Below are positions 1-64,000 of a stretch of DNA of 64,000 nt, piece by piece. The stretch comes from Martelella radicis (GTDB lineage Bacteria; Pseudomonadota; Alphaproteobacteria; Rhizobiales; Rhizobiaceae). The position numbers were made by a program, and so were the translations under genes. Positions within the stretch are counted from its first letter, which is position 1. The number at the start of each line of letters is the position of its first letter. The notes below the pieces were generated by a model. It was given only the letters and a program-made list of their open reading frames with translations, did no database searches and had not been told where the DNA came from. The stretch lies in NCBI RefSeq assembly GCF_014196625.1, contig NZ_JACIDZ010000001.1, forward strand, positions 496,001-560,000, given 5' to 3'.

Positions 1-1583
1 ATGTCACATTTACCGGAACCGGCTATTCAGAGCAGGGTTTTCTTCTGGAGGCAGAATACCGCAAGCGCTACCGCAACGGCCAGCACACGCTGCGCTTTGC
101 CGGGATCGACCAGATGGGAAGCAACCGGTTTTCAGGCGGCACCAGTGACGCAGAAGTCGATGGCCGCGCCATGATCGCCTCCACTGGCGAATTCCAGATC
201 AATCCGCGTTGGGTATTCGGCTGGGACGCGATGGTGCAGACCGACAATAATTTCGCCCGGACCTATTCAATCGACGGCCATGACGACAAGATCTTCAACA
301 ATCAGGTCTATCTGGAAGGCTTGGGCAAGCGCAGTTCGCTCTCGGTCAAGGCCAATTATTTCGACGTCCAGGACGCCGACAGCCAAAACGCCGCCGAAGG
401 CAAGCAGGCGATTGTCGTGCCGGTTGTCGACTATGACTATATCGTGCCGGAACCCGTCTTCGGCGGTCAGCTTTCCGTCACCAACAATCTGACAAATATC
501 GTCCGCGACAAGAATGACGTCGTGCCGACCAGCGTCAACGACCGCTTTCTCGGCCTCAAGGGAAACAGCACTCGTCTGACCAGCGAAGTCGAATGGAAAC
601 GGACCTTCACAACGGATGACGGCCTTCAGCTGACGCCGCTTCTCGCGGCCCGGGCCGATGGCTATCTGCTGAACGTCGACGACCCGAACCAGATCAATGG
701 CGGCGCCTATTCCTATGTCGGCAATTTCGTCGATCAGGATGCGGCCGCCCGCGCCATGGTCACGGCGGGTCTGGAAATGAAATATCCGATCCTGATGACC
801 AACAGCTTCAGCTCGCACATCTTCGAGCCGATCGGTCAGGTCTATGTGCGCCCCGACGAACAATATGCCGGCGGGCTGCCGAACGAGGACGCGCAAAGCT
901 TCGTGTTCGACGCCCTGACGCTTTTCGATCGCGACAAATTTTCCGGCTATGACCGGGTCGAAGGCGGGACGCGCGCCAATCTCGGCTTTCGTTATCGCGG
1001 CGTCTATGATTCCGGTATTCTGGTCAACGGCCTGTTCGGACAGTCCTTCCAACTCGCGGGAAAGAATTCGTTCGCTTCGCCCGATCTTGCAGGCGTCGGC
1101 ATTGATTCCGGCCTCGAAACGACGCGTTCCGACTATGTCGGCGCAGCATCCGTCTCCTTCCCTTTCGGCCTTTCGTTCACCGGCGGTGCTCGTTTCGACG
1201 AAGAAGACTTTACCTTGCAGCGCACCGACTTCGGCGTCGGTTACAATTCTCGCTGGTTCAACACGGCCCTCGACTACACCAACATCCTAGCCCAGCCCGG
1301 CTACGCCTACAATGTGCGCAACAGTGAGATCAAGTCGACCAGCACGATCCGCCTCAACGACAATTGGGGCGTGTCCGGCTCGCTGACCTACGACCTCGCC
1401 AACAATGTCCTGACCAACCGCTGGGTCGGCCTGACATATGAAGACATCTGCACGATCTTTTCGATTACCTATCAGCAAGACTGGGACAACGACAATCGTG
1501 AAGCGGTTGACTGGACGATCGGCGCCCGGCTCACCTTCCGCACACTTGGCGACATTGTGATCGGCAGCGACTCCTTCAATTGA
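1..1583 (+). CDS. lptD: LPS-assembly protein LptD, C-terminal part (5' end outside window)
   Basis: The frame is open from base 3 with no start, so the gene enters the window already in progress; about 526 codons are visible. LptD is the outer-membrane beta-barrel that, with LptE, inserts lipopolysaccharide into the outer leaflet. The visible part is rich in alternating aromatic/polar barrel strands and ends in the conserved region around YEDICTIFSITYQQ, with the late cysteine expected in this family. The downstream order surA-pdxA-rsmA is the usual alphaproteobacterial arrangement and supports the call. The missing N-terminus would carry the signal peptide and the periplasmic LptA-like domain. 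Confidence 0.93.
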   Translation, partial: VTFTGTGYSEQGFLLEAEYRKRYRNGQHTLRFAGIDQMGSNRFSGGTSDAEVDGRAMIASTGEFQINPRWVFGWDAMVQTDNNFARTYSIDGHDDKIFNNQVYLEGLGKRSSLSVKANYFDVQDADSQNAAEGKQAIVVPVVDYDYIVPEPVFGGQLSVTNNLTNIVRDKNDVVPTSVNDRFLGLKGNSTRLTSEVEWKRTFTTDDGLQLTPLLAARADGYLLNVDDPNQINGGAYSYVGNFVDQDAAARAMVTAGLEMKYPILMTNSFSSHIFEPIGQVYVRPDEQYAGGLPNEDAQSFVFDALTLFDRDKFSGYDRVEGGTRANLGFRYRGVYDSGILVNGLFGQSFQLAGKNSFASPDLAGVGIDSGLETTRSDYVGAASVSFPFGLSFTGGARFDEEDFTLQRTDFGVGYNSRWFNTALDYTNILAQPGYAYNVRNSEIKSTSTIRLNDNWGVSGSLTYDLANNVLTNRWVGLTYEDICTIFSITYQQDWDNDNREAVDWTIGARLTFRTLGDIVIGSDSFN

Positions 1584-1740
1584 CCGGAACGGCATTCCCG
1601 ATCCGATCAATGCCTTGCTTTTGCCCCTAAAATGGACAAAACATTGCCATCGAGAGATGGGCATGGAACCGTTGTATTACATGTCCGCGAACGAAACAGA
1701 CACCTTATGGCTCCACGCCTTGGGAGGGGCGGCAGCCGGC

Positions 1741-1774
1741 GCAGGGCGTATCATCTGATACGCTCCCGCCCTGC
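1741..1774 (+). other. Strong nested hairpin between lptD and surA
   Basis: GCAGGGCG (1741-1748) pairs perfectly with CGCCCTGC (1767-1774), enclosing a second palindrome in which GCGTATCA (1746-1753) pairs with TGATACGC (1756-1763). The two pairings share bases and so could be alternatives. No T-run follows, so a simple intrinsic terminator is not certain. It lies 66 bases ahead of the surA-like start, in the probable leader. Confidence 0.5.
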
Positions 1775-1839
1775 CTGAGGGCCGTATCGGATGCCGAGCG
1801 CCAGCCTGCCGGTGCGCGAGGTTGTTGAAAGGAAAGAAC

Positions 1840-2793
1840 ATGACTGCCGCAAGATTCTCAGTGACCGCCTTTGCCGCCGCCATGATCGCCACGGCAAGCA
1901 TAGTGGGCGTTGCGCCTGCGCCCGCCTTCGCCAAAACCGTCGATATCGCCGTCATCGTCAACAATGTTCCGATCACCAATGACGATATCCAGAAACGGCG
2001 AAACCTTCTCCGCCTGATGGGCACGAGCGGTAATCTCAACGAAAAGGCCCGCGAGGCGATGATCGATCAGGCGCTGAAGCAATCCGAGATCGCGCTGCGC
2101 AGCATGTCGGTCACGCAGCCGGAAGTCGACGAGGCATTCGCGAATTTCGCCAACAGCAACGGCATGTCCGTTTCCCAGATGAGCAATATTCTCAATCAGG
2201 CCGGCGTCGGCGTCGATCATTTCAAGTTCTACATCGCCGTCTCGATGAGTTGGGGGCAGCTTCTGCGCGCGCGCTATGGCGGCAACTCGCTCTTGCCGGA
2301 AGACCAGTTCATCGCGCAGCTTGAGGCAGCGGAGAAGGAAGGCAAGAAGCCGGAAACCACCGAATACCTCCTGAAGCGCATCGTCTTCGTCGTACCGGAA
2401 AAGGAGCGCGGCTCGCTTCTCGCCAAACGCAAGCGCGAGGCCGAATCCGCCCGTTCCAAATTCCCGGGATGCGATCAGGCAATCTCCTTTGCCGCGACGA
2501 TGAACGATGTGACCGTCCTCGACTACGGTCGCTTTCTCGAGCCGCAATTGCCCGGTGAGTGGAAAGATGCGGTATCAAAGGCCAAGGGCGATACCACATC
2601 GGTCCAGACGACGCCCTATGGCGCGGAATTCCTCGCGATCTGCGAGCGCAAGACCACCTCTGACGACTATGCCGCGCGTCTTGTCCTCAGCGAGCAAGAG
2701 AACTCGGCCGAGGAAGATCGGGACAGCGAGAGTGAGCGATATATGGAGGAACTGAAGAGCAAGGCCCAGATCGTCACCCCGGGCAAGTCCTGA
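1840..2793 (+). CDS. SurA-like periplasmic chaperone / peptidyl-prolyl isomerase
   Basis: A 317-residue exported protein. I chose ATG 1840 because AAAGGAAAG sits just upstream and the product then starts with a clean signal peptide (residues 1-31, hydrophobic core, A-x-A before KTVDIAVIVN). An in-frame TTG at 1822 would put charged residues ahead of the signal. After cleavage comes the SurA N-terminal module (VNNVPITNDDIQKR, with the EKAREAMIDQALKQ helix). The C-terminal half looks like a reduced rotamase/SurA C-terminal region. It probably escorts outer-membrane proteins such as the LptD encoded just upstream. The isomerase core is not obviously complete, so chaperone activity is the safer assignment. 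Confidence 0.85.
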   Translation: MTAARFSVTAFAAAMIATASIVGVAPAPAFAKTVDIAVIVNNVPITNDDIQKRRNLLRLMGTSGNLNEKAREAMIDQALKQSEIALRSMSVTQPEVDEAFANFANSNGMSVSQMSNILNQAGVGVDHFKFYIAVSMSWGQLLRARYGGNSLLPEDQFIAQLEAAEKEGKKPETTEYLLKRIVFVVPEKERGSLLAKRKREAESARSKFPGCDQAISFAATMNDVTVLDYGRFLEPQLPGEWKDAVSKAKGDTTSVQTTPYGAEFLAICERKTTSDDYAARLVLSEQENSAEEDRDSESERYMEELKSKAQIVTPGKS

Positions 2794-2802
2794 TCGCCCG
2801 GC

Positions 2803-3822
2803 ATGACCACTGACCTGCCGCTAGCTCTTTCCCAGGGAGACCCCGCCGGCATCGGGCCGGAGATCGCGCTCAAGGCCTGGTCACGCCGTCGCGAGGCTGG
2901 CCTTCCTCCCTTTGTCTATCTCGGCGACCCCCGCATATTAAAGGCGCGCGCCGCCATGCTCGGCCTGGAAGTGCCGGTCGCGGTTTCCGCGCCGGAGGCC
3001 GCTGTCGATGCATTCGGTGACGCGCTTCCGGTTTTCGCCATCGATGCGGCCACGCCCGTTGCGCCCGGAAAACCCGATACGGCCACCGCAACCGGTACGA
3101 TCGCGGCGATCGAAACCGGCGTGAAACTCACCATGCGCGGCAAGACGGCTGCACTCGTCACCAACCCGATCGCGAAATCGGTGCTTTACAGTTCCGGCTT
3201 CCGGTTTCCCGGACATACGGAATTCCTGGCCGAACTCGCCCGTCGAGAAACCGGAACCGAGTATCGCCCGGTGATGATGCTGGCCTGCCCGGCCCTGCGC
3301 GTGGTTCCGGTTACCATTCACATCCCGCTGGCCAGCGTTCCAGGTGAACTCGATCAGGCGCTGATCATCGAGACGATCCGGGTCACGGCGCGCGACCTGT
3401 CGCAGCGCTTCGGCATCAAGGCGCCCCGGCTTGCCGTGGCGGGCCTCAATCCGCATGCGGGCGAACAAGGTACGATCGGCCGCGAGGACGAGGAGACGGT
3501 TCGGCCGGCTCTCGATCTCTTGCGCGCCGAAGGCATTGACGTTGCCGGCCCCCTGCCCGCCGACACCATGTTCCATGCGAGCGCCCGCGCGCGCTACGAT
3601 GCGGCGATCTGCATGTATCACGACCAGGCGCTTATTCCGGTGAAGACACTCGGCTTTGAGGAAGGCGTCAATGTGACGCTCGGCCTGCCTTTCGTCAGGA
3701 CCTCGCCCGACCACGGCACGGCTTTCGACATCGCCGAACGCGGCGTTGCGGATCCGACAAGCCTTGAAGAAGCGTTGAAACTTGCGGCACGGCTAGCCGA
3801 CGGACCCGGGGGCCTGGCATGA
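2803..3822 (+). CDS. pdxA: 4-hydroxythreonine-4-phosphate dehydrogenase PdxA
   Basis: A 339-residue enzyme that oxidises 4-phosphohydroxy-L-threonine with NAD(P)+, supplying the substrate that PdxJ condenses with deoxyxylulose phosphate in pyridoxal phosphate synthesis. The N-terminal [15 protein letters not shown] and the three metal-binding histidine motifs ([34 protein letters not shown]) are all present and the length is normal. It follows the surA-like gene by 9 bases and overlaps rsmA by 4 bases (ATGA), so translation is probably coupled. A pdxJ gene is also in this window, near 62.5 kb. Confidence 0.97.
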
Positions 3823-4646
3823 GCCAGATCGACGATCTGCCGCCGCTACGGGAGGTTCTGGCCGCCCATGAGCTGAACGCCAGGAAGGCGCTTGGCCAGA
3901 ACTTCCTGCTTGACCTGAACCTCACGCAGAAGATCGCGCGCACGGCCGGCGATCTTGCGGGCGCGCATGTTATCGAAGTGGGCCCGGGACCGGGCGGCCT
4001 GACCCGCGCCATCCTGTCGCTCGGCGCCGAAAAGCTGACCGTGATTGAACGCGACCAGCGTTGTCTGCCGGCCCTGGAGGAGATTACCGCGCATTATCCG
4101 GGCCGGCTCGAGATCATAGAGGGCGACGCGCTAAAGACGGATTTTGCGGCAATAGCCGGCGGCAAACCCGTCCGCATCATCGCCAATCTGCCCTACAATA
4201 TCGGCACGCAACTACTGGTGAACTGGCTTCTGCCCGAAACCTGGCCGCCCTACTGGCAATCGCTGACACTGATGTTCCAGAAAGAGGTTGCGCAACGCAT
4301 TGTCGCCGCTCCCGGCGACAGCCACTACGGCAGGTTGGGCGTCCTGGCCGGCTGGCGGACAGCGGCGCAGATCGCCTTCGACGTGCCGCCGCAGGCCTTC
4401 ACGCCGCCGCCGAAAGTGACCTCCAGCGTGGTCCACCTGACGCCGCGCGATAAGCCGATCGCAGTCGAGGCCGCTTCCCTTGAAAGGCTCACTCAGGCTG
4501 CCTTCGGCCAGCGCCGCAAGATGCTGCGCCAGAGCCTCAAGCCCCTGGGCGGAGAAAGCCTGCTGCAAAAGGCGGGCATCGACCCGACGCGCCGGGCCGA
4601 AACGCTGAGCGTCGCGGAATTCTGCACGCTCGCGGACGCGCTTTAA
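3819..4646 (+). CDS. rsmA: 16S rRNA (adenine-1518/1519-N6) dimethyltransferase RsmA/KsgA
   Basis: A 275-residue SAM-dependent methyltransferase that dimethylates two adjacent adenines in the 3' terminal hairpin of 16S rRNA during 30S maturation. Visible motifs are GQNFLLD near residue 26, the SAM-binding [12 protein letters not shown], the acidic end of motif II in VIERD, and the catalytic IANLPYN. The C-terminal region carries the [11 protein letters not shown] helix typical of KsgA. Its start codon overlaps the pdxA stop by 4 bases, making it the last gene of the lptD-surA-pdxA-rsmA run. Confidence 0.97.
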
Positions 4647-4688
4647 GGTACTGAGCGGATCCGTCGAAGCCACCGGGTCGTCAGGAGC

Positions 4689-5327
4689 CTATTCCGACAG
4701 AAGCGCGTCGACATGGTGCGGGATGACGCTTTCATATTCGCGTTTTGCGCGCTCGGCCCTGAGGATGGAGCGCACCAGATCATATGCATCCTCAAGATCG
4801 TCATTGACGACGACATATTCGTAATCGCGCCAGCGCGAAATCTCGCCGGTCGCGTTTTTAAGACGCACCTCCATGGCCGCCTTGCTGTCTTCGGCGCGCG
4901 CCATCAGACGCTCCTTCAGCGCCTTCATTGACGGCGGCAACACGAAGATGCCGACGACGTCGCGCGGCAGAGCCTGCTTGAGCTGTTCGGCGCCCTGAAC
5001 GTCGATGTCGAAAAGAACGTCACGGCCGGCCGCAAGCGAACGCTCGACCGCTGCGCGCGGCGTCGCATAGTAATTGCCATGCACCTCGGCCCATTCGAGA
5101 AAGGCGCCCTGATCGCGACGGGAGATGAATTCTTCCTTTTCGAGAAAGAAGTAGTGCACACCCTCTTCCTCGCTCTTCCGGCGCATGCGGGTCGTCGCAC
5201 TGATCGACAGGTCGATCATCGGATCCTCGGCGAGCAGCCTCCGGGCAATCGTTGACTTTCCAGCGCCCGAAGGGGCGGCCAGCACCAGCATGATACCGCG
5301 TCGGGTGACGGTCTCGTTTCCTGTCAT
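4689..5327 (-). CDS. gmk: Guanylate kinase
   Basis: A 212-residue cytoplasmic kinase that converts GMP and ATP to GDP and ADP. The P-loop APSGAGKSTIARRL lies at residues 18-31. It is followed by the GMP-binding stretch SISATTRMRRKSEEEGVHYFF and the lid region, all in the usual order. It starts 5 bases after the end of yicC on the same strand, so the two are cotranscribed. It faces rsmA tail to tail across about 40 bases, in which I see no clear terminator. Confidence 0.97.
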   Translation of the reverse strand: MTGNETVTRRGIMLVLAAPSGAGKSTIARRLLAEDPMIDLSISATTRMRRKSEEEGVHYFFLEKEEFISRRDQGAFLEWAEVHGNYYATPRAAVERSLAAGRDVLFDIDVQGAEQLKQALPRDVVGIFVLPPSMKALKERLMARAEDSKAAMEVRLKNATGEISRWRDYEYVVVNDDLEDAYDLVRSILRAERAKREYESVIPHHVDALLSE

Positions 5328-5332
5328 GGGGC

Positions 5333-6220
5333 TTACTCCAGATTCTGTATCTGCTCGCGAAACTGATCGATGACCGTCTTCAGTTCGAGGCCCGCCGCAG
5401 TGACCGCTACGGCGTTCGATTTAGAGCAGATCGTGTTGGTCTCGCGATTGAATTCCTGCGCCAGAAAATCAAGCCGTCGCCCGCATGGCCCGCCTTGCGC
5501 GATGAGCGCGCGCGCGGCCTCGACATGGGCATTCAACCGGTCGATTTCTTCCTGCAGGTCGGCCTTGGTGGCAAGGAGAACGGCTTCGGCGTAAAGCCGC
5601 GAATCGTCCAGCGCAGGCGAGGCCTCGACAAGCCTGGAGACCTGCTCGGCAAGCCTTGCGGCGATCGCTGCCGGCTCGCGAGTGGGGTCGGCCGCAATCG
5701 TCGCGGTCAGCGTTTCGATCCTGTCGATCTGGCGGCCGAGCACCGCAACGATCTTGTCGCCCTCGTCTGCGCGCATGGCGCACAACCGGTCGAGGGCGAG
5801 ATCGAGATCCGCCAGAATCATCCGGTCGCGGGTCTCGATCGTTTCTTCGCTTTCCTCCGCCTCTCGGAAATCGGCGATGCCGCGCATGCCGAGCAATCCC
5901 TCGAAGGTCAGCTTCCCGTCATCGACACGATCGCCAAGCCTGGCTTTGAGGTCGAGTATGGCCTGAAGCGCGGCTTCGTTGACGACCAGCTCCAGCTTGC
6001 TTTCAGAAAGCGTTATCGAAAGCGCCACCTGGACATTGCCGCGCGAAAGCCGGCCGGAAAGCCGCTTGCGGACTTCGCTTTCCAGATGGTCGCTGCCCTG
6101 CGGCAATCTCAGCCTGAAGTCGAGGCCCTTTCCATTGACCGACCTGAGTTCCCACGACCAGCGATAGCGCTGCCAGTGTCCGTCACTCCGTGCAAAGCCC
6201 GTCATTGATTGCGGCTTCAT
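5333..6220 (-). CDS. yicC: YicC family endoribonuclease/stress protein
   Basis: A 295-residue protein with the family opening MTGFARSDG (preceded by MKPQS), the N-terminal YicC domain with the signature SVNGKGLD, and the C-terminal DUF1732 region ending CSKSNAVAVTAAGLELKTVIDQFREQ. Family members are reported to act as endoribonucleases and to influence small-RNA stability; the role in this organism is inferred. It lies between mltG and gmk on the minus strand. The yicC-gmk pairing is widely conserved. The start could be ATG 6220 or the internal ATG at 6205. Confidence 0.92.
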   Translation of the reverse strand: MKPQSMTGFARSDGHWQRYRWSWELRSVNGKGLDFRLRLPQGSDHLESEVRKRLSGRLSRGNVQVALSITLSESKLELVVNEAALQAILDLKARLGDRVDDGKLTFEGLLGMRGIADFREAEESEETIETRDRMILADLDLALDRLCAMRADEGDKIVAVLGRQIDRIETLTATIAADPTREPAAIAARLAEQVSRLVEASPALDDSRLYAEAVLLATKADLQEEIDRLNAHVEAARALIAQGGPCGRRLDFLAQEFNRETNTICSKSNAVAVTAAGLELKTVIDQFREQIQNLE

Positions 6221-6325
6221 GTTTTCCCCTCTTGGCCACTGTCAGACTGCGGCCGGTGCTGGCGGTTGCGGCGCAAACTACAGCATTTTGTCCCAAACGC
6301 TAAGAAACACCTGCCAGCCTCGCGG

Positions 6326-7471
6326 TCAGTTGCCCCCCAGCTCCGCCTCGAGCCGGCGCCAGCGGCGCACATTGGCATTGTGTTCGTCCAGCGTTTTCGC
6401 GAAGGCATGGCCGCCGCTGCCATCAGCGACGAAATAAAGGTCGTCGGTGCGTGCCGGGTTGGCGACAGCCTCCAGCGCGGCCCTTCCGGGATTGGCGATC
6501 GGCCCCGGCGGCAGGCCGCTGATCCTGTATGTGTTGTAGGGCGTTTCCTTGTCGAGGTCCGACCGGTAGATCGGTCGATCGGAAGGTTTGCCCTCGCCGC
6601 CGAAGATTCCATAGATCACCGTCGGATCCGACTGCAGCCGCATGCCGCGATCAAGCCTGTTCAGGAACACGGCGGCGACCTGCGGCCGCTCGGAGGCGAT
6701 GCCGGTTTCCTTCTCGACGATCGAGGCCAATGTGACAAATTCGTCCTTGTTCTCGATCGGCAGTCCCTGATCACGCTTCAGCCAGATTTCATCGACAAGC
6801 CGCTGTTGCCCCTCGCGCATCTGGTCAATGATCTCGACGCGGTCCGTGCCGCGCGAGAACCGGTAGGTCTCGGGCATGAGACTGCCTTCCGGCGGCAACT
6901 CGTCCGGCAGATCCCCGCTCAGGTTCGGATCGGCGGCCAGACGGTCGAAGATCTCCTGCACCGTGAAGCCTTCAGGAAACGAGATGCTGTAGAGAATGGA
7001 CTTTCCGGACTCCAGCAGCGCGGCGACGTCAGCCATCGAGGAGCCGGCCTTGATCTCGTAGTCGCCAGCCTTCAGCGTCTCGCCGTCACGCATATGGGCG
7101 GCGGTCACATAGCGGAAGATACGCGAATCACTGATGATGCCGTTGCGTTCAAGATCCCGCGCGATCGTCGCAAGCCCCGCGCCGGCACGCACGGTGAATT
7201 CCGAATTGACTGTCAGCGGCCCGGGCTCGTTATAGCTCGATTTCGCATAGTAATAGACGCCGCCAATGGCAACGGCGCCGAGAACCAGCAACGTCATCAC
7301 GAAATTCAGAAAGATGACGAACTGACTCTTGGCCTTTTTCGAACGCTGGACCGGCTGAGGAACGCGTTCGGGCCGCAAGGCCTCCTTGGCCGACTTCGGG
7401 ACGGTCGGCCTGCGCTCATCGCCGCCACCCTCACCGTTTTCGCGTCCGTTATCCTGATCAGAACCGCGCAC
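6326..7471 (-). CDS. mltG: Endolytic peptidoglycan transglycosylase MltG
   Basis: A 381-residue inner-membrane enzyme that cuts nascent glycan strands and so limits their length. A charged, disordered cytoplasmic N-terminus (residues 1-50) is followed by one membrane helix (51-75) and then the periplasmic YceG domain. The catalytic glutamate lies in LASIVEKETG (about E253), and the family motif NTYRISGLPPGPIANPG is present further on. It is upstream of yicC and gmk on the same strand with a gap of about 105 bases. In many alphaproteobacteria it closes the fabF-acpP cluster, as here. Confidence 0.95.
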   Translation of the reverse strand: MRGSDQDNGRENGEGGGDERRPTVPKSAKEALRPERVPQPVQRSKKAKSQFVIFLNFVMTLLVLGAVAIGGVYYYAKSSYNEPGPLTVNSEFTVRAGAGLATIARDLERNGIISDSRIFRYVTAAHMRDGETLKAGDYEIKAGSSMADVAALLESGKSILYSISFPEGFTVQEIFDRLAADPNLSGDLPDELPPEGSLMPETYRFSRGTDRVEIIDQMREGQQRLVDEIWLKRDQGLPIENKDEFVTLASIVEKETGIASERPQVAAVFLNRLDRGMRLQSDPTVIYGIFGGEGKPSDRPIYRSDLDKETPYNTYRISGLPPGPIANPGRAALEAVANPARTDDLYFVADGSGGHAFAKTLDEHNANVRRWRRLEAELGGN

Positions 7472-7609
7472 CGGTACCTCTTTTCATAAAGTCTGGCCGC
7501 CATGCCCGGCAATGCACTTGATCCATGCGGCCAGCACCGTGGGTCGGTGTCTTGAGCCGTGGCGGCGAACAATCGAATCCAAAGCCGAAGCCATTGAACC
7601 TAGATAAAA

Positions 7610-7635
7610 AAACGGCCTCAAAATGTCAGCCGTTT
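7610..7635 (-). terminator. Intrinsic terminator after fabF
   Basis: Read on the minus strand, AAACGGC and GCCGTTT form a 7-bp stem around a 12-base loop, followed at once by a run of T. It lies about 30 bases beyond the fabF stop, separating fabF from mltG. Confidence 0.8.
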
Positions 7636-7665
7636 CTTTTTCTCATCCACAAAGGTGGGACCGGC

Positions 7666-8928
7666 TCAGCCGTTATAGCGGCGCAGAACCAGAGAGGCAT
7701 TGGTGCCGCCGAATCCGAACGAATTCGAGAGAGCAACATCGATATTGCGCTTACGCGCGACCTTGGGCACGAGGTCGATCGCCGTCTCGCGTTCCGGATT
7801 GTCGAGATTGAGCGTCGGCGGAGCGACATTGTCGCGAATCGCCAGCGTCGAGAAGATCGCCTCGATTGCGCCGGCGGCGCCCAGAAGATGCCCGGTCGCC
7901 GATTTGGTCGATGACATGGAGACCTTGCCGGCATCATCGCCGAGAAGCCGTTCGACCGCGCCGAGTTCGATCGTATCGGCCATGGTCGATGTGCCGTGGG
8001 CGTTAATATAGTCGATTTCGCCGGGCGTGATGCCGGCGCGTTTCAACGCCGAAGTCATGCAGCGGAAAGCGCCCTCGCCGTCTTCGCTTGGAGCGGTGAT
8101 GTGGAACGCGTCGCCGCTGAGCCCGTAGCCGACAACTTCCGCGTAGATCGTAGCGCCGCGAGCCTTGGCGTGTTCGAGCTCTTCAAGAACCACGACCCCG
8201 GCGCCCTCGCCCATGACGAAACCGTCACGGTCGACATCATAGGGCCGCGAGGCGCGTTGCGGATCGTCGTTGAAATCGGTCGAAAGCGCCTTGCAGGCAG
8301 CGAAACCGGCCAGAGAAAGCCGGCAGATTGGCGATTCCGCGCCACCGGCGACCATCACATCGGCATCGCCGAAACCGATCAGCCGGCTGGCATCGCCGAT
8401 GGCATGCGCCCCGGTCGAGCAGGCGGTGACGACGGAATGATTGGGGCCGCGCAGCTTATGGCGGATCGAAACCTGGCCGGAAGCCAGATTGATCAGGCGG
8501 CCGGGAATGAAGAAGGGAGAGACACGACGCGGACCGCGATCACGAAGAGTGTAACCGGCTTCTACGATGCCATCGAGGCCGCCAATGCCGGAACCGATCA
8601 GCACGCCGGTCGAAATCTGTTCCTCGTCGCTCTTGGGATGCCAGTCGGCATCGTTGAGCGCCATATCGGCCGCGGCCATGGCATAGACGATGAAGGGGTC
8701 TACCTTGCGCTGCTCCTTCGGTTCAAGCCATTCGTCGGCGTTGAAGGTGCCGTCGCTGCCGTCTCCGACGGGAATAGAGCAGGCAATCTTGGCTGCAAGA
8801 TCTTCCGTCTCGAAAGCGGTAACCTTGGATGCTCCGTTCCTGCCTTCCAGCAGACGGGACCAGATGATTTCGGTTCCGCATCCAAGCGGCGTTACCATAC
8901 CCAAACCGGTGATTACTACACGCCTCAT
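7666..8928 (-). CDS. fabF: 3-oxoacyl-[acyl-carrier-protein] synthase II (FabF)
   Basis: A 420-residue condensing enzyme that elongates acyl-ACP with malonyl-ACP in type II fatty-acid synthesis. The Cys-His-His triad is visible as VTACSTGAHAIG, NAHGTSTMADTIE and KSATGHLLGAAG. The length is normal and the start RRVVITGLGMVTPLG is the family's usual one. It is preceded on the same strand by acpP, after a 231-base gap that contains a terminator, so it probably has its own promoter as well as read-through. Confidence 0.97.
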   Translation of the reverse strand: MRRVVITGLGMVTPLGCGTEIIWSRLLEGRNGASKVTAFETEDLAAKIACSIPVGDGSDGTFNADEWLEPKEQRKVDPFIVYAMAAADMALNDADWHPKSDEEQISTGVLIGSGIGGLDGIVEAGYTLRDRGPRRVSPFFIPGRLINLASGQVSIRHKLRGPNHSVVTACSTGAHAIGDASRLIGFGDADVMVAGGAESPICRLSLAGFAACKALSTDFNDDPQRASRPYDVDRDGFVMGEGAGVVVLEELEHAKARGATIYAEVVGYGLSGDAFHITAPSEDGEGAFRCMTSALKRAGITPGEIDYINAHGTSTMADTIELGAVERLLGDDAGKVSMSSTKSATGHLLGAAGAIEAIFSTLAIRDNVAPPTLNLDNPERETAIDLVPKVARKRNIDVALSNSFGFGGTNASLVLRRYNG

Positions 8929-9086
8929 TGGTGGATCGCCCCTTCTTGAATTTTGTATCGCGCCCTGCTTGATGTCGAAGCCCGGCTGCCGCCTGCCCAG
9001 TCAAGCGGCTCATTGTCCTGAAGACCGGTCGCCCGGCGCGACAAGATGCGCCGCCGAAAGGCAGACCCGGTTCCGGATAAAAAAAT

Positions 9087-9104
9087 GGCCCGTTTGACCG
9101 GGCC
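9087..9104 (-). terminator. Intrinsic terminator after acpP
   Basis: On the minus strand GGCCCG, a 6-base loop and CGGGCC are followed by A and seven T. It lies 56 bases beyond the acpP stop and would let acpP be expressed as a short abundant transcript, with fabF transcribed at a lower level. Confidence 0.85.
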
Positions 9105-9159
9105 GATCAAGGCGGTATTCGGGCAATGCCCAGAAAACCGCCTGCTATTTATCGTTCGA

Positions 9160-9396
9160 TCAGGCCTGGGCCTTCTCGATAAACTTGATCGCGTCGCCCA
9201 CCGTGAGGATGGAGTCGGCCGCATCGTCGGGGATCTCGACACCGAACTCTTCTTCGAAGGCCATGACAAGCTCGACGGTGTCGAGCGAATCTGCGCCCAG
9301 ATCGTCGATGAAGCTGGCGCTTTCAACAACCTTGTCGGCATCAACGCCCAGGTGGTCAACTACAATTTTCTTAACGCGTTCTGCGATATCGCTCAT
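9160..9396 (-). CDS. acpP: Acyl carrier protein
   Basis: A 78-residue acidic protein starting [17 protein letters not shown]. Ser37 in the [14 protein letters not shown] motif is the attachment site for 4'-phosphopantetheine. Upstream in-frame codons would add 16 residues not found in the family, so I start at ATG 9396. It carries growing acyl chains between FabD, FabG and FabF, all encoded around it. It has its own gap of about 290 bases upstream and a strong terminator downstream, consistent with the high expression expected. Confidence 0.97.
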
Positions 9397-9683
9397 GTCG
9401 GTATCCTCGACCTGTCTCAAGTTCGATGGAATGCGTATCGGCATTCCTTGAAGTTAACGCCGTCTGATCCCCGGCTGAACCGGAAGATGCGGCGGCAAAC
9501 ACGTGAACCAACGCCCACATTGGAAAAATACCGGCCCACTGGACCGGATATCATCCGCTGGACTGTTCTTGGCAGTCCCGGCCCGCTTACCATGCTTTGT
9601 TCACGGCGCAAAGCCTAAAAAGCGCCGCTTTGCGGCAAGCGCAGGCAATTCAACTTCCCGCGCCCGTCGAAAACGGCCCTCAG

Positions 9684-10421
9684 TCAGACCATCACCATAC
9701 CGCCATTGACGTGCAAGGTCTGGCCGGTGACATAGCTCGCCTCGTTGGAGGCAAGATAGGTGACGGCAGAGGCAATGTCATCACCGCTGCCCATGCGCTT
9801 CATCGGCACAGCGGAAAGAATCCCTTCCTTCTGCTTGTCGTTCAGCTTGTCGGTCATCGCCGTCTCGATGAAGCCCGGTGCAACACAGTTGACCGTGACG
9901 TTGCGCGGCGCGACTTCCTGCGCCAGCGACTTCGAGAAACCGATCATGCCGGCCTTGGCGGCGCAGTAATTGGCCTGGCCCGGATTGCCGGTGACGCCGA
10001 CGATCGAGGTGATGTTGATCACCCGGCCGAAGCGGCGGCGCATCATCGGATGCATGATCGCCCGCGTCAGGACGAAGGCGGCCGTCAGGTTGACCTCAAG
10101 CACGCTTTCCCAGTCGGCATCGCTCATGCGCACGAACAGCCCGTCCTTGGTGATGCCGGCATTGTTGACCAGAATGTCGATGCCGCCGAGATCGGCCTCG
10201 GCCTTTTCGCCGAGCGCCTTGACCGCGTCGCGGTCCGAAAGGTCGGCGGGGAACACATGCGCCCGCTCGCCAAGATCGGCGGCCAGAGCCTCGAGCTTTT
10301 CCGCCCGCGTGCCGTGAAGGGCGACAATTGCCCCCTGTCCGTGGAGCTGGCGGGCGATCGCCTCGCCGATGCCGCCGCTTGCTCCCGTCACGAGCGCCTT
10401 GCGCCCTGTCAGATCCAACAT
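9684..10421 (-). CDS. fabG: 3-oxoacyl-[acyl-carrier-protein] reductase FabG
   Basis: A 245-residue short-chain dehydrogenase that reduces 3-oxoacyl-ACP with NADPH. The Rossmann glycine motif TGASGGIGEAIA is at residues 12-23, NNAG is near residue 87, and the catalytic Ser-Tyr-Lys set is seen in TSIVGVTGNPGQANYCAAKAG. It ends in the usual HVNGGMVMV. The gap to fabD upstream is 67 bases, and gene order and strand support fabD-fabG cotranscription. Confidence 0.97.
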   Translation of the reverse strand: MLDLTGRKALVTGASGGIGEAIARQLHGQGAIVALHGTRAEKLEALAADLGERAHVFPADLSDRDAVKALGEKAEADLGGIDILVNNAGITKDGLFVRMSDADWESVLEVNLTAAFVLTRAIMHPMMRRRFGRVINITSIVGVTGNPGQANYCAAKAGMIGFSKSLAQEVAPRNVTVNCVAPGFIETAMTDKLNDKQKEGILSAVPMKRMGSGDDIASAVTYLASNEASYVTGQTLHVNGGMVMV

Positions 10422-10488
10422 GTCAAAACCTCGTCCCGTAATAACGTGAGTGTCAGGGTCCGCGCGCGGCGACCCGGTGTCAATCCAT

Positions 10489-11433
10489 TCAGCCCTTGAT
10501 GGCCTTCAGCACGCCGTCAATATCCTCCGGTCCGCCGACGGCGATGCCGTTGACCGAGCGGTCGATGCGGCGTGCTAGCCCGGTGAGGACCTTGCCCGCG
10601 CCGATCTCGTAGAGCGTCTCGACCTCGTTGGCCGCAAACCAGCTCACCGTTTCGCGCCAGCGCACCCGGCCGGTCACCTGGGCAACCAGCAGGCTCGCGA
10701 TCTCTTCCGGGTCGGTCACCGGCTCGGCACGCACATTGGCAACCACCGGCACGACCGGCACACCCTTGCGCACCTCGGAGAGCGCTTCTTCCATGGCATC
10801 GGCGGCAGGCGCCATCAGCGAGGAATGGAAGGGGGCCGAGACCGGCAGCAGCAGCGCGCGCTTGGCGCCCTTGTCGGTTGCCAGCGCAACGCCCTTTTCC
10901 ACGCCGGCCTTCTCGCCGGAAATCACCACCTGGCCGCCGCCATTGTCATTGGCGATCTCGCAGACGCCAGCCGAGGAGGCGTCCTTGCATACCGCCTCGA
11001 CATCTTCAAAGGAGAGCCCGATGATCGCCGCCATGGCGCCCTTGCCCACCGGAACGGCCTTCTGCATGGCGTTGCCGCGAATGCGGAGCAGCCGCGCCGT
11101 ATCGGCGAGCGAGAATGTGCCGGCGGCGCAAAGCGCGGAATATTCGCCGAGCGAGTGACCGGCCACATAGGAAATGTCGCTCTTCAGGTCGAGGCCTTCG
11201 GCCTCCAGCACGCGGATCACCGCGAGCGACACGGCCATCAGCGCCGGCTGGGTGTTGGCCGTCAGCTGCAGCTGGTCTTCCGGGCCTTCCCAGATGGTGC
11301 GCGACAGCTTTTCGCCGAGCGCGTCATCGACTTCCTCGAAGACATGCCGTGCGGCTGTAAACTCATCGGCCAGCGTCTTGCCCATGCCGACGCTCTGGCT
11401 TCCCTGTCCGGGAAAGGTGAATGCGACTGTCAT
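10489..11433 (-). CDS. fabD: Malonyl-CoA:ACP transacylase FabD
   Basis: A 314-residue enzyme that moves malonyl from CoA to ACP. The start MTVAFTFPGQGSQSVGMG at 11433 has GAGGGGA upstream. The open frame extends about 100 codons further back but without family similarity. The nucleophile serine lies in AGHSLGEYSALCAAG and the partner histidine in SAPFHSSLMAPAADAM. It is the first gene of the fabD-fabG-acpP-fabF run and is divergent from the aldo/keto reductase across 223 bases, which should hold both promoters. Confidence 0.97.
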   Translation of the reverse strand: MTVAFTFPGQGSQSVGMGKTLADEFTAARHVFEEVDDALGEKLSRTIWEGPEDQLQLTANTQPALMAVSLAVIRVLEAEGLDLKSDISYVAGHSLGEYSALCAAGTFSLADTARLLRIRGNAMQKAVPVGKGAMAAIIGLSFEDVEAVCKDASSAGVCEIANDNGGGQVVISGEKAGVEKGVALATDKGAKRALLLPVSAPFHSSLMAPAADAMEEALSEVRKGVPVVPVVANVRAEPVTDPEEIASLLVAQVTGRVRWRETVSWFAANEVETLYEIGAGKVLTGLARRIDRSVNGIAVGGPEDIDGVLKAIKG

Positions 11434-11656
11434 CTGCGGTCCCCTCAAGCCAATCTTTGAATGCTTTGAAGCGCGGTTCATGGAAAAACCGCGCGGGAAA
11501 GGCCCTCCATTTGACGTTTCGGCTGCCGGTGTCAATAGCTGCCATCCCGCATCCGCAGTTGAATTTGCGCGCGAAAATGGTGCTAAATGCTTGCGCTGCG
11601 GCGCCATCCGGCTAAGTTCCGTCAAATCCCGCCATTCCAGAATTTCAGGTAATTTC

Positions 11657-12700
11657 ATGAAAACCAATAGTTTAGGCCGCACCGGCATAGAAGTTTCGCA
11701 AATCTGCCTCGGCACCATGACCTGGGGCACGCAGAACAGCGAGGCGGAAGCCCACGCCCAGATGGACTATGCCGTGGAAAACGGCGTGAACTTCTTCGAT
11801 ACCGCCGAAATGTATCCGGTCACGCCCTTGAGCGCGGAAACCTATGGCCGCACCGAGGAATATGTCGGCACCTGGTTTGGCGCCCGCAAGAAGCGCGACG
11901 ACATCGTTCTGGCGACCAAGATCGCCGGCCCGGGGCGCCCCTGGGTGCGCGACGGCAAGCCGATCACACCGCAGGCGATCCGCACTGCGCTTGACGCCAG
12001 CCTGAAGCGGCTGAAGACCGACTATATCGACCTCTACCAGATCCACTGGCCCAATCGCGGCCATTTCCACTTCCGCAATTCCTGGACCTACACGCCCTAC
12101 GGCCAGGACCGCTACCAGAGCCATGTCGACATCGCCGAGACGCTCGACACGCTGGACAGGCTGGTGAAGGCCGGCAAGATCCGCGCCATCGGCCTTTCCA
12201 ACGAAACGGCCTGGGGCACGATGCGCTATCTCAACCGCGCCGAACAGAACGACCGGACGCGGATTTCCACCGTCCAGAACGAATATAGCCTGCTCTACCG
12301 TCACCACGATCTCGATATGGCCGAGCTCGCCTATTACGAGGATGTCGGCCTGCTCGCCTTCTCGCCGCTCGCCACCGGTCTCCTGACCGGCAAATATCTC
12401 GGCGGAAAGGTGCCGGCCGGCTCGCGCGCCTCGATCCAGCCGGAGCTTGGCGGCCGCCGCAAGCCGCAGCAGGAGCCGGCCGTGGAAGCCTATATGGCCG
12501 TTGCCGAAAAGCACGGCCTCGATCCGGCGCAGATGGCGCTTGCCTTCGTGCTGTCGCGGCCCTTCGTCACCGCAGCAATCATCGGCGCGACCTCGATGGA
12601 ACAGCTGAAGATCAATATCGCCGCCCGCGAACTGACGCTGTCGGAAGCGGTTCTGGACGACATCGCAAGAGTTCACCGGCAATTCCCGATGCCGATCTGA
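11657..12700 (+). CDS. Aldo/keto reductase (Tas-like)
   Basis: A 347-residue cytoplasmic NADPH-dependent oxidoreductase. The start MKTNSLGRTGIEVSQICLGTMTWG matches the Tas/YajO branch. The catalytic Asp and Tyr are in FFDTAEMYP, the Lys in VLATKIAGPG and the His in YQIHWPNRG, so the tetrad is intact. Length agrees with E. coli Tas. The physiological substrate is unknown. The open frame extends into the fabD region, but homology begins only at ATG 11657. Confidence 0.9.
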   Translation: MKTNSLGRTGIEVSQICLGTMTWGTQNSEAEAHAQMDYAVENGVNFFDTAEMYPVTPLSAETYGRTEEYVGTWFGARKKRDDIVLATKIAGPGRPWVRDGKPITPQAIRTALDASLKRLKTDYIDLYQIHWPNRGHFHFRNSWTYTPYGQDRYQSHVDIAETLDTLDRLVKAGKIRAIGLSNETAWGTMRYLNRAEQNDRTRISTVQNEYSLLYRHHDLDMAELAYYEDVGLLAFSPLATGLLTGKYLGGKVPAGSRASIQPELGGRRKPQQEPAVEAYMAVAEKHGLDPAQMALAFVLSRPFVTAAIIGATSMEQLKINIAARELTLSEAVLDDIARVHRQFPMPI

Positions 12701-12811
12701 CGGCAAAAGCCGGCGGCATATTGTTTCCGCGCGGCCGCGCCCCATATGCGGTCGCTGGGACGCAATTTTCGCCGGTTTATCAGCCGGCTTGGCAGGGACA
12801 GGGACCGGAAC

Positions 12812-13741
12812 TTGGACTATCTTTATATCGCACTCGGTCTCCTCGGACTTTATTTCGGCGCGGAATGGCTGGTCTCCGGCGCGGTGGCCACGGCCCGGCG
12901 GATCGGCATCTCGCCGCTCATCGCCTCGCTCGTCATCGTCGGCTTCGGCACATCGCTGCCGGAACTGCTGGTCTCGGTGCGCGCCGCGCTTACCGGCGTG
13001 CCCGGCATCGCGCTCGGCAATGTCGTCGGCTCCAACATCGCCAATATCCTGCTGATCGTCGGCATCTCCGCGATCATCTTCCCGATTGCCGGCTGGGACC
13101 GCTCGGTCCGGCGCGACGCGGCGACGATGGTGGCCTCGGCCGTCATCCTGCTCTTCCTTGTGCAGTATGAAGTAATCGACCGCATTGCCGGCGTCGTGCT
13201 GCTGGCGATCCTCGCCTTTTATCTTCTGCGCACATATATGTGGGCGCGCAGGACCGGCGCCAGGCTGAATGACGATGTCGAAGCCGATGTCGACGCCATG
13301 CCGGTGTGGAAAATGGCGCTGCTGATCATCGCCGGGCTCGTCATCCTTCTGTTCGGCGCGGAGTTCCTCATACGCGGCGCGACCGAGCTTGCCGCCCATT
13401 TCGGCGTGTCCGACGCGGTTGTCGGCCTCACCGTGGTTGCCATCGGCACCAGCCTGCCGGAACTGGCGACCGCCGTCGTCGCCGCCACGCAGCGCCACTC
13501 CGACGTCACCATCGGCAATGTCACCGGTTCCTGCATCTTCAACACGCTCTGCATCCTCGGCGCCACCGCGGCCATCGCGCCGCTTCCGGTTTCCGCCGGC
13601 TTCGCCACGCTTGACGTGCCGGTGATGCTGGCGGCAAGCGTGTTTTTCGCGGGGATGCTGTTCTTCGCCCCGAAGTTCCATCGGGCGACGGGTATCGCGA
13701 TGCTGGTGGTCTATGCCGGCTATATCGCCTACCTCGTTTGA
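12812..13741 (+). CDS. Calcium/sodium:cation antiporter, CaCA superfamily (YrbG-like)
   Basis: An inner-membrane exchanger with about ten membrane helices and the two inverted alpha repeats of the family: GFGTSLPELLVSVRAA with GNVVGSNIANILLIVG, and AIGTSLPELATAVVAA with GNVTGSCIFNTLCILG. I favour the TTG start at 12812 because the family normally begins right before the first helix (DYLYIALGLLGLYFGAEWLV) and GGGACAGGGACCGG lies just upstream. An ATG at 12746 would add 22 basic residues. The last 368 bases recur at 17445-17812 as a partial, mosaic copy. It probably exports Ca2+ or a similar cation in exchange for Na+ or H+. Confidence 0.88.
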   Translation: MDYLYIALGLLGLYFGAEWLVSGAVATARRIGISPLIASLVIVGFGTSLPELLVSVRAALTGVPGIALGNVVGSNIANILLIVGISAIIFPIAGWDRSVRRDAATMVASAVILLFLVQYEVIDRIAGVVLLAILAFYLLRTYMWARRTGARLNDDVEADVDAMPVWKMALLIIAGLVILLFGAEFLIRGATELAAHFGVSDAVVGLTVVAIGTSLPELATAVVAATQRHSDVTIGNVTGSCIFNTLCILGATAAIAPLPVSAGFATLDVPVMLAASVFFAGMLFFAPKFHRATGIAMLVVYAGYIAYLV

Positions 13742-13987
13742 CAAAGGCTTCAGCGGCCTTGGATTTCAGCCCCTGATTCGCTCACGTGCTCGCATGTCGT
13801 GCAGGCGGCAGTATGTTCGCGCGTTGGCCTGCGTGTGTTAACCCGGCTTTGCTTAAGAGGCGCCAGGTTCGGCACCCAATTTACGCCCTTCGGTTGACTC
13901 CCGCTTACTCACATGTTGGGACAGAAACAGGATGGATGTCGCGGGTCGCTTCCGCCTGCGACGGGCAAAACCGGGGGCTGCTCGATC

Positions 13988-15502
13988 GTGCAAATCAACA
14001 AGACCGTCATCATTTCACTGCTTCTCTGTCTGCCGATCGGCGCATGGGGGGTGCTTGCGCCTGAGCAGATGGCGGCAAGCGTTCTTGGTTTCACCAGCTA
14101 TTTCATGATCGGCGCCAGCTGGTGGTGGCTTGGTCTTTGTTCGAGTTTCGTGATCCTCGCTGCGTTTCTGGCGCTTGGCCCCTATGGCAACATCCGGCTG
14201 GGCAAGGATGACGAAAAGCCGGAATTCTCCTATTCGTCCTGGATTGCGATGCTGTTTGCCGGTGGCATGGGCGCCGGCCTGCTGTTCTGGGGCGTTGCCG
14301 AACCGGTAACGCATTTCGAGAACCCTCCGGTCGGTGTCGGCGGTTCGGCGGAGGCCGCCCGGCAGGCTCTGGTGATCACCAACCTGCACTGGGGGCTTCA
14401 TGCCTGGTCGATCTATGGCGTCTGTGCGCTCGTGATCGCCTATTTCACCTTCCGCCTCGACAAGCCTCCGCTGATCTCGACGCCGCTGCGTGGCCTCTTC
14501 ACCGGCCGTTCCGCCGACGTCGCAGCCACGACGGCCGATGTCCTCGGCGTCGTCGCCGTGGTCTTCGGCCTTGCCGGCTCGCTTGCCATGGGCGCGCTTC
14601 AGGTCCGCTCGGGCCTGACGGCGATGTTCAATGTGCCGGAAGTCAACACGACCTCGCTACTGATCCTCGCCGTCCTTTTCGCCATGTACATGATCTCGAC
14701 GCTGACCGGCGTCGAAAAGGGCATGAAGCTGCTTTCCGACATCAACATGGCGCTTGGCCTTGCGCTGATGGCGTTCATCCTGATCTTCGGCCCGACCGCC
14801 TTCATCATGGAAACCTTCGTCACCACGATCGGCGCCTATGTCTCGCAATTCGTGAGCATGTCCTTCCGCCTGTTCCCCTTCGAGGGCGTCACGGAATGGT
14901 CGGCAAACTGGACGCTGACCTATCTGATCTGGTGGCTGGCATGGGGGCCGTTTGTCGGCGTCTTCATCGCCCGCATCTCGCGCGGCCGCACGATCCGCGA
15001 ATTCTGCATGGGCGTCATCCTGATCCCGACGGCGTTTTCGCTGTTCTGGTTCGCCGTCTTCGGCGGCGCCGGCATCTATGTCGAGATGTACGGTCCGGGC
15101 GGCCTTGCCTCCGTCATCACCCAGGATGTCGCGGCAGCGCTTTTCACCTTCCTCGATTACTTCCCCTTCGCGACGGTCTTGAGTATCGGCGCACTGGTTC
15201 TGATCGTCATCTTCCTCGTCACCTCGGCCGACAGCGGCACATTTGTGCTGTCGATGATGACGACGAATGGCAATCTGAACCCGCCGTCCGTCTCGAAGAT
15301 CGTCTGGGGCTCGATCGTCGCCATCATCACCGCCGCCACGCTTCTGGCGGGCTCAGTGGATGTGGCGCGGGCCATGTCGACGCTTGGCGCGATCCCCTTT
15401 TCCGCGATCCTGATGCTGCAGATCGTGAGTTTCCTGAGGCGGCTCAGAAGCGATCCCTCGCGAACCAAACCTGTTGAAGACACGACCGGTGAGGTGGCAT
15501 GA
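13988..15502 (+). CDS. BCCT-family (betaine/carnitine/choline) transporter
   Basis: About 504 residues and twelve predicted membrane helices. The family signatures are clear: SSWIAMLFAGGMGAGLLFWGVAEP near the first third, and a WW-LAWGPFVGVFIARISRGRTIREF stretch in the second half. BCCT carriers take up quaternary ammonium compounds, usually with Na+. I place the start at GTG 13988 (VQINKTVIISLLLCLP); ATG 13913 would add a hydrophilic 25-residue lead. The stop overlaps the start of the next gene by 4 bases (ATGA), so the two products are translationally coupled. No osmosensing cytoplasmic tail of the BetP kind is present. Confidence 0.9.
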   Translation: MQINKTVIISLLLCLPIGAWGVLAPEQMAASVLGFTSYFMIGASWWWLGLCSSFVILAAFLALGPYGNIRLGKDDEKPEFSYSSWIAMLFAGGMGAGLLFWGVAEPVTHFENPPVGVGGSAEAARQALVITNLHWGLHAWSIYGVCALVIAYFTFRLDKPPLISTPLRGLFTGRSADVAATTADVLGVVAVVFGLAGSLAMGALQVRSGLTAMFNVPEVNTTSLLILAVLFAMYMISTLTGVEKGMKLLSDINMALGLALMAFILIFGPTAFIMETFVTTIGAYVSQFVSMSFRLFPFEGVTEWSANWTLTYLIWWLAWGPFVGVFIARISRGRTIREFCMGVILIPTAFSLFWFAVFGGAGIYVEMYGPGGLASVITQDVAAALFTFLDYFPFATVLSIGALVLIVIFLVTSADSGTFVLSMMTTNGNLNPPSVSKIVWGSIVAIITAATLLAGSVDVARAMSTLGAIPFSAILMLQIVSFLRRLRSDPSRTKPVEDTTGEVA

Positions 15503-17346
15503 TGAAAAAGCTTTTTGCCATTCTGACCGTGCTTGTTCTGACAAGCTGCTCTTCTGAGCCCGTCCGCATCGGTTCGAAGGATCTCGCGGAAAGCCGGATC
15601 CTTTCCGAAATGTTCGCTCTTCTGCTCGAAGAGGACGGAGTGAAGGTCAAGCGCGTTTCGGCGCTCGGCTCAACCGGCGTCGTCTTCCAGGCGCTGATCG
15701 ACGACGACATCGACCTCTATCCGGAATATACCGGGACGGCGCTGGCCTTCATGGGGTCGCAGCGCATCGACAATGCCGACGATGCCTACGCCTTCGTCAC
15801 CGAAGGTCTCGCACGCAACAATCTCGTCATGCTCGAAAGGCTTGGCTTTGAGACGGACTATGCCGTGCTGACGCGCCCTGCCGTTGCCGCCGCCAATGGT
15901 CTCGAAACCATCTCGGACCTTGCCGGCGCCGACCACCGTCTGACCCTCGGCGTCATGCAGTCCTTCGCCGAGCGCCCGCGTGATGGCCTGGAGCCCTTCC
16001 TGGATCGCTTCGGCCTCACCTTCGAGGACGTCGAGGTCTTCCCCGAAAACCAGCGCAACGATCTCTACGATGCTCTGGTCGAACGGCAGGTCGATATCGT
16101 CGTCGGGCTGACGACCGATCCCGAGATCGTCGATTACGATCTCGTGGCGCTTGATGATTCGACCGGCTTCTTCCCGGTCTACGAGGCCGCCCCCCTGACC
16201 TCCGAGGCGGCACTTGCCCGCTCACCCGAGATTGCCGAGGTGATGGCCAAGCTCGCCGGCAGGATCGATGACGAGACGATGCAGGCGCTCAATGCCGCTG
16301 TCCGCCTCGATGGCCGCCCTGTTGCCCGCGTGGCCCGCCGCGCACTCTATGACATGGGCCTTGTCGAAAAGCCGCCGCGTGAGCTGACGCCTGTGCTCGG
16401 CATCGCCATTGCGCCCGAAACCATGGGCACGGATCCCGCCATCGACACCCTGCGGGCCGTGCGCCAGGCCATGCGCGGCCGCGATGTGAACCTCGTTGCC
16501 ACAGACACGCCGATCGATGCCATGGCGGCAGACGAAGCCCGCCTGGCGCTTGCCCCTGCCGTTTCCGGTTTCACCGTGCTTGATGGCAAGATCGTGCGCA
16601 ATGACGCGCTCGAAGCGGTTGCAGCCATCGGCTCGACGTTCCTGCACGCGCTGTCGCTGTCGGATGCGCCGGTCTCCCCCGCTGATGCCGCCGTCATCGC
16701 CGCCGGACCGGAAGGGTCAGCCTCCCACATGCTCGCCACCGTCATGGCCATGAGCGGCGAAGGCGAAACCACGGTTCTGGCGCTGGACGATGAAAGCGTG
16801 GAGACGGCAGCCGCCGCGCTCGAAAACGGCGATGCCGAGGTGGCGCTCGTCTTCGCGACGCCGGGCCGCCAGGATCTCGCCGATCTCCTCGGCGAAAGCC
16901 AGGCCATAACGCTTGTCGATGCGGATGCCTGGTGGCAAGGCTCGGCGCAGCTTTATCTGCCGGTCATGCGCGAGGCCCAGATCAGCGCCGAGACCTATGA
17001 CGGCATAAACCGGCCGGTCGCAACGCTTTCTACACAACTGATCCTGTTCGGACCGGCAGCACCGGACCGCTTCGTCGTCGGCCAGCAGGGCCCGGGCGCC
17101 TTCTTCGACGAACAGCGTCCGCTGCAGGACCGTAATGTCGAGGCGATCAACCGCAATCTCGGCCTCCACGCCGCCGTCGACCCTTATCTGAGAAAGGCCG
17201 CAGCGCTCACCCCACAGGTCAACATCCGCGACGACCGGATCAACCCCTATCCCGGCCGCGCCATCCTGATGATCGTGATTCTTTCCTATCTCGTCTGGGT
17301 GATCTGGCTGTTTATCCGGCCGGAACGACCGGGGGAGCGGGATTAG
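15499..17346 (+). CDS. Two-domain binding lipoprotein: OpuBC/OsmF-like plus TAXI-like domain with C-terminal membrane anchor
   Basis: 615 residues. Residues 1-17 form a lipoprotein signal with lipobox LTSC (Cys17). Residues 20-290 resemble the quaternary-amine-binding domain of OpuBC/OsmF proteins (GSKDLAESRILSEM, ALGSTGVVFQAL, DLYPEYTGTAL). Residues 300-570 resemble a TAXI-type TRAP solute-binding domain (AAGPEGSASHMLATVMAM). Residues 590-609 form a single membrane helix followed by a basic tail. It overlaps the BCCT gene by 4 bases. BCCT carriers are not known to need a binding protein, so a substrate-delivery or sensing partnership is inference. No ABC ATPase/permease or TRAP membrane gene is nearby. 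Confidence 0.75.
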   Translation: MMKKLFAILTVLVLTSCSSEPVRIGSKDLAESRILSEMFALLLEEDGVKVKRVSALGSTGVVFQALIDDDIDLYPEYTGTALAFMGSQRIDNADDAYAFVTEGLARNNLVMLERLGFETDYAVLTRPAVAAANGLETISDLAGADHRLTLGVMQSFAERPRDGLEPFLDRFGLTFEDVEVFPENQRNDLYDALVERQVDIVVGLTTDPEIVDYDLVALDDSTGFFPVYEAAPLTSEAALARSPEIAEVMAKLAGRIDDETMQALNAAVRLDGRPVARVARRALYDMGLVEKPPRELTPVLGIAIAPETMGTDPAIDTLRAVRQAMRGRDVNLVATDTPIDAMAADEARLALAPAVSGFTVLDGKIVRNDALEAVAAIGSTFLHALSLSDAPVSPADAAVIAAGPEGSASHMLATVMAMSGEGETTVLALDDESVETAAAALENGDAEVALVFATPGRQDLADLLGESQAITLVDADAWWQGSAQLYLPVMREAQISAETYDGINRPVATLSTQLILFGPAAPDRFVVGQQGPGAFFDEQRPLQDRNVEAINRNLGLHAAVDPYLRKAAALTPQVNIRDDRINPYPGRAILMIVILSYLVWVIWLFIRPERPGERD

Positions 17347-17444
17347 AAACAATCGGGCGCGCGAGAAGGCAGCCCCTTTCGCGTTCGGCTCGCCAAGAGA
17401 GGCACTCGTCGAGCTCCGTTTCGGCAGGTCTTGCTGATTGATCT

Positions 17445-17812
17445 GCGGCGCGACCGAGCTTGCCGCCCATTTCGGCGTGTCCGACGCGGTTGTCGGCCTC
17501 ACCGTGGTTGCCATTGGCACCAGCCTGCCGGAACTGGCGACCGCCGTCGTCGCCGCCACGCAGCGCCACTCCGACGTCACCATCGGCAATGTCACCGGCT
17601 CCTGCATCTTCAACACGCTCTGGATCCTCAGCGCCACCGCGGCCATCGCGCCGCTGCCCGTCTCAGACGGCTTCGCCACGCTTGATGTGCCGGTGATGCT
17701 GGCAGCCAGCATGTTTTTCGCGGGGATGCTGTTTTTCGCGCCGAAGTTTCAACGGGCGACGGGCGTGGTGATGGTGGTGATTTATGCGGGGTATATCTGG
17801 GCGCTGGTGTAG
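17445..17812 (+). pseudogene. 3' fragment duplicate of the CaCA antiporter gene
   Basis: This block aligns without gaps to the last 368 bases of the antiporter gene (offset exactly 4071), with about 36 mismatches by my count. Mismatches are very unevenly spread: two or three in the first half and most of the rest in the last 170 bases, including the terminal codons. It encodes only the second alpha repeat and last helices, lacks the first two thirds of the gene, and has no convincing start or ribosome site, so it should be non-functional. It and the intact gene flank the BCCT/lipoprotein pair as direct repeats. Confidence 0.85.
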
Positions 17813-17870
17813 GGCGAAACTTGTCCCACGCCGGAGGCCTGGCGCCGCACTGGCTCATCAACCCCGAACC

Positions 17871-18115
17871 CCGGCCATCACCCGCAAAAAATTCGAAACC
17901 TTCGTCCGCGCCCTTTTCTGGCGTAAGGGCCGCGTCCACGGCTGGTGCGTCGCCTAATTCGAAACCATGCACCGCATGCGCACCTATCTCAGACAGGAAC
18001 GCGGGCTTAGGCCGGATCAGCTCTATATTTCCAGCTACTGGAAACAGGGGCTCGGGGAGGATCGGCATCGGGTGGTGAAACGGGCTTATGCTGAGACGAT
18101 GGATGATCCTCGATT
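17871..18115 (+). pseudogene. Remnant of a siderophore-interacting protein (FAD/NADPH ferric reductase family)
   Basis: In one frame the translation around 17956-18105 reads like the C-terminal end of the SIP/ViuB family (FETMHRMRTYLRQERGLRP, then YISSYWKQGLGEDRHR). An in-frame TAA at about 17955 interrupts it, and the FAD-binding half is absent. Family proteins reduce ferric siderophores in the cytoplasm; this copy cannot. The upstream similarity is weak, so the left border is approximate. The similarity dies out near MDD, at the edge of an AT-richer segment. Confidence 0.6.
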
Positions 18116-18337
18116 TTGCGGAAAGCCCAATGAATTACCATTCGGTTGCACAAGGAACTCAACGTCGGTAGCGGTATAGCTTAGTGCCTGTCCAAGAATT
18201 AGCCGATAGGTCCTTAGCCCACAAATTTGCAGGCGTTAGGTCCATGAAATACGATATCCCAAGCTGGTTTGGCCTGACCCGACGCCACAATCTGCCGACA
18301 ATTATGCATTCTTGAACAGACTCTGAGTACGTCCTTC

Positions 18338-19255
18338 CTATCCAAACAATCCGAGCAAGTCCGGAATCCCGAACGCCAGAGGCGTCGAAATGACCGATCT
18401 TTTATTCTGATCGACATGCTTCACAATACCCAGTCCTGCCAGTTGGGCGGTGCCCTGACGGACACTACCCCTCGCCGTCATGGTAGTTAGCCAAATCGGA
18501 TCATAAGGGAATACGTAACGGTAAGCATGGGCTTCTGCGTAAATAAGTGGAGATTTTTCAAACGAATAGTTTTCTACATAGCATTTATCGGTATTGGCAC
18601 CATTCTTTGTCCTACATCTTCTGTAGAATGAAATCGTCAACCCCTCCGCAACTTGCTTCTCAGGTTGTAGAATTTGCTCAACATCGATGGCCTTGATAGA
18701 AATCAGACGAAGAACCGTGCTCACCTCATACAGCTGAGGCGCGATGAAACCATCTTCGGGAAATCCTCGATTGAACATGGCCCGCGTCTCAGGGGACAGC
18801 ACACCCGCTTCGGAAAGATGAAGCACCCTCGGCACATTTACATAATGTGGGGACCGAAGTTTATCGAGCCATACTGGCCTGCTAGCCGCGGTGCGCAAGA
18901 GCGACGCGTTAGAAACCTCTTGCTCTGCACTCGCCTTCCAACTTCGTAGAAGTTCCGGTGAAAATCCATCCCCACTGTTTTTGTCGATCAAATCGGCACA
19001 ATCTGCGCATAGCCATATACCGTTATCAGCAGATTTACGTTCGGAGGCTGTCAAATTAGCTTCGAATCGGGGGCCATTCTTTGATGCTGCGGTGATGTGC
19101 GCGGCTCTACCAAAAGACGAAACATAAGCGGGATAGTCTGGGCTTGGAACGATTGTCATTCTCCGACACTCTGGACGAGAGCAATAGCCCGCTACCCTCG
19201 TCATAAGAGTACGAACGGTCGCCGCGTTGAAATCATCTCTGTTATTTTTGCCCAT
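18338..19255 (-). CDS. HNH-like zinc-finger protein with C-terminal winged-helix-like region
   Basis: 305 residues. The N-terminal 95 residues carry the pattern seen in a family of HNH-nuclease-like modules found in bacterial conflict systems: CSRPECRR (C25, C30), GRAAHITAAS (H53), NGIWLCADC (N78, C83, C86) and LIDK. The last histidine of a classical HNH motif is not evident, so the domain may bind zinc without cutting DNA. Residues about 255-290 look like a winged helix. The middle is unassigned. The start is ATG 19255, with AAGGAGGG eight bases upstream. Base composition is more AT-rich than its neighbours, which suggests transfer. It is divergent from the 221-residue gene. Confidence 0.72.
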   Translation of the reverse strand: MGKNNRDDFNAATVRTLMTRVAGYCSRPECRRMTIVPSPDYPAYVSSFGRAAHITAASKNGPRFEANLTASERKSADNGIWLCADCADLIDKNSGDGFSPELLRSWKASAEQEVSNASLLRTAASRPVWLDKLRSPHYVNVPRVLHLSEAGVLSPETRAMFNRGFPEDGFIAPQLYEVSTVLRLISIKAIDVEQILQPEKQVAEGLTISFYRRCRTKNGANTDKCYVENYSFEKSPLIYAEAHAYRYVFPYDPIWLTTMTARGSVRQGTAQLAGLGIVKHVDQNKRSVISTPLAFGIPDLLGLFG

Positions 19256-19423
19256 CTCCAACTCCCTCCTTCAAGCCAACCATAGCGCAAACAATCCACA
19301 ATTAATTAGTCACCTTCTAAGGCAACACATAAAGTTCTTTATTACATAAATTAAGTCGTGATAGAATTTTATCGAAAATGTATTTCTTGCCGTGTTCGAC
19401 CCTGCTACTCTGGAGCTTGAGAT
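19256..19423. promoter_or_regulatory. AT-rich divergent intergenic region of the HNH-like/unknown pair
   Basis: 168 bases, clearly more AT-rich than the genome around them, separate two genes transcribed away from each other, so both promoters must lie here. AAGGAGGG for the minus-strand gene lies in 19264-19271. I cannot single out reliable -35/-10 boxes. The shared control region is the main evidence that the two genes form one unit. Confidence 0.5.
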
Positions 19424-20089
19424 ATGTCTGTATTGGATATCCCTCTGCGAAAATTGCTACAGCTGTTCTACGCGGCACCTCCACTGCGGCGGTCAATTCT
19501 GAAAAGGGATATTCATTTAGATCGTAAGAAGGCAGACGGCGGTAATCGGACCCAAGGAGGAGACTTCCACGGCCCATTCTGGTCAGATGTGAAGAAGCAT
19601 ATTGCAGGTGAAGGTGAGCTATTGCAGCTGACCGATGCGCGCGTAAATTCCAACAAGAATTTCAGAAGACTTTACCCACTCCTAAAAGAAGGCGTCCTCG
19701 AACTACTGAACGAAAAGTTGCGCTGGTCGAATGAGAGAGTTGAGATTATTCCTCAAAGTGTTCACGGCAACCTTCAGATCGAAGATCTTGGAGCAACAAT
19801 TCGCATTAGGGACGCCCTTAACGCGAGAGTCAGAGAAAAGTATACACGCGTGGTATACCCATACTTCAGCGAGGACCCCGCTCTCTCTGAGGAAGGGGCG
19901 CGCATAGGCCTTTGGGTGATGAAACGGGCGCTTATAAATCTCAACGAGGACGACATGCGCATCATTGACCCGCTTCGAAAAACTTTCTTCTCCCCACAAA
20001 CCGCGCCATGGCAGGGTGACGAAGAGTCCGTGCTCCATAAAAGGTACCGGTCGTTGATCAGCGAATGGGAGCACTTGAAACGCGAGTGA
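19424..20089 (+). CDS. Conserved protein of unknown function, partner of the HNH-like gene
   Basis: A 221-residue soluble, charged protein with no signal peptide or membrane segment. I do not recognise a named domain. Notable stretches are IPLRKLLQLFYAAPPLRRSI at the N-terminus, GGDFHGPFWSDVKKHIAG, LYPLLKEGVLELLNEKLRW, and VVYPYFSEDPALSEEGAR with GLWVMKRAL. The conserved-looking aromatic and acidic positions suggest a globular enzyme or adaptor. Composition is AT-richer than the core genes, as for its divergent neighbour. Its position in an accessory patch between pseudogenes and the ribosomal cluster suggests a defence or addiction role, but that is inference only. Confidence 0.65.
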   Translation: MSVLDIPLRKLLQLFYAAPPLRRSILKRDIHLDRKKADGGNRTQGGDFHGPFWSDVKKHIAGEGELLQLTDARVNSNKNFRRLYPLLKEGVLELLNEKLRWSNERVEIIPQSVHGNLQIEDLGATIRIRDALNARVREKYTRVVYPYFSEDPALSEEGARIGLWVMKRALINLNEDDMRIIDPLRKTFFSPQTAPWQGDEESVLHKRYRSLISEWEHLKRE

Positions 20090-20179
20090 GCCTGTAATGC
20101 CTCATGCTCGGCAAACGAAGCTATCGGTGAGGACATAGCGCGCTTGTATCAATAGCCAATCTCTCACTTCGCCCACCCC

Positions 20180-20207
20180 TTGCATTCCGTCCGAAAATCC
20201 GTATAAG
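20180..20207 (+). promoter_or_regulatory. Sigma70-type promoter of the rpsF operon
   Basis: TTGCAT (20180-20185) and TATAAG (20202-20207) are separated by 16 bases, a good match to the vegetative consensus. Transcription from about 20214 would give a leader of roughly 217 bases before rpsF. Confidence 0.6.
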
Positions 20208-20212
20208 CCGCT

Positions 20213-20430
20213 CATCCACAGGTCCGGTCTTCAGGCTGGTGGCTGAACGGAGGGCTGTTTTCGCCGTGGCGAAAGCGCTTGGTGCGTGAAAAGCGCCTGC
20301 CTCCCGTGTCGCCGCTCTCGACCGTCTCGATCAAACGCTTTTCTTGCCGGGCTTGGCCCTCCAGGAGCAGTCGTTGAGGCTTAGCCGCCGAGGTCCGGAT
20401 CACGGGTAAATGCAAGAAAGGCAATTCAAC
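20213..20430 (+). other. Long untranslated leader of rpsF, possible S6:S18 autoregulatory site
   Basis: About 217 bases between the predicted start point and the rpsF ATG contain no gene. Several short GC-rich complementary stretches occur (for example around the AAGCGC repeats near 20270-20310 and the CCTCCAGG region near 20367). In many bacteria the S6:S18 complex binds an rpsF leader that mimics its 16S rRNA site. I cannot fold this region, so the assignment is only a candidate. Confidence 0.3.
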
Positions 20431-20847
20431 ATGGCACTTTACGAACACGTGTTCCTGGCCCGCCAGGACATCACGGCGCAGCAGGTTGACGGCATCGTCG
20501 AGCAGTACAAGGGACTGATCGAAGAGCATGGCGGCAAGGTTGGCCGTATCGAGAACTGGGGCCTGAAGTCCCTCACCTACCGTATCCGCAAGAACCGCAA
20601 GGCGCATTACGCGCTGATGGACATCGACGCGCCGGCTGCCGCGATCCACGAGATGGAACGCCAGATGCGCATCAACGAGGACATCCTGCGCTACATGACC
20701 ATCAAGGTCGAAGCGCATGAGGAAGGCCCGTCGGCGATGATGCAGAAGCGCGACCGCGACGACCGTCCGCGCCGCGACGGCGGCAACCGCGACCGCGGTG
20801 ATCGTGGCGACCGCGGCGATCGCGGCGATCGCCGTCCGCGCAGCTGA
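20431..20847 (+). CDS. rpsF: 30S ribosomal protein S6
   Basis: 138 residues starting [19 protein letters not shown]; an AGAAAGG ribosome site sits 9 bases upstream of ATG 20431. S6 binds the central domain of 16S rRNA with S18, encoded next. The first 100 residues are the standard fold. The tail after about residue 105 is a low-complexity basic/acidic stretch built of RDRGD-type repeats (residues 117-138), encoded by imperfect 9-base repeats. Such extensions are common in alphaproteobacterial S6. Confidence 0.98.
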
Positions 20848-20872
20848 TTGCGAGATTTAAGGAGTTTTTATC

Positions 20873-21121
20873 ATGGTAGCTATCGCCTCCATCCCGACGC
20901 GTCGTCCGTTCAACCGTCGTCGCAAGACCTGCCCCTTCTCCGGCGCCAACGCTCCGAAGATCGACTACAAGGACGTTCGTCTCCTGCAGCGCTACATTTC
21001 CGAGCGCGGCAAGATCGTTCCGTCCCGCATCACGGCCGTCAGCCAGAAGAAGCAGCGTGAACTCGCCCGCGCCATCAAGCGCGCCCGCTTCCTCGGCCTC
21101 CTGCCCTACGTCGTTTCGTAA
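20873..21121 (+). CDS. rpsR: 30S ribosomal protein S18
   Basis: 82 residues with the typical basic N-terminus ([15 protein letters not shown]) and core ([27 protein letters not shown]). A strong AAGGAG lies upstream. It follows rpsF by 25 bases in the same operon, and S18 and S6 bind the 30S platform as a pair. Confidence 0.98.
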
Positions 21122-21147
21122 GGCGCTTCGGCCGCAAGGCATGATTT

Positions 21148-21176
21148 CGGAGAAGGCGCATCTGGCGGCTTCTCCG
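21148..21176 (+). terminator. Hairpin between rpsR and the DUF2232 gene
   Basis: CGGAGAAG and CTTCTCCG form an 8-bp stem around a 13-base loop, 27 bases after the rpsR stop. No T-run follows, so it may attenuate rather than end transcription, lowering expression of the downstream membrane protein relative to S6/S18. Confidence 0.5.
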
Positions 21177-21273
21177 GCACAAGGCTCCGGCGCGGTGGGC
21201 GCGCAGCAGCCAGAAAATTGAACCCAGGTTGGGAAACTTGATTTCCCTAACTGCTCAAAAGGCAGGACAGCGG

Positions 21274-22272
21274 ATGAAAACACTCAATGCAAAGACATTG
21301 CTGATTGGCGCGCTTGCCGGCGTTGCGGGCTTCATGCTTGCTTACGCGGCGAGTTTCAACGCGCTGTTTTCAACGCTGCTTTCCGCCGCCTCCGCGCTTC
21401 CCATCCTGATTGCCGGCCTTGGCTGGGGCAATTTTGCCGCGATCGTCGCGATCATCGTCGCCGGCGGTCTCGGCGCGACCATGGTCTCGCCCTTCTTCGC
21501 GCTTTATACGCTCGCCATCACGCTGGTGCCGGCAGGCTGGCTCAGCCATCTCGGCAATCTGGCGCGCCCGGCAAGCGAGATCGGCGGTCCGGAAGGCCTT
21601 ACCGCTTGGTATCCGCTGTCCGATATCCTGATGCATCTGTGCGCCGTCATCACGCTGGCGCTGATCGTGCTGGGGGCTGTCGCCGGTTACGGCCCGAATG
21701 CGACCGGCGAACTGATCGATGCCTTCATAGAGGCGTTGACGGTCCAGAACCCGGACCTTGCAGCCGATGCGGCGCTGATTGCGCAGTTCAAGTCGATGTT
21801 CGTGGTGATGCTGCCGATCGTCCAGGGCGCGACCTCGGTCATCCTCCTGTTCGTCGCCTATCATTTTGCCGCGCGGATCGTGATTTCGTCCGGGCTGACG
21901 AGCCGGCCGCGCGAGGACGTGGCCAAGTCGCTGCGCATGCATCGCAATGCGATCTTCGTGTTTCTCGCGGCGCTGGTCGCGACCTTTTTCGGCGGAACGA
22001 TCGGCCTCATCGGCGCGGCCTGTATCGGCGCCTTCGGCGGCGGCTTTCTGCTGGCCGGTCTTGCCCGCATGCATCTTGCCGCGCGCGGCCAGAGCTGGGG
22101 CGTGCCGGTCATCATCCTCTCCTATCTTTCGCTGATTTTCACCTTCCCGGCCCTGATCTTCGTGGTGATGGGCCTTCTCGACACGCGGCGGGCCATTGCG
22201 CTCTCACCGGGCGCAACCCCGCCGGACGATGACAATGACGACGACACTGAAAGGAAAAACCCATGGACGTAA
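21274..22272 (+). CDS. DUF2232 family multi-pass membrane protein
   Basis: A 332-residue inner-membrane protein with about eight hydrophobic segments and an acidic C-terminal tail ([13 protein letters not shown]). Function is unknown. The family is regularly found between rpsR and rplI in rhizobia, as here. I start at ATG 21274 ([17 protein letters not shown]), preceded by GGCAGGACAGCGG; an upstream TTG would add 15 polar residues. The last 10 bases overlap the start of rplI, so translation of the two is coupled. Confidence 0.85.
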
Positions 22273-22889
22273 TCCTGCTTGAACGCATCGCCAAGCTTGG
22301 CCAGATGGGCGAAACCGTCAAGGTTCGCGATGGCTATGCCCGTAACTACCTTCTGCCGACCGGTCGCGCGCTGCGCGCCAACGCCGCCAACAAGGCCCGT
22401 TTCGAAGCCGAGCGCGCGGTGCTGGAAGCCCGCAACCTCGAGCGCCGCAACGAAGCCCAGAAGATTGCCGACACGCTTGACGGCAAGTCCTTCATCGTTG
22501 TCCGCTCCGCCGGCGAGACCGGCCAGCTCTACGGCTCGGTCGCGACCCGTGACATCGTCGAGATCCTCGGCGAGGAAGGCTACAAGATCTCCCGCAATCA
22601 GGTGGTTCTCAACCACCCGATCAAGACGGTCGGTCTGCACAAGGTCGAGATCCAGCTCCACGCCGAAGTCTATGTCACGGTCGAGCTGAACGTCGCCCGC
22701 ACCGCCGAGGAAGCCGAACGTCAGCTCCATGGCGAAGACCTCACCTCCGCCGATGCCATCTACGGCGTTGACGAGGATGCGCTGCGTCCGGAAGACTTCT
22801 TCAACCCGGATGCCGACTACGACCTCGACGACGAGGACGAAGCCGAAGAAGCCTCCGCCGAAGAAGAAGGCGACGAGGAAGACAAGTAA
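22263..22889 (+). CDS. rplI: 50S ribosomal protein L9
   Basis: 208 residues starting [33 protein letters not shown]9 binds domain V of 23S rRNA at the base of the L1 stalk. The two-domain core is followed by an acidic C-terminal extension (after about residue 185, [17 protein letters not shown]), making it longer than the E. coli protein of about 149 residues but normal for this group. It ends the rpsF operon, with a strong terminator about 115 bases downstream. Confidence 0.98.
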
Positions 22890-22942
22890 GGCCTCTGGTC
22901 TTGCACAGGCTTCCGGCAACCTTTGCTTTCCTCTGACCTGTC

Positions 22943-22965
22943 ATGCTCGGGCTCGACCCGAGCAT
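22943..22965. repeat. Short palindromic repeat (REP-like)
   Basis: ATGCTCGGG, CTCGA, CCCGAGCAT: a perfect 9-bp inverted repeat around a 5-base loop, in a gap between genes. Related palindromes with the same GGGCTYGACCC core occur at 42827-42849 and, in imperfect form, at 42900-42922. This suggests a dispersed family of the kind known in rhizobial genomes. Confidence 0.65.
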
Positions 22966-23003
22966 CCAGGCGGCACGGAAAATGAGCGACGGTCCGCTAT
23001 GCG

Positions 23004-23029
23004 CCCGGCCTTTCCAAGGCCGGGTTTTT
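23004..23029 (+). terminator. Intrinsic terminator of the rpsF-rplI operon
   Basis: CCCGGCCTT, a 3-base loop and AAGGCCGGG form a perfect 9-bp stem followed by TTTTTC. It lies between rplI and dnaB. The rest of this 329-base gap holds the palindromic repeat and presumably the dnaB promoter. Confidence 0.9.
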
Positions 23030-23218
23030 CGTTTTCCGCCGCTCGGGTGTATCATGCACTCTCGCGTGACGGGGGCGAATCGTGTCAAGGCCGCTTGGCC
23101 CCGCCCTCGCGTTTAATTTTTCAGCCTGTGAATTAGTGTTGAGGACGGCTTCGGCCCTTCACCAGCATTCTCATTCGTCTATGCTTGGGCGAACCAGACG
23201 AGAGCCACCGGAAAAATC

Positions 23219-24712
23219 ATGAATGACATCGCGCCTTCCCTTTCCTTCCAGACGCCCGGAGCGCCCCAGCAGCGCGAGGCGCCGAACAATCTGGAAGTCG
23301 AACAGGCCCTGCTCGGCGCAATCCTCGTCAACAACAGCGCGTTCTACCGCGTCTCCGATTTCCTGAAGCCGGAGCATTTCTACGAGCCGCTGCACCGCAA
23401 GATCTACGAGCTTGCCGGCGACACGATCCGCATGGACAAGATCGCCAACACGATCACGCTGAAGACGCATCTTCCCTCCGACATGAAGGTCGGCGACCTG
23501 ACGGTCGCGCAGTATCTCGCCCGTCTCGCGGCCGAGGCCGTCACCATTATCAATGCCGAGGATTATGGCCGAACCATCTACGATCTGGCGATCCGCCGGC
23601 AGTTGATCGAGATCGGCGAAGGCATCGTCAATACCGCCTATGACGCGCCTATCGACCTGCCGCCGGCCGAGCAGATCGAGGACACCGAGCGCAAGCTTTT
23701 CGCGCTTGCCGAGACCGGCCGCTACGAGGGCGGTTTCCAGTCGTTCGAAAACGCCGTGACCATCGCCATCGACATGGCGAGCAAGGCGTTTGAAAGCGAC
23801 GGTCACCTTTCGGGCATTTCCACCGGCATCAACACGCTCGACGGCAAGATGGGCGGCCTGCAGCGCTCCGACCTGATCATCCTCGCCGGGCGTCCGGGCA
23901 TGGGCAAGACCTCGCTTGCGACCAATATCGCTTGGAACGTCGCCTCGGCCTATGAACCCGAGGTCCTGCCTGACGGCACGATCGAGGCCAAACAGGGCGG
24001 CGTGGTCGCGTTCTACTCGCTCGAAATGTCCGGCGAACAGCTCGCCACCCGTATCATTTCCGAGCAGACGGAAGTCTCGTCTTCGAAGATCCGCCGCGGC
24101 GACATCACCGAGGCCGACTTCGACAAGCTCGTCGCCTGCTCGCAGACCATGCAGAAAGTGCCGCTCTATATCGACCAGACCGGCGGCATTTCCATCGCCC
24201 AGTTGTCGGCCCGCGCCCGCCGCCTGAAACGGCAGCGCGGCCTCGACCTGCTCGTGGTCGACTATGTCCAGCTCATGACCGGTTCGAAGAAATCCGGCGA
24301 CAACCGCGTGCAGGAGGTGACCGAGATCACCACCGGCCTGAAAGCGCTGGCCAAAGAACTGGAAGTGCCGATCATCGCGCTCTCCCAGCTCTCTCGTCAG
24401 GTGGAAAACCGCGACGACAAGCGGCCTCAACTCTCCGACCTTCGCGAATCGGGCTCGATCGAGCAGGACGCCGACGTGGTGCTGTTCGTCTACAGAGAAG
24501 AGTATTACGTCCAGAATCTTGAACCGCGCGATCCCGACGATCCGGCCTATGACGAGTGGAAGATGAAATACGAGAAGGTGCGCGGAACCGCCGACGTCAT
24601 TATCGCCAAACAGCGTCACGGCCCGACCGGAACCGCCAACCTCGCCTTCCAGGCCGCCTATACGCGCTTTGCGGATCTTGCGGACCCGTCCTATTCAAGT
24701 TTCGACGAATAA
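23219..24712 (+). CDS. dnaB: Replicative DNA helicase DnaB
   Basis: A 497-residue hexameric ATP-dependent helicase that unwinds DNA at the replication fork and interacts with primase. The N-terminal domain (residues about 20-130, PNNLEVEQALLGAILVNN) is followed by the RecA-like motor with Walker A GRPGMGKTS, Walker B LLVVDYVQLM, and ALSQLSRQVENR with LRESGSIEQDAD. Length and motif order are normal and no intein is present. It is followed 62 bases later by alr. Confidence 0.98.
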   Translation: MNDIAPSLSFQTPGAPQQREAPNNLEVEQALLGAILVNNSAFYRVSDFLKPEHFYEPLHRKIYELAGDTIRMDKIANTITLKTHLPSDMKVGDLTVAQYLARLAAEAVTIINAEDYGRTIYDLAIRRQLIEIGEGIVNTAYDAPIDLPPAEQIEDTERKLFALAETGRYEGGFQSFENAVTIAIDMASKAFESDGHLSGISTGINTLDGKMGGLQRSDLIILAGRPGMGKTSLATNIAWNVASAYEPEVLPDGTIEAKQGGVVAFYSLEMSGEQLATRIISEQTEVSSSKIRRGDITEADFDKLVACSQTMQKVPLYIDQTGGISIAQLSARARRLKRQRGLDLLVVDYVQLMTGSKKSGDNRVQEVTEITTGLKALAKELEVPIIALSQLSRQVENRDDKRPQLSDLRESGSIEQDADVVLFVYREEYYVQNLEPRDPDDPAYDEWKMKYEKVRGTADVIIAKQRHGPTGTANLAFQAAYTRFADLADPSYSSFDE

Positions 24713-24774
24713 ATATGGGCGAAACGGCGTGAACACGCTATAATCGCCGCATATTTGCAACAAACGGCGATTTC

Positions 24775-25956
24775 ATGTCTGAATATTCGAATGATCTCAA
24801 CGAAGAACCGCTTCAGGAAGGGGAAATCCCCTTCTCGGCTGCCCCTGCCCGGCTGACAGTCGATCTCGGCGCCATCGTCGACAACTGGAAAACCATGCGC
24901 GCGCTTTCCGGCAGCGCCCGGACGGCGGCCGTGGTCAAGGCCGATGGCTATGGCCTCGGGATCGAGGATGTCGGCGAAGCGCTTTATGGCGCGGGCGCAG
25001 CGGATTTTTTCGTCGCCGTGCCCGAGGAAGGCGAAACGCTTCGGCGGTTTGCACCCAATGCTCGCATTTTCGTACTGTCCGGCATGTGGCCCGGCACGGA
25101 AGAGATTTTCTTCGAAAATGATCTCGTGCCGGTTCTTGCGAGCACGGAACAGCTTTCCTTCTTTTTCTCCGCCGTTGCGGAATACGGCGATTTTCCCTGT
25201 GCCCTTCAGGTTGATACCGGCTTCAACCGGCTCGGTCTGACGGTGGAGGAGGCTTTGGCGCTGGCCGGCGATGTCTCTCGGCCGGCAAGCTTCGAACCGG
25301 TCCTCATTCTCTCCCATCTTGCCTGTGGCGATGATCCGGCGTCTGCGATGAACAGGGCCCAGCTCGACTGGTTCCGCATCGTCACTGCAGCCTTTGAAGG
25401 CGTGGAGGCGAGCCTGTCTGCGTCGGCCGGAATTTTCCTCGGCGCCGATTATCATTTCGACCTCACCCGTCCGGGGATCGCGCTTTATGGCGGAGATTCG
25501 CAGCCCGGCACCTCAAAACAACTGAAACCGGCGGCAAAAGCTGAAGCACGGATCGTCCAGATTCGCCACGCCCGCGCCGGCGCGACGGTTTCCTATGGCG
25601 CCACCTGCCGGCTTGCGCGCGACAGCCGGCTTGCAATCGCCGCTGCCGGCTATGCCGATGGCTATCACCGCTCGCTTTCGGGTTCCGGCGCGCCGCTGCG
25701 CGAAGCCGTCAGGTCCGGCGGCCACGGCTTCATCGCCGGCCATAGGGTGCCGATTGCGGGCCGGATCACCATGGATATGACGATTTATGACGTGACCGAT
25801 GTGCCCGAAGGCACCATCAGGGTCGGTGATTATATCGAGTTGATCGGCCCCGACCTTCCGCTCGATGAGGCGGCGACGGCGGCCGGCACGATCGGCTATG
25901 AACTGCTAACATCCCTTGGCTTGCGCTACCGCCGCCGCTATACCCAGCCCGACTGA
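24775..25956 (+). CDS. alr: Alanine racemase
   Basis: A 393-residue PLP enzyme that interconverts L- and D-alanine for peptidoglycan. The PLP lysine is in AAVVKADGYGLG, the second catalytic tyrosine is in ATVSYGATCRL, and the substrate-site MDMTIYDVTDV is present. A leading 24 residues precede the fold (PARLTVDLGAIVDNW). It lies between dnaB and radA, the common rhizobial order. The radA start follows 25 bases after its stop. Confidence 0.96.
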   Translation: MSEYSNDLNEEPLQEGEIPFSAAPARLTVDLGAIVDNWKTMRALSGSARTAAVVKADGYGLGIEDVGEALYGAGAADFFVAVPEEGETLRRFAPNARIFVLSGMWPGTEEIFFENDLVPVLASTEQLSFFFSAVAEYGDFPCALQVDTGFNRLGLTVEEALALAGDVSRPASFEPVLILSHLACGDDPASAMNRAQLDWFRIVTAAFEGVEASLSASAGIFLGADYHFDLTRPGIALYGGDSQPGTSKQLKPAAKAEARIVQIRHARAGATVSYGATCRLARDSRLAIAAAGYADGYHRSLSGSGAPLREAVRSGGHGFIAGHRVPIAGRITMDMTIYDVTDVPEGTIRVGDYIELIGPDLPLDEAATAAGTIGYELLTSLGLRYRRRYTQPD

Positions 25957-25981
25957 CGCTTTTTCCGACAAAGAAGAGACC

Positions 25982-27382
25982 TTGGCCAAACAGAAGACCC
26001 AGTTCATCTGCCAGAATTGCGGCAGCGTGCATCCCCGCTGGGCGGGACGGTGCGATGCCTGCGGCGCCTGGAACACGATCGTCGAGGAAAACCCGGCAGC
26101 CGGCATTGGCGGCGGCCCGGCCCGCGCGCCGAAGAAAGGCCGTCCGGTGGCCCTCGTCAAGCTCGACGGAGAAAGCGAGGAAGCGCCGCGCATCGCCAGC
26201 CTGATGGCCGAGCTGGACCGGGTCACGGGCGGTGGCTTCGTTCGCGGCTCCGCCGTTCTGGTGGGCGGCGATCCCGGCATCGGCAAGTCGACGATCCTGA
26301 TGCAGGCCGCCGCCGCCCTTGCCCGTCAAAACCAGCGGGTAATCTATGTTTCCGGCGAGGAAGCCATAGCGCAGGTCAGGCTCCGGGCCCGGCGCCTTGG
26401 CGCGGCCGATACCGAGGTGCTTCTCGCTGCCGAGACCAATGTCGAGGATATTCTGGCGACACTCGCCGAAGGCCCCCGTCCCGATCTCGTCATCGTTGAT
26501 TCGATCCAGACGCTCTGGTCCGATCAGGCGGAAGCCGCTCCAGGCACGGTCACGCAGGTGCGCACCGGCGTGCAGGCGATGATCCGTTTCGCCAAGCAGA
26601 CGGGCACCGCCATGGTTCTGGTCGGCCACGTCACCAAGGAAGGCCAGATTGCCGGCCCCCGCGTGGTCGAGCACATGGTCGATGCCGTGCTCTATTTCGA
26701 GGGCGAGCGCGGCCATCACTACCGCATTTTGAGAACGGTAAAGAACCGCTTCGGCCCGACCGACGAGATCGGCGTGTTCGAAATGGGCGATACAGGCCTT
26801 CGCGAGGTCGCCAACCCCTCCGAGCTTTTCCTCGGCGAGCGCAACGACAAGGCGCCAGGCGCCGCGGTATTTGCAGGCATGGAAGGCACCCGACCTGTTC
26901 TCGTTGAGGTTCAGGCTCTGGTCGCGCCCACTTCGCTCGGTACGCCGCGCCGCGCCGTGGTCGGTTGGGATTCGGCAAGGTTGTCGATGATCCTCGCCGT
27001 GCTGGAAGCCCATTGCGGCGTGCGGCTCGGCAATCACGATGTCTATCTCAACATCGCCGGCGGCTACCGTGTCACCGAGCCCGCGGCCGACCTGGCCGTT
27101 GCCGCCGCGCTTATTTCCTCGCTCGCCGGACTTGCTCTCCCGGCCGATTGTGTCTATTTCGGCGAGGTCAGTCTTTCCGGAGCGATCCGTCCGGTGACCC
27201 ATGCGGCGCAGCGTCTGAAAGAGGCTTCCAAGCTTGGTTTTGCGCGCGCGGTGCTCCCGTCCGGTTCCGCAGAAATTGCGCAAGTGAACGCAAACGGATT
27301 AAAAGGACTTGAAGCTCTACCGGAACTTGTGGCCGACATTGCGGGCATGAAGCCGGAGAATGGGGCGGATGACAGCGAGTGA
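25982..27382 (+). CDS. radA: DNA repair protein RadA
   Basis: A 466-residue ATPase that extends branch migration in recombinational repair. Domains in order are a C4 zinc finger (CQNCGSVHPRWAGRCDAC), a RecA-like core with Walker A GGDPGIGKST, the RadA-specific KNRFG motif, and a C-terminal Lon-like (S16) domain. I choose the TTG at 25982 (MAKQKTQFICQNCG) since the family begins just before the zinc finger and AGAAGAG lies upstream. An ATG at 25916 would fall inside alr and add 22 unrelated residues. Confidence 0.95.
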   Translation: MAKQKTQFICQNCGSVHPRWAGRCDACGAWNTIVEENPAAGIGGGPARAPKKGRPVALVKLDGESEEAPRIASLMAELDRVTGGGFVRGSAVLVGGDPGIGKSTILMQAAAALARQNQRVIYVSGEEAIAQVRLRARRLGAADTEVLLAAETNVEDILATLAEGPRPDLVIVDSIQTLWSDQAEAAPGTVTQVRTGVQAMIRFAKQTGTAMVLVGHVTKEGQIAGPRVVEHMVDAVLYFEGERGHHYRILRTVKNRFGPTDEIGVFEMGDTGLREVANPSELFLGERNDKAPGAAVFAGMEGTRPVLVEVQALVAPTSLGTPRRAVVGWDSARLSMILAVLEAHCGVRLGNHDVYLNIAGGYRVTEPAADLAVAAALISSLAGLALPADCVYFGEVSLSGAIRPVTHAAQRLKEASKLGFARAVLPSGSAEIAQVNANGLKGLEALPELVADIAGMKPENGADDSE

Positions 27383-27440
27383 GACGCCTCAGGGCGACCG
27401 GTCCGGAAAAAGTGCGGACCCACGACAAGCGGAGCAATGA

Positions 27441-28019
27441 ATGCCAGTAACCCTGTTCGATCTGATTGTTGTCGGCGTTGTTCTGTTTTCGGCCCTACTC
27501 GCCATGGTTCGCGGGTTTTCTCGGGAGATCCTCTCACTTCTAGCCTGGGGCCTGTCCGCCGTCATCGCCTATCTGGCCTACCCCTTCCTGGCGCCGACAT
27601 TCGAGGGTTTTCTCGGAGACGCGCGCATGGCCATGGCTGGCGCCTTCGCGGTTGTTTTTCTCATCGCCCTTGTCGTTCTTTCACTGGTGACCACGCGATT
27701 TGCGGACTATATTATCGACAGCCGCGCCGGCGTGCTGGATCGTTCGCTTGGTTTTGTCTTCGGCCTTGTGCGTGGCGTGCTGATTCTCGCGGTCGCGGTC
27801 GCATTCTGGAACTGGCTGGTCGGCGATGCCCAGAGCCCCGACTGGATCAGGAACGCCAAGTCGAAGCCCGCGCTCGACATGCTTGCCGCCAAGCTTGAGT
27901 CCTATCTGCCCGGCGGCAAGGAGATCGAGAGTTCGCTTGAGCGCGATGAGACGCGACTTCTGGCAATGATCGACGGTAACGTCATTTTGAATTTCCGGCC
28001 GGATGTCCGGCCTATCTGA
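27441..28019 (+). CDS. cvpA: CvpA family membrane protein
   Basis: 192 residues with four membrane helices (first about 5-25, last about 95-120) and a polar C-terminal tail. CvpA was named for its requirement in colicin V production, and in several bacteria it matters for envelope stress tolerance; the exact activity is unknown. It sits between radA and purF, matching the widespread cvpA-purF pairing. The gap to purF is 69 bases, so cotranscription is likely. Confidence 0.92.
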   Translation: MPVTLFDLIVVGVVLFSALLAMVRGFSREILSLLAWGLSAVIAYLAYPFLAPTFEGFLGDARMAMAGAFAVVFLIALVVLSLVTTRFADYIIDSRAGVLDRSLGFVFGLVRGVLILAVAVAFWNWLVGDAQSPDWIRNAKSKPALDMLAAKLESYLPGGKEIESSLERDETRLLAMIDGNVILNFRPDVRPI

Positions 28020-28088
28020 TATCTCTAGTACTGTCTGGATGAACCTGCTTTCGGACGAGCCCTGCCCCAGCCATTTCCGGATCACGCG

Positions 28089-29576
28089 ATGACCAGTTTT
28101 GACCACCATGACGATTTCAGCCTGGACGATGATACGCTGCATGAGGAATGCGGCGTCTTCGGCATTCTGGGCCACCCAGACGCGGCGGCGCTGACCGCGC
28201 TCGGCCTGCACGCGCTGCAGCATCGCGGCCAGGAGGCGGCCGGCATCGTCTCCTATGACGGCCAGCAGTTCCGCTCGGAGCGCCATCTCGGCCTTGTCGG
28301 CGATCACTATACCGATCCGGCCATGCTGGAGAGCCTCAAGGGCTCCATGGCCATGGGCCATGTGCGCTATTCGACGACCGGCGGAACGGTGCTGCGCAAT
28401 GTCCAGCCGCTTTTCGCCGAACTCGGCGTCGGCGGCATCGCCATTGCCCATAACGGCAATTTCACCAACGGCCTGTTCATGCGCCGCAAGCTGATCTCCG
28501 ACGGCGCGATCTGTCAGTCGACCTCGGATACCGAGGTCGTTCTGCACCTGATCGCCCGTTCACGCGCCAAGACATCCTCCGACCGCTTCATCGACGCCAT
28601 CGGCCAGATGGAAGGCGGCTACTCGATGATCGCGATGACCCGCACCAAGCTGATCGCCGCGCGCGACCCGACGGGCATCCGCCCGCTGGTGATGGGCGAG
28701 CTGAACGGCAAGCCGATCTTCTGTTCGGAAACCTGCGCGCTCGACATTATCGGCGCCAAGTTCATCCGCGACGTCGAAAACGGCGAAGTCGTCATCTGCG
28801 AGCTTCAGCCCGACGGAACGGTCTCCATCGACAGCCGCAAGCCCGCGCTCAAACAGCCCGAGCGCCTCTGCCTGTTCGAATATGTCTATTTCGCCCGCCC
28901 CGATTCCATCGTCGGCGGCCGCAATGTCTACCAGACGCGCAAGAACATGGGCGTCAATCTCGCGCAGGAGGCTCCGGTCGAAGCCGATGTCGTCGTGCCG
29001 GTGCCCGATGGCGGCACGCCGGCGGCGATCGGCTATGCGCAGGAAAGCGGCATTCCCTTCGAGCTCGGCATCATCCGCAACCATTATGTGGGCCGCACCT
29101 TCATCGAGCCGACGCAGCAGATCCGCGCCTTCGGCGTCAAGCTGAAGCATTCGGCGAACAAGGCGGTGATTGCCGGCGCGCGGGTGGTGCTGATCGACGA
29201 TTCCATCGTGCGCGGCACGACTTCGGTGAAGATCGTGCAGATGCTGCGCGAGGCCGGCGCCAAAGAGGTGCATATCCGCGTTGCCAGCCCGATGATCTAC
29301 CATTCGGACTTTTACGGCATCGACACGCCCGATCGCGACAAGCTGCTTGCCAACAATCACGAGACGCTTGCCGACATGTGCAAGTTCATCGGCGCGGACT
29401 CGCTGCAGTTCCTCTCGATCGACGGGCTCTACATGGCCGTCGGCGGCGAGAAGCGCAATAATGCCCTGCCGCAGTTCACCGATCACCAGTTCACCGGGGA
29501 CTATCCGACCCGCCTGCTCGACAAGGAGCATGAGGGAGAGTTTTCCAAGATCGAGCTTCTGGCCGGCAACGGCTGA
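28089..29576 (+). CDS. purF: Amidophosphoribosyltransferase PurF
   Basis: A 495-residue enzyme that commits PRPP to purine synthesis by adding the glutamine amide nitrogen. An N-terminal propeptide of 20 residues precedes the catalytic Cys21 (HEECGVFGILG), so maturation is expected. The glutaminase half carries GHVRYSTTG and AHNGNFTN. The phosphoribosyltransferase half carries the PRPP loop VVLIDDSIVRGTTS. All key residues are present. Confidence 0.98.
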   Translation: MTSFDHHDDFSLDDDTLHEECGVFGILGHPDAAALTALGLHALQHRGQEAAGIVSYDGQQFRSERHLGLVGDHYTDPAMLESLKGSMAMGHVRYSTTGGTVLRNVQPLFAELGVGGIAIAHNGNFTNGLFMRRKLISDGAICQSTSDTEVVLHLIARSRAKTSSDRFIDAIGQMEGGYSMIAMTRTKLIAARDPTGIRPLVMGELNGKPIFCSETCALDIIGAKFIRDVENGEVVICELQPDGTVSIDSRKPALKQPERLCLFEYVYFARPDSIVGGRNVYQTRKNMGVNLAQEAPVEADVVVPVPDGGTPAAIGYAQESGIPFELGIIRNHYVGRTFIEPTQQIRAFGVKLKHSANKAVIAGARVVLIDDSIVRGTTSVKIVQMLREAGAKEVHIRVASPMIYHSDFYGIDTPDRDKLLANNHETLADMCKFIGADSLQFLSIDGLYMAVGGEKRNNALPQFTDHQFTGDYPTRLLDKEHEGEFSKIELLAGNG

Positions 29577-29603
29577 AGCCTGAACCCATCCGGAGACCAC
29601 ATC

Positions 29604-30347
29604 ATGAGCAAGTCACTCGAAGGCCGGCTGGCGGTCGTCACCGGCGCCTCGCGCGGCATCGGCTATTTTACCGCGCTGGCGCTGGCAAAGCGCGGCGCGC
29701 ATGTCATTGCCTGCGCGCGCACGGTCGGCGGGCTTGAGGAACTGGATGACGCAATCAAGGCTGACGGCAACGGCTCGGCAACGCTGGTGCCGATGGACCT
29801 TGCCGATATGGGCGCGATCGACCGTCTCGGCGGATCGATTTTCACGCGCTGGGAAAAACTTGACATCATGGTCGCCAATGCCGCCGTCCTCGGCGTCGTC
29901 TCGCCGCTCGCCCACCTGGAAGCCAAGGTGTTCGAACAGGTGATGACCGTGAACGTCACGGCGACCTGGCGGCTGATCCGTTCGCTCGAGCCGCTGCTGC
30001 TGCAGTCCGATGCCGGCCGCGCGGTGCTGATCTCCTCCGGCGTTGCCCATACCTGCCGGCCCTTCTGGGGCGCCTATGCCGCCTCCAAGGCCGCCGTCGA
30101 GGCCATGGGGCGCACATGGGCCGCGGAAACCGCGCACACCGCGATCAAGGTGACGAATTTCGATCCCGGCCGCACCCGCACCGCCATGCGCGCGCAGGCA
30201 GCCCCCGGCGAGGACCCGATGACGCTGCCGCATCCAAGCGAAGTGGCGGAAAAGATCGTGCCGCTGGTCAGCCCCGACTTTCAGGAGAGCGGCAAGCTCT
30301 TTGTTTCCCGCGAGGACCGACTGAAGGACTATCGCCTGCCGGAATAG
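29604..30347 (+). CDS. Short-chain dehydrogenase/reductase
   Basis: A 247-residue NAD(P)-dependent oxidoreductase. The cofactor motif TGASRGIGYFTA is at residues 14-25, with a variant NAAV in place of the usual NNAG. The catalytic serine is in LISSGVA, and tyrosine and lysine are in YAASKAAVEAMG. The substrate is unknown. It follows purF by 27 bases on the same strand, an arrangement common in rhizobia, and precedes a DUF1349 gene by 20 bases. Confidence 0.9.
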   Translation: MSKSLEGRLAVVTGASRGIGYFTALALAKRGAHVIACARTVGGLEELDDAIKADGNGSATLVPMDLADMGAIDRLGGSIFTRWEKLDIMVANAAVLGVVSPLAHLEAKVFEQVMTVNVTATWRLIRSLEPLLLQSDAGRAVLISSGVAHTCRPFWGAYAASKAAVEAMGRTWAAETAHTAIKVTNFDPGRTRTAMRAQAAPGEDPMTLPHPSEVAEKIVPLVSPDFQESGKLFVSREDRLKDYRLPE

Positions 30348-30367
30348 GCACGGCACGGAGGAACATC

Positions 30368-30928
30368 ATGGCGCAATGGCTGAACGAACCTGCTGAATGG
30401 TCGGAAGAGAACGGGACGCTGGAACTGGTGACCGACAAGGCTACCGATTTCTGGCGCAAGACTTTCTACGGCTTTACCCGCGACAGCGGCCATGCCCTGC
30501 TTGAGCCGGTCGCCGGCGATTTCTCGGCCAGCGCGACCGTCACCGCCGACTACGAGACGCTCTACGATCAGGCGGGCCTGATCCTGCGCATCGACGAGAC
30601 CCACTGGATCAAGGCGGGCATCGAGTTCACCGACGGGCTGATGCATTTTTCCACCGTCGTCACCCGCGACATCTCGGACTGGTCGGTCATACCGCTGCAT
30701 GATGCGAACCCTCAGACGCCTGTCTCGATCCGCATTACCCGCCATGATGATGCTGTGCGGGTGCAGTTCCATCTGGGCGACGGCCAGTGGCAGATGGCAC
30801 GACTTTGCCCCTTCCCTTCATCTGACGCCCTGATCGGCATGACTGCCTGTACGCCCGAACGGGCGGGCCTGAAAGTGCGGTTTGCCGATTTTACTGTCGG
30901 CGACCCGATTTCGCGCCAGCTGCACTGA
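30368..30928 (+). CDS. DUF1349 domain-containing protein
   Basis: A 186-residue soluble protein starting MAQWLNEPAEWSEENGTLEL with GGAGGA upstream of ATG 30368. The open frame extends back into the SDR gene but is out of phase with it, so I use the ATG. The DUF1349 family has a concanavalin-like beta-sandwich and is suspected of carbohydrate binding; no catalytic function is established. TDKATDFWRKTFYGF and WIKAGIEFTDGLMHFSTVVT are family-like stretches. It probably shares the purF transcript and is tail to tail with the MFS gene, 6 bases apart. Confidence 0.85.
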   Translation: MAQWLNEPAEWSEENGTLELVTDKATDFWRKTFYGFTRDSGHALLEPVAGDFSASATVTADYETLYDQAGLILRIDETHWIKAGIEFTDGLMHFSTVVTRDISDWSVIPLHDANPQTPVSIRITRHDDAVRVQFHLGDGQWQMARLCPFPSSDALIGMTACTPERAGLKVRFADFTVGDPISRQLH

Positions 30929-30934
30929 TAGCTG

Positions 30935-32083
30935 TCAGGCCCTGCGCAGCCGCCACATGAGAATAACACAGACGGCCAGGAAAAGGCCGCCGCAAAGGCT
31001 GACCGCCCCATACCCGAACCCCGCATAGAGACCGCTCATCAGCAGCGGCCCGAAAAACACCGCGCTATAGGTCACGGTGGTGTTCAGGCCGATCAGCGTT
31101 CCGCGCGCTTCGAGCTTGCGTTCGGCGAGAAGCAGGACGGTCAGGTTCAGGCCGAAATGATTGAATATCCCGAGCAGGAAAGTCGCCAGCAGCGATGACC
31201 AATAGGCTTGCGTCGATGGATAGAGCAAGAGATAGACAAGTCCGGATCCGCCCAGCAGGAACGGAAACAGCCTTGCAGGACCGAGCCGGTCGACATGGCG
31301 CGCCAGAATACCGCCGATGCCGAAGCCGATACCGTAGGTCATGACGGCAAGGCTTGCCGCTGCCGCGCTGATGCCGAGCGCATCGCGCATCCTGAGGCCG
31401 AGAAGCGCGTAGGTCCCGTAGAAGACCGTCATGAACAGAAGTCCGGTCGCGAGCATGCTGACAACGCCGCGGACGCGGATCGCCTCGCGGCGCGTGTAAA
31501 CCTTTCCGCGCGCGTTGTCAGGGTTGCCATCACCCGTGACGGCAAAGATCAGACAGGTCAACAGGGCGAGCGTCGCCAGCGCGCCATAAGCAAGGCGCCA
31601 ATCGAGGGCATCGCTCAACATCGCGGAAAGCGGCACACCGACGATCAGCGAAAGCGACCAGCCCGAAAGGACGATGCCAAAGGTTCGCGCCCCCTTCCCC
31701 GGCGGCGCCGCGCGCACTGCCTGCGAGTAGACGGCAGGCAGAAGCACGCCGGTTGCCAGACCGGTTACCGCCTGAAAGAAGGCAAGAACCTGCCATGCCG
31801 GACTCAGGGCAGACCCGGCAAAGCCGGACGCGATCAGCAAGGCGGAGCCGGACAGAACCACGCGCATGGCGTAACGATCGATAACACCGGACAGAAAGAA
31901 GGCGGAAAAGGCTGCCGCCGCGCCAAAGGCAGAGATCGCGCGCGTCACGGCGACCGGCTCCGTGTCGAGCGTCCGCGCGACGTCGCCGAGGATCGGCCCG
32001 AGAACGAAGGAATTCGCGCCGATCAGAAACACGCCGACGACCAGCGCCGCCAGTCGCAGGCGTTGAAGCAGGGAAGATTGCAC
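30935..32083 (-). CDS. MFS transporter
   Basis: 382 residues with about twelve membrane helices and the inter-helix basic motif (GVIDRYAMRVVL after helix 2). It resembles drug/proton or sugar efflux members of the major facilitator superfamily such as the AraJ-like group; the substrate cannot be read from sequence. It follows iolB by 71 bases on the same strand, so it could be expressed with the inositol genes, though its relation to inositol is inference. Confidence 0.82.
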   Translation of the reverse strand: MQSSLLQRLRLAALVVGVFLIGANSFVLGPILGDVARTLDTEPVAVTRAISAFGAAAAFSAFFLSGVIDRYAMRVVLSGSALLIASGFAGSALSPAWQVLAFFQAVTGLATGVLLPAVYSQAVRAAPPGKGARTFGIVLSGWSLSLIVGVPLSAMLSDALDWRLAYGALATLALLTCLIFAVTGDGNPDNARGKVYTRREAIRVRGVVSMLATGLLFMTVFYGTYALLGLRMRDALGISAAAASLAVMTYGIGFGIGGILARHVDRLGPARLFPFLLGGSGLVYLLLYPSTQAYWSSLLATFLLGIFNHFGLNLTVLLLAERKLEARGTLIGLNTTVTYSAVFFGPLLMSGLYAGFGYGAVSLCGGLFLAVCVILMWRLRRA

Positions 32084-32154
32084 GGAAGAGCCTATGCGCG
32101 GTGATTCACTTCAGACCATTATCCGTGATCGCCGGGGACAATCAACCGCGGTCC

Positions 32155-32955
32155 TTACGCCTGCTGCTTTGCGATCCAGTCGTGATCCGGATGGTTCTTG
32201 AAGCGCCATTTGCGCATCGGCCCGGCCATGACATTCAGATAGTACATCTCATAGCCATGCGGCGCGCCGCAGGGATGATGGCCCTTCGGCACCAGAACGA
32301 CTTCGCCGTCATGCACCGCCATGGTCTCGTCCAGTTCTCCGTCCTCGGTGAACACCCGCTGGAAACCGAAGCCCTGGGCGGGATTGAGGCGGTGGTAATA
32401 GGTCTCCTCCAGATAGGTCATATCCGGATAATTGTCCTCGTCATGCCTGTGCGGCGGATAGGACGACCAGTTGCCCGCCGGCGTGAACACTTCGGTTACC
32501 AGAAGACTGTCGGCAATGTCCTTGTCTTCCATCGCGATCGGATGGATGTAACGGGTGTTGGAGCCCTTGCCGCGCTCTTCCAGCCCGATGTCCTCAATGA
32601 CCCTGGCACTGTGACCGCCCTTGCCGGGCGCCGAGCAGACGGCGAGCGTGCAGTCCGTTTCAGCCCTTGCCGACCACTCCGCGTGGTCGGGCACATAAAC
32701 GGCGGCAGGCTTTTCCCGCTCGAACACGTTCATGCGTTTGCCGAGCGTGCCGAAATCCTGGCCGGCCCCTGAAATCGCGGCCTTGCCCTCGACAAGCACC
32801 AGAATGACCTCGCGGTCCTCCGTCTTTTCCGAGACGGTCTCGCCCGCGGCAAGGCGATAGAGCCCGAAGCCGACATAGCCCCAGCCGGCGCTTTCGGGCG
32901 TGATGTCGTGAACCTTGCCATCGGTTCCGTTCGGCTTGACCAGCAATCGGCTCAT
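32155..32955 (-). CDS. iolB: 5-deoxy-glucuronate isomerase IolB
   Basis: A 266-residue cupin-type enzyme that converts 5-deoxy-D-glucuronate to 2-deoxy-5-keto-gluconate, the step after IolD in inositol breakdown. The metal-binding region SSYPPHRHDEDNYPDMTYLEETYYHR is intact, and the second cupin half carries VPKGHHPCGAPHGYEMYYLNVMAGP. Length is normal. It is the last iol enzyme of the run, 22 bases after iolE. Confidence 0.96.
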   Translation of the reverse strand: MSRLLVKPNGTDGKVHDITPESAGWGYVGFGLYRLAAGETVSEKTEDREVILVLVEGKAAISGAGQDFGTLGKRMNVFEREKPAAVYVPDHAEWSARAETDCTLAVCSAPGKGGHSARVIEDIGLEERGKGSNTRYIHPIAMEDKDIADSLLVTEVFTPAGNWSSYPPHRHDEDNYPDMTYLEETYYHRLNPAQGFGFQRVFTEDGELDETMAVHDGEVVLVPKGHHPCGAPHGYEMYYLNVMAGPMRKWRFKNHPDHDWIAKQQA

Positions 32956-32977
32956 CTCGGTTCTCCTCGTCTTCTCT

Positions 32978-33871
32978 CTACTTCAGTCCGGCTTGCTCGG
33001 CCGCCGCCTTCAGCGCCTTCAGCCCCAAGCTCTGGTATTTGAACGGATTGCGAACGGCGGGGTCCTGCTCGGCCTCGATCACGATCCAGCCGGAATAGCC
33101 ATGTTCCGCGGCGATCTTCAGCACGGGCGTGAAATCGACGATCCCCTCTTCGTCGCCCGGCACGGTAAAGACGCCCCGCCGCACGCCCTCCAGGAAGCTC
33201 AGCCCCTCGTCCCAGACCTGCTTCATGATTTCACCGCGTACATTCTTGGCGTGGATATGCCGGACGCGGCCCATATGGCGGCGCGCCAGCGCTTGCGGAT
33301 CGCCGCCGCCGAAGGTCGCGTGGCCGGTGTCGAGCAGCAGATACACATCCGGCCCCGTCAGCGCCATCAGCCGGTCGATCTCGGATTCGCTCTGAATGAT
33401 CGTACCCATATGATGGTGATAGACGAGCGCGATGCCATCCTCGGCGCAATAGGCCCCGATCGCATCGAGCTTTGCGGCAAATCCGTCCCAGGCGGCATCA
33501 TCCAGCACGGGTCGGGTGTTCAGGGCAGCGCCGTCATTGCCGTGAATGGCGTTCGATGTCTCGCAGACGATGCAGACCTTTGAGCCCTGCGATTTCAGCA
33601 AGTCGAGGTGCGGGCGGATCGCGGCCTTCTCGTCTTCGACCGAATGCGTAAGCAGGTTGAGCGAGTGCCAACCCGAGACGAATTTGAGGCCATGGGCGGA
33701 GAGTACGGCCGAAAGCGCTTCCGGTTCGGTCGGGAACTTGTGGCCCTTCTCGATACCGTCAAAGCCGATCTCGGCGGTTTCGGACAGGCAGGTTTCAAGC
33801 GGGATGTCAGCACCGAGGCTCTGGTCGTCATCATTGGACCAGGCAATCGGATTGGTTCCGAAGAGGATCAT
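32978..33871 (-). CDS. iolE: myo-inosose-2 dehydratase IolE
   Basis: A 297-residue TIM-barrel enzyme of the xylose-isomerase-like superfamily that dehydrates 2-keto-myo-inositol. Metal-ligand stretches are visible: [11 protein letters not shown] (Glu), LVYHHHMGT (His), [10 protein letters not shown] (Asp/His) and [10 protein letters not shown] (Glu). It sits between iolD (29 bases upstream) and iolB on the same strand, in pathway order. Confidence 0.96.
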
Positions 33872-33900
33872 GATTTCACCCTTTCAAAGGCAAAAGGAAC

Positions 33901-35729
<1,829 letters not shown>

Positions 35730-35733
<4 letters not shown>

Positions 35734-37661
35734 AACGCCTCATCTCTTTCATGCTGTCCTGCAGCCTGCCGTGCCTCGTCCCAATAGCGGCAGAAGCTGC
35801 GGTATTTGTTCGTCATCTCCGCGACGGCCTCATCATCGCCAATTGCGCCTGAAAGCCAGGCACGGGCCGCGTCAGCGAAGATCGAACGACCGACGGCGAA
35901 CCCCTTGACCAGCGGAAAACGCGCGGCTTCGGCAAAGCTGGCCGCCAGTTCCTCTTCCGGCGCATCGAGGCCGAGCACGACGATGCCGCGCGTGTGGCGG
36001 TCATTGCGCTCGATCGCCGCGCACACATTGGCCCATGCGGCTTTCGATGTCAGTGGCTCCAGCTTCCACCAGTCGGGATAGATGCCGATCTCGTAAAGAC
36101 GCTCGATCACCCGCGCGGCGCTCATATCATCCGTCTCGCCATGCTTTGATGACACGACCTCCATCAGGAATTCCAGCCGGTTTCGGCGCGCGGCGGCAAA
36201 GAGCCGCGTCAGCGTCGCCTCCTGCTCGACCTTCAGCGCCGCATCGTCATCGGGGTGATAGAAGCACAGAACCTTGACCACATGTTCGGCGGGCCATTCG
36301 GCAAGCCCGCCCATGTCCTCGCCAAGCTCCGGCTCGAGCGTGAGCGGACGCGAACCCGGCCATTCCGTCGGCCGCCCGATCCAGAGGCCGGTTCCGGCGG
36401 CCTTGTAAAGCGATGAACGGCCAATCCGGCTGTCGCAGAGAATACCGTAGCCCGGCCTGCCGTCGGCCACATCCAGAGCCGCCCTCAGGCAGAGCTCCTT
36501 GAACGCGCCCAGCCTTTGGGCCGGAACGCCGCATTCCGCGACCATGTCTTCAAGCTGGATCCGGTGGTCGAAGGCAAAGACCCGCATTTCCGGCCAGTCG
36601 CCGTGCCTGTTGGTCGACCAATGAAGCTGTTCCAGCGCCTTGTCCTTGCGCAGCGCCAGCATGGTTGAGCCATGCTCAAGGAAATATTCAAGTTCCGTCA
36701 GGCTCGGATAGGCTGGCGTGCAGCCATGACGGGAGACGGCGAAGGCTCCGCAAGCATTGGCGATCGTCAGGCTTTCGGCCCAGTTCCGATCCGTCAGCCA
36801 TCCCTTCAGGAGCCCGGCCATGAAGCCATCGCCGGCGCCCAAAACATTGAAGACCTCGATGCGGAAGCTTCTGCCCGCAACGCCGCCATCGATATCATCC
36901 GGAATAGCCCCCTCGAAGGCCGAAGCGCCGGCCGCGCCGCGCTTCAGCACCAGCGTTGCGTCGCTCACCTTGCGCACCTTCTTCAGCGCCTCAAGCGTAT
37001 CCGTCGTGCCGCCGGCAATGTGGAACTCCTCTTCCGTGCCGACGATGAGATCGAACAGATGCAGCGTCGACTGAAGCTTGGCGGTCACTTTCTCGGACGC
37101 AATGAAGCGGTTCTCACCGTCGCCGTGACCGGAAAGGCCCCAGAGGTTCGGTCGGTAGTCGATGTCGAGCGCGTTGCGGGCGCCGTGCTTGCGGGCAAGG
37201 TCAAGCGCCTTCAGCACAGCCGCCTCGGTCTGCGGGTTGGAAAGATGCGTGCCGGTGGCGACCAGCGAACGCGAGCGCGCGATCAGCGCCTCGTCGATAT
37301 CGTCTTCGCAGAGCGCCATGTCGGCGCAGTTCTCACGATAGAAAATCAGCGGAAACTGCTCCTCATCCCGAATGCCCAGGATCACCAGTGCGGAAAGCCG
37401 TTCCGGATCGGTGATCACGCCGGTCACGTCGACGCCTTCCTTCGCCAGTTCCTCGCGGATGAAGCGGCCCATATGCTCGTCGCCGACACGGGTGATCAGC
37501 CCGGACTTCAGGCCGAGACGCGCCGCGCCCGTCGCCATATTGGTCGGCGAGCCGCCGAGATATTTCTCGAAGGACAGCATATCCTCCAGCCGACCGCCGA
37601 CCTGCGCGCCGTAAAGGTCGACCGAGGAACGGCCGATCGTGAGACAATCGAGTTCATGCAT
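35730..37661 (-). CDS. iolC: Bifunctional 5-dehydro-2-deoxygluconokinase / DUF2090 aldolase-like protein (IolC)
   Basis: 643 residues. The first 320 are a PfkB-type sugar kinase (GGSPTNMATGAARLGL; catalytic end NVLGAGDGFMAGLLKGWL) that phosphorylates 2-deoxy-5-keto-gluconate. Residues about 330-635 are a DUF2090 domain (MRVFAFDHRIQLEDM) related to the aldolase step (IolJ-like), so one polypeptide may perform two consecutive reactions. This fusion is common in proteobacterial iol clusters. It follows the ABC ATPase gene by 3 bases. Confidence 0.95.
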
Positions 37662-37664
37662 GCT

Positions 37665-38444
<780 letters not shown>

Positions 38445-38446
38445 CT

Positions 38447-39592
38447 CTAGCGTTCTCCCGTGATGCGACGGCGGATATAGGTGTTGAGAATGACGGCGAG
38501 CAGCAGGATGACGCCGAGGAACACGCGGAACAGCGAGCTTTCGACGCCTGCGAAGAACAGGCCCTGCTGGACGACGCCGAAGATCAGCGCGCCAAGCGCC
38601 GCACCGATGACGGAACCGTACCCGCCGGTGAGCAGCGCCCCGCCGATGACCACGGAAATGATCGCCTCGAACTCCTTCAGCAGGCCGCGGTCGGCCGCCG
38701 CCGAGCCGAACTCCATCACCTGGCAGGTGGCGAAGATGGTGGCGCAGAAGGCCGTCAGCATGAACATCAGGATCTTCACCCGGTTGACCGGCACGCCGAC
38801 ATAACGCGCGGCCTGGGCATCGCCGCCGGCGGCGAAGATCCAGTTACCGAATTTGGTGCGCACCAGAAGAAAATGGCCGAGCGCGATCAGAATCAGCGCC
38901 CAGACCATCAGCATCGGAATGCCGTCGACGACGGGTTGCCCGGCGCGCGGGCCGGCAACGAAGGTCGCGATCATGTCATTGTCGGCAAGCCAGCGGAAGA
39001 AACCGCCGAACACCTTGCCGCCAAAGAGCGCGGCGACGACATCGCCTTCCGATGCCTCGCGCACGCCGCCGATGATCGTCTTGCCGGTGGTCGAGATGGC
39101 GATGAAGATCGTCAGCCCGCGCAGGATGAACAGGAAGGCGAGCGTAACGATGAAGGACGGCAGGCCGGTGCGGATCACCAGGAAGCCGTTCAGCGCGCCG
39201 ATGGCGACCGCGACGGCAAAGGCGGTGATGATCGCAAGCCAGGCGGGCCAGCCCCATTGCACGGTCAAAAGCGCGATGATGATGCCGGAAAAGCCGATCA
39301 TCGAACCGATCGACAGGTCGAATTCGCCCGCAATCATCAACAGGCAGGCGCCGACGGCGATGATGGCGAACTGGGCCGAGACCGTGCCCCAGTTGATGAA
39401 GCCTTCGGCTGAAAACATGCCGCTGTCGCCGGCGATCATGGCAAACAGCAGAAAAACGAGAATGGTGCCGCAGATGGAGCCGAGCTCCGGCCGGATCAGC
39501 GCCTTGCGCCAGCGCGGCACGGGGCGCATGCGCTCTTCGAGGATCAGCTCCTCGATCGGCCGGTGCGGCTTTTGTTCGTGGGATTTGGACAT
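38447..39592 (-). CDS. Sugar (inositol) ABC transporter permease
   Basis: A 381-residue inner-membrane protein with about ten helices and the CUT2 (RbsC/FrcC-like) permease pattern: AGEFDLSIGSMIGFSG, NGFLVIRTGLPSFIVTLA and FGSAAADRGLLKEFEAI followed by ALLTGGYGSVIGAALGA. A hydrophilic N-terminal extension of about 40 residues precedes the first helix. It is paired with the ATPase gene downstream and the binding-protein gene upstream. Inositol as substrate is inferred from the operon. Confidence 0.93.
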   Translation of the reverse strand: MSKSHEQKPHRPIEELILEERMRPVPRWRKALIRPELGSICGTILVFLLFAMIAGDSGMFSAEGFINWGTVSAQFAIIAVGACLLMIAGEFDLSIGSMIGFSGIIIALLTVQWGWPAWLAIITAFAVAVAIGALNGFLVIRTGLPSFIVTLAFLFILRGLTIFIAISTTGKTIIGGVREASEGDVVAALFGGKVFGGFFRWLADNDMIATFVAGPRAGQPVVDGIPMLMVWALILIALGHFLLVRTKFGNWIFAAGGDAQAARYVGVPVNRVKILMFMLTAFCATIFATCQVMEFGSAAADRGLLKEFEAIISVVIGGALLTGGYGSVIGAALGALIFGVVQQGLFFAGVESSLFRVFLGVILLLAVILNTYIRRRITGER

Positions 39593-39673
39593 CAGATTGT
39601 CTCCGCCGCGTAGGCAATGGTTCCCCGCGCCGGCGGCGCGTTTTCGCTGCCTGCCGTACCGGGCGTCTCAGGA

Positions 39674-39719
39674 GACCGGCGGTTGCCGGTCAGGACGCCG
39701 CGCGGCAAGTCCGCGCGGC
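39674..39719 (-). other. Two hairpins between the binding-protein and permease genes
   Basis: Two inverted repeats lie in this 144-base gap. GACCGG/CCGGTC spans 39674-39691, and a perfect 9-bp stem GCCGCGCGG/CCGCGCGGC with a 5-base loop spans 39697-39719. Stem-loops after a binding-protein gene commonly protect that mRNA part or reduce read-through, giving more binding protein than membrane parts. No T-run is present. Confidence 0.6.
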
Positions 39720-39736
39720 ATCGCCATTGTCAAACG

Positions 39737-40684
39737 TCAGCGATACTGGCCGGCGTATTTCTCGACCAGTTCGATGTTGCCGTCGGTGATGAAGCCGGGA
39801 CCCGAATTGATCGAGTTGCCCGGCATCACGCCATAGCGGGCGTAGTTGGTCAGGATGACCACCGGCAGATAGCCCTGCAGGTAGGGCTGCTGGTCGATGG
39901 CGAAGTTGATCGTGCCGGCCTTGATCGCATCGGCAATGCCGCTCGAAAGGTCGAACGTGCCGAAATAGACCTGACCGGCCTTACCGGTTTCATCAAGCGC
40001 GGCAATCGTCGGCTCGGCGGAGTTGGGGCCGAGTGTCAGGATCGCGCCGGTATCCGGATTGGCATTGAGATAGGCCATCACCTTCGACTTGACCTCGGAC
40101 GGGTCCATGCCGCTGTCGATCATCTGCTGGCCGAGCTCGACGCCCAGACCATCGGCAAAGCCCTGGCAGCGCTCAACGGATGCCGGGTTGGTGATGTAGT
40201 GGTTGACGCACAGGAAGCTGTCGGCGTCCGACTCCTTCTTGGCGCGCTCGCCTGCAAGCTTGCCCGACATATATTCCGGCTGGCCCACATGCATCATCGC
40301 GCCGAGCTGTTTCGACTGCTCTTCCGTGCCCGAATTGATGGTGATCACCGGAATGCCCTTGGCCACGGCATCCGAGATCGGACCGGAAAGAACGTCATAA
40401 TCGGCGATCGTGACGATGATGCCGTCCGGATTGGACGCGGCCGCCTGCTGGACGATACGGCCCATATCGGCAAGGTCGCCCGTCGGCGGGTTGCGGTATT
40501 CCACTTCGACGTCCATCTGGTCGCCCGCGACATTGATCGCGTTCTTGATCGTGTTCCACCAGCTGTCGCTGTCGGGCGCATGCGAGATCAGCACGAAGCG
40601 CTCGCCCTCGGCCCAGGCCGCAGCGGGCGCCAGGCTCGTCAGTGCAACGGCAGCAGCCGCCAGCGCAAGAAATCTGCTCTTCAT
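39737..40684 (-). CDS. Sugar (inositol) ABC transporter periplasmic substrate-binding protein
   Basis: A 315-residue exported protein. ATG 40684 is chosen because GGAGGAGG lies just upstream, inside a longer open frame, and residues 1-25 then form a signal peptide (ALAAAAVALTSLAPAAAWAEG). The mature part is a type I periplasmic binding fold (VLISHAPDSDSWWNTIKNA, DGIIVTIADYDVLSGPISDA, GIPVITINSGTEEQS) of the ribose/inositol-binding class. It is the first gene of the transporter-iol operon, behind a promoter with an overlapping palindrome. Confidence 0.93.
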   Translation of the reverse strand: MKSRFLALAAAAVALTSLAPAAAWAEGERFVLISHAPDSDSWWNTIKNAINVAGDQMDVEVEYRNPPTGDLADMGRIVQQAAASNPDGIIVTIADYDVLSGPISDAVAKGIPVITINSGTEEQSKQLGAMMHVGQPEYMSGKLAGERAKKESDADSFLCVNHYITNPASVERCQGFADGLGVELGQQMIDSGMDPSEVKSKVMAYLNANPDTGAILTLGPNSAEPTIAALDETGKAGQVYFGTFDLSSGIADAIKAGTINFAIDQQPYLQGYLPVVILTNYARYGVMPGNSINSGPGFITDGNIELVEKYAGQYR

Positions 40685-40774
40685 CTTCAAGTCCTCCTCC
40701 AAGGGATGAATTCGCCCCGACCTCCTCCCGGCAAGGGCAATATCGGAACGCGAAACCGGTTCACGCTCCGGGAG

Positions 40775-40806
40775 GGAATTTAAATTCCATTCCGTGACGA
40801 TTGCAA
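40775..40806 (-). promoter_or_regulatory. Promoter and IolR-type operator of the transporter-iol operon
   Basis: On the minus strand TTGCAA (40801-40806) and TTAAAT (40778-40783) are 17 bases apart, a plausible sigma70 promoter. The -10 lies inside GGAATTTAAATTCC (40775-40788), a perfect 14-base palindrome of the form GGAA-N6-TTCC. That form has been described for IolR, an RpiR-type repressor of inositol genes in Sinorhizobium. Binding here should block transcription when no inducer is present. Confidence 0.7.
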
Positions 40807-40809
40807 TAT

Positions 40810-41646
40810 TTATTTTCTATTTTTTCCATTCTCGCGTGCGGCGCCCACGGACACTGCAAGCGAGATCGCAAGCGACAACGATCCGGAAAGGGCCCGGAAG
40901 GCGCCGACATCGGGTTCGGCCACATTCAGCGTCGTGGCGCCGAGCCGGACCAGCGGACTGGTGACATAATCGGTGATGGCGACAAGCCCCGCGCCGCGCG
41001 CCCTGCCGGCTTCCGCGATCTCCAGCGTGCGCTCGGTATAGGGGGCGAAGGTGACGGCGAGCACGGCATCATTGGGCCGAATGGCATATTCCAGCCCGAG
41101 CCCCGCAATCCCCGTATGCAGCATTGCCGGGATATCCATCTTTTCAAATGCATAGGCGAGATAGGAGGTCACCGGAAAGGCGCGACGAAAGCCGACGAGG
41201 TGGATGGTCTCGGCCTTCGCCAGCATCGCCACGGCCTCGTTCAGCGCTTCCGTCTCGACCGAGGTCAGCAGGTTTTCCAGCGACAGCCGGCCAACCTCGA
41301 CGAATTCGGCAAGAAGCGCCGCCGGACTGTCCGACCCGTGATCGCGGAGCGAATCGATGCGCGTCGCATAATCCGGCCATTTGCGCGAATAGTCGCTGCG
41401 GAACAGCCGCTGCATCTGGGAAAAACCCGAAAAGCCCAGTTCCTGGCAGAACCGCATGAAGGCCGAGGGCTGGACGCCCGCCTCTGCCGAAAGCTCGGCC
41501 ACCGTCGAGACCGCCACCCGATCGGGATTGGCGGCAACGAAATCGGCGCATTGCTTCAGGCGCTTGGGGAAGCCCGGTGAGCGCTCCGCGAGGCGGGCGA
41601 AGAAGGCGTCGATCGTATCGGGCGCATCACTGGCGTGATTGGGCAT
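40810..41646 (-). CDS. iolR: MurR/RpiR family regulator, probable IolR
   Basis: 278 residues. The N-terminal HTH_6 domain (residues about 15-90: VAVSTVAELSAEAGVQPSAFMRFCQELGFSGFSQMQ) is followed by a SIS sugar-binding domain (about 125-265: IHLVGFRRAFPVTSYLAYAF). It is placed between the inositol transporter operon and the divergent inositol dehydrogenase gene. I favour ATG 41646 for its GGAG six bases upstream; ATG 41673 is possible. It probably represses both arms until an inositol intermediate binds. The symbol is by context. Confidence 0.82.
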   Translation of the reverse strand: MPNHASDAPDTIDAFFARLAERSPGFPKRLKQCADFVAANPDRVAVSTVAELSAEAGVQPSAFMRFCQELGFSGFSQMQRLFRSDYSRKWPDYATRIDSLRDHGSDSPAALLAEFVEVGRLSLENLLTSVETEALNEAVAMLAKAETIHLVGFRRAFPVTSYLAYAFEKMDIPAMLHTGIAGLGLEYAIRPNDAVLAVTFAPYTERTLEIAEAGRARGAGLVAITDYVTSPLVRLGATTLNVAEPDVGAFRALSGSLSLAISLAVSVGAARENGKNRK

Positions 41647-41666
41647 GGGCGGCTCCGCTATTGCGC

Positions 41667-41707
41667 TTGACATATTCCACAATCAGTGTTTTTAGAATTT
41701 TTATTCC
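41667..41707 (+). promoter_or_regulatory. Promoter and IolR-type operator of the inositol dehydrogenase gene
   Basis: TTGACA (41667-41672) and TTTAGA (41691-41696) are 18 bases apart. Overlapping the -10 is AGAATTTTTATTCC (41694-41707), one base off the GGAA-N6-TTCC palindrome found at the other promoter of this locus. The next 53 bases lead to ATG 41761 with GGGAGGA as ribosome site. The -35 falls at the 5' end of the regulator gene, so repression and regulator expression may interact. Confidence 0.6.
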
Positions 41708-41760
41708 ATTTACACAAGCGGCACAAGATCGATCGCCGATACGGAATAGCGGGAGGACAT

Positions 41761-42765
41761 ATGACTGTATCGATTGCACTTTTGGGCGCAGGACGGATAG
41801 GCCGCGTGCACGCGCGCGCCGTTACCTCGGTGGCAGGCGTCCGGCTCGCCGCCATCGCCGACGCCAATGCTGAAGCCGCCGGCGAGATTGCCGCGCTTTA
41901 CGAGACCCTCGTCTCGACGATCGACGATATCGCCGCCGATGACAATATCGACGCGGTCATCATCGCCACGCCAACCGGAACCCATGCCGACCTGATCGAG
42001 AAATTCGCCCGCGCCGGAAAGGCGATTTTCTGCGAAAAGCCCGTCGACCTCGATTCGGCCCGCGCCCGCCAGTGCCTTGCCGTCGTCGAGGAGACCGGAG
42101 CGCGGCTGATGCTCGGCTTCAACCGCCGCTTCGATCCCAACTTCCAGGCGCTCAAGCAGACGATCGCCGACGGCAAGATCGGCAATCCCGAAATGCTGCA
42201 CATCGTTTCCCGCGACCCCGCCCCGCCGCCGATCTCCTACCTCGCCTCCTCCGGCGGCTTCTTCAAGGACATGACGATCCACGATTTCGACATGAGCCGG
42301 TTCCTGCTCGGCGAGGAGATCGAGACCGTGCAGGCCAGCGGCTCGGCGCTGATCGACCCGGAGATCGGCAAGATCGGCGATTTCGACAGCGCCTCGACGA
42401 TCCTGACCACGGTTTCCGGCCGCCAGTGCACGATCTCCAATTCGCGCCGCGCCACATTCGGCTACGACCAGCGGATCGAGGTTCTGGGCTCCAAGGGCGC
42501 GGTTTCGGCGGAAAACCTGCGGCCCGCCTCGATCGAGCTTGCGACCGCCGAAGGTTTCCTGCGTCCGCCGATCTACGACTTCTTCATGACCCGCTATGTC
42601 GACGCCTTTGCCGCCGAAATCCGCAGTTTCGCGGAAAACCTGAAATCGGGCGCGGCGATGTCGCCGAGCGGCAATGACGGGCTGAAGGCGCTGGAGATCG
42701 CGGAAGCCGCCGATCTTTCGGCGCGCGAGAAGCGTCTTGTCTATGTTTCGGAAATCCGGGGCTGA
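41761..42765 (+). CDS. iolG: Inositol 2-dehydrogenase
   Basis: A 334-residue NAD-dependent enzyme (Gfo/Idh/MocA family) that oxidises myo-inositol to 2-keto-myo-inositol, the first step of the pathway completed by IolE, IolD, IolB and IolC on the other strand. The N-terminal Rossmann motif ALLGAGRIGRVHARA, the lysine motif FCEKPVDLD and the catalytic DMTIHDFDMSRFL are present. It is known as idhA in rhizobia. It starts at ATG 41761, since the open frame upstream crosses the promoter. Confidence 0.95.
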   Translation: MTVSIALLGAGRIGRVHARAVTSVAGVRLAAIADANAEAAGEIAALYETLVSTIDDIAADDNIDAVIIATPTGTHADLIEKFARAGKAIFCEKPVDLDSARARQCLAVVEETGARLMLGFNRRFDPNFQALKQTIADGKIGNPEMLHIVSRDPAPPPISYLASSGGFFKDMTIHDFDMSRFLLGEEIETVQASGSALIDPEIGKIGDFDSASTILTTVSGRQCTISNSRRATFGYDQRIEVLGSKGAVSAENLRPASIELATAEGFLRPPIYDFFMTRYVDAFAAEIRSFAENLKSGAAMSPSGNDGLKALEIAEAADLSAREKRLVYVSEIRG

Positions 42766-42826
42766 GCCTGAAACAAGCTGATTGACCGGCGTCCAGGTCA
42801 GACTGGAGCTCAATCCTGCCGGCGTT

Positions 42827-42849
42827 ACCCTCGGGCTTGACCCGAGGGT
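42827..42849. repeat. Short palindromic repeat (REP-like), copy 2
   Basis: ACCCTCGGG, CTTGA, CCCGAGGGT: a perfect 9-bp inverted repeat of the same design as the copy near 22.95 kb, in the gap between the inositol dehydrogenase gene and recQ. Confidence 0.65.
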
Positions 42850-42899
42850 CTCATCACGCCGCCTGATGAGCGGCGCTTCTGTTTCCGCAACGGGTTTGG

Positions 42900-42922
42900 A
42901 TGCTCGTGTCAAGCCCGGGCAT
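42900..42922. repeat. Short palindromic repeat (REP-like), imperfect copy 3
   Basis: ATGCTCGTG, TCAAG, CCCGGGCAT: an imperfect version, inverted relative to its neighbour 50 bases away. The outer bases ATGC/GCAT match those of the copy near 22.95 kb. Two elements facing each other in one gap resemble a paired repeat unit. Confidence 0.5.
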
Positions 42923-43022
42923 GAGGCATGAGAGTGCAGCAATCCTTGTGAATTTTTCAGGAGAGGCTCGCACCGGACGAGTGGATTTGCGATAAGGGTA
43001 GCCTGCCACGAAGGATATTCTC

Positions 43023-44849
43023 TTGCCGCACCTGCCTGCCCCCACCGCCGAACCGCTTGCCGTCCTCAAGGAAATCTACGGCTACTCGGAATTTCGCGGC
43101 AAACAGGCCGCCGTGATCGATCAGGTCGTCTCAGGCGGCGATGCCGTGGTTCTGTTTCCGACGGGGGCCGGCAAGTCGCTCTGCTATCAGGTTCCCGCCC
43201 TCTGCCGCCAGGGCGTCGGCGTGGTGATCTCGCCGCTGATCGCGTTGATGCGCGACCAGGTCGAGGCACTGAAACAGCTTGGTGTCCGGGCAGCCGCGAT
43301 GAACTCCTCGCTGTCGCAGGAGGATTTCATCGCAACGCGGCGGGCCCTTGCGCGCGGTGAACTCGATCTTCTTTACGTCACGCCGGAACGCGTCGCCACG
43401 GCCGGCTTCATGGACATGATGCGCGATCTTGAGATTGCGCTCTTCGCCATTGACGAGGCCCATTGCGTCTCCCAGTGGGGCCATGATTTCCGCCCGGAAT
43501 ACCGCGCGCTCGACCGGCTGGCTGAGGCCTTTCCCGGCGTTCCGCGCATGGCGCTGACGGCGACGGCCGACCCGCATACCCGCGAAGACATCATCGAGCG
43601 GCTGGCGCTCACGAATGCGGCGGTGTTCACCACCTCCTTCGACCGGCCGAACATCACCTATGAGATCGTCGAGCGGGCCCAGCCGCGCCGCCAGCTTCTC
43701 GATTTCCTCTCCCGCCACAAGGGCGAGAGCGGTATCGTCTACTGCCTCTCGCGCGCCAAGGTGGAGGAGACCGCGGAATGGCTGAACGGCGAGGGCATAA
43801 GGGCGCTCGCCTATCATGCTGGCATGGAGCGCGAGGTCAGGGACGCCAATCAGGACGCGTTCCTCAAGGAGGACGAACTCTGCCTCGTCGCAACCGTCGC
43901 CTTCGGCATGGGGATCGACAAGCCGGATGTGCGCTATGTCGCCCATCTGGATCTGCCGGGCTCCGTCGAAGCCTATTATCAGGAGACCGGGCGCGCCGGA
44001 CGCGACGGCCTGCCGGCCGATGCCTGGATGGTCTACGGCATGGCCGACGTCACCCAGCGCGGCCGCATGATCGATCGCTCCGCCGCCGCCGATGAGATCA
44101 AGCGCGTCGAGCGCGCCAAGCTCAATGCCCTGCTCGGCATCTGCGAGACCGCCGATTGCCGCCGCCAGGCGATCCTTGCCCATTTCGGCGAGAAGCATGA
44201 CGGCGGCTGCGGCAATTGCGATACCTGCCTGTCGCCGGTTGAAACCTGGGATGGCACGGAAGCCGCAATCAAGGCCATGGCCGCGATCTACCGCACCGGC
44301 GAGCGCTTCGGCGCGGGCCATCTGATCGACGTGCTCACCGGCAACGAGACCGAACGCACGGAACGCTTCGGCCATACCGCCATGCCCGTCTTCGGCGCGG
44401 GCAAGGATATCGCGCCGAAGACCTGGCAATCGGTCTACCGGCAATTGCTCGCCAAGGGGCTGATCCGGGTCGACCATGAGGCCTATGGCGCGCTGAAGCT
44501 CGAGGAAGGCGCGCGTGCGGTCTTCCGGCACGAGCAGTCGCTGCGCTTCCGGGTCGACCGGGCGCCGAAGGGCAAGGCCTCGTCCGGCACGCGCAAGCGC
44601 AACGACGCCAAGGCCGCGCTTTCCGAACAGGATCAGTCGCTGTTCGAAGCGCTGCGCGCCACCCGCACGGCGCTTGCCAAGGAACTCGCCGTGCCGCCCT
44701 ATGTGATCTTTCCCGATACGACGCTGATCGCGCTTGCCAGCCATCGGCCGGGTTCCGCCGAGGCCATGCTCGAGATCCAGGGCGTCGGCAAGACCAAGCT
44801 GCAGCGCTATGGCGCGGAGTTTCTCGACACGATCCGCGCGCACGGCTGA
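43023..44849 (+). CDS. recQ: ATP-dependent DNA helicase RecQ
   Basis: A 608-residue 3'-5' helicase in recombination repair and fork restart. It has Walker [14 protein letters not shown], the DEAH box [20 protein letters not shown], and motif [15 protein letters not shown]. The RQC zinc ligands are in [12 protein letters not shown] and CGNCDTC, and a C-terminal HRDC domain (about 525-605) follows. Translation appears to start at TTG 43023, with AAGGA seven bases upstream; no better ATG is near. All domains are complete. Confidence 0.96.
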
Positions 44850-44957
44850 GGCGAATGCGCGCCTCATCGGCCGTATTTTCTCTCTGACCTTCGATGGAAC
44901 AATTTCCCCTGCCCGCCTGTTTTCTGGACGAGTGTCCGAACCAGAGGAGAAATTGCG

Positions 44958-45122
44958 ATGAGCAAGATCGACAAGGATAAGGAAACGGAACGCACGCTGC
45001 GACAGGTCGAGCACATGGGCGCCGGCGGCCATCTCGGCGGCACCTATTTCGGCCAGGAGCCTGACGCGACCACCTCTGCCAATCACGCGAGATCGCGCCC
45101 GAACGGCAATAGCCAGAAATAG
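44958..45122 (+). CDS. Small hydrophilic protein of 54 residues
   Basis: ATG 44958 is preceded by GAGGAGAA at good spacing, and the frame ends at a TAG followed 30 bases later by a strong terminator, so this looks like a real short gene. The product starts MSKIDKDKETERTLRQVEHM and continues GAGGHLGGTYFGQEP. It is charged and glycine-rich, with no membrane segment or cysteine. I do not recognise a family. It lies 108 bases after recQ and may share its transcript. Confidence 0.65.
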   Translation: MSKIDKDKETERTLRQVEHMGAGGHLGGTYFGQEPDATTSANHARSRPNGNSQK

Positions 45123-45152
45123 GCTCGGACTCCGCTGACCGAAGCGAAATAC

Positions 45153-45187
45153 AAAGAACCCGCCGTGCGATTGCCGGCGGGTTCTTT
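45153..45187. terminator. Bidirectional intrinsic terminator
   Basis: AAAGAACCCGCCG and CGGCGGGTTCTTT form a perfect 13-bp stem around a 9-base loop, followed by further T on the plus strand and a T-rich stretch on the minus strand. It serves both the small plus-strand gene and the minus-strand gene that ends at 45241. Confidence 0.92.
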
Positions 45188-45240
45188 TTTGTTCGGGACC
45201 GGGCTGTCAGCGAAAGGCCGTGAGCCCCTGCCCGCCGCTC

Positions 45241-45513
45241 TTAACTTGCGGCCAGGCTCGCTTCCTCATCCGGCTCCTCCGCCTGTCCGGCGATGATGAT
45301 CGGCACCAGAAGATCGCCCCAGCTCTTGGTTCCGCCGTGGTGACGGGCCGAGCGGATGATCTCGACGGAAACGCCGGCATCCACCGCCCGCATGACCGAC
45401 TGGTTCAGCCGGTGCAGGTCATTGGCGACCATGCGGATCGCGGCCTGCTGCTCGCTGCTCATCCGCGTCGACTGTGCCTCGGCGCGTTCCTTGACATTGA
45501 TCCTGCGCGTCAT
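45241..45513 (-). CDS. Conserved 90-residue protein downstream of isocitrate lyase
   Basis: It starts MTRRINVKERAEAQSTRMSSEQ with GGAGGAG upstream of ATG 45513; the open frame runs further back into aceA but out of phase with it. Soluble and mostly helical (LHRLNQSVMRAVDAGVSVEIIRS), followed by SARHHGGTKSWGDLLVPII and an acidic end. It lies 40 bases after aceA on the same strand and before a strong terminator, so it is probably the second gene of an aceA transcript. The function is unknown to me. Confidence 0.72.
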   Translation of the reverse strand: MTRRINVKERAEAQSTRMSSEQQAAIRMVANDLHRLNQSVMRAVDAGVSVEIIRSARHHGGTKSWGDLLVPIIIAGQAEEPDEEASLAAS

Positions 45514-45553
45514 TTCTTCTCCTCCTCTTCGAGAAATAATCGCATCCGCCGGC

Positions 45554-46840
45554 CTATTCGGCCGCGTGGAACTGCGCGGTTTCGGTGGATTCTCCCATGG
45601 CGGTGGTCGAACCCGTGCCGCCAGTGATCGCCATCGAGACTGCGTCGAAATATCCGGTCCCGACCTCGCGCTGGTGGCGGGTCGCGGTGTAGCCGTTGGC
45701 TTCCGCCGCGAACTCGGCCTGCTGCAACTCGCTGTAGGCCGCCATCTGACGGTCGCGATAGCCGCGCGCCAATTCGAACATGCCGAAATTGAGCTGATGG
45801 AAGCCGGCAAGGGTGATGAACTGGAACTTGTAGCCCATGGCGCCGAGTTCCCTCTGGAAACGCGCAATATCCTCGTCGCTCAGGTTCTTCTTCCAGTTGA
45901 ACGAGGGCGAGCAGTTATAGGCGAGAAGCTTGCCCGGATGATGCTTGTGCACGCCCTCGGCGAATTTGCGCGCCTGCTCCAGATCCGGCTTGGAGGTCTC
46001 GCACCAGATGAGATCGCAGTAAGGCGCATAGGCGACGGCACGGGCGATGCAGGCCTCGAGGCCGTTGCGGACGCGGTAGAAGCCTTCCGCCGTGCGGCCG
46101 GCATCATAATCGACAAAGGGCTGGTCGCGCTCGTCGATGTCGGAGGTCAGAAGCTTGGCCGCCTCGGCATCCGTACGCGCGATGACGAGCGTCGGAACGC
46201 CCATGACGTCGGCGGCAAGCCGGGCGGCGGTCAGATTGCGGATATGGGCGGCTGTCGGGATCAGAACCTTGCCGCCGAGATGGCCGCATTTCTTCTCCGA
46301 AGCCAGTTGATCCTCGAAATGAACGCCGGCAGCGCCCGCCTCGATATAGGCCTTCATGATCTCGAAAGCGTTGAGCGGACCGCCGAACCCGGCCTCCGCA
46401 TCGGCGACGATCGGAGCGAACCAGGTTTCGACGGAAAGCCCGCTATCTTCAGATATTTCAATCTGATCAGCACGTTGAAGCGTTTTATTGATCCGCTTTA
46501 CCAGCTCGGGGCCGGCATTGGCCGGATAGAGCGACTGGTCCGGATACATGGCGGACGCGGTGTTGGCGTCGGCTGCGACCTGCCAACCTGAGAGATAGAT
46601 CGCCTTCAGCCCGGCGCGAACCATCTGCATGGCCTGGTTGCCCGACAGCGCGCCGAGCGCATTGACGAAATCATCCTCATGGATCAGCTTCCACAGCCGC
46701 TTGGCGCCCTCCTCTGCCAGCGTCGAACGGATGCGGACCGAGCCGCGCAGCCGCTTGACGTCGTCCGCGCTGTAGCTGCGCTCGATGCCGTCAAACCGGC
46801 CCTCTGCGGCGCCCTCGACAAGATTGTAAAATTCAGACAT
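45554..46840 (-). CDS. aceA: Isocitrate lyase
   Basis: A 428-residue enzyme that splits isocitrate to succinate and glyoxylate, opening the glyoxylate bypass for growth on acetate and fatty acids. The catalytic cysteine motif [14 protein letters not shown] and the metal-binding [12 protein letters not shown] are present. I start at ATG 46840 ([10 protein letters not shown]), which has an AGGAGGA stretch upstream. It is divergent from a short-chain-fatty-acyl-responsive regulator, its likely controller. No malate synthase gene is in the window. Confidence 0.97.
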
Positions 46841-46931
46841 GCCCATTCCTCCTCTTCCAGGCAATTTGAAAGTCGACCGGTGCTAAACACCACTTGGCGA
46901 CAGTTCATGTGACATTTTTTACTGAATTGAT

Positions 46932-47032
46932 GATTGCAAATCTACAGAATTGGCTTAGATCAAGCGCGAATTCGGGTTATCTTGTATTCTGCTTGACAGA
47001 GACGACGAGTAAAACTGTAAAATTTGTAAATC
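46932..47032. promoter_or_regulatory. Candidate operators between aceA and its divergent regulator
   Basis: The 217-base AT-rich gap holds two related motifs, GATTGCAAATC (46932-46942) and AATTTGTAAATC (47021-47032). RamB of Corynebacterium, a relative of the adjacent regulator, binds sites with a TTTGCAAA-like core in glyoxylate-cycle promoters. The similarity makes these plausible operators. I cannot assign firm -35/-10 boxes. Confidence 0.4.
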
Positions 47033-47057
47033 ATCAAATCGGCCTGGAGGAGACCGG

Positions 47058-48476
47058 ATGACGGAGAAGAAGATTTTCGCGGGACCGCGGCTGCGGCGCA
47101 TCCGCAAGGGCCTTGACCTGACGCAGACGGCGATGGCCGAGGCGCTTTCGATTTCGCCCTCCTACCTCAACCTCATCGAACGCAACCAGCGCCCCTTGAC
47201 CGTGCAGCTGCTTCTCAAGCTCGCGTCCGTCTATGACATTGATGTCGGTGAATTGCAGGGAGAAAGCTCGGGCACGATCAGCCAGTTGAAGTCGGTCTTT
47301 TCCGACTCGCTGCTTTCCGGCGAACTGCCGGGCGACCAGGAACTCGTTGAAGTGGCGGAGGCCGCGCCGAACGCAGCGCTCGGCATAATCAAGCTTTACC
47401 GCGCCTATTGCGAGCAGGCCGCCCGGCTCTCCGACCTCACCGCGCTTCTCGCCCATGAGGGACGGGAGACCCACCTTCCCGGCAAGCGCCTGCCCCATGA
47501 GGAGGTGCGCGACGCGATTTCGCGCCGGCCCTACTTCTTCGACGACCTCGACCGCGCTGCGGAAATGCTCTTTGCCGAACTCGATGCAGGCGATGACCTC
47601 GCGCCCGCATTGAAGGCGTGGCTGATGAAACACCACGGCATCACCGTCAGAATCCTGCCGCCGCACGCGATGGTCAATCTCGGACGCCGTTTCGACCGAC
47701 ATACGATGCGCCTGTTCATCTCGGCCCGCTTCTCACCCTTTGACCGACAGCGCGAGATCGCCATCGAAACGGTCCTTCTGGCGCTCGCCGACCCGATCGC
47801 CGCAGCGGTGGAGGCGCTTGATCTATCAAGCGATGAGTCGCGCCGGATCGCGCGTTTCGAGCTGGCCCGTTATGCCGCGCTGGCGCTGATGATGCCCTAT
47901 GCCCCCTTCATCGAGGCCGCCCGCCGCGACCGGTTCGACATCGGCCTCCTGTGCGGCCGTTTCGGTGTCTCATTCGAGCAGGCTGCAACCCGCCTTGTCA
48001 GCCTTCAGCGGCTGGACAATGCCGGCCTTGCCTTCTTTGCCATGGAGATCGACCAGGCCGGCAATATCCTGCGGCGCATCGGCGCGGAGGGTTTTCCGCA
48101 TGCGGGCTTTCGCGGCGAATGTCCGCGGCTTGATCTCTATGACGCCTTCAGCCAGCCGGGCCGGATCGTGTCCCAGCACGTGGAAATGCCGGACGGCGTC
48201 GGCTATCTGACGCTTTCACGCACGCTGGAAGGTCCGGAACCCGCGCTCGGCGAACGGCCGCACCTGACGGCTATTCTGCTGGGCCTGCGCTGGGACAAGG
48301 CAGCGGCCACGGCCTATGCGGCCAATGGCGGCGCGGCGGGAGGCCCCGTTCCCGTCGGCCCGGTCTGTCGGCTCTGCGAACGGCCCGGCTGTCTTTCGCG
48401 CGCCGAGCCGCCGGTCACGCGGCCGCTCGGACTCGACGAGATGGTCGCCGGCCTGTCCGCCTTCGACTTCCGCTAA
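47058..48476 (+). CDS. Short-chain fatty acyl-responsive transcriptional regulator (RamB/ScfR-like)
   Basis: 472 residues. An N-terminal Cro/CI-type helix-turn-helix (residues about 9-65: RLRRIRKGLDLTQTAMAEAL and SPSYLNLIERNQRPLTVQLL) is followed by an IrrE/DUF955-like region and a C-terminal DUF2083 domain. That domain carries cysteines in GPVCRLCERPGCLSRAEPP. Relatives control acetate, propionate and glyoxylate genes and sense acyl-CoA-type signals. The position divergent from aceA fits direct control of the bypass. GGAGGAG precedes ATG 47058. Confidence 0.88.
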   Translation: MTEKKIFAGPRLRRIRKGLDLTQTAMAEALSISPSYLNLIERNQRPLTVQLLLKLASVYDIDVGELQGESSGTISQLKSVFSDSLLSGELPGDQELVEVAEAAPNAALGIIKLYRAYCEQAARLSDLTALLAHEGRETHLPGKRLPHEEVRDAISRRPYFFDDLDRAAEMLFAELDAGDDLAPALKAWLMKHHGITVRILPPHAMVNLGRRFDRHTMRLFISARFSPFDRQREIAIETVLLALADPIAAAVEALDLSSDESRRIARFELARYAALALMMPYAPFIEAARRDRFDIGLLCGRFGVSFEQAATRLVSLQRLDNAGLAFFAMEIDQAGNILRRIGAEGFPHAGFRGECPRLDLYDAFSQPGRIVSQHVEMPDGVGYLTLSRTLEGPEPALGERPHLTAILLGLRWDKAAATAYAANGGAAGGPVPVGPVCRLCERPGCLSRAEPPVTRPLGLDEMVAGLSAFDFR

Positions 48477-48519
48477 ACCCGGTCGTTCACTGATGCGTCT
48501 CCAGGAAGAGTGGAAGGCT

Positions 48520-51015
48520 CTACAGCTTCGTCGCCCTCAGACGCAGCGCATTGCCGATGACCGAGACAGAGGAGAGACTCATCGCGGCGGCAGCCACGAT
48601 CGGCGACAGCAGGATGCCGAAGAAGGGATAGAGGATCCCCGCCGCCAGAGGGACGCCGGCGGAATTGTAGACAAAGGCGAAGAACAGGTTCTGTCGGATA
48701 TTCGCCATGGTTGCCTCTGCCAGGTGGCGGGCGCGGACAATGCCGGTCAGGTCTCCCTTCACCAGAGTGATCCCGGCGCTCTCCACGGCGACATCCGCGC
48801 CGGTACCCATGGCGATGCCGACATCGGCTGCGGCAAGCGCTGGCGCGTCATTGATGCCGTCGCCTGCCATGGCGACCGACAGCCCCTCTCCGCGCAGGCG
48901 CTCGATCAGATCATGCTTGTCCTCGGGACTGACGCCGGCGTGGACCTCGTCAATCCTAAGGCTAGAGGCCACCGCCTCGGCGGTCGCCTCGGCGTCACCC
49001 GTAGCCATCACGATGCGCATCCCTGCCTCGTGCAGCGCCCGGATCGCCTCCGGCGTGGTCTCCTTGATACGGTCCGCCACCGCGACGATGCCGGCGACGC
49101 TGCCGTCAAAGGCGATGTACATCGCGGTCTTGCCCTCGCCCTGCAGCGCGTTCACCCGTTGCTTCAGAGCGCCGATGTCAACTTTCTCTGCTTCCATCAG
49201 CGCCGCATTGCCGAGCGCGACGCGTTTGCCGTCGACGGTGCCCGTCACGCCCTGTCCGGTTACCGCATCGAAATCGCTGCTCTCCTTCTCGGGCGCACCC
49301 GCCTCGCGCGCACCCGTCACGATCGCTTCGGCCAGCGGATGCTCCGAACCGCGCTCCAGGGCTGCGGCGATGGAAAGCAGCTCGACGCGCGCGAAACCCT
49401 CGGCAGGCTCTGCTTCGGTGAGCGCGGGCTTGCCCTCGGTCAGCGTTCCAGTCTTGTCGACGACCAGTACATCAACCTTGGAAAAGCGCTCGAGCGCCTC
49501 CGCATCACGGATCAGCACGCCGGCATGGGCGCCGCGACCAGTTGCCACCATGATCGACATGGGCGTCGCCAGACCAAGCGCGCAGGGGCAGGCAATGATC
49601 AGAACCGAAACGGCCGCGACAAAGGCATAGGAGAGCGCCGGCGACGGGCCGAAAATGACCCAGGCCAGAAAAGCAATCACGGCCACGGAGACCACGGCGG
49701 GCACGAACCAGGCCGCCACCCGGTCCGCCATCGCCTGGATCGGCGCGCGCGAGCGCTGGGCCTTCGACACCATGTCGACGATGCGCGACAGCGTGGTTTC
49801 GGCCCCGACGCTTTCCGCCCGCATCAGGAAGCTGCCGGTCTTGTTGAGCGTGCCGCCGGTGACCGGTTCGCCCTCGGTCTTTTCGACCGGGACCGGCTCG
49901 CCGGTGATCATGCTTTCATCGACCGATGAGTGGCCCTCGGTGACCACGCCGTCGACCGGCACGCTTTCGCCGGGGCGCACGCGCAGCACGTCGCCGGCCT
50001 TCAGCGTATCGACGGGCACATCCTTCTCACCCTTATCCGTAACCTTGCGCGCGGTCTTCGGCGCAAGATCGAGAAGGGCCCGGATCGCATCGCCCGTGCG
50101 TTCGCGCGCGGCCAGCTCCATCACCTGGCCGATCAGCACAAGGACGAGGATCACGGCAGCCGCCTCGAAATAGACAGGCGCCATGCCGGCGCTGTCGCGC
50201 ATGGAGGCCGGAAAAAGGCCGGGCGCGACCAGCGAAACGACCGAGAAGACGTAGGCCGCCCCCGTGCCGAGCGCGATCAGGGTCCACATGTTGGGGCTCC
50301 TGTTGACGATCGAGGACCAGCCGCGCTTGAAGAAAGGCCGGCAGACGAACACGACGGGCGTGGCCAGCGCGAATTGCAGCCAGCCGAACAATGCATGCCC
50401 GAACCAGTCCTCGAACGGCAGGCCGAGATGACTGCCCATCTCCAGAACGAAGACGGCGAACGCCAGCGGCGCGGTGATCATCAGGCGGCGTTTGAAATCG
50501 ACATATTCGGGGTTCGGGCCCGTATCGGCCGACGGCGTCATCGGCTCGAGCGCCATGCCGCATTTCGGGCAGTCGCCGGGATGATCCTGCACGATTTCCG
50601 GATGCATCGGGCAGGTATAAAGCGTTCCTTCGGGCTGGGGCTCCGGTTCCGGTCGGCCATGGACGTATTGATCGGGGTCCGCCTCGAATTTCGACTGGCA
50701 GCCGGAAGAACAGAAATAGAAACGCTCGCCTTCGTGCTTGAGCATATGCTGGGCGCTGGCGCGATCGACCGACATGCCGCAGACCGGGTCCTCCGCCGTC
50801 AGATAGGCTTCCGGTTCCTGCAGGAAACGGTCACGGCAGCCTTCGGAGCAGAAGTGAAAAAGCCGGTGATCATGTTCGGTCGTCGGCTTTCCGGCCTCCG
50901 GATCAACGGTCATGCCGCAGACGGGATCGCGCAACGGCCTCTTGTCCGACACCGTTGCGTCATGGCTGCCGCCGCTTCCGGCATCGTGGGAATGCCCGTC
51001 ATGGGAATGTTGCAT
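48520..51015 (-). CDS. copA: Copper-translocating P1B-type ATPase
   Basis: 831 residues. The cytoplasmic N-terminus has a His-rich start, then two YHS-type modules ([26 protein letters not shown]), then a heavy-metal-binding module ([26 protein letters not shown]); no classical HMA domain is seen. The pump core has the CPC ion site ([13 protein letters not shown]), phosphorylation motif [21 protein letters not shown], and the copper-type YN and MSLSS residues in the last helices. It exports Cu(I) with ATP. Its promoter has a CueR-type operator. Confidence 0.94.
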
Positions 51016-51045
51016 CTGAGCTCTCCTGTCGGTTCCGTTTCCGCC

Positions 51046-51076
51046 AACATGGCCCTTCCAGTCACTGGAAGGTCAA
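51046..51076 (-). promoter_or_regulatory. CueR/MerR-type copper-responsive promoter of copA
   Basis: On the minus strand, TTGACC (51071-51076) and CATGTT (51046-51051) are exactly 19 bases apart. This over-long spacer is diagnostic of MerR-family activation. It carries the dyad CCTTCC-N7-GGAAGG (51054-51072), the classic CueR site. The copA start codon lies 31 bases beyond the -10. No cueR gene is present in the window, so the activator must be encoded elsewhere. Confidence 0.88.
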
Positions 51077-51246
51077 GAGCGCCCGGATTACCCGGCTACA
51101 GATAGCGCGGGCAGGCGATCAGGAAACCGGGCAGCCCAGCCTTTTCGGCCCACAGAAAAAGGAGGATGATCCTGATCAATTCCCGACCGCCGTGAAATAT
51201 GCCAGATTGGCCTTCCATCGTAGGTCCCACTCGATTCGAAGAGACC

Positions 51247-51573
51247 ATGTTCAGCCGGCTTCGCACACTTGCCATTGCTTTCGTCTTCCTGCTCGGGCTC
51301 CTTGCCGGTGCGGGCACGGCCGTCAGCTTTGAGCCCGCCGACATGGCGTCCTGCAACGAACAGTCGGTCTCTATCTCCGCAGCAGATGCCTGCGGCAAGG
51401 CGATGATCCACACGTCATGTCTCTATCACGGGACCTGCGGCCTGTTCCTCTCGCCCGATCCCGCGCGCATCCATTCCCGGACGGCGCCTTCGGCACGGAA
51501 TATCCCGCTGACCGCTCCTCTTGCCGGTCAGGCTTCGGCACCCGAAACGCCACCGCCCATCTCCGCACTCTAG
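51247..51573 (+). CDS. Small exported cysteine-containing protein of unknown function
   Basis: 108 residues from ATG 51247 (GAAGAGA upstream). Residues 1-27 form a signal or membrane segment (AIAFVFLLGLLAGAGTAV). The mature part carries four cysteines (ASCNEQS, DACGKAM, TSCLYHGTCGLF), which could bind metal or form disulfides, then a proline/alanine-rich tail. I do not recognise the family. It is divergent from copA across 231 bases and precedes two other small exported proteins, so a role in periplasmic copper handling is plausible but unproven. Confidence 0.6.
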   Translation: MFSRLRTLAIAFVFLLGLLAGAGTAVSFEPADMASCNEQSVSISAADACGKAMIHTSCLYHGTCGLFLSPDPARIHSRTAPSARNIPLTAPLAGQASAPETPPPISAL

Positions 51574-51721
51574 AGCCTTCACGCCCGGCACATGCTTGCC
51601 GGCTTCGTGATGATCCCGGCAGCCCGCGGGCGCCGGGAAACGCTCCCGGATTCTGTAATTCATATAAGTATCAGAGTGTTGGGAGCCATATCTAAGATAG
51701 CGCTCTAAACGGAGATTTCCC

Positions 51722-52066
51722 ATGAGCAAGATAATTTACGCCGCCGCGCTCACGCTTACCCTCGGCGCGAGCCTCGCCTACGCCAACCCGGCCCACCACA
51801 CAGGAACCGATCAGGTCCCTGATGCCGGCAACATGATGCAGTCCGGCATGATGGACGGGTCGATGATGGGCGGCATGATGAATTCCGACATGATGGTGAT
51901 CATGCTCGATGCCGATGGCGACGGCAGCCTTTCGCTCGCCGAATTCCAGGGCATGCATGAGCGCATGTTCGGCTATCTCGACGGCAATGGTGACGGGACG
52001 CTCGACGCCAGCGAAATGGAAGCCCACCACGCGGGCGCCATGCCCCATGGCGGCGACAGCGAGTAG
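51722..52066 (+). CDS. Exported Met-rich EF-hand protein
   Basis: 114 residues with GGAGA upstream. A signal peptide (residues 1-21, ending SLAYA) is followed by a methionine-rich segment (NMMQSGMMDGSMMGGMMNSDMM) of the type that binds Cu(I). Two calcium-type EF-hand loops follow, DADGDGSLSLAEF and DGNGDGTLDASEM, then a His-containing end. It may couple Ca2+-dependent folding with copper binding in the periplasm. It is followed 12 bases later by another exported protein, so the pair is cotranscribed. Confidence 0.75.
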   Translation: MSKIIYAAALTLTLGASLAYANPAHHTGTDQVPDAGNMMQSGMMDGSMMGGMMNSDMMVIMLDADGDGSLSLAEFQGMHERMFGYLDGNGDGTLDASEMEAHHAGAMPHGGDSE

Positions 52067-52078
52067 GGAGGAAAACCA

Positions 52079-52510
52079 ATGATGAAAATATCTCGCAACA
52101 GCGCAGCCTCGGCCATCGCCACGCTCGGCCTCGTCTCGGTTCTGCTGGCAGCGCCGGCGGCGATCAGCGCCGAACAGCCTGAAATTCCTGCAGGCGAAAC
52201 GATCTCCACCTGGGTCGAGAATGGTCAGGACGGCCGTTACCTCCTCCAGCTTCTTGAAGGCGCCGTGCCGGAAGGCAAGGCCGCGATTGCAGGGACAATC
52301 CTGTCAGATACGGATTGCGCGCCAGACGCCGATGGGATCAATCATTGCAAGAACGAGATCCGCCTCGAGGACGGCAGCGCGCTCAAGGGCATCAACAACC
52401 ACCGCATGAGCGTCAATCGTTGCCTGAAGCCGGGTGAAACCGTCACGGTCACGCCGCTGAATGACGAATGGGCGGTCGTGCTCATCGAGGAAGCCGCGGT
52501 CAACGAGTAG
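52079..52510 (+). CDS. Exported protein of unknown function in the copper cluster
   Basis: 143 residues with GGAGG upstream of the tandem ATGs at 52079/52082. The signal peptide ends near residue 30 (LLAAPAAISAEQ). The mature domain contains three cysteines (SDTDCAPDADGINHCKNEI, NRCLKPG), including a C-x8-H-C arrangement, and ends in a beta-rich GETVTVTPLNDEWAVVLIEE. I do not recognise a named domain; similar small secreted proteins occur beside copper-export genes. It is the last gene before a hairpin at 52532. Confidence 0.6.
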   Translation: MMKISRNSAASAIATLGLVSVLLAAPAAISAEQPEIPAGETISTWVENGQDGRYLLQLLEGAVPEGKAAIAGTILSDTDCAPDADGINHCKNEIRLEDGSALKGINNHRMSVNRCLKPGETVTVTPLNDEWAVVLIEEAAVNE

Positions 52511-52531
52511 AGGTTGAGCCAGCAATGCGAG

Positions 52532-52549
52532 GCCGCGTTTCGACGCGGC
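52532..52549. terminator. Hairpin between convergent genes
   Basis: GCCGCGT, TTCG and ACGCGGC form a very stable 7-bp stem with a UUCG-type tetraloop. It separates the plus-strand exported-protein genes from the minus-strand MFS gene. There is no long T-run on either side. Confidence 0.55.
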
Positions 52550-52601
52550 TTCGCACCTTGGGCCTGACTTGCCGGGCCAGAATGCCCTTTCCCGGGCAGC
52601 G

Positions 52602-53921
52602 CTAGAACTGGTTCGTCCAGCGCGGATGCAGGTCATCGATCACCAGAGCGTGGCTGTGGGTCCTGTCACCCTTTAGATGCGGGTGATCCAGCGGCAGATT
52701 GTCATGGCTGTGCTCGATCGGCTCTTCCTCGTCCGCCGGCCACTGCCCGAGACAGACGAGCGCCCCGACGCCCGCGAGACCGGCGAGCGAAACAAGCGCC
52801 GTCACCGCGCCAAACTCGGTCATCAGCCAGCCGGAAAGCGGATAGGCGATCAGCCAGCAGGCATGGGAGAGCGCAAACTGCGCGGCAAACAGCGCCGGCC
52901 GGTCTTCCGGATGCGCCGAGCGCCGCAGCAGACGTCCTGACGGCGTAAGCACCGCCGAATAGCCGAAACCGACGAGAAGCCAGGCCGCCAGCAACGCCAG
53001 CCAGACAAGACCGCCGATGGCGATTTCGGCGGCAAGCCCGACAAGCGTCGCCGCCATCAGACAGGCTCCGGCCAGCATGACCGGCCTGTCGGAAACGCGA
53101 TCGAGGACCTTCGGCAGAAGAAGCGCCGCAGTCATCGACCCGGCGCCGAAGGCGAACATGGCCCAGGCGAGATCGCTGTCGGATAGGCCTAGCTGGCCGC
53201 GCACCAGCACCACCGAATTGACCAGAACCATCGCCCCGGCGGCGGCGACCGACAGGCTGAGCGCCAGAAGCCCGCGCAAGCGCGGCGTGGCCAGATAGAT
53301 GCGGATGCCCCGCGTGGTCCGGTCATAGATCCCGCGCGGCTTGGCCGCCTTCGGGCTCGGCAACAGCACCGAGACGACCAGAAGTGCGGAAGCGAGGAAG
53401 CCCGCCACGGTTCCAAGAAACAGAACATTGTAGCTCATCACCGCCAGAAGCAGGGCCGCCAGCGTCGGACTGACGATATTTTCAAGGTCATAGGCAAGCC
53501 GCGAGAGCGACAGCGCGCGCGTGTAGCGTTCCTCTTCCGTCAAAACGTCCGGAATCGTTGCCTGAAAGGTCGGCGTGAAGGCGGCCGAAGCCGATTGCAG
53601 AAGGAAGAGCAGCAGATAAACCTGCCAGACGGAGGAGACGAAGGGCAACGCAAGAGCCGAGGCGGCGCGAACGAGATCGAGCGTGACCAGCATGAAGCGA
53701 CGATTGACCCGCTCGGCAAAGGCACCGGCTATCGGAGCGATGCCGACATATGCCACCATCTTGATGGTGAAGACCGTGCCGAGAACCATTGCGGCCCCCT
53801 CGCCCGCAAGATCATAGGCCAATAGCCCGAGCGCGACAGTCGTCAGGCCGGTTCCGAGCAACGCCACGATCTGCGCAAGGAATAAATGGCGGTAGGTGCG
53901 ATCGGCGAGAATGTCCAGCAT
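52602..53921 (-). CDS. MFS transporter with His-rich C-terminal tail, probable metal exporter
   Basis: 439 residues: about twelve membrane helices of the MFS_3/EntS-like type (ADRTYRHLFLAQIVALLGTG, RVNRRFMLVTLDLVRA), then a 40-residue soluble tail with seven histidines (EHSHDN, DHPHLKGDRTHSHA). Similar His-rich tails occur in nickel/cobalt exporters such as NreB. It follows a CsoR-family repressor gene by 7 bases, so it should be induced by the metal that repressor senses. Whether this is copper, nickel or cobalt is not decided by sequence. Confidence 0.78.
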   Translation of the reverse strand: MLDILADRTYRHLFLAQIVALLGTGLTTVALGLLAYDLAGEGAAMVLGTVFTIKMVAYVGIAPIAGAFAERVNRRFMLVTLDLVRAASALALPFVSSVWQVYLLLFLLQSASAAFTPTFQATIPDVLTEEERYTRALSLSRLAYDLENIVSPTLAALLLAVMSYNVLFLGTVAGFLASALLVVSVLLPSPKAAKPRGIYDRTTRGIRIYLATPRLRGLLALSLSVAAAGAMVLVNSVVLVRGQLGLSDSDLAWAMFAFGAGSMTAALLLPKVLDRVSDRPVMLAGACLMAATLVGLAAEIAIGGLVWLALLAAWLLVGFGYSAVLTPSGRLLRRSAHPEDRPALFAAQFALSHACWLIAYPLSGWLMTEFGAVTALVSLAGLAGVGALVCLGQWPADEEEPIEHSHDNLPLDHPHLKGDRTHSHALVIDDLHPRWTNQF

Positions 53922-53928
53922 CGAAGCC

Positions 53929-54189
53929 TCAGAGATAGCGTGTGATGGTTTTCAACTCTTCAAGTTCCGACTCGCTATCGCGCGCGCCGAGACAATGGTC
54001 GACATGATCGTGGATGAGCGCCTGTTTGGCGTTGCGGATCGCGCTTTCGACGGCCTGAAGCTGCTGAGCGATCTCGAGACAAGGCCGCCCCGCCTCAATC
54101 ATCGCGACGACGGAATTGAGATGTCCTTCGGCCCGCTTGAGACGCGCGACGATCCTGGGGTGACTTTGGTGACGATGTTCTGTTCCCAT
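53929..54189 (-). CDS. CsoR/RcnR family metal-sensing repressor
   Basis: An 86-residue all-helical DUF156 protein starting MGTEHRHQSHPRIVARLKRAEGHL. Cys37 (RPCLE), His62 and Cys66 (HDHVDHC) match in spacing the Cys-His-Cys Cu(I) site of CsoR; RcnR and FrmR have His at the last position. The His-rich N-terminus recalls RcnR. I begin at ATG 54189 because the longer frame would run through the operator. It is cotranscribed with the MFS exporter and has a GC-rich palindrome just upstream. Confidence 0.85.
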   Translation of the reverse strand: MGTEHRHQSHPRIVARLKRAEGHLNSVVAMIEAGRPCLEIAQQLQAVESAIRNAKQALIHDHVDHCLGARDSESELEELKTITRYL

Positions 54190-54200
54190 GCGCGGAGAAT

Positions 54201-54220
54201 ATCCTCCCCCGGGGGATATT
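54201..54220 (-). promoter_or_regulatory. Candidate CsoR-family operator
   Basis: TCCCCCGGGGGA (54205-54216) is a perfect palindrome, flanked by ATATCC on one side and GATATT on the other. CsoR and RcnR proteins bind G/C tracts flanked by A/T-rich ends and read them in A-form. The site lies 12-31 bases upstream of the repressor gene's start, ideal for autorepression of the repressor-exporter transcript. Confidence 0.65.
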
Positions 54221-54367
54221 GAAAGGGCCAAATCAACGCGCGCTCTGGAGCCGGCGATGACCAGCCAGAAAGGAACAAAGCGCCAAACGTCCGCATGAAC
54301 CCACGAAACGACAATAAGGCGCGCCAGGAAGCAAGCGATGGAAAACAGGAAATCTAAAGAGAAGGAA

Positions 54368-54443
<76 letters not shown>

Positions 54444-54577
54444 ACGAGACACGTCGCTTTCGCGTCGTGTGAGGGCCGTATAATGGGGATTCGGCGGATT
54501 GTCCAGCGCCCTGTTTCATTTTTTTGACGCTAATTTTCTTTTCCTTACAAAGCCTCGAGTCCGCCGGCGGTCACACT

Positions 54578-55486
54578 CTAAAGCAAGGTACCGCGCGCGA
54601 CGCAGACAGCCTGTCCGCCGATGCGCGCAGCGCTGATCTCGCCGCTTGCGCCGGTTTCGAGATTGAGCCTGAGATAGGACGGACGACCCATCTCGACGCC
54701 CTGCTCGATGACGAAGGTGTGGGAGCCTTCGCCCGGTGCGTCAAAATACTGGATGGCGCCGGAAAAGGCTGCCGCCGCCGACCCGGTCGCGGGATCCTCG
54801 ACAATCACCTCGGCTGCGAACATACGGGAATGGAAATGCGCGTCATGGCGCACGCCGCCGCGCGTATAGACATAGGCCCAGACGGGAAGCCCATCGATGA
54901 GCGGCGCGAAGGACAGCCATCGGCGCGGGTCGAATTCGATCTTCTCCGCCACGCCGAGATTGCGCAGCGGCACCAGAGCGAAGGGCACGCCGGCCGACCA
55001 GATCGTCGGCACGTGATTTTCAAAGCCGATCTCGTCAACGGCGATGCCGAGCGCCTCGGCGAGCTTTTCGCGGGCAATCACCTCGTCACAGCGGCGCGAA
55101 AGCTTGGGCAGGTCGAATTCGGCAAAGCCCGCCGCATCCTGCCTGAGCTTGACCGCGCAGCGGACGGGCCCGATCTTTTCGCCCAGCACCGAAACCATGT
55201 CGATCTCGGTGTCGCTGCCATGCTGGCGCTCGGCAAGGGCGATAGCAGCGCCCACAGTCGGGTGGCCGGCAAAGGGAAGCTCGCCGCCCGGCGTGAAGAT
55301 ACGCGCCGAGGCTGACTGAGACACATGTTGCGGGGCAAACAGAAAGATCGTCTCGGAGAGATTGAACTCGCAGGCTATGGTCTGCATCGCCTCATCATCC
55401 AGCCCATCGGCGTTAAAGACGACAGCCAGTGGATTGCCATGATAGCGTTCCGCCGTAAACACATCATAGATCGCATATTCACGCAT
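54578..55486 (-). CDS. PhzF family isomerase-like protein
   Basis: 302 residues with the diaminopimelate-epimerase-like two-domain fold of the PhzF family. The conserved acidic residue is in CEFNLSETIFL (about E45), and FTPGGELPFAGHPTVGAA and EDPATGSAAAAFSG are the usual substrate-site loops. PhzF itself isomerises a phenazine precursor, but no phenazine genes are present, so this is a family member of unknown substrate. Confidence 0.88.
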   Translation of the reverse strand: MREYAIYDVFTAERYHGNPLAVVFNADGLDDEAMQTIACEFNLSETIFLFAPQHVSQSASARIFTPGGELPFAGHPTVGAAIALAERQHGSDTEIDMVSVLGEKIGPVRCAVKLRQDAAGFAEFDLPKLSRRCDEVIAREKLAEALGIAVDEIGFENHVPTIWSAGVPFALVPLRNLGVAEKIEFDPRRWLSFAPLIDGLPVWAYVYTRGGVRHDAHFHSRMFAAEVIVEDPATGSAAAAFSGAIQYFDAPGEGSHTFVIEQGVEMGRPSYLRLNLETGASGEISAARIGGQAVCVARGTLL

Positions 55487-55528
55487 CTCAGCAAAACCTC
55501 CTCTGCCATTTCGCCGGACAGTCTACCC

Positions 55529-56269
55529 TCATCCGCGCCTGCCGAAAACCAGATCAAGCGCCGGCGGCATAGAATGGGCGTAGTCGAAATCGTCCCTGTT
55601 GTCGCCGGTTATCGCCAGAACCGCATCAATTTCCTTCTCCGTGTCCCGTCGCATGTGGTCATGCACGCTTGCCAAAAGGGCATCTGCACCCAGCGGAGAG
55701 CGGAAAAAGCGATAGAACATCACGATCTGTCCCCACCATGCACAAAAGTAACCGGGCGCGGCCTCCATGTCGGCGAGTTTCAAGCCTGTTTCCTCCGCCA
55801 CCTCTCTTTCCATGTTGGCGTCAAGATCGATCCGGCCGTCAACAATGTCGTCTTCCTCCAGGGAACCGGACGCGCAATAAACCTTGCCGGCATTGGCCGT
55901 GGTTCTGCTCATGCGGATGGCGATGATGGCGTCATCGGCGGACTGGATCACAGGCATGCCGAAACTGTGGAAAGTCGGCGGCTTTTCAGCCTGTCGGCGC
56001 CACCACAGATGATAGGCATAAGGCACGATCTGACCCGTTGCCCGCACCGCCCCGTCGCAAAGGTGAACCTGGTTGAGCGTCACCAGCCGGCCGTTGAAGA
56101 GATGGGGATTGGCTGCCTTCTCGCGTTCCCAATTGGCCGAAACAGCGGCTTCGTAGCGCTCCAGTCCTAGCGGATCTTCATCCCTCACGCGGATATCGAT
56201 TTCACGGATCGGAAAGGCTTCATTTTCCGGTGGCCAGTCCTGCGGAGCGGCGAGAAGAGAAACGGGCAT
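55529..56269 (-). CDS. Nudix hydrolase-like protein
   Basis: 246 residues. The end of the Nudix box is clear as REVAEETGL (residues about 155-163). The preceding GSLEEDDIVDGRIDLDANME is longer than the canonical G-x5-E-x7 spacing, so the metal site may be modified. The N-terminal half (NGRLVTLNQVHL, YHLWWRRQAEKPP) resembles a family of uncharacterised alphaproteobacterial Nudix proteins. It lies 42 bases upstream of the PhzF gene on the same strand, so cotranscription is likely. The substrate is unknown. Confidence 0.8.
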   Translation of the reverse strand: MPVSLLAAPQDWPPENEAFPIREIDIRVRDEDPLGLERYEAAVSANWEREKAANPHLFNGRLVTLNQVHLCDGAVRATGQIVPYAYHLWWRRQAEKPPTFHSFGMPVIQSADDAIIAIRMSRTTANAGKVYCASGSLEEDDIVDGRIDLDANMEREVAEETGLKLADMEAAPGYFCAWWGQIVMFYRFFRSPLGADALLASVHDHMRRDTEKEIDAVLAITGDNRDDFDYAHSMPPALDLVFGRRG

Positions 56270-56339
56270 CGAATTTCCTGCTGAATTATGGGCGCCTGCA
56301 ATCGAACGCCTGCACGCTACAGGACAGCCCTGCCAAACA

Positions 56340-56369
56340 AAAGGCCCGCCACAGGAATGACGGGCCTTT
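56340..56369 (-). terminator. Intrinsic terminator of the aminotransferase gene
   Basis: On the minus strand AAAGGCCCG, a 12-base loop and CGGGCCTTT end in a run TTTTGTTT. It lies 28 bases beyond the aminotransferase stop. Confidence 0.85.
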
Positions 56370-56397
56370 CGGCGATGGCGATGAAAATGGCCAAAAA

Positions 56398-57624
56398 TCA
56401 GGCAACCGCAGCCAGTTCCTCGGTCAGAACCGCACCGAGGCGCCTGATGCCTTCATCAATGACTTCGGGCGCGCTGCAGGAAAATGACAGGCGCAGGTGA
56501 TTGCGTCCACTGCCATCGGCATAAAAGGCGTTGCCGGGCACAAATGCGACCTTTGCCGTCTTCAGCGAGACCGGCAGCAGAGCTGCCGCATCCATGCTTT
56601 CGGGCAGCGTGAGCCACACGAACATGCCGCCCTCCGGACGCGTCCAGTCAACACCCGCGGGCATGTAGTCGGAAAGCGCTTTCAGCATTGCATCACGGCG
56701 CTCGCGGTAAACGGTATTGATCTTCTCCGCCTGATCCTCGAAATCTGCCTCGGCCACGCGCGCGATCGCCATCTGGTTGATGGTCGGCGAGTGAAGATCA
56801 GCCGCCTGCTTGGCCAGAACGAGGCGCTTGATGATCGGCGTCGCGGCGCAAACCCAACCGACACGAAGACCCGGCGACAGCGTCTTGGAAAAGCTGCCGC
56901 AATAAAGCGTGCGCGTGTTCTCGATTCCGCCGGAGCGCTCGCAGTCCATCGCCAGCAGCGTCTTCTGCCGTTCGCCCTCGTAGCGCAGCGCCCGGTAGGC
57001 CGCGTCCTCGATCACGGCGATGTCGAGCGCATCGGCGATGTCGAGCAGCTTCTCCCGCTCCATCGGCGTCAGCGATTCGCCCGTCGGATTGGCAAAATCG
57101 GCCGAAAGATAGGCGAACTTGACGCGGCTGCCGGCTCTCTCGGCCGCCGCCGCATAGGCTTGCGGCTCGACATTGCGCGACAGGTCGAGCCGGTCATAGC
57201 GCGGCTCATAGGCGTTGAAGGCCTGCAGTGCGCCGAGATAGGTCGGCCAGCTCACAAGCGCGGTATCGCCCGGCGAAAGCATCAGCTTGCCGAGATAATC
57301 GAGCGCCTGCTGCGAACCGGAGGTGATGAAGATATTGCCGAGATCGGCATCGATGCCGCGCGCGCGCATGCGCTTCACGATCCATTCGCGCAGGCGCGGA
57401 TAGCCCTCGCTCACCGAATATTGCAGCGCCTGACCGGCCTCCGGACCGGACAGGATATCGTTGTAGGCCGCCTGAAACGCCTCATTCGGAAACAGTGCAG
57501 GATCCGGAATGCCGCCCGCAAAGGAAATGATGTCGGGCTGGTCGAGAAGCTTCAGAAGTTCGCGGATTTCGGACGCGCCCATGCGTTTGGCGCGCGTCGC
57601 ATAGATTTTTTCCCAGTCAAGCAT
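56398..57624 (-). CDS. PLP-dependent class I/II aminotransferase
   Basis: A 408-residue fold-type I enzyme of the LysN/2-aminoadipate or aromatic aminotransferase group. ISFAGGIPDPALFP opens the fold, GSQQALDYLGKLML binds the PLP phosphate, FANPTGESL follows, the PLP lysine is in CGSFSKTLSPGLRVGW, and the carboxylate-binding arginine is in GRNHLRLSFS. The preferred amino acid cannot be told from sequence. It is a single gene with its own terminator; the 268-base gap upstream should hold its promoter. Confidence 0.9.
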   Translation of the reverse strand: MLDWEKIYATRAKRMGASEIRELLKLLDQPDIISFAGGIPDPALFPNEAFQAAYNDILSGPEAGQALQYSVSEGYPRLREWIVKRMRARGIDADLGNIFITSGSQQALDYLGKLMLSPGDTALVSWPTYLGALQAFNAYEPRYDRLDLSRNVEPQAYAAAAERAGSRVKFAYLSADFANPTGESLTPMEREKLLDIADALDIAVIEDAAYRALRYEGERQKTLLAMDCERSGGIENTRTLYCGSFSKTLSPGLRVGWVCAATPIIKRLVLAKQAADLHSPTINQMAIARVAEADFEDQAEKINTVYRERRDAMLKALSDYMPAGVDWTRPEGGMFVWLTLPESMDAAALLPVSLKTAKVAFVPGNAFYADGSGRNHLRLSFSCSAPEVIDEGIRRLGAVLTEELAAVA

Positions 57625-57835
57625 GGGGGTTTCCTCGAAGTCTTTTTTAGTAGCCGTACATGACCATAGCCAGCGATTTAAGTCAACAATACTGACCTAT
57701 TTTTCGGCAATAAAACCGTCTTTTCAGATCGGATAGGGTAATATTCGGTCGGCAATTCGGCAAGCACGGTAATTTTCTGACAGCCCGCACTGCCGCCGAC
57801 CAGTTTCGGCTCCCCGCACCGGCAGCCGAAACGAA

Positions 57836-57866
57836 GCGAGCCGGACGGTTGTTCCGCCCGGCTCGC
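57836..57866 (-). terminator. Terminator-like hairpin after ilvC
   Basis: GCGAGCCGG and CCGGCTCGC form a 9-bp stem around a 13-base loop. On the minus strand it is followed by a modest T-rich stretch (TTCGTTTC). It lies about 27 bases beyond the ilvC stop. The rest of the 268-base gap to the aminotransferase gene shows nothing else I can name. Confidence 0.6.
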
Positions 57867-57892
57867 CAAGTCATGAGAAAGAGGTCTTGCGC

Positions 57893-59591
<1,699 letters not shown>

Positions 59592-59609
59592 GATACTGCT
59601 CTCGCGTTT

Positions 59610-59630
59610 GGTACGGTACGGTACGGTACC
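59610..59630. promoter_or_regulatory. Tandem GGTAC repeat, candidate TetR operator
   Basis: Four GGTAC units in direct repeat, ending in the palindrome GGTACC, cover 59610-59630. Each GTAC is itself a palindrome, so the array offers several overlapping two-fold centres, as dimeric TetR proteins require. It sits 19-39 bases upstream of the TetR start codon. Confidence 0.5.
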
Positions 59631-60082
59631 TATTGCAGCAGTTTTCCTTCGCCGTCAAGCGGGCCGTGCGCCAAATCAGAGCATTTCACGGGCATCTGAA
59701 GCAATCGACGTTCGCTGGACGGCCCTCCTTCGCAGACAGACGAAGTGAATGAGTCCTTTTCACGGCAGACAGACCCGCTGGTAGGCAATGCGAACGGCCC
59801 CATCCGGATTCCAGAAGGCGCATTCGCCGAACATTTCGGGCGCAACCCCGCGTTCCGCCATCCGCGCCTTTCACGGAAGGTAGGATTTGGGACCCATGGA
59901 CGCATCCAAAGTGGTTGAAGGTCCCGATACGTGAAGAAAACAATGATAGCCCCGCCTCGCACACGTTCGTCTCACGAACCAATATTGCCTTAGGATGCGG
60001 GTAATCGGCCAACCTTCGCAAGGACCGAATGAAGCTCCCGACGGCAATGCGCAGGGTCGGACAACAAAATTTAATCAATCGA
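59631..60082. other. Gene-poor region upstream of the TetR gene
   Basis: About 450 bases without a convincing gene. Open frames exist on the minus strand here (ends near 59630-59690), but they lack ribosome sites, overlap each other in different frames and resemble nothing I know. It may hold decayed coding sequence. Confidence 0.4.
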
Positions 60083-60258
60083 TTGACTATCGAATATCGA
60101 TCCACTATCTTCACTTTCAACAAGCGGGTGACCCCCTCATCCGTACGTCTTCATCGTGATGCGGCTCCTGAACGGCACGTCTCTGCCCTCAGCCTTGCAC
60201 GTTTGCGATGACCTCCGGAAACGCCTCGGCAGAACCCTGCGCCGGGGCGTTTCTCGTT
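60083..60258 (+). ncRNA. Candidate small RNA 1 of a tandem pair, with its promoter
   Basis: A sigma70-like promoter TTGACT (60083-60088), 16 bases, CTATCT (60105-60110) would start an RNA near 60117. It would end at a GC-rich hairpin, GAAACGCC...GGCGTTTC (60217-60252), followed by TCGTTTC, giving about 140 nucleotides. The 3' part contains GACCTCC (60209-60215), an anti-Shine-Dalgarno-like motif, and CCCTGCGCCGGGG (60234-60246). Both recur in the same order 220 bases downstream. No reading frame with a ribosome site fits. Confidence 0.5.
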
Positions 60259-60350
60259 TCAGCGCTCCTGCCAGGCAACCGTGGCGATCTGCCGCAGAAC
60301 TGTCTTTGTTTTGGCACCACACTGTCTCCGCCTTCGCGCATCGAAGCGGA

Positions 60351-60478
60351 TTCAAAATGAGCGGAAATTAACCATATCAGGGAACAAGAAAGACATTGCC
60401 GACGTTATGGCGGTATATCTTCCGAACGACCTCCAACGAGCACCCCGGCATTCCCCTGCGCCGGGGTGTTTGCTTTCC
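60351..60478 (+). ncRNA. Candidate small RNA 2 of a tandem pair, with its promoter
   Basis: A weaker promoter-like pair TTCAAA (60351-60356) and CATATC (60373-60378), 16 bases apart, would start an RNA near 60385. The RNA ends at a strong terminator: CACCCCGGC (60441-60449) pairs with GCCGGGGTG (60460-60468), then TTTGCTTT. GACCTCC recurs at 60428-60434 and CCCTGCGCCGGGG at 60454-60466. The predicted length is about 90 nucleotides. It faces the HxlR gene tail to tail, so the hairpin may also end that transcript. Confidence 0.5.
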
Positions 60479-60479
60479 C

Positions 60480-60878
60480 CTAGAGATCACCCGTTTCAGC
60501 ATCGAAACGGCGGCGCGCCGCGTGGACGCGTTCACGGTTTTCCTTGGCCCAGACGACAACGCCCTGCCAGGCCTCAAGAAAAGACGACCCCTCATCCGTC
60601 AGCGCATATTCGACCTGCGGCGGCTGGGTCGGATAGACCTTGCGGCTGATGTAACCGTCCCGCCTGAGCTCGGTCAGGGATTTCGTCAGCATGCGCTGGG
60701 AGATATCCGGGGCAAAGCGCTTCAATTCCGAAAATCGCCGCGGCCCATTGCTGAGCGCGATAAGCAGGAGTGTGCTCCACTTCCCCGATACGCGGCTCAA
60801 GACGTCGCGCACCGGGCAGGAATCGATGTCCTTTGCTCCGAGCATCAGCTCCATTCGTCCGTCGATCCACTCGTCCAT
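60480..60878 (-). CDS. HxlR family regulator, QorR-like
   Basis: 132 residues with the MarR-like winged helix of HxlR proteins: CPVRDVLSRVSGKWSTLLLIAL, GPRRFSELKRFAPDISQRMLTKSL and DGYISRKVYPTQPPQVEYALT. A cysteine at residue about 21, before the first helix, matches the redox-sensing cysteine of HypR/QorR-type members. It starts at ATG 60878 with GAGGA upstream. It is divergent from a QorB-like reductase gene, the same arrangement as ytfH/qorB in E. coli, so it probably represses that gene and itself. Confidence 0.87.
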   Translation of the reverse strand: MDEWIDGRMELMLGAKDIDSCPVRDVLSRVSGKWSTLLLIALSNGPRRFSELKRFAPDISQRMLTKSLTELRRDGYISRKVYPTQPPQVEYALTDEGSSFLEAWQGVVVWAKENRERVHAARRRFDAETGDL

Positions 60879-61030
60879 CTCTCGTCCTCTGCTGCTTTGC
60901 GGCATCGGTTGATTGGTCCCGGCCGCCCTTTTTTCTTCTTCCTGCTGCCTTCGCCCGGAGCCGAAGAAAACCGGATATTGCGTGCACGTTCGAAGCCTTG
61001 AGGCACATCCATGTAACCGCGCCACAAATT

Positions 61031-61053
61031 GGTGCCTCCTTTACAATCGCACC
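61031..61053. promoter_or_regulatory. Possible operator in the HxlR/reductase divergent gap
   Basis: GGTGC (61031-61035) and GCACC (61049-61053) form an inverted repeat 13 bases apart, in the 244-base gap between the divergent genes. Spacing of about two helical turns fits a dimeric winged-helix protein. It is the only clear dyad I see there. Confidence 0.3.
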
Positions 61054-61122
61054 GCGATCCATACATCAGATGCAGTCTCGTTACGAGACCATATCTCTAT
61101 CGGGCATGAGAAAGGACACATC

Positions 61123-62004
61123 ATGACGAACACTACGGTTCTGGTGACGGGCGCCTCGGGAAAGCTGGGACGCGAAACGCTGGACATTCTGCTGGCCAAC
61201 GGCAAACCCGCCGAGCAGATCATCGCGACGACGCGCGCGGTCGAGAAACTCAGTGATTATGCGGAAAAGGGCGTGACGGTGCGCAAGGCGGATTTCAACG
61301 ATCCCGCTTCTCTGCCCGATGCCTTTGCCGGCGCTGCGCGCATCGCGATCATCTCGACCGATGCGATCGACCCCGGAACCGATCGCGTGGCGCAGCATGC
61401 TGCCGCCGTCGAAGCGGCAAGAAAGGCCGGCGCGCGCCATCTCGTCTACACTTCACTGCCGGATCCCGAAAATTCGAAAATCAGCTTTGCACCGGATCAT
61501 CTGGGAAGCGAAAAGGCCGTGATCGCAAGCGGTCTCGGCTACACGATCCTGCGCAATAGCTGGTACCAGGAAAACCTGCTCATGGCATTGCCCCATGCCT
61601 TTTCGCAAGCCGTCTGGGCAAGCGCCGCCGGCAATGGAAAACAATCCTTCATCGGCCATGAGGACTGCGCCCGCGCGATCGCGGCCGCACTTCTCGCTAA
61701 CGACGACCACAGCAGCATCCTGACGCTGAACGACGGCGAAAGCCGGACCGTGGAGGAAATCGCTGCTCTCGCAAGCGAGGTCACCGGCAAGCCGCTCAAG
61801 GTCGAGCACATCAGCGCCGAAGCCCTGCGCGAAGGCCTTGTCGGCGCTGGTTTGCCACCCTTTGTGGTCGATCTTTCCGTCAGTGCCGACGAGAATATCC
61901 GCGCCGGCGGCTTCGATATCGTCAATGACGACTTCGAAAAGCTCACGGGCAGGAAACCGCGACCGCTCCGCGCTTTCTTTGAGGAAAACAAGGCCGCCTT
62001 CTGA
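61123..62004 (+). CDS. NAD(P)H:quinone oxidoreductase type 2-like (QorB/NmrA family)
   Basis: A 293-residue atypical short-chain dehydrogenase. It has the Rossmann motif TVLVTGASGKLGRETLDILL, ARHLVYTSLPDPE, and the family's YTILRNSWYQENLL. It resembles E. coli QorB (YtfG), which reduces quinones. The start ATG 61123 has AAAGGA upstream. The C-terminal FEENKAAF ends a normal-length fold. Divergence from an HxlR regulator supports a redox or electrophile-stress role. Confidence 0.88.
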   Translation: MTNTTVLVTGASGKLGRETLDILLANGKPAEQIIATTRAVEKLSDYAEKGVTVRKADFNDPASLPDAFAGAARIAIISTDAIDPGTDRVAQHAAAVEAARKAGARHLVYTSLPDPENSKISFAPDHLGSEKAVIASGLGYTILRNSWYQENLLMALPHAFSQAVWASAAGNGKQSFIGHEDCARAIAAALLANDDHSSILTLNDGESRTVEEIAALASEVTGKPLKVEHISAEALREGLVGAGLPPFVVDLSVSADENIRAGGFDIVNDDFEKLTGRKPRPLRAFFEENKAAF

Positions 62005-62030
62005 GAAATCTACCGGTTGAAGCGACAAAT

Positions 62031-62060
62031 GAACATGCCCGGCGCAGGCCGGGCATGTTC
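62031..62060. terminator. Bidirectional hairpin between convergent genes
   Basis: GAACATGCCCGGC, a 4-base loop and GCCGGGCATGTTC form a perfect 13-bp stem between the reductase and pdxJ stops. It lacks a long T-run but is the only structure able to end both transcripts. Confidence 0.7.
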
Positions 62061-62078
62061 ACCCCCGCACTGGCAGGC

Positions 62079-62831
62079 TCAGACGTGTTCGCCGCACGCT
62101 CGACGGAAACGGCGGACCGTCTCGGCCATGCCATATTCCAGCGCGTCCGCCGTCAGCCCGTGACCGATCGAAACCTCGCAAAGATGTGGAATATGACTGG
62201 CCAGAAGCGGAAGATTTCCAACCGTCAGGTCGTGCCCGGCATTGACGCCGAGGCCGAGTTCCAGGGCGGTTGCCGCCGTTTCTCCGAGCTGCGCCGCGAT
62301 TGCCTTTTGCTGCTCCGGCGAATCAAACGCTCCGCCGTATGGACCGGTGTAGAGCTCGATCCGATCCGCGCCGCTTGCCCGCGCGGCTTCGAGCTGCGGC
62401 CTGCTCGTATCGCCATCGGCAAACAGGGAAATGCGGATATTCTTCTTCTTCAGCCGTGCGACCATGCGTTTCAGGAGATCGCGATTGGCGATGAAGTCCC
62501 AGCCGTGATCAGACGTCGACTGGGCCGGGTCGTCGGGAACCAGGGTCACCTGCTCGGGCTCGCTTTCAAGGCAAAGACCGATGAAATGGTCGCTCGGAAA
62601 GCCTTCGATATTGAATTCGGCCTGCGGAAATTCATCGTCAATCAGAGCCCTGATGACCGGCAGGTCGGAAAAACGGATATGGCGCTGATCCGGGCGGGGA
62701 TGAACCGTCAAGCCATAGGCGCCAGCCTCAAGCGCGATCCTGCCCAGATGGCGCACGCTCGGCCACGGCAGGTCCCGGCGGTTGCGCAACTGGGCGATTG
62801 CATTCAGATTGACGGACAGTCTCGCGGCCAT
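62079..62831 (-). CDS. pdxJ: Pyridoxine 5'-phosphate synthase PdxJ
   Basis: A 250-residue TIM barrel that condenses 3-amino-1-hydroxyacetone phosphate with deoxyxylulose 5-phosphate to form pyridoxine phosphate. Family motifs include [83 protein letters not shown] and [13 protein letters not shown]. The first motif has N-L-N where many orthologues have N-x-D/N. Its upstream partner enzyme PdxA is also encoded in this window but 58 kb away. Confidence 0.96.
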
Positions 62832-63599
62832 GCTTTCCTCCGTTATTCAGAGGCGCCATTCATATACGCGAAGATGCGATTGCCGAAGCAAATTTTTGCA
62901 TAGACCCCGGCTATCCTGAACCGGATTGGCGGCGAGCGGGTTATGAAGTCCACAATCTCTTTCTAGATTACTATTATTTTTCAAAATGATAACATAATAT
63001 TTTGATGTTTCGGATAAAACATAACGGCGCATTTCTGGCACCGGCTGCACAACAATTCGAAGCCGTGCCTGCCGAATTATCGGCAGGCTTGCCGGTCAGA
63101 TCACAACCCGGTCAGATCCTCAGGGATCGCGATTCCGCTGCTTGCGAAACCTGCTCCAGAAGCGCGGCGGACAAAGCCGGACCGCGCCGCTCCTCTCCGA
63201 AACAAGCGCCCTGAGGTCCATTCAAGACACAGAAATGCGCACGTTGCTGCGCGGTAAAAAGTGGCTCCAACGTGCAAGAAGACCGCGCGGAGCCCCCCCC
63301 GGATAGCATCCCCATCGGCAAAATCGGACGCCTGTCGGCCAATGCCGGCGATATCGGGCGTCATGCTGCGGCTTCGGATGCGTTTCCTGACGGTTGAGCA
63401 CGGCAAGGTCTTCCGACAACTCCACCTTTCCCAAGCGGCATTGGCGCATATCGCTTTTTGCGCGCTGCCGCGTCGCCCGGCCGATGTTGTCTGCACGGTT
63501 ATCTGAAGTGATCACATCAGAATTCATGATTTGATACCGTCAGGGCCGATGGAGTCGCCGCTTGCCATCGGGATAATCAGGGCCAGGAGCAAAACAGGC
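62832..63599. other. Gene-poor interval between pdxJ and the LacI-family gene
   Basis: 768 bases. An AT-rich patch at 62955-63030 may hold promoters for pdxJ. The remainder is GC-rich with short overlapping open frames on both strands. A run of eight C lies at 63293-63300. On the minus strand it separates two frames, one on each side (63112-63292 and 63301-63527), which could be one short gene broken by a frameshift. I recognise no family in it. Confidence 0.4.
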
Positions 63600-64000
63600 A
63601 TGACCACGATCACACTCAAGGACGTCGCCGAAAGGGCCAATGTCAGCATAGCGACGGTGGACCGCGTGCTGCACGAACGCGCCGGCGTCAGCGCGCGGGC
63701 GCGCCAGCGGGTCAAGGAGGCGATCCACGATCTCGGCTTCGGTCAATTGCCCGTGAGGTTGACGCGCGCGGCGCGCGGCAAGCTCAGATTTCTGTTTCTG
63801 ATGCCAGGCCTTGAGACCGAATTCGTGCGCAATCTCTATGACGGCCTGAAGAAGGCCCGCACGATCGTACCCGATGTCGAAATCCAGATAGAGGTGCAGC
63901 GCGTGAGCCTCGCCGATGGCAAAGGCATCATCGCCGCCCTCGAACATGTCGGGCCCGACCGCTTCAACGGCGTCGGCGTCTTCGCCGTCGACGCGCCCGG
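63600..64000 (+). CDS. LacI family transcriptional regulator (N-terminal part, cut by window end)
   Basis: ATG 63600 is preceded by AGGAGC at good spacing, and the frame is still open at base 64000 (133 codons visible). The LacI helix-turn-helix is unmistakable: ITLKDVAERANVSIATVDRVLHERAGVSARARQRVKEAIHDLGF. It is followed by the start of a periplasmic-binding-like sensor domain (LRFLFLMPGLETEFVRNLYDGL). The ATVDRVL and RAGVS variants resemble regulators of sugar ABC transporters with a PBP1-type domain. Its targets lie beyond the window. Confidence 0.9.
   Translation, partial: MTTITLKDVAERANVSIATVDRVLHERAGVSARARQRVKEAIHDLGFGQLPVRLTRAARGKLRFLFLMPGLETEFVRNLYDGLKKARTIVPDVEIQIEVQRVSLADGKGIIAALEHVGPDRFNGVGVFAVDAP

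Follow-up and report, generated by a model that had tools for sequence, protein, structure and literature searches.

Carriers of the BCCT family are regarded as single-component transporters, structures of which have been solved, and those of the BetP type bear a regulatory extension. BetP, TmaT and BetT share the fold, the aromatic box and the Na2 site with the carrier described here, whereas the latter has a near-fixed binding-protein partner and belongs to a set of partner-linked BCCTs with V or I in place of the Na1' residue T246 and L or F at the W371 position (50/50 each). TAXI-type TRAP systems (VcGluP/VcGluQM; TtGluBP, 1us4) resemble the locus in joining a binding protein to an ion-driven carrier and in the TAXI-fold domain itself; unlike them, the locus has a BCCT carrier rather than DctQM as its membrane part, its predicted betaine site lies in an OpuBC-type domain, and its TAXI domain is without the critical Gln. 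The OpuBC, ProX and EgtUC domains of ABC importers have the same fold as the first domain of the lipoprotein and nearly all of its cage residues, but here a TAXI domain and a C-terminal helix are joined to that domain in one protein, and no OpuB-type permease adjoins it (0/39 loci). Membrane-held binding domains are likewise found in GlnPQ, where they stand in tandem, and in OpuA and OpuF, for which fused binding domains are reported (PMC6207618), yet these are all ABC importers, and the anchor helix here is separate from the carrier. Among the papers listed in the literature searched, bioRxiv and most subscription papers being outside its scope, there was no description of a BCCT paired with a binding protein or with UspA. 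In our analysis one distinct BCCT branch, present in several bacterial groups, almost always comes with a dedicated binding protein of two domains and two anchors, and we suggest that it represents a further class of binding-protein-assisted transporter.

The two genes lie in a 64,000-nt stretch of DNA, hereafter the window (Table 1). A preliminary description had read them as a BCCT transporter gene overlapping by ATGA with a gene for a lipoprotein that bears an OpuBC/OsmF-like quaternary-amine-binding domain, a TAXI-like second binding domain and a C-terminal membrane helix, with no ABC or TRAP membrane genes present, and nearly all of this was borne out. Coordinates and overlap are as read from the sequence, and the first product matches both PF02028 (547.5 bits, cut-off 27, E 2.9e-164) and TIGR00842 (445 bits, above the cut-off of 407.55). 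Its GTG start at 13988 is consistent with Martelella homologues, an upstream in-frame ATG at 13913 being a possible alternative; a second possible start for the lipoprotein is the ATG at 15502. No ABC permease (PF00528) was present among the 150 of 196 window candidates scored and no DctM was found in the window, its lone ABC-ATPase-like stretch lying at 37770-38432. The module is not followed by a UspA gene, the promoter scan returned no promoter-like site, and the terminator scan returned one terminator-like site, within the BCCT gene, which is fewer than the mean of shuffles.

Table 1. Positions of the module's genes, domains and sites within the window
Feature	Position	Strand	Basis or remark
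BCCT carrier gene, 504 aa	13988..15502	+	GTG start 13988, stop 15500-15502
TM4 part of aromatic substrate box, W135, W140, Y143	14390..14416	+	BetP W189, W194, Y197 by alignment
V191 codon, equivalent of BetP Na1' residue T246	14558..14560	+	alignment to BetP
TM8 part of aromatic box, W315, W316, W319	14930..14944	+	50/50 linked BCCTs
Na2 site T412-S413 (BetP T467, S468)	15221..15226	+	T and S in 50/50 linked BCCTs
ATGA overlap of BCCT and lipoprotein genes	15499..15502	+	read from sequence
Two-domain lipoprotein gene, 615 aa	15499..17346	+	ATG 15499, stop 17344-17346; 39 two-domain relatives
Lipoprotein signal peptide and lipidated C17 (predicted)	15499..15549	+	C17 invariant 9/9
Domain 1, OpuBC/ProX-type quaternary-amine-binding domain, residues 21-290	15559..16368	+	Pfam OpuAC, Foldseek
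Domain 2, TAXI-fold domain, residues 297-535	16387..17103	+	profile match 1us4, Foldseek
C-terminal transmembrane helix, residues 585-606	17251..17316	+	AlphaFold2 helix

The pairing of the two genes recurs far beyond chance. Among the 39 two-domain relatives on genome contigs, a same-strand BCCT gene comes directly before the lipoprotein gene in 38, the 39th being cut by the contig end, and the same holds in 9/9 loci of another, partly overlapping set, while none adjoins the single-domain relatives in the DNA fetched (0/41, with less than 16 kb of DNA for 13 of the 41). Searched from the other side, the lipoprotein accompanies 20/20 BCCTs at 48% identity or above and 0/30 at 43% or below; for this control there were 33 unlinked matches besides the window BCCT, of which 30 were examined (L125-L153 and L001), the other three being without a locus, and among the 30 the DNA continues past the carrier match for just 204 nt in L147 and 98 nt in L152, and is cut shortly before the carrier in L138. 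Both ends of the gap between the genes were called in 35 loci, and in 34 of these its length lies between -4 and +35 nt, the remaining one (L054) having a BCCT stop at the contig start that we judged a misread; a gap of -4, as in the window, is also seen in L044-L047, L052 and L056, and the ATGA overlap is thus not general among relatives.

Nor are the two-domain homologues regularly found beside ABC or TRAP membrane components. An OpuB-type permease is present in 0/39 two-domain loci as against 41/41 single-domain ones; the ATPase query gave matches in 7 of the 39, generic at 28-38% identity and in flanks away from the module, and a single DctM query gave matches in 4 of the 39 genome-contig loci, 0 of them adjoining it. 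These counts bear on the reading that the lipoprotein works with a distantly encoded ABC permease and adjoins the BCCT gene only as both are betaine genes. Orphan lipoproteins that bind betaine and have no ABC genes nearby have been reported (GbsU, PMC6207618), the genome has many ABC permeases at other sites, with an OsmF-like binding protein and adjacent permeases at C2:289-293 kb, and a ProW-like permease is possible among the distant matches. Against such a role stand the permease-free loci and the maintenance of the pairing across distant groups, as well as the 19 of 26 module-bearing genomes (6 of the 19 less than 90% complete or more than 5% contaminated) in which a search with P0001 (E 1e-5) gave no other binding protein and the permease matches listed reach at most 34% identity, and we consider this reading very improbable.

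The BCCTs linked to the binding protein form one clade (SH-aLRT 99) in a quick tree with long branches, labelled by identity to P0002 (at least 48%) in agreement with the observed adjacency. The clade includes one solo member, L125, at 43% identity and with no lipoprotein within its 1.5-kb flanks, which indicates that the carrier fold can exist alone. BCCTs of the Oceanobacillus, Halioglobus and Marinicella rows group with alphaproteobacterial ones and that of the Anaerolineae row sits by itself, so these four labels may stem from faulty binning or naming; the spread we rely on is that across Alphaproteobacteria together with a complete Uabimicrobium genome (Planctomycetota), a clade of three gammaproteobacterial MAGs being in support. 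Distances between BCCTs and between lipoproteins correlate at r 0.92 over 24 loci, identical or short rows having been dropped, which is a sign of joint inheritance and not of contact. Partnership with one clade also bears on whether the tethered protein does no more than concentrate betaine at the membrane, without docking to a carrier: its double tether and intact betaine cage would suit such local scavenging, but a tethered buffer needs no particular carrier, and near-exclusive association with one BCCT clade instead of any betaine carrier makes this explanation improbable.

Within the carrier both the substrate site and the Na2 site are preserved. The aromatic box is kept in 50/50 linked BCCTs, as is each of the Na2 positions equivalent to BetP M150, T467 and S468 (definitions of the BetP Na1' and Na2 sites from PMC6400524). 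The BetP-type Na1' site (T246, T250) is not found in the linked BCCTs: the T246 position is V in 48 and I in 2 of the 50 as against T in 29 of 32 other BCCTs, and the T250 position is L or V in 50/50. Since Thr is found at the latter in 0/32 of the other BCCTs too, T246 alone divides linked from other carriers. The position that we name W371 from our own alignment count is L or F throughout the 50.

In the lipoprotein, the predicted lipid anchor recurs widely: a pattern search picked out a lipobox in 35 of the 39 wider two-domain relatives, and inspection by eye added L070 (SVGC) and L082 (LCGC), while L066 shows none within the stretch read and L081 is cut. Residues were compared in an alignment of 34 rows (33 loci and the window; L047, L066, L070, L074, L081 and L082 excluded), which were picked for a recognised lipobox, so that invariance of C17 in it is partly by construction. 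Domain 1 matches Pfam OpuAC over residues 21-282 (E 6e-49), its top Foldseek matches are of the OpuBC/ProX type, and related solved structures include ProX, Lmo1422, EgtUC and OpuBC. Its cage and carboxylate-ligand positions, which we take to be the ProX ligand residues, are nearly invariant, with K27, Y77, T80, R159 and Y228 in 34/34 rows and position 121 Y in 31 and F in 3; position 204 is more variable (Y 19, F 13, L 2), the window being among the rows with L. For domain 2 the preliminary claim of a TAXI-like second binding domain was upheld as to the fold and needs correction as to the ligand site. The fold is that of a binding protein: the window sequence alone gave NMT1_3 at 24.7 bits, below the cut-off of 27, but a search with the 34-sequence profile reached TAXI protein 1us4 (E 7.5e-14), and Foldseek ranks TAXI proteins first for the domain model (TM-score 0.51-0.64 by target). 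The ligand residue known from TAXI proteins is missing, the equivalent of VcGluP Q93 (position 353) being Q in 0/34 rows; the Y45 region is unaligned by the profile, and the common residues at 298-316 include no Tyr. As this Gln is critical for the ligand in VcGluP, domain 2 may serve as an adaptor and not bind a ligand of its own. Domain 1 is also the better conserved (mean column majority 0.65 vs 0.53). A hydrophobic C-terminal stretch is seen across the 34 rows, and after the helix comes a short, basic tail of an RPE type that recurs in relatives. In L082 each domain seemed to have its own gene, a reading we set aside: the frame changes near the junction, which we treat as a frameshift or sequence error; L047 changes frame at the same junction, and the frames of both were left unmended.

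The sequence shows the architecture, the near-fixed partnership and intact substrate sites, with no ABC permease or TRAP partner found nearby, and on these grounds we think it probable that the two genes form one binding-protein-assisted module that takes up quaternary amines of the betaine type, be it glycine betaine or a closely related compound, in keeping with the preliminary proposal of a binding-protein-assisted or substrate-sensing BCCT system. An N-terminal lipid and the C-terminal helix would tether the lipoprotein to the inner membrane on its outer face, the aromatic cage of domain 1 would catch the solute, and the TAXI-fold domain and helix would keep the lipoprotein against the BCCT carrier, which would import the solute with Na+ at the Na2 site, so that the module would operate in a TRAP-like manner with the carrier as its membrane part. 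Physical contact, hand-over of the solute and its identity are what we infer here, as are the roles of domain 2 and, in relatives, of UspA. Leu at cage position 204 in the window, the missing TAXI ligand residue of domain 2, the solo clade member L125 and the generic ATPase matches in 7 of the 39 loci count against this reading; furthermore, other BCCTs, each with an aromatic box, need no partner, and since the present carrier has its box intact, it may not require delivery.

The main rival to delivery is regulation by the binding protein, whereby the lipoprotein would signal the presence of solute, or the state of the membrane, to the BCCT carrier through its helix and switch the carrier on or off; in relatives, UspA would act as a regulator from the cytoplasm. 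Such gating would give a role to the C-terminal helix with its short recurring tail, to a domain 2 whose pocket residue is not preserved, and to the UspA gene that comes next in 30 of the 39 two-domain loci; moreover, the BCCT domain of the window carrier ends at residue 488 of 504, leaving a short tail, and a BetP-type regulatory extension may thus be missing. The near-invariant cage and better conservation of domain 1 fit delivery at least equally, however, and UspA is absent from the window and from 8 of the 38 relatives where the position is visible, so that regulation seems to us the less plausible account, if one to be taken seriously. Returning to assisted uptake, we propose more tentatively, and with some doubt, that TRAP and TTT are joined by another class of secondary transporter dependent on a binding protein, in which a BCCT clade would need a double-anchored OpuBC-TAXI fusion, usually with UspA, and the altered Na1' site would mean different ion coupling. 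If the branch truly depends on its binding protein, it would offer a well-understood carrier for dissecting such dependence and would join the ABC, TRAP and BCCT worlds in one module; the ABC-type annotation of the lipoprotein, given as 'glycine betaine ABC transporter substrate-binding protein' in the three annotated plasmid records with the full protein, would also be corrected.

The third gene of relatives lay beyond the view of the preliminary description, the window being without it. All four of the UspA products scanned match Pfam Usp, and a UspA gene is also reported to follow in some TRAP transporters, lipoprotein anchoring being common among TAXI proteins (PMC11574862); this likeness to TRAP systems also favours the assisted-uptake reading. 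A conserved minus-strand neighbour in six loci overlies the UspA gene by position in 6/6 and was dropped as an antisense shadow. Among neighbouring ORFs, called crudely, 93 of the 126 listed were scanned with Pfam; no family occurs in more than 4 of the 93, and the neighbourhood was dropped as a guide to substrate on that ground. Genes for MttB-family methyltransferases lie near at least 3 of the 39 loci, a weak hint of substrate.

The preliminary description had proposed a BCCT carrier gene overlapping, by ATGA, a gene for a two-domain lipoprotein, and both the reading frames and Pfam confirm this arrangement (see the table). Residues 21-282 of the lipoprotein correspond to OpuAC (Pfam, E 6e-49), and matches under the respective cut-offs were obtained to NMT1_3 (Pfam, residues 370-517) and, in NCBIfam, to OsmF (113 bits, E 1e-32) and TRAP_TAXI (16.5 bits, E 0.003). 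The AlphaFold2 models are confident, with a mean pLDDT of 89 for the entire lipoprotein and 88 for domain 2 with its helix. In Foldseek searches domain 1 groups with OpuBC, ProX and EgtU, and the domain 2 model retrieves at ranks 2 and 4 VCA0144 (9ibp), which we take to be a TAXI binding protein. The proteins at ranks 1, 3, 5, 6 and 7 are identified as TAXI binding proteins by their titles or by PMC11574862, with modest TM-scores by target (0.51-0.64) and identities of 11-18% across the domain 2 matches. With a 34-sequence profile the TAXI protein 1us4 is found as well (E 7.5e-14); profile and fold thus bear out the earlier assignment of the second half as a binding-type domain, and the TAXI-type domain is genuine.

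Features in and around the module (window coordinates)
Feature	Position	Remarks
Na+/Ca2+ exchanger gene	12746-13741	contains the 353-nt piece that is repeated
Exchanger piece, 353 nt	13374-13726	
BCCT carrier gene	13988-15502	504 aa, GTG start; Pfam BCCT E 2.9e-164
Two-domain lipoprotein gene	15499-17346	615 aa; ATGA overlap with BCCT gene
Second exchanger piece	17445-17797	92.6% identity to 13374-13726; downstream of module
Generic match to ATPase query	37770-38432	

Genome contigs were scanned with nine query sequences and the best 80 of at least 479 loci were kept, comprising 39 two-domain relatives (L044-L082, of which L074 and L081 are truncated at a contig end) and 41 loci related to domain 1 alone. 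Among these best 80, a same-strand BCCT gene lies immediately 5' of the lipoprotein gene in 38 of the 39 two-domain loci, the 39th being L081, whose contig starts within the lipoprotein gene, and no BCCT was found in the fetched DNA of the 41 single-domain loci. Using two proteins of locus L086 as queries, an OpuB-type permease was found in 41/41 single-domain and 0/39 two-domain loci of the same 80, and an ATPase query gave generic matches in 7 of the 39. The BCCT pairing recurs in 9/9 full-length whole-genome loci, whose strains partly overlap the contig set. In the reverse search, all 20 BCCT loci with at least 48% identity have the lipoprotein gene directly downstream, and none was found in the flanks of 30 less related loci (29 obtained by searching the class, together with the own genome's second BCCT), two of which break off right behind the carrier. 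Three loci have another, distant BCCT gene close to the module: L057 (2356-3795), L059 (4889-6241) and L081 (2925-3749). When 82 BCCTs were placed in a tree, all 50 linked carriers fell into one group (SH-aLRT 99) that also holds the solo carrier L125, at whose locus no lipoprotein was found, and the pairing is therefore near-exclusive rather than absolute. L125 carries Ile at position 191 and, alone among unlinked BCCTs, Gly at position 197, and is adjoined by urease accessory-like genes (named from translations).

These distributions support, at the genomic level, the earlier reading of a binding-protein-assisted or substrate-sensing BCCT system; the module qualifies as neither an ABC nor a TRAP system, and judging from sequence it most probably operates in the manner of a binding-protein-dependent secondary transporter. 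The simplest account would be delivery of betaine, where domain 1 would bind betaine and then pass it to the carrier, and domain 2 with the C-terminal helix would provide the docking parts on the BCCT. BCCT and lipoprotein distances run parallel (r 0.92, 24 loci), which fits joint inheritance. In the main rival explanation the lipoprotein would regulate the BCCT rather than deliver to it. That it instead serves an ABC partner encoded elsewhere is disfavoured, because in 19 of 26 module-bearing genomes no second binding protein was found with query P0001 and permease identity is at most 34% among the matches listed, compared with 38-55%, likewise among the matches listed, where an OsmF/OpuB-like system exists; six of the 19 genomes are less than 90% complete or more than 5% contaminated.

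Anchoring is predicted at both termini of the lipoprotein, given its lipobox and C-terminal helix. The lipobox cysteine is invariant (9/9), and among the best 80 of at least 479 loci a pattern finds the lipobox in 35 of the 39 two-domain relatives; it is visible by eye in L070 and L082, L081 lies outside the pattern matches because its gene is cut, and none was found within the stretch read of L066. The 34 aligned rows share a hydrophobic C-terminal helix, mostly followed by an RPE-type tail. In L047 (8885-9119) and L082 (8888-8951) the frame changes near the domain 1/2 junction, where sequence error and true split or frameshift look alike.

In domain 1, K27, Y77, T80, R159 and Y228 are kept in 34/34 rows, position 121 is Tyr in 31 and Phe in 3, and position 204 is Tyr or Phe in 32 (Leu in the window). 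In this order the seven positions align to K13, Y63, T66, R149, Y214, Y111 and Y190 of A. fulgidus ProX, presumably its ligand residues, and the Lys and Arg point to a carboxylated betaine as the probable ligand over choline. MttB-family methyltransferase genes lie less than 8 kb from the module in L070 (4908-6404, directly upstream on the same strand), L072 (10526-12046) and L078 (1-1527), a hint of methylated amines as substrates. In the carrier, the six aromatic-box and the Na2 residues are all kept in 50/50 linked BCCTs. The Na1' site of BetP includes T246 and T250 (PMC6400524); position 191, equivalent to T246, is V/I in all 50 linked carriers and T in 29/32 others, suggesting that ion coupling may be changed in the former, and the T250 position is Thr in 0/82 BCCTs. 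Domain 2 is more variable than domain 1 (mean majority 0.53 versus 0.65); H383 is kept in 33/34 rows and the three fixed residues of a G-x-x-G-S loop in 31/34, 31/34 and 28/34. For glutamate, VcGluP requires Y45 and Q93 (PMC11574862). In domain 2, Gln occupies the Q93 position in 0/34 rows, and the common residues around the Y45 region, left unaligned by the profile, include no Tyr. Domain 2 may accordingly be read as an adaptor, or as a domain for a different ligand.

Directly 3' of the lipoprotein gene, a UspA-family gene is present in 30 of the 39 two-domain loci among the best 80 of at least 479 (L049-L064, L066-L069, L071-L073, L075-L081), and 4/4 scanned with Pfam match Usp; none follows in L044-L048, L065, L070, L082, L074 (contig end within the gene) or the window. 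PMC11574862 notes a UspA gene adjoining TRAP genes. UspA-like matches of 23-30% identity occur beside 3/30 other BCCTs, including the own genome's second, unlinked BCCT, upstream of which lies a UspA-like ORF of 23% identity (L001, 3173-3583), much as in L139 and L148.

Matches at E 1e-50 occur in 2/385 genomes sampled evenly from the class, the own genome being one, so the module is uncommon there; the BCCT type is present in 15/61 genomes from the order of the second. On a mobilizable Martelella plasmid the annotation includes both carrier and lipoprotein; on a Paracoccus plasmid it includes lipoprotein and UspA, with upstream BCCT-like DNA bearing no listed gene. The 353-nt repeat leaves the window's module flanked by whole and partial exchanger copies; the relative G002 (L033) has the whole copy only, within the fetched stretch. 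Martelella genome G007 carries a 74-codon remnant of the lipoprotein C-terminus, 82% identical (L032/L041, G007:C1:1709392-1709613), and a full copy on another replicon.
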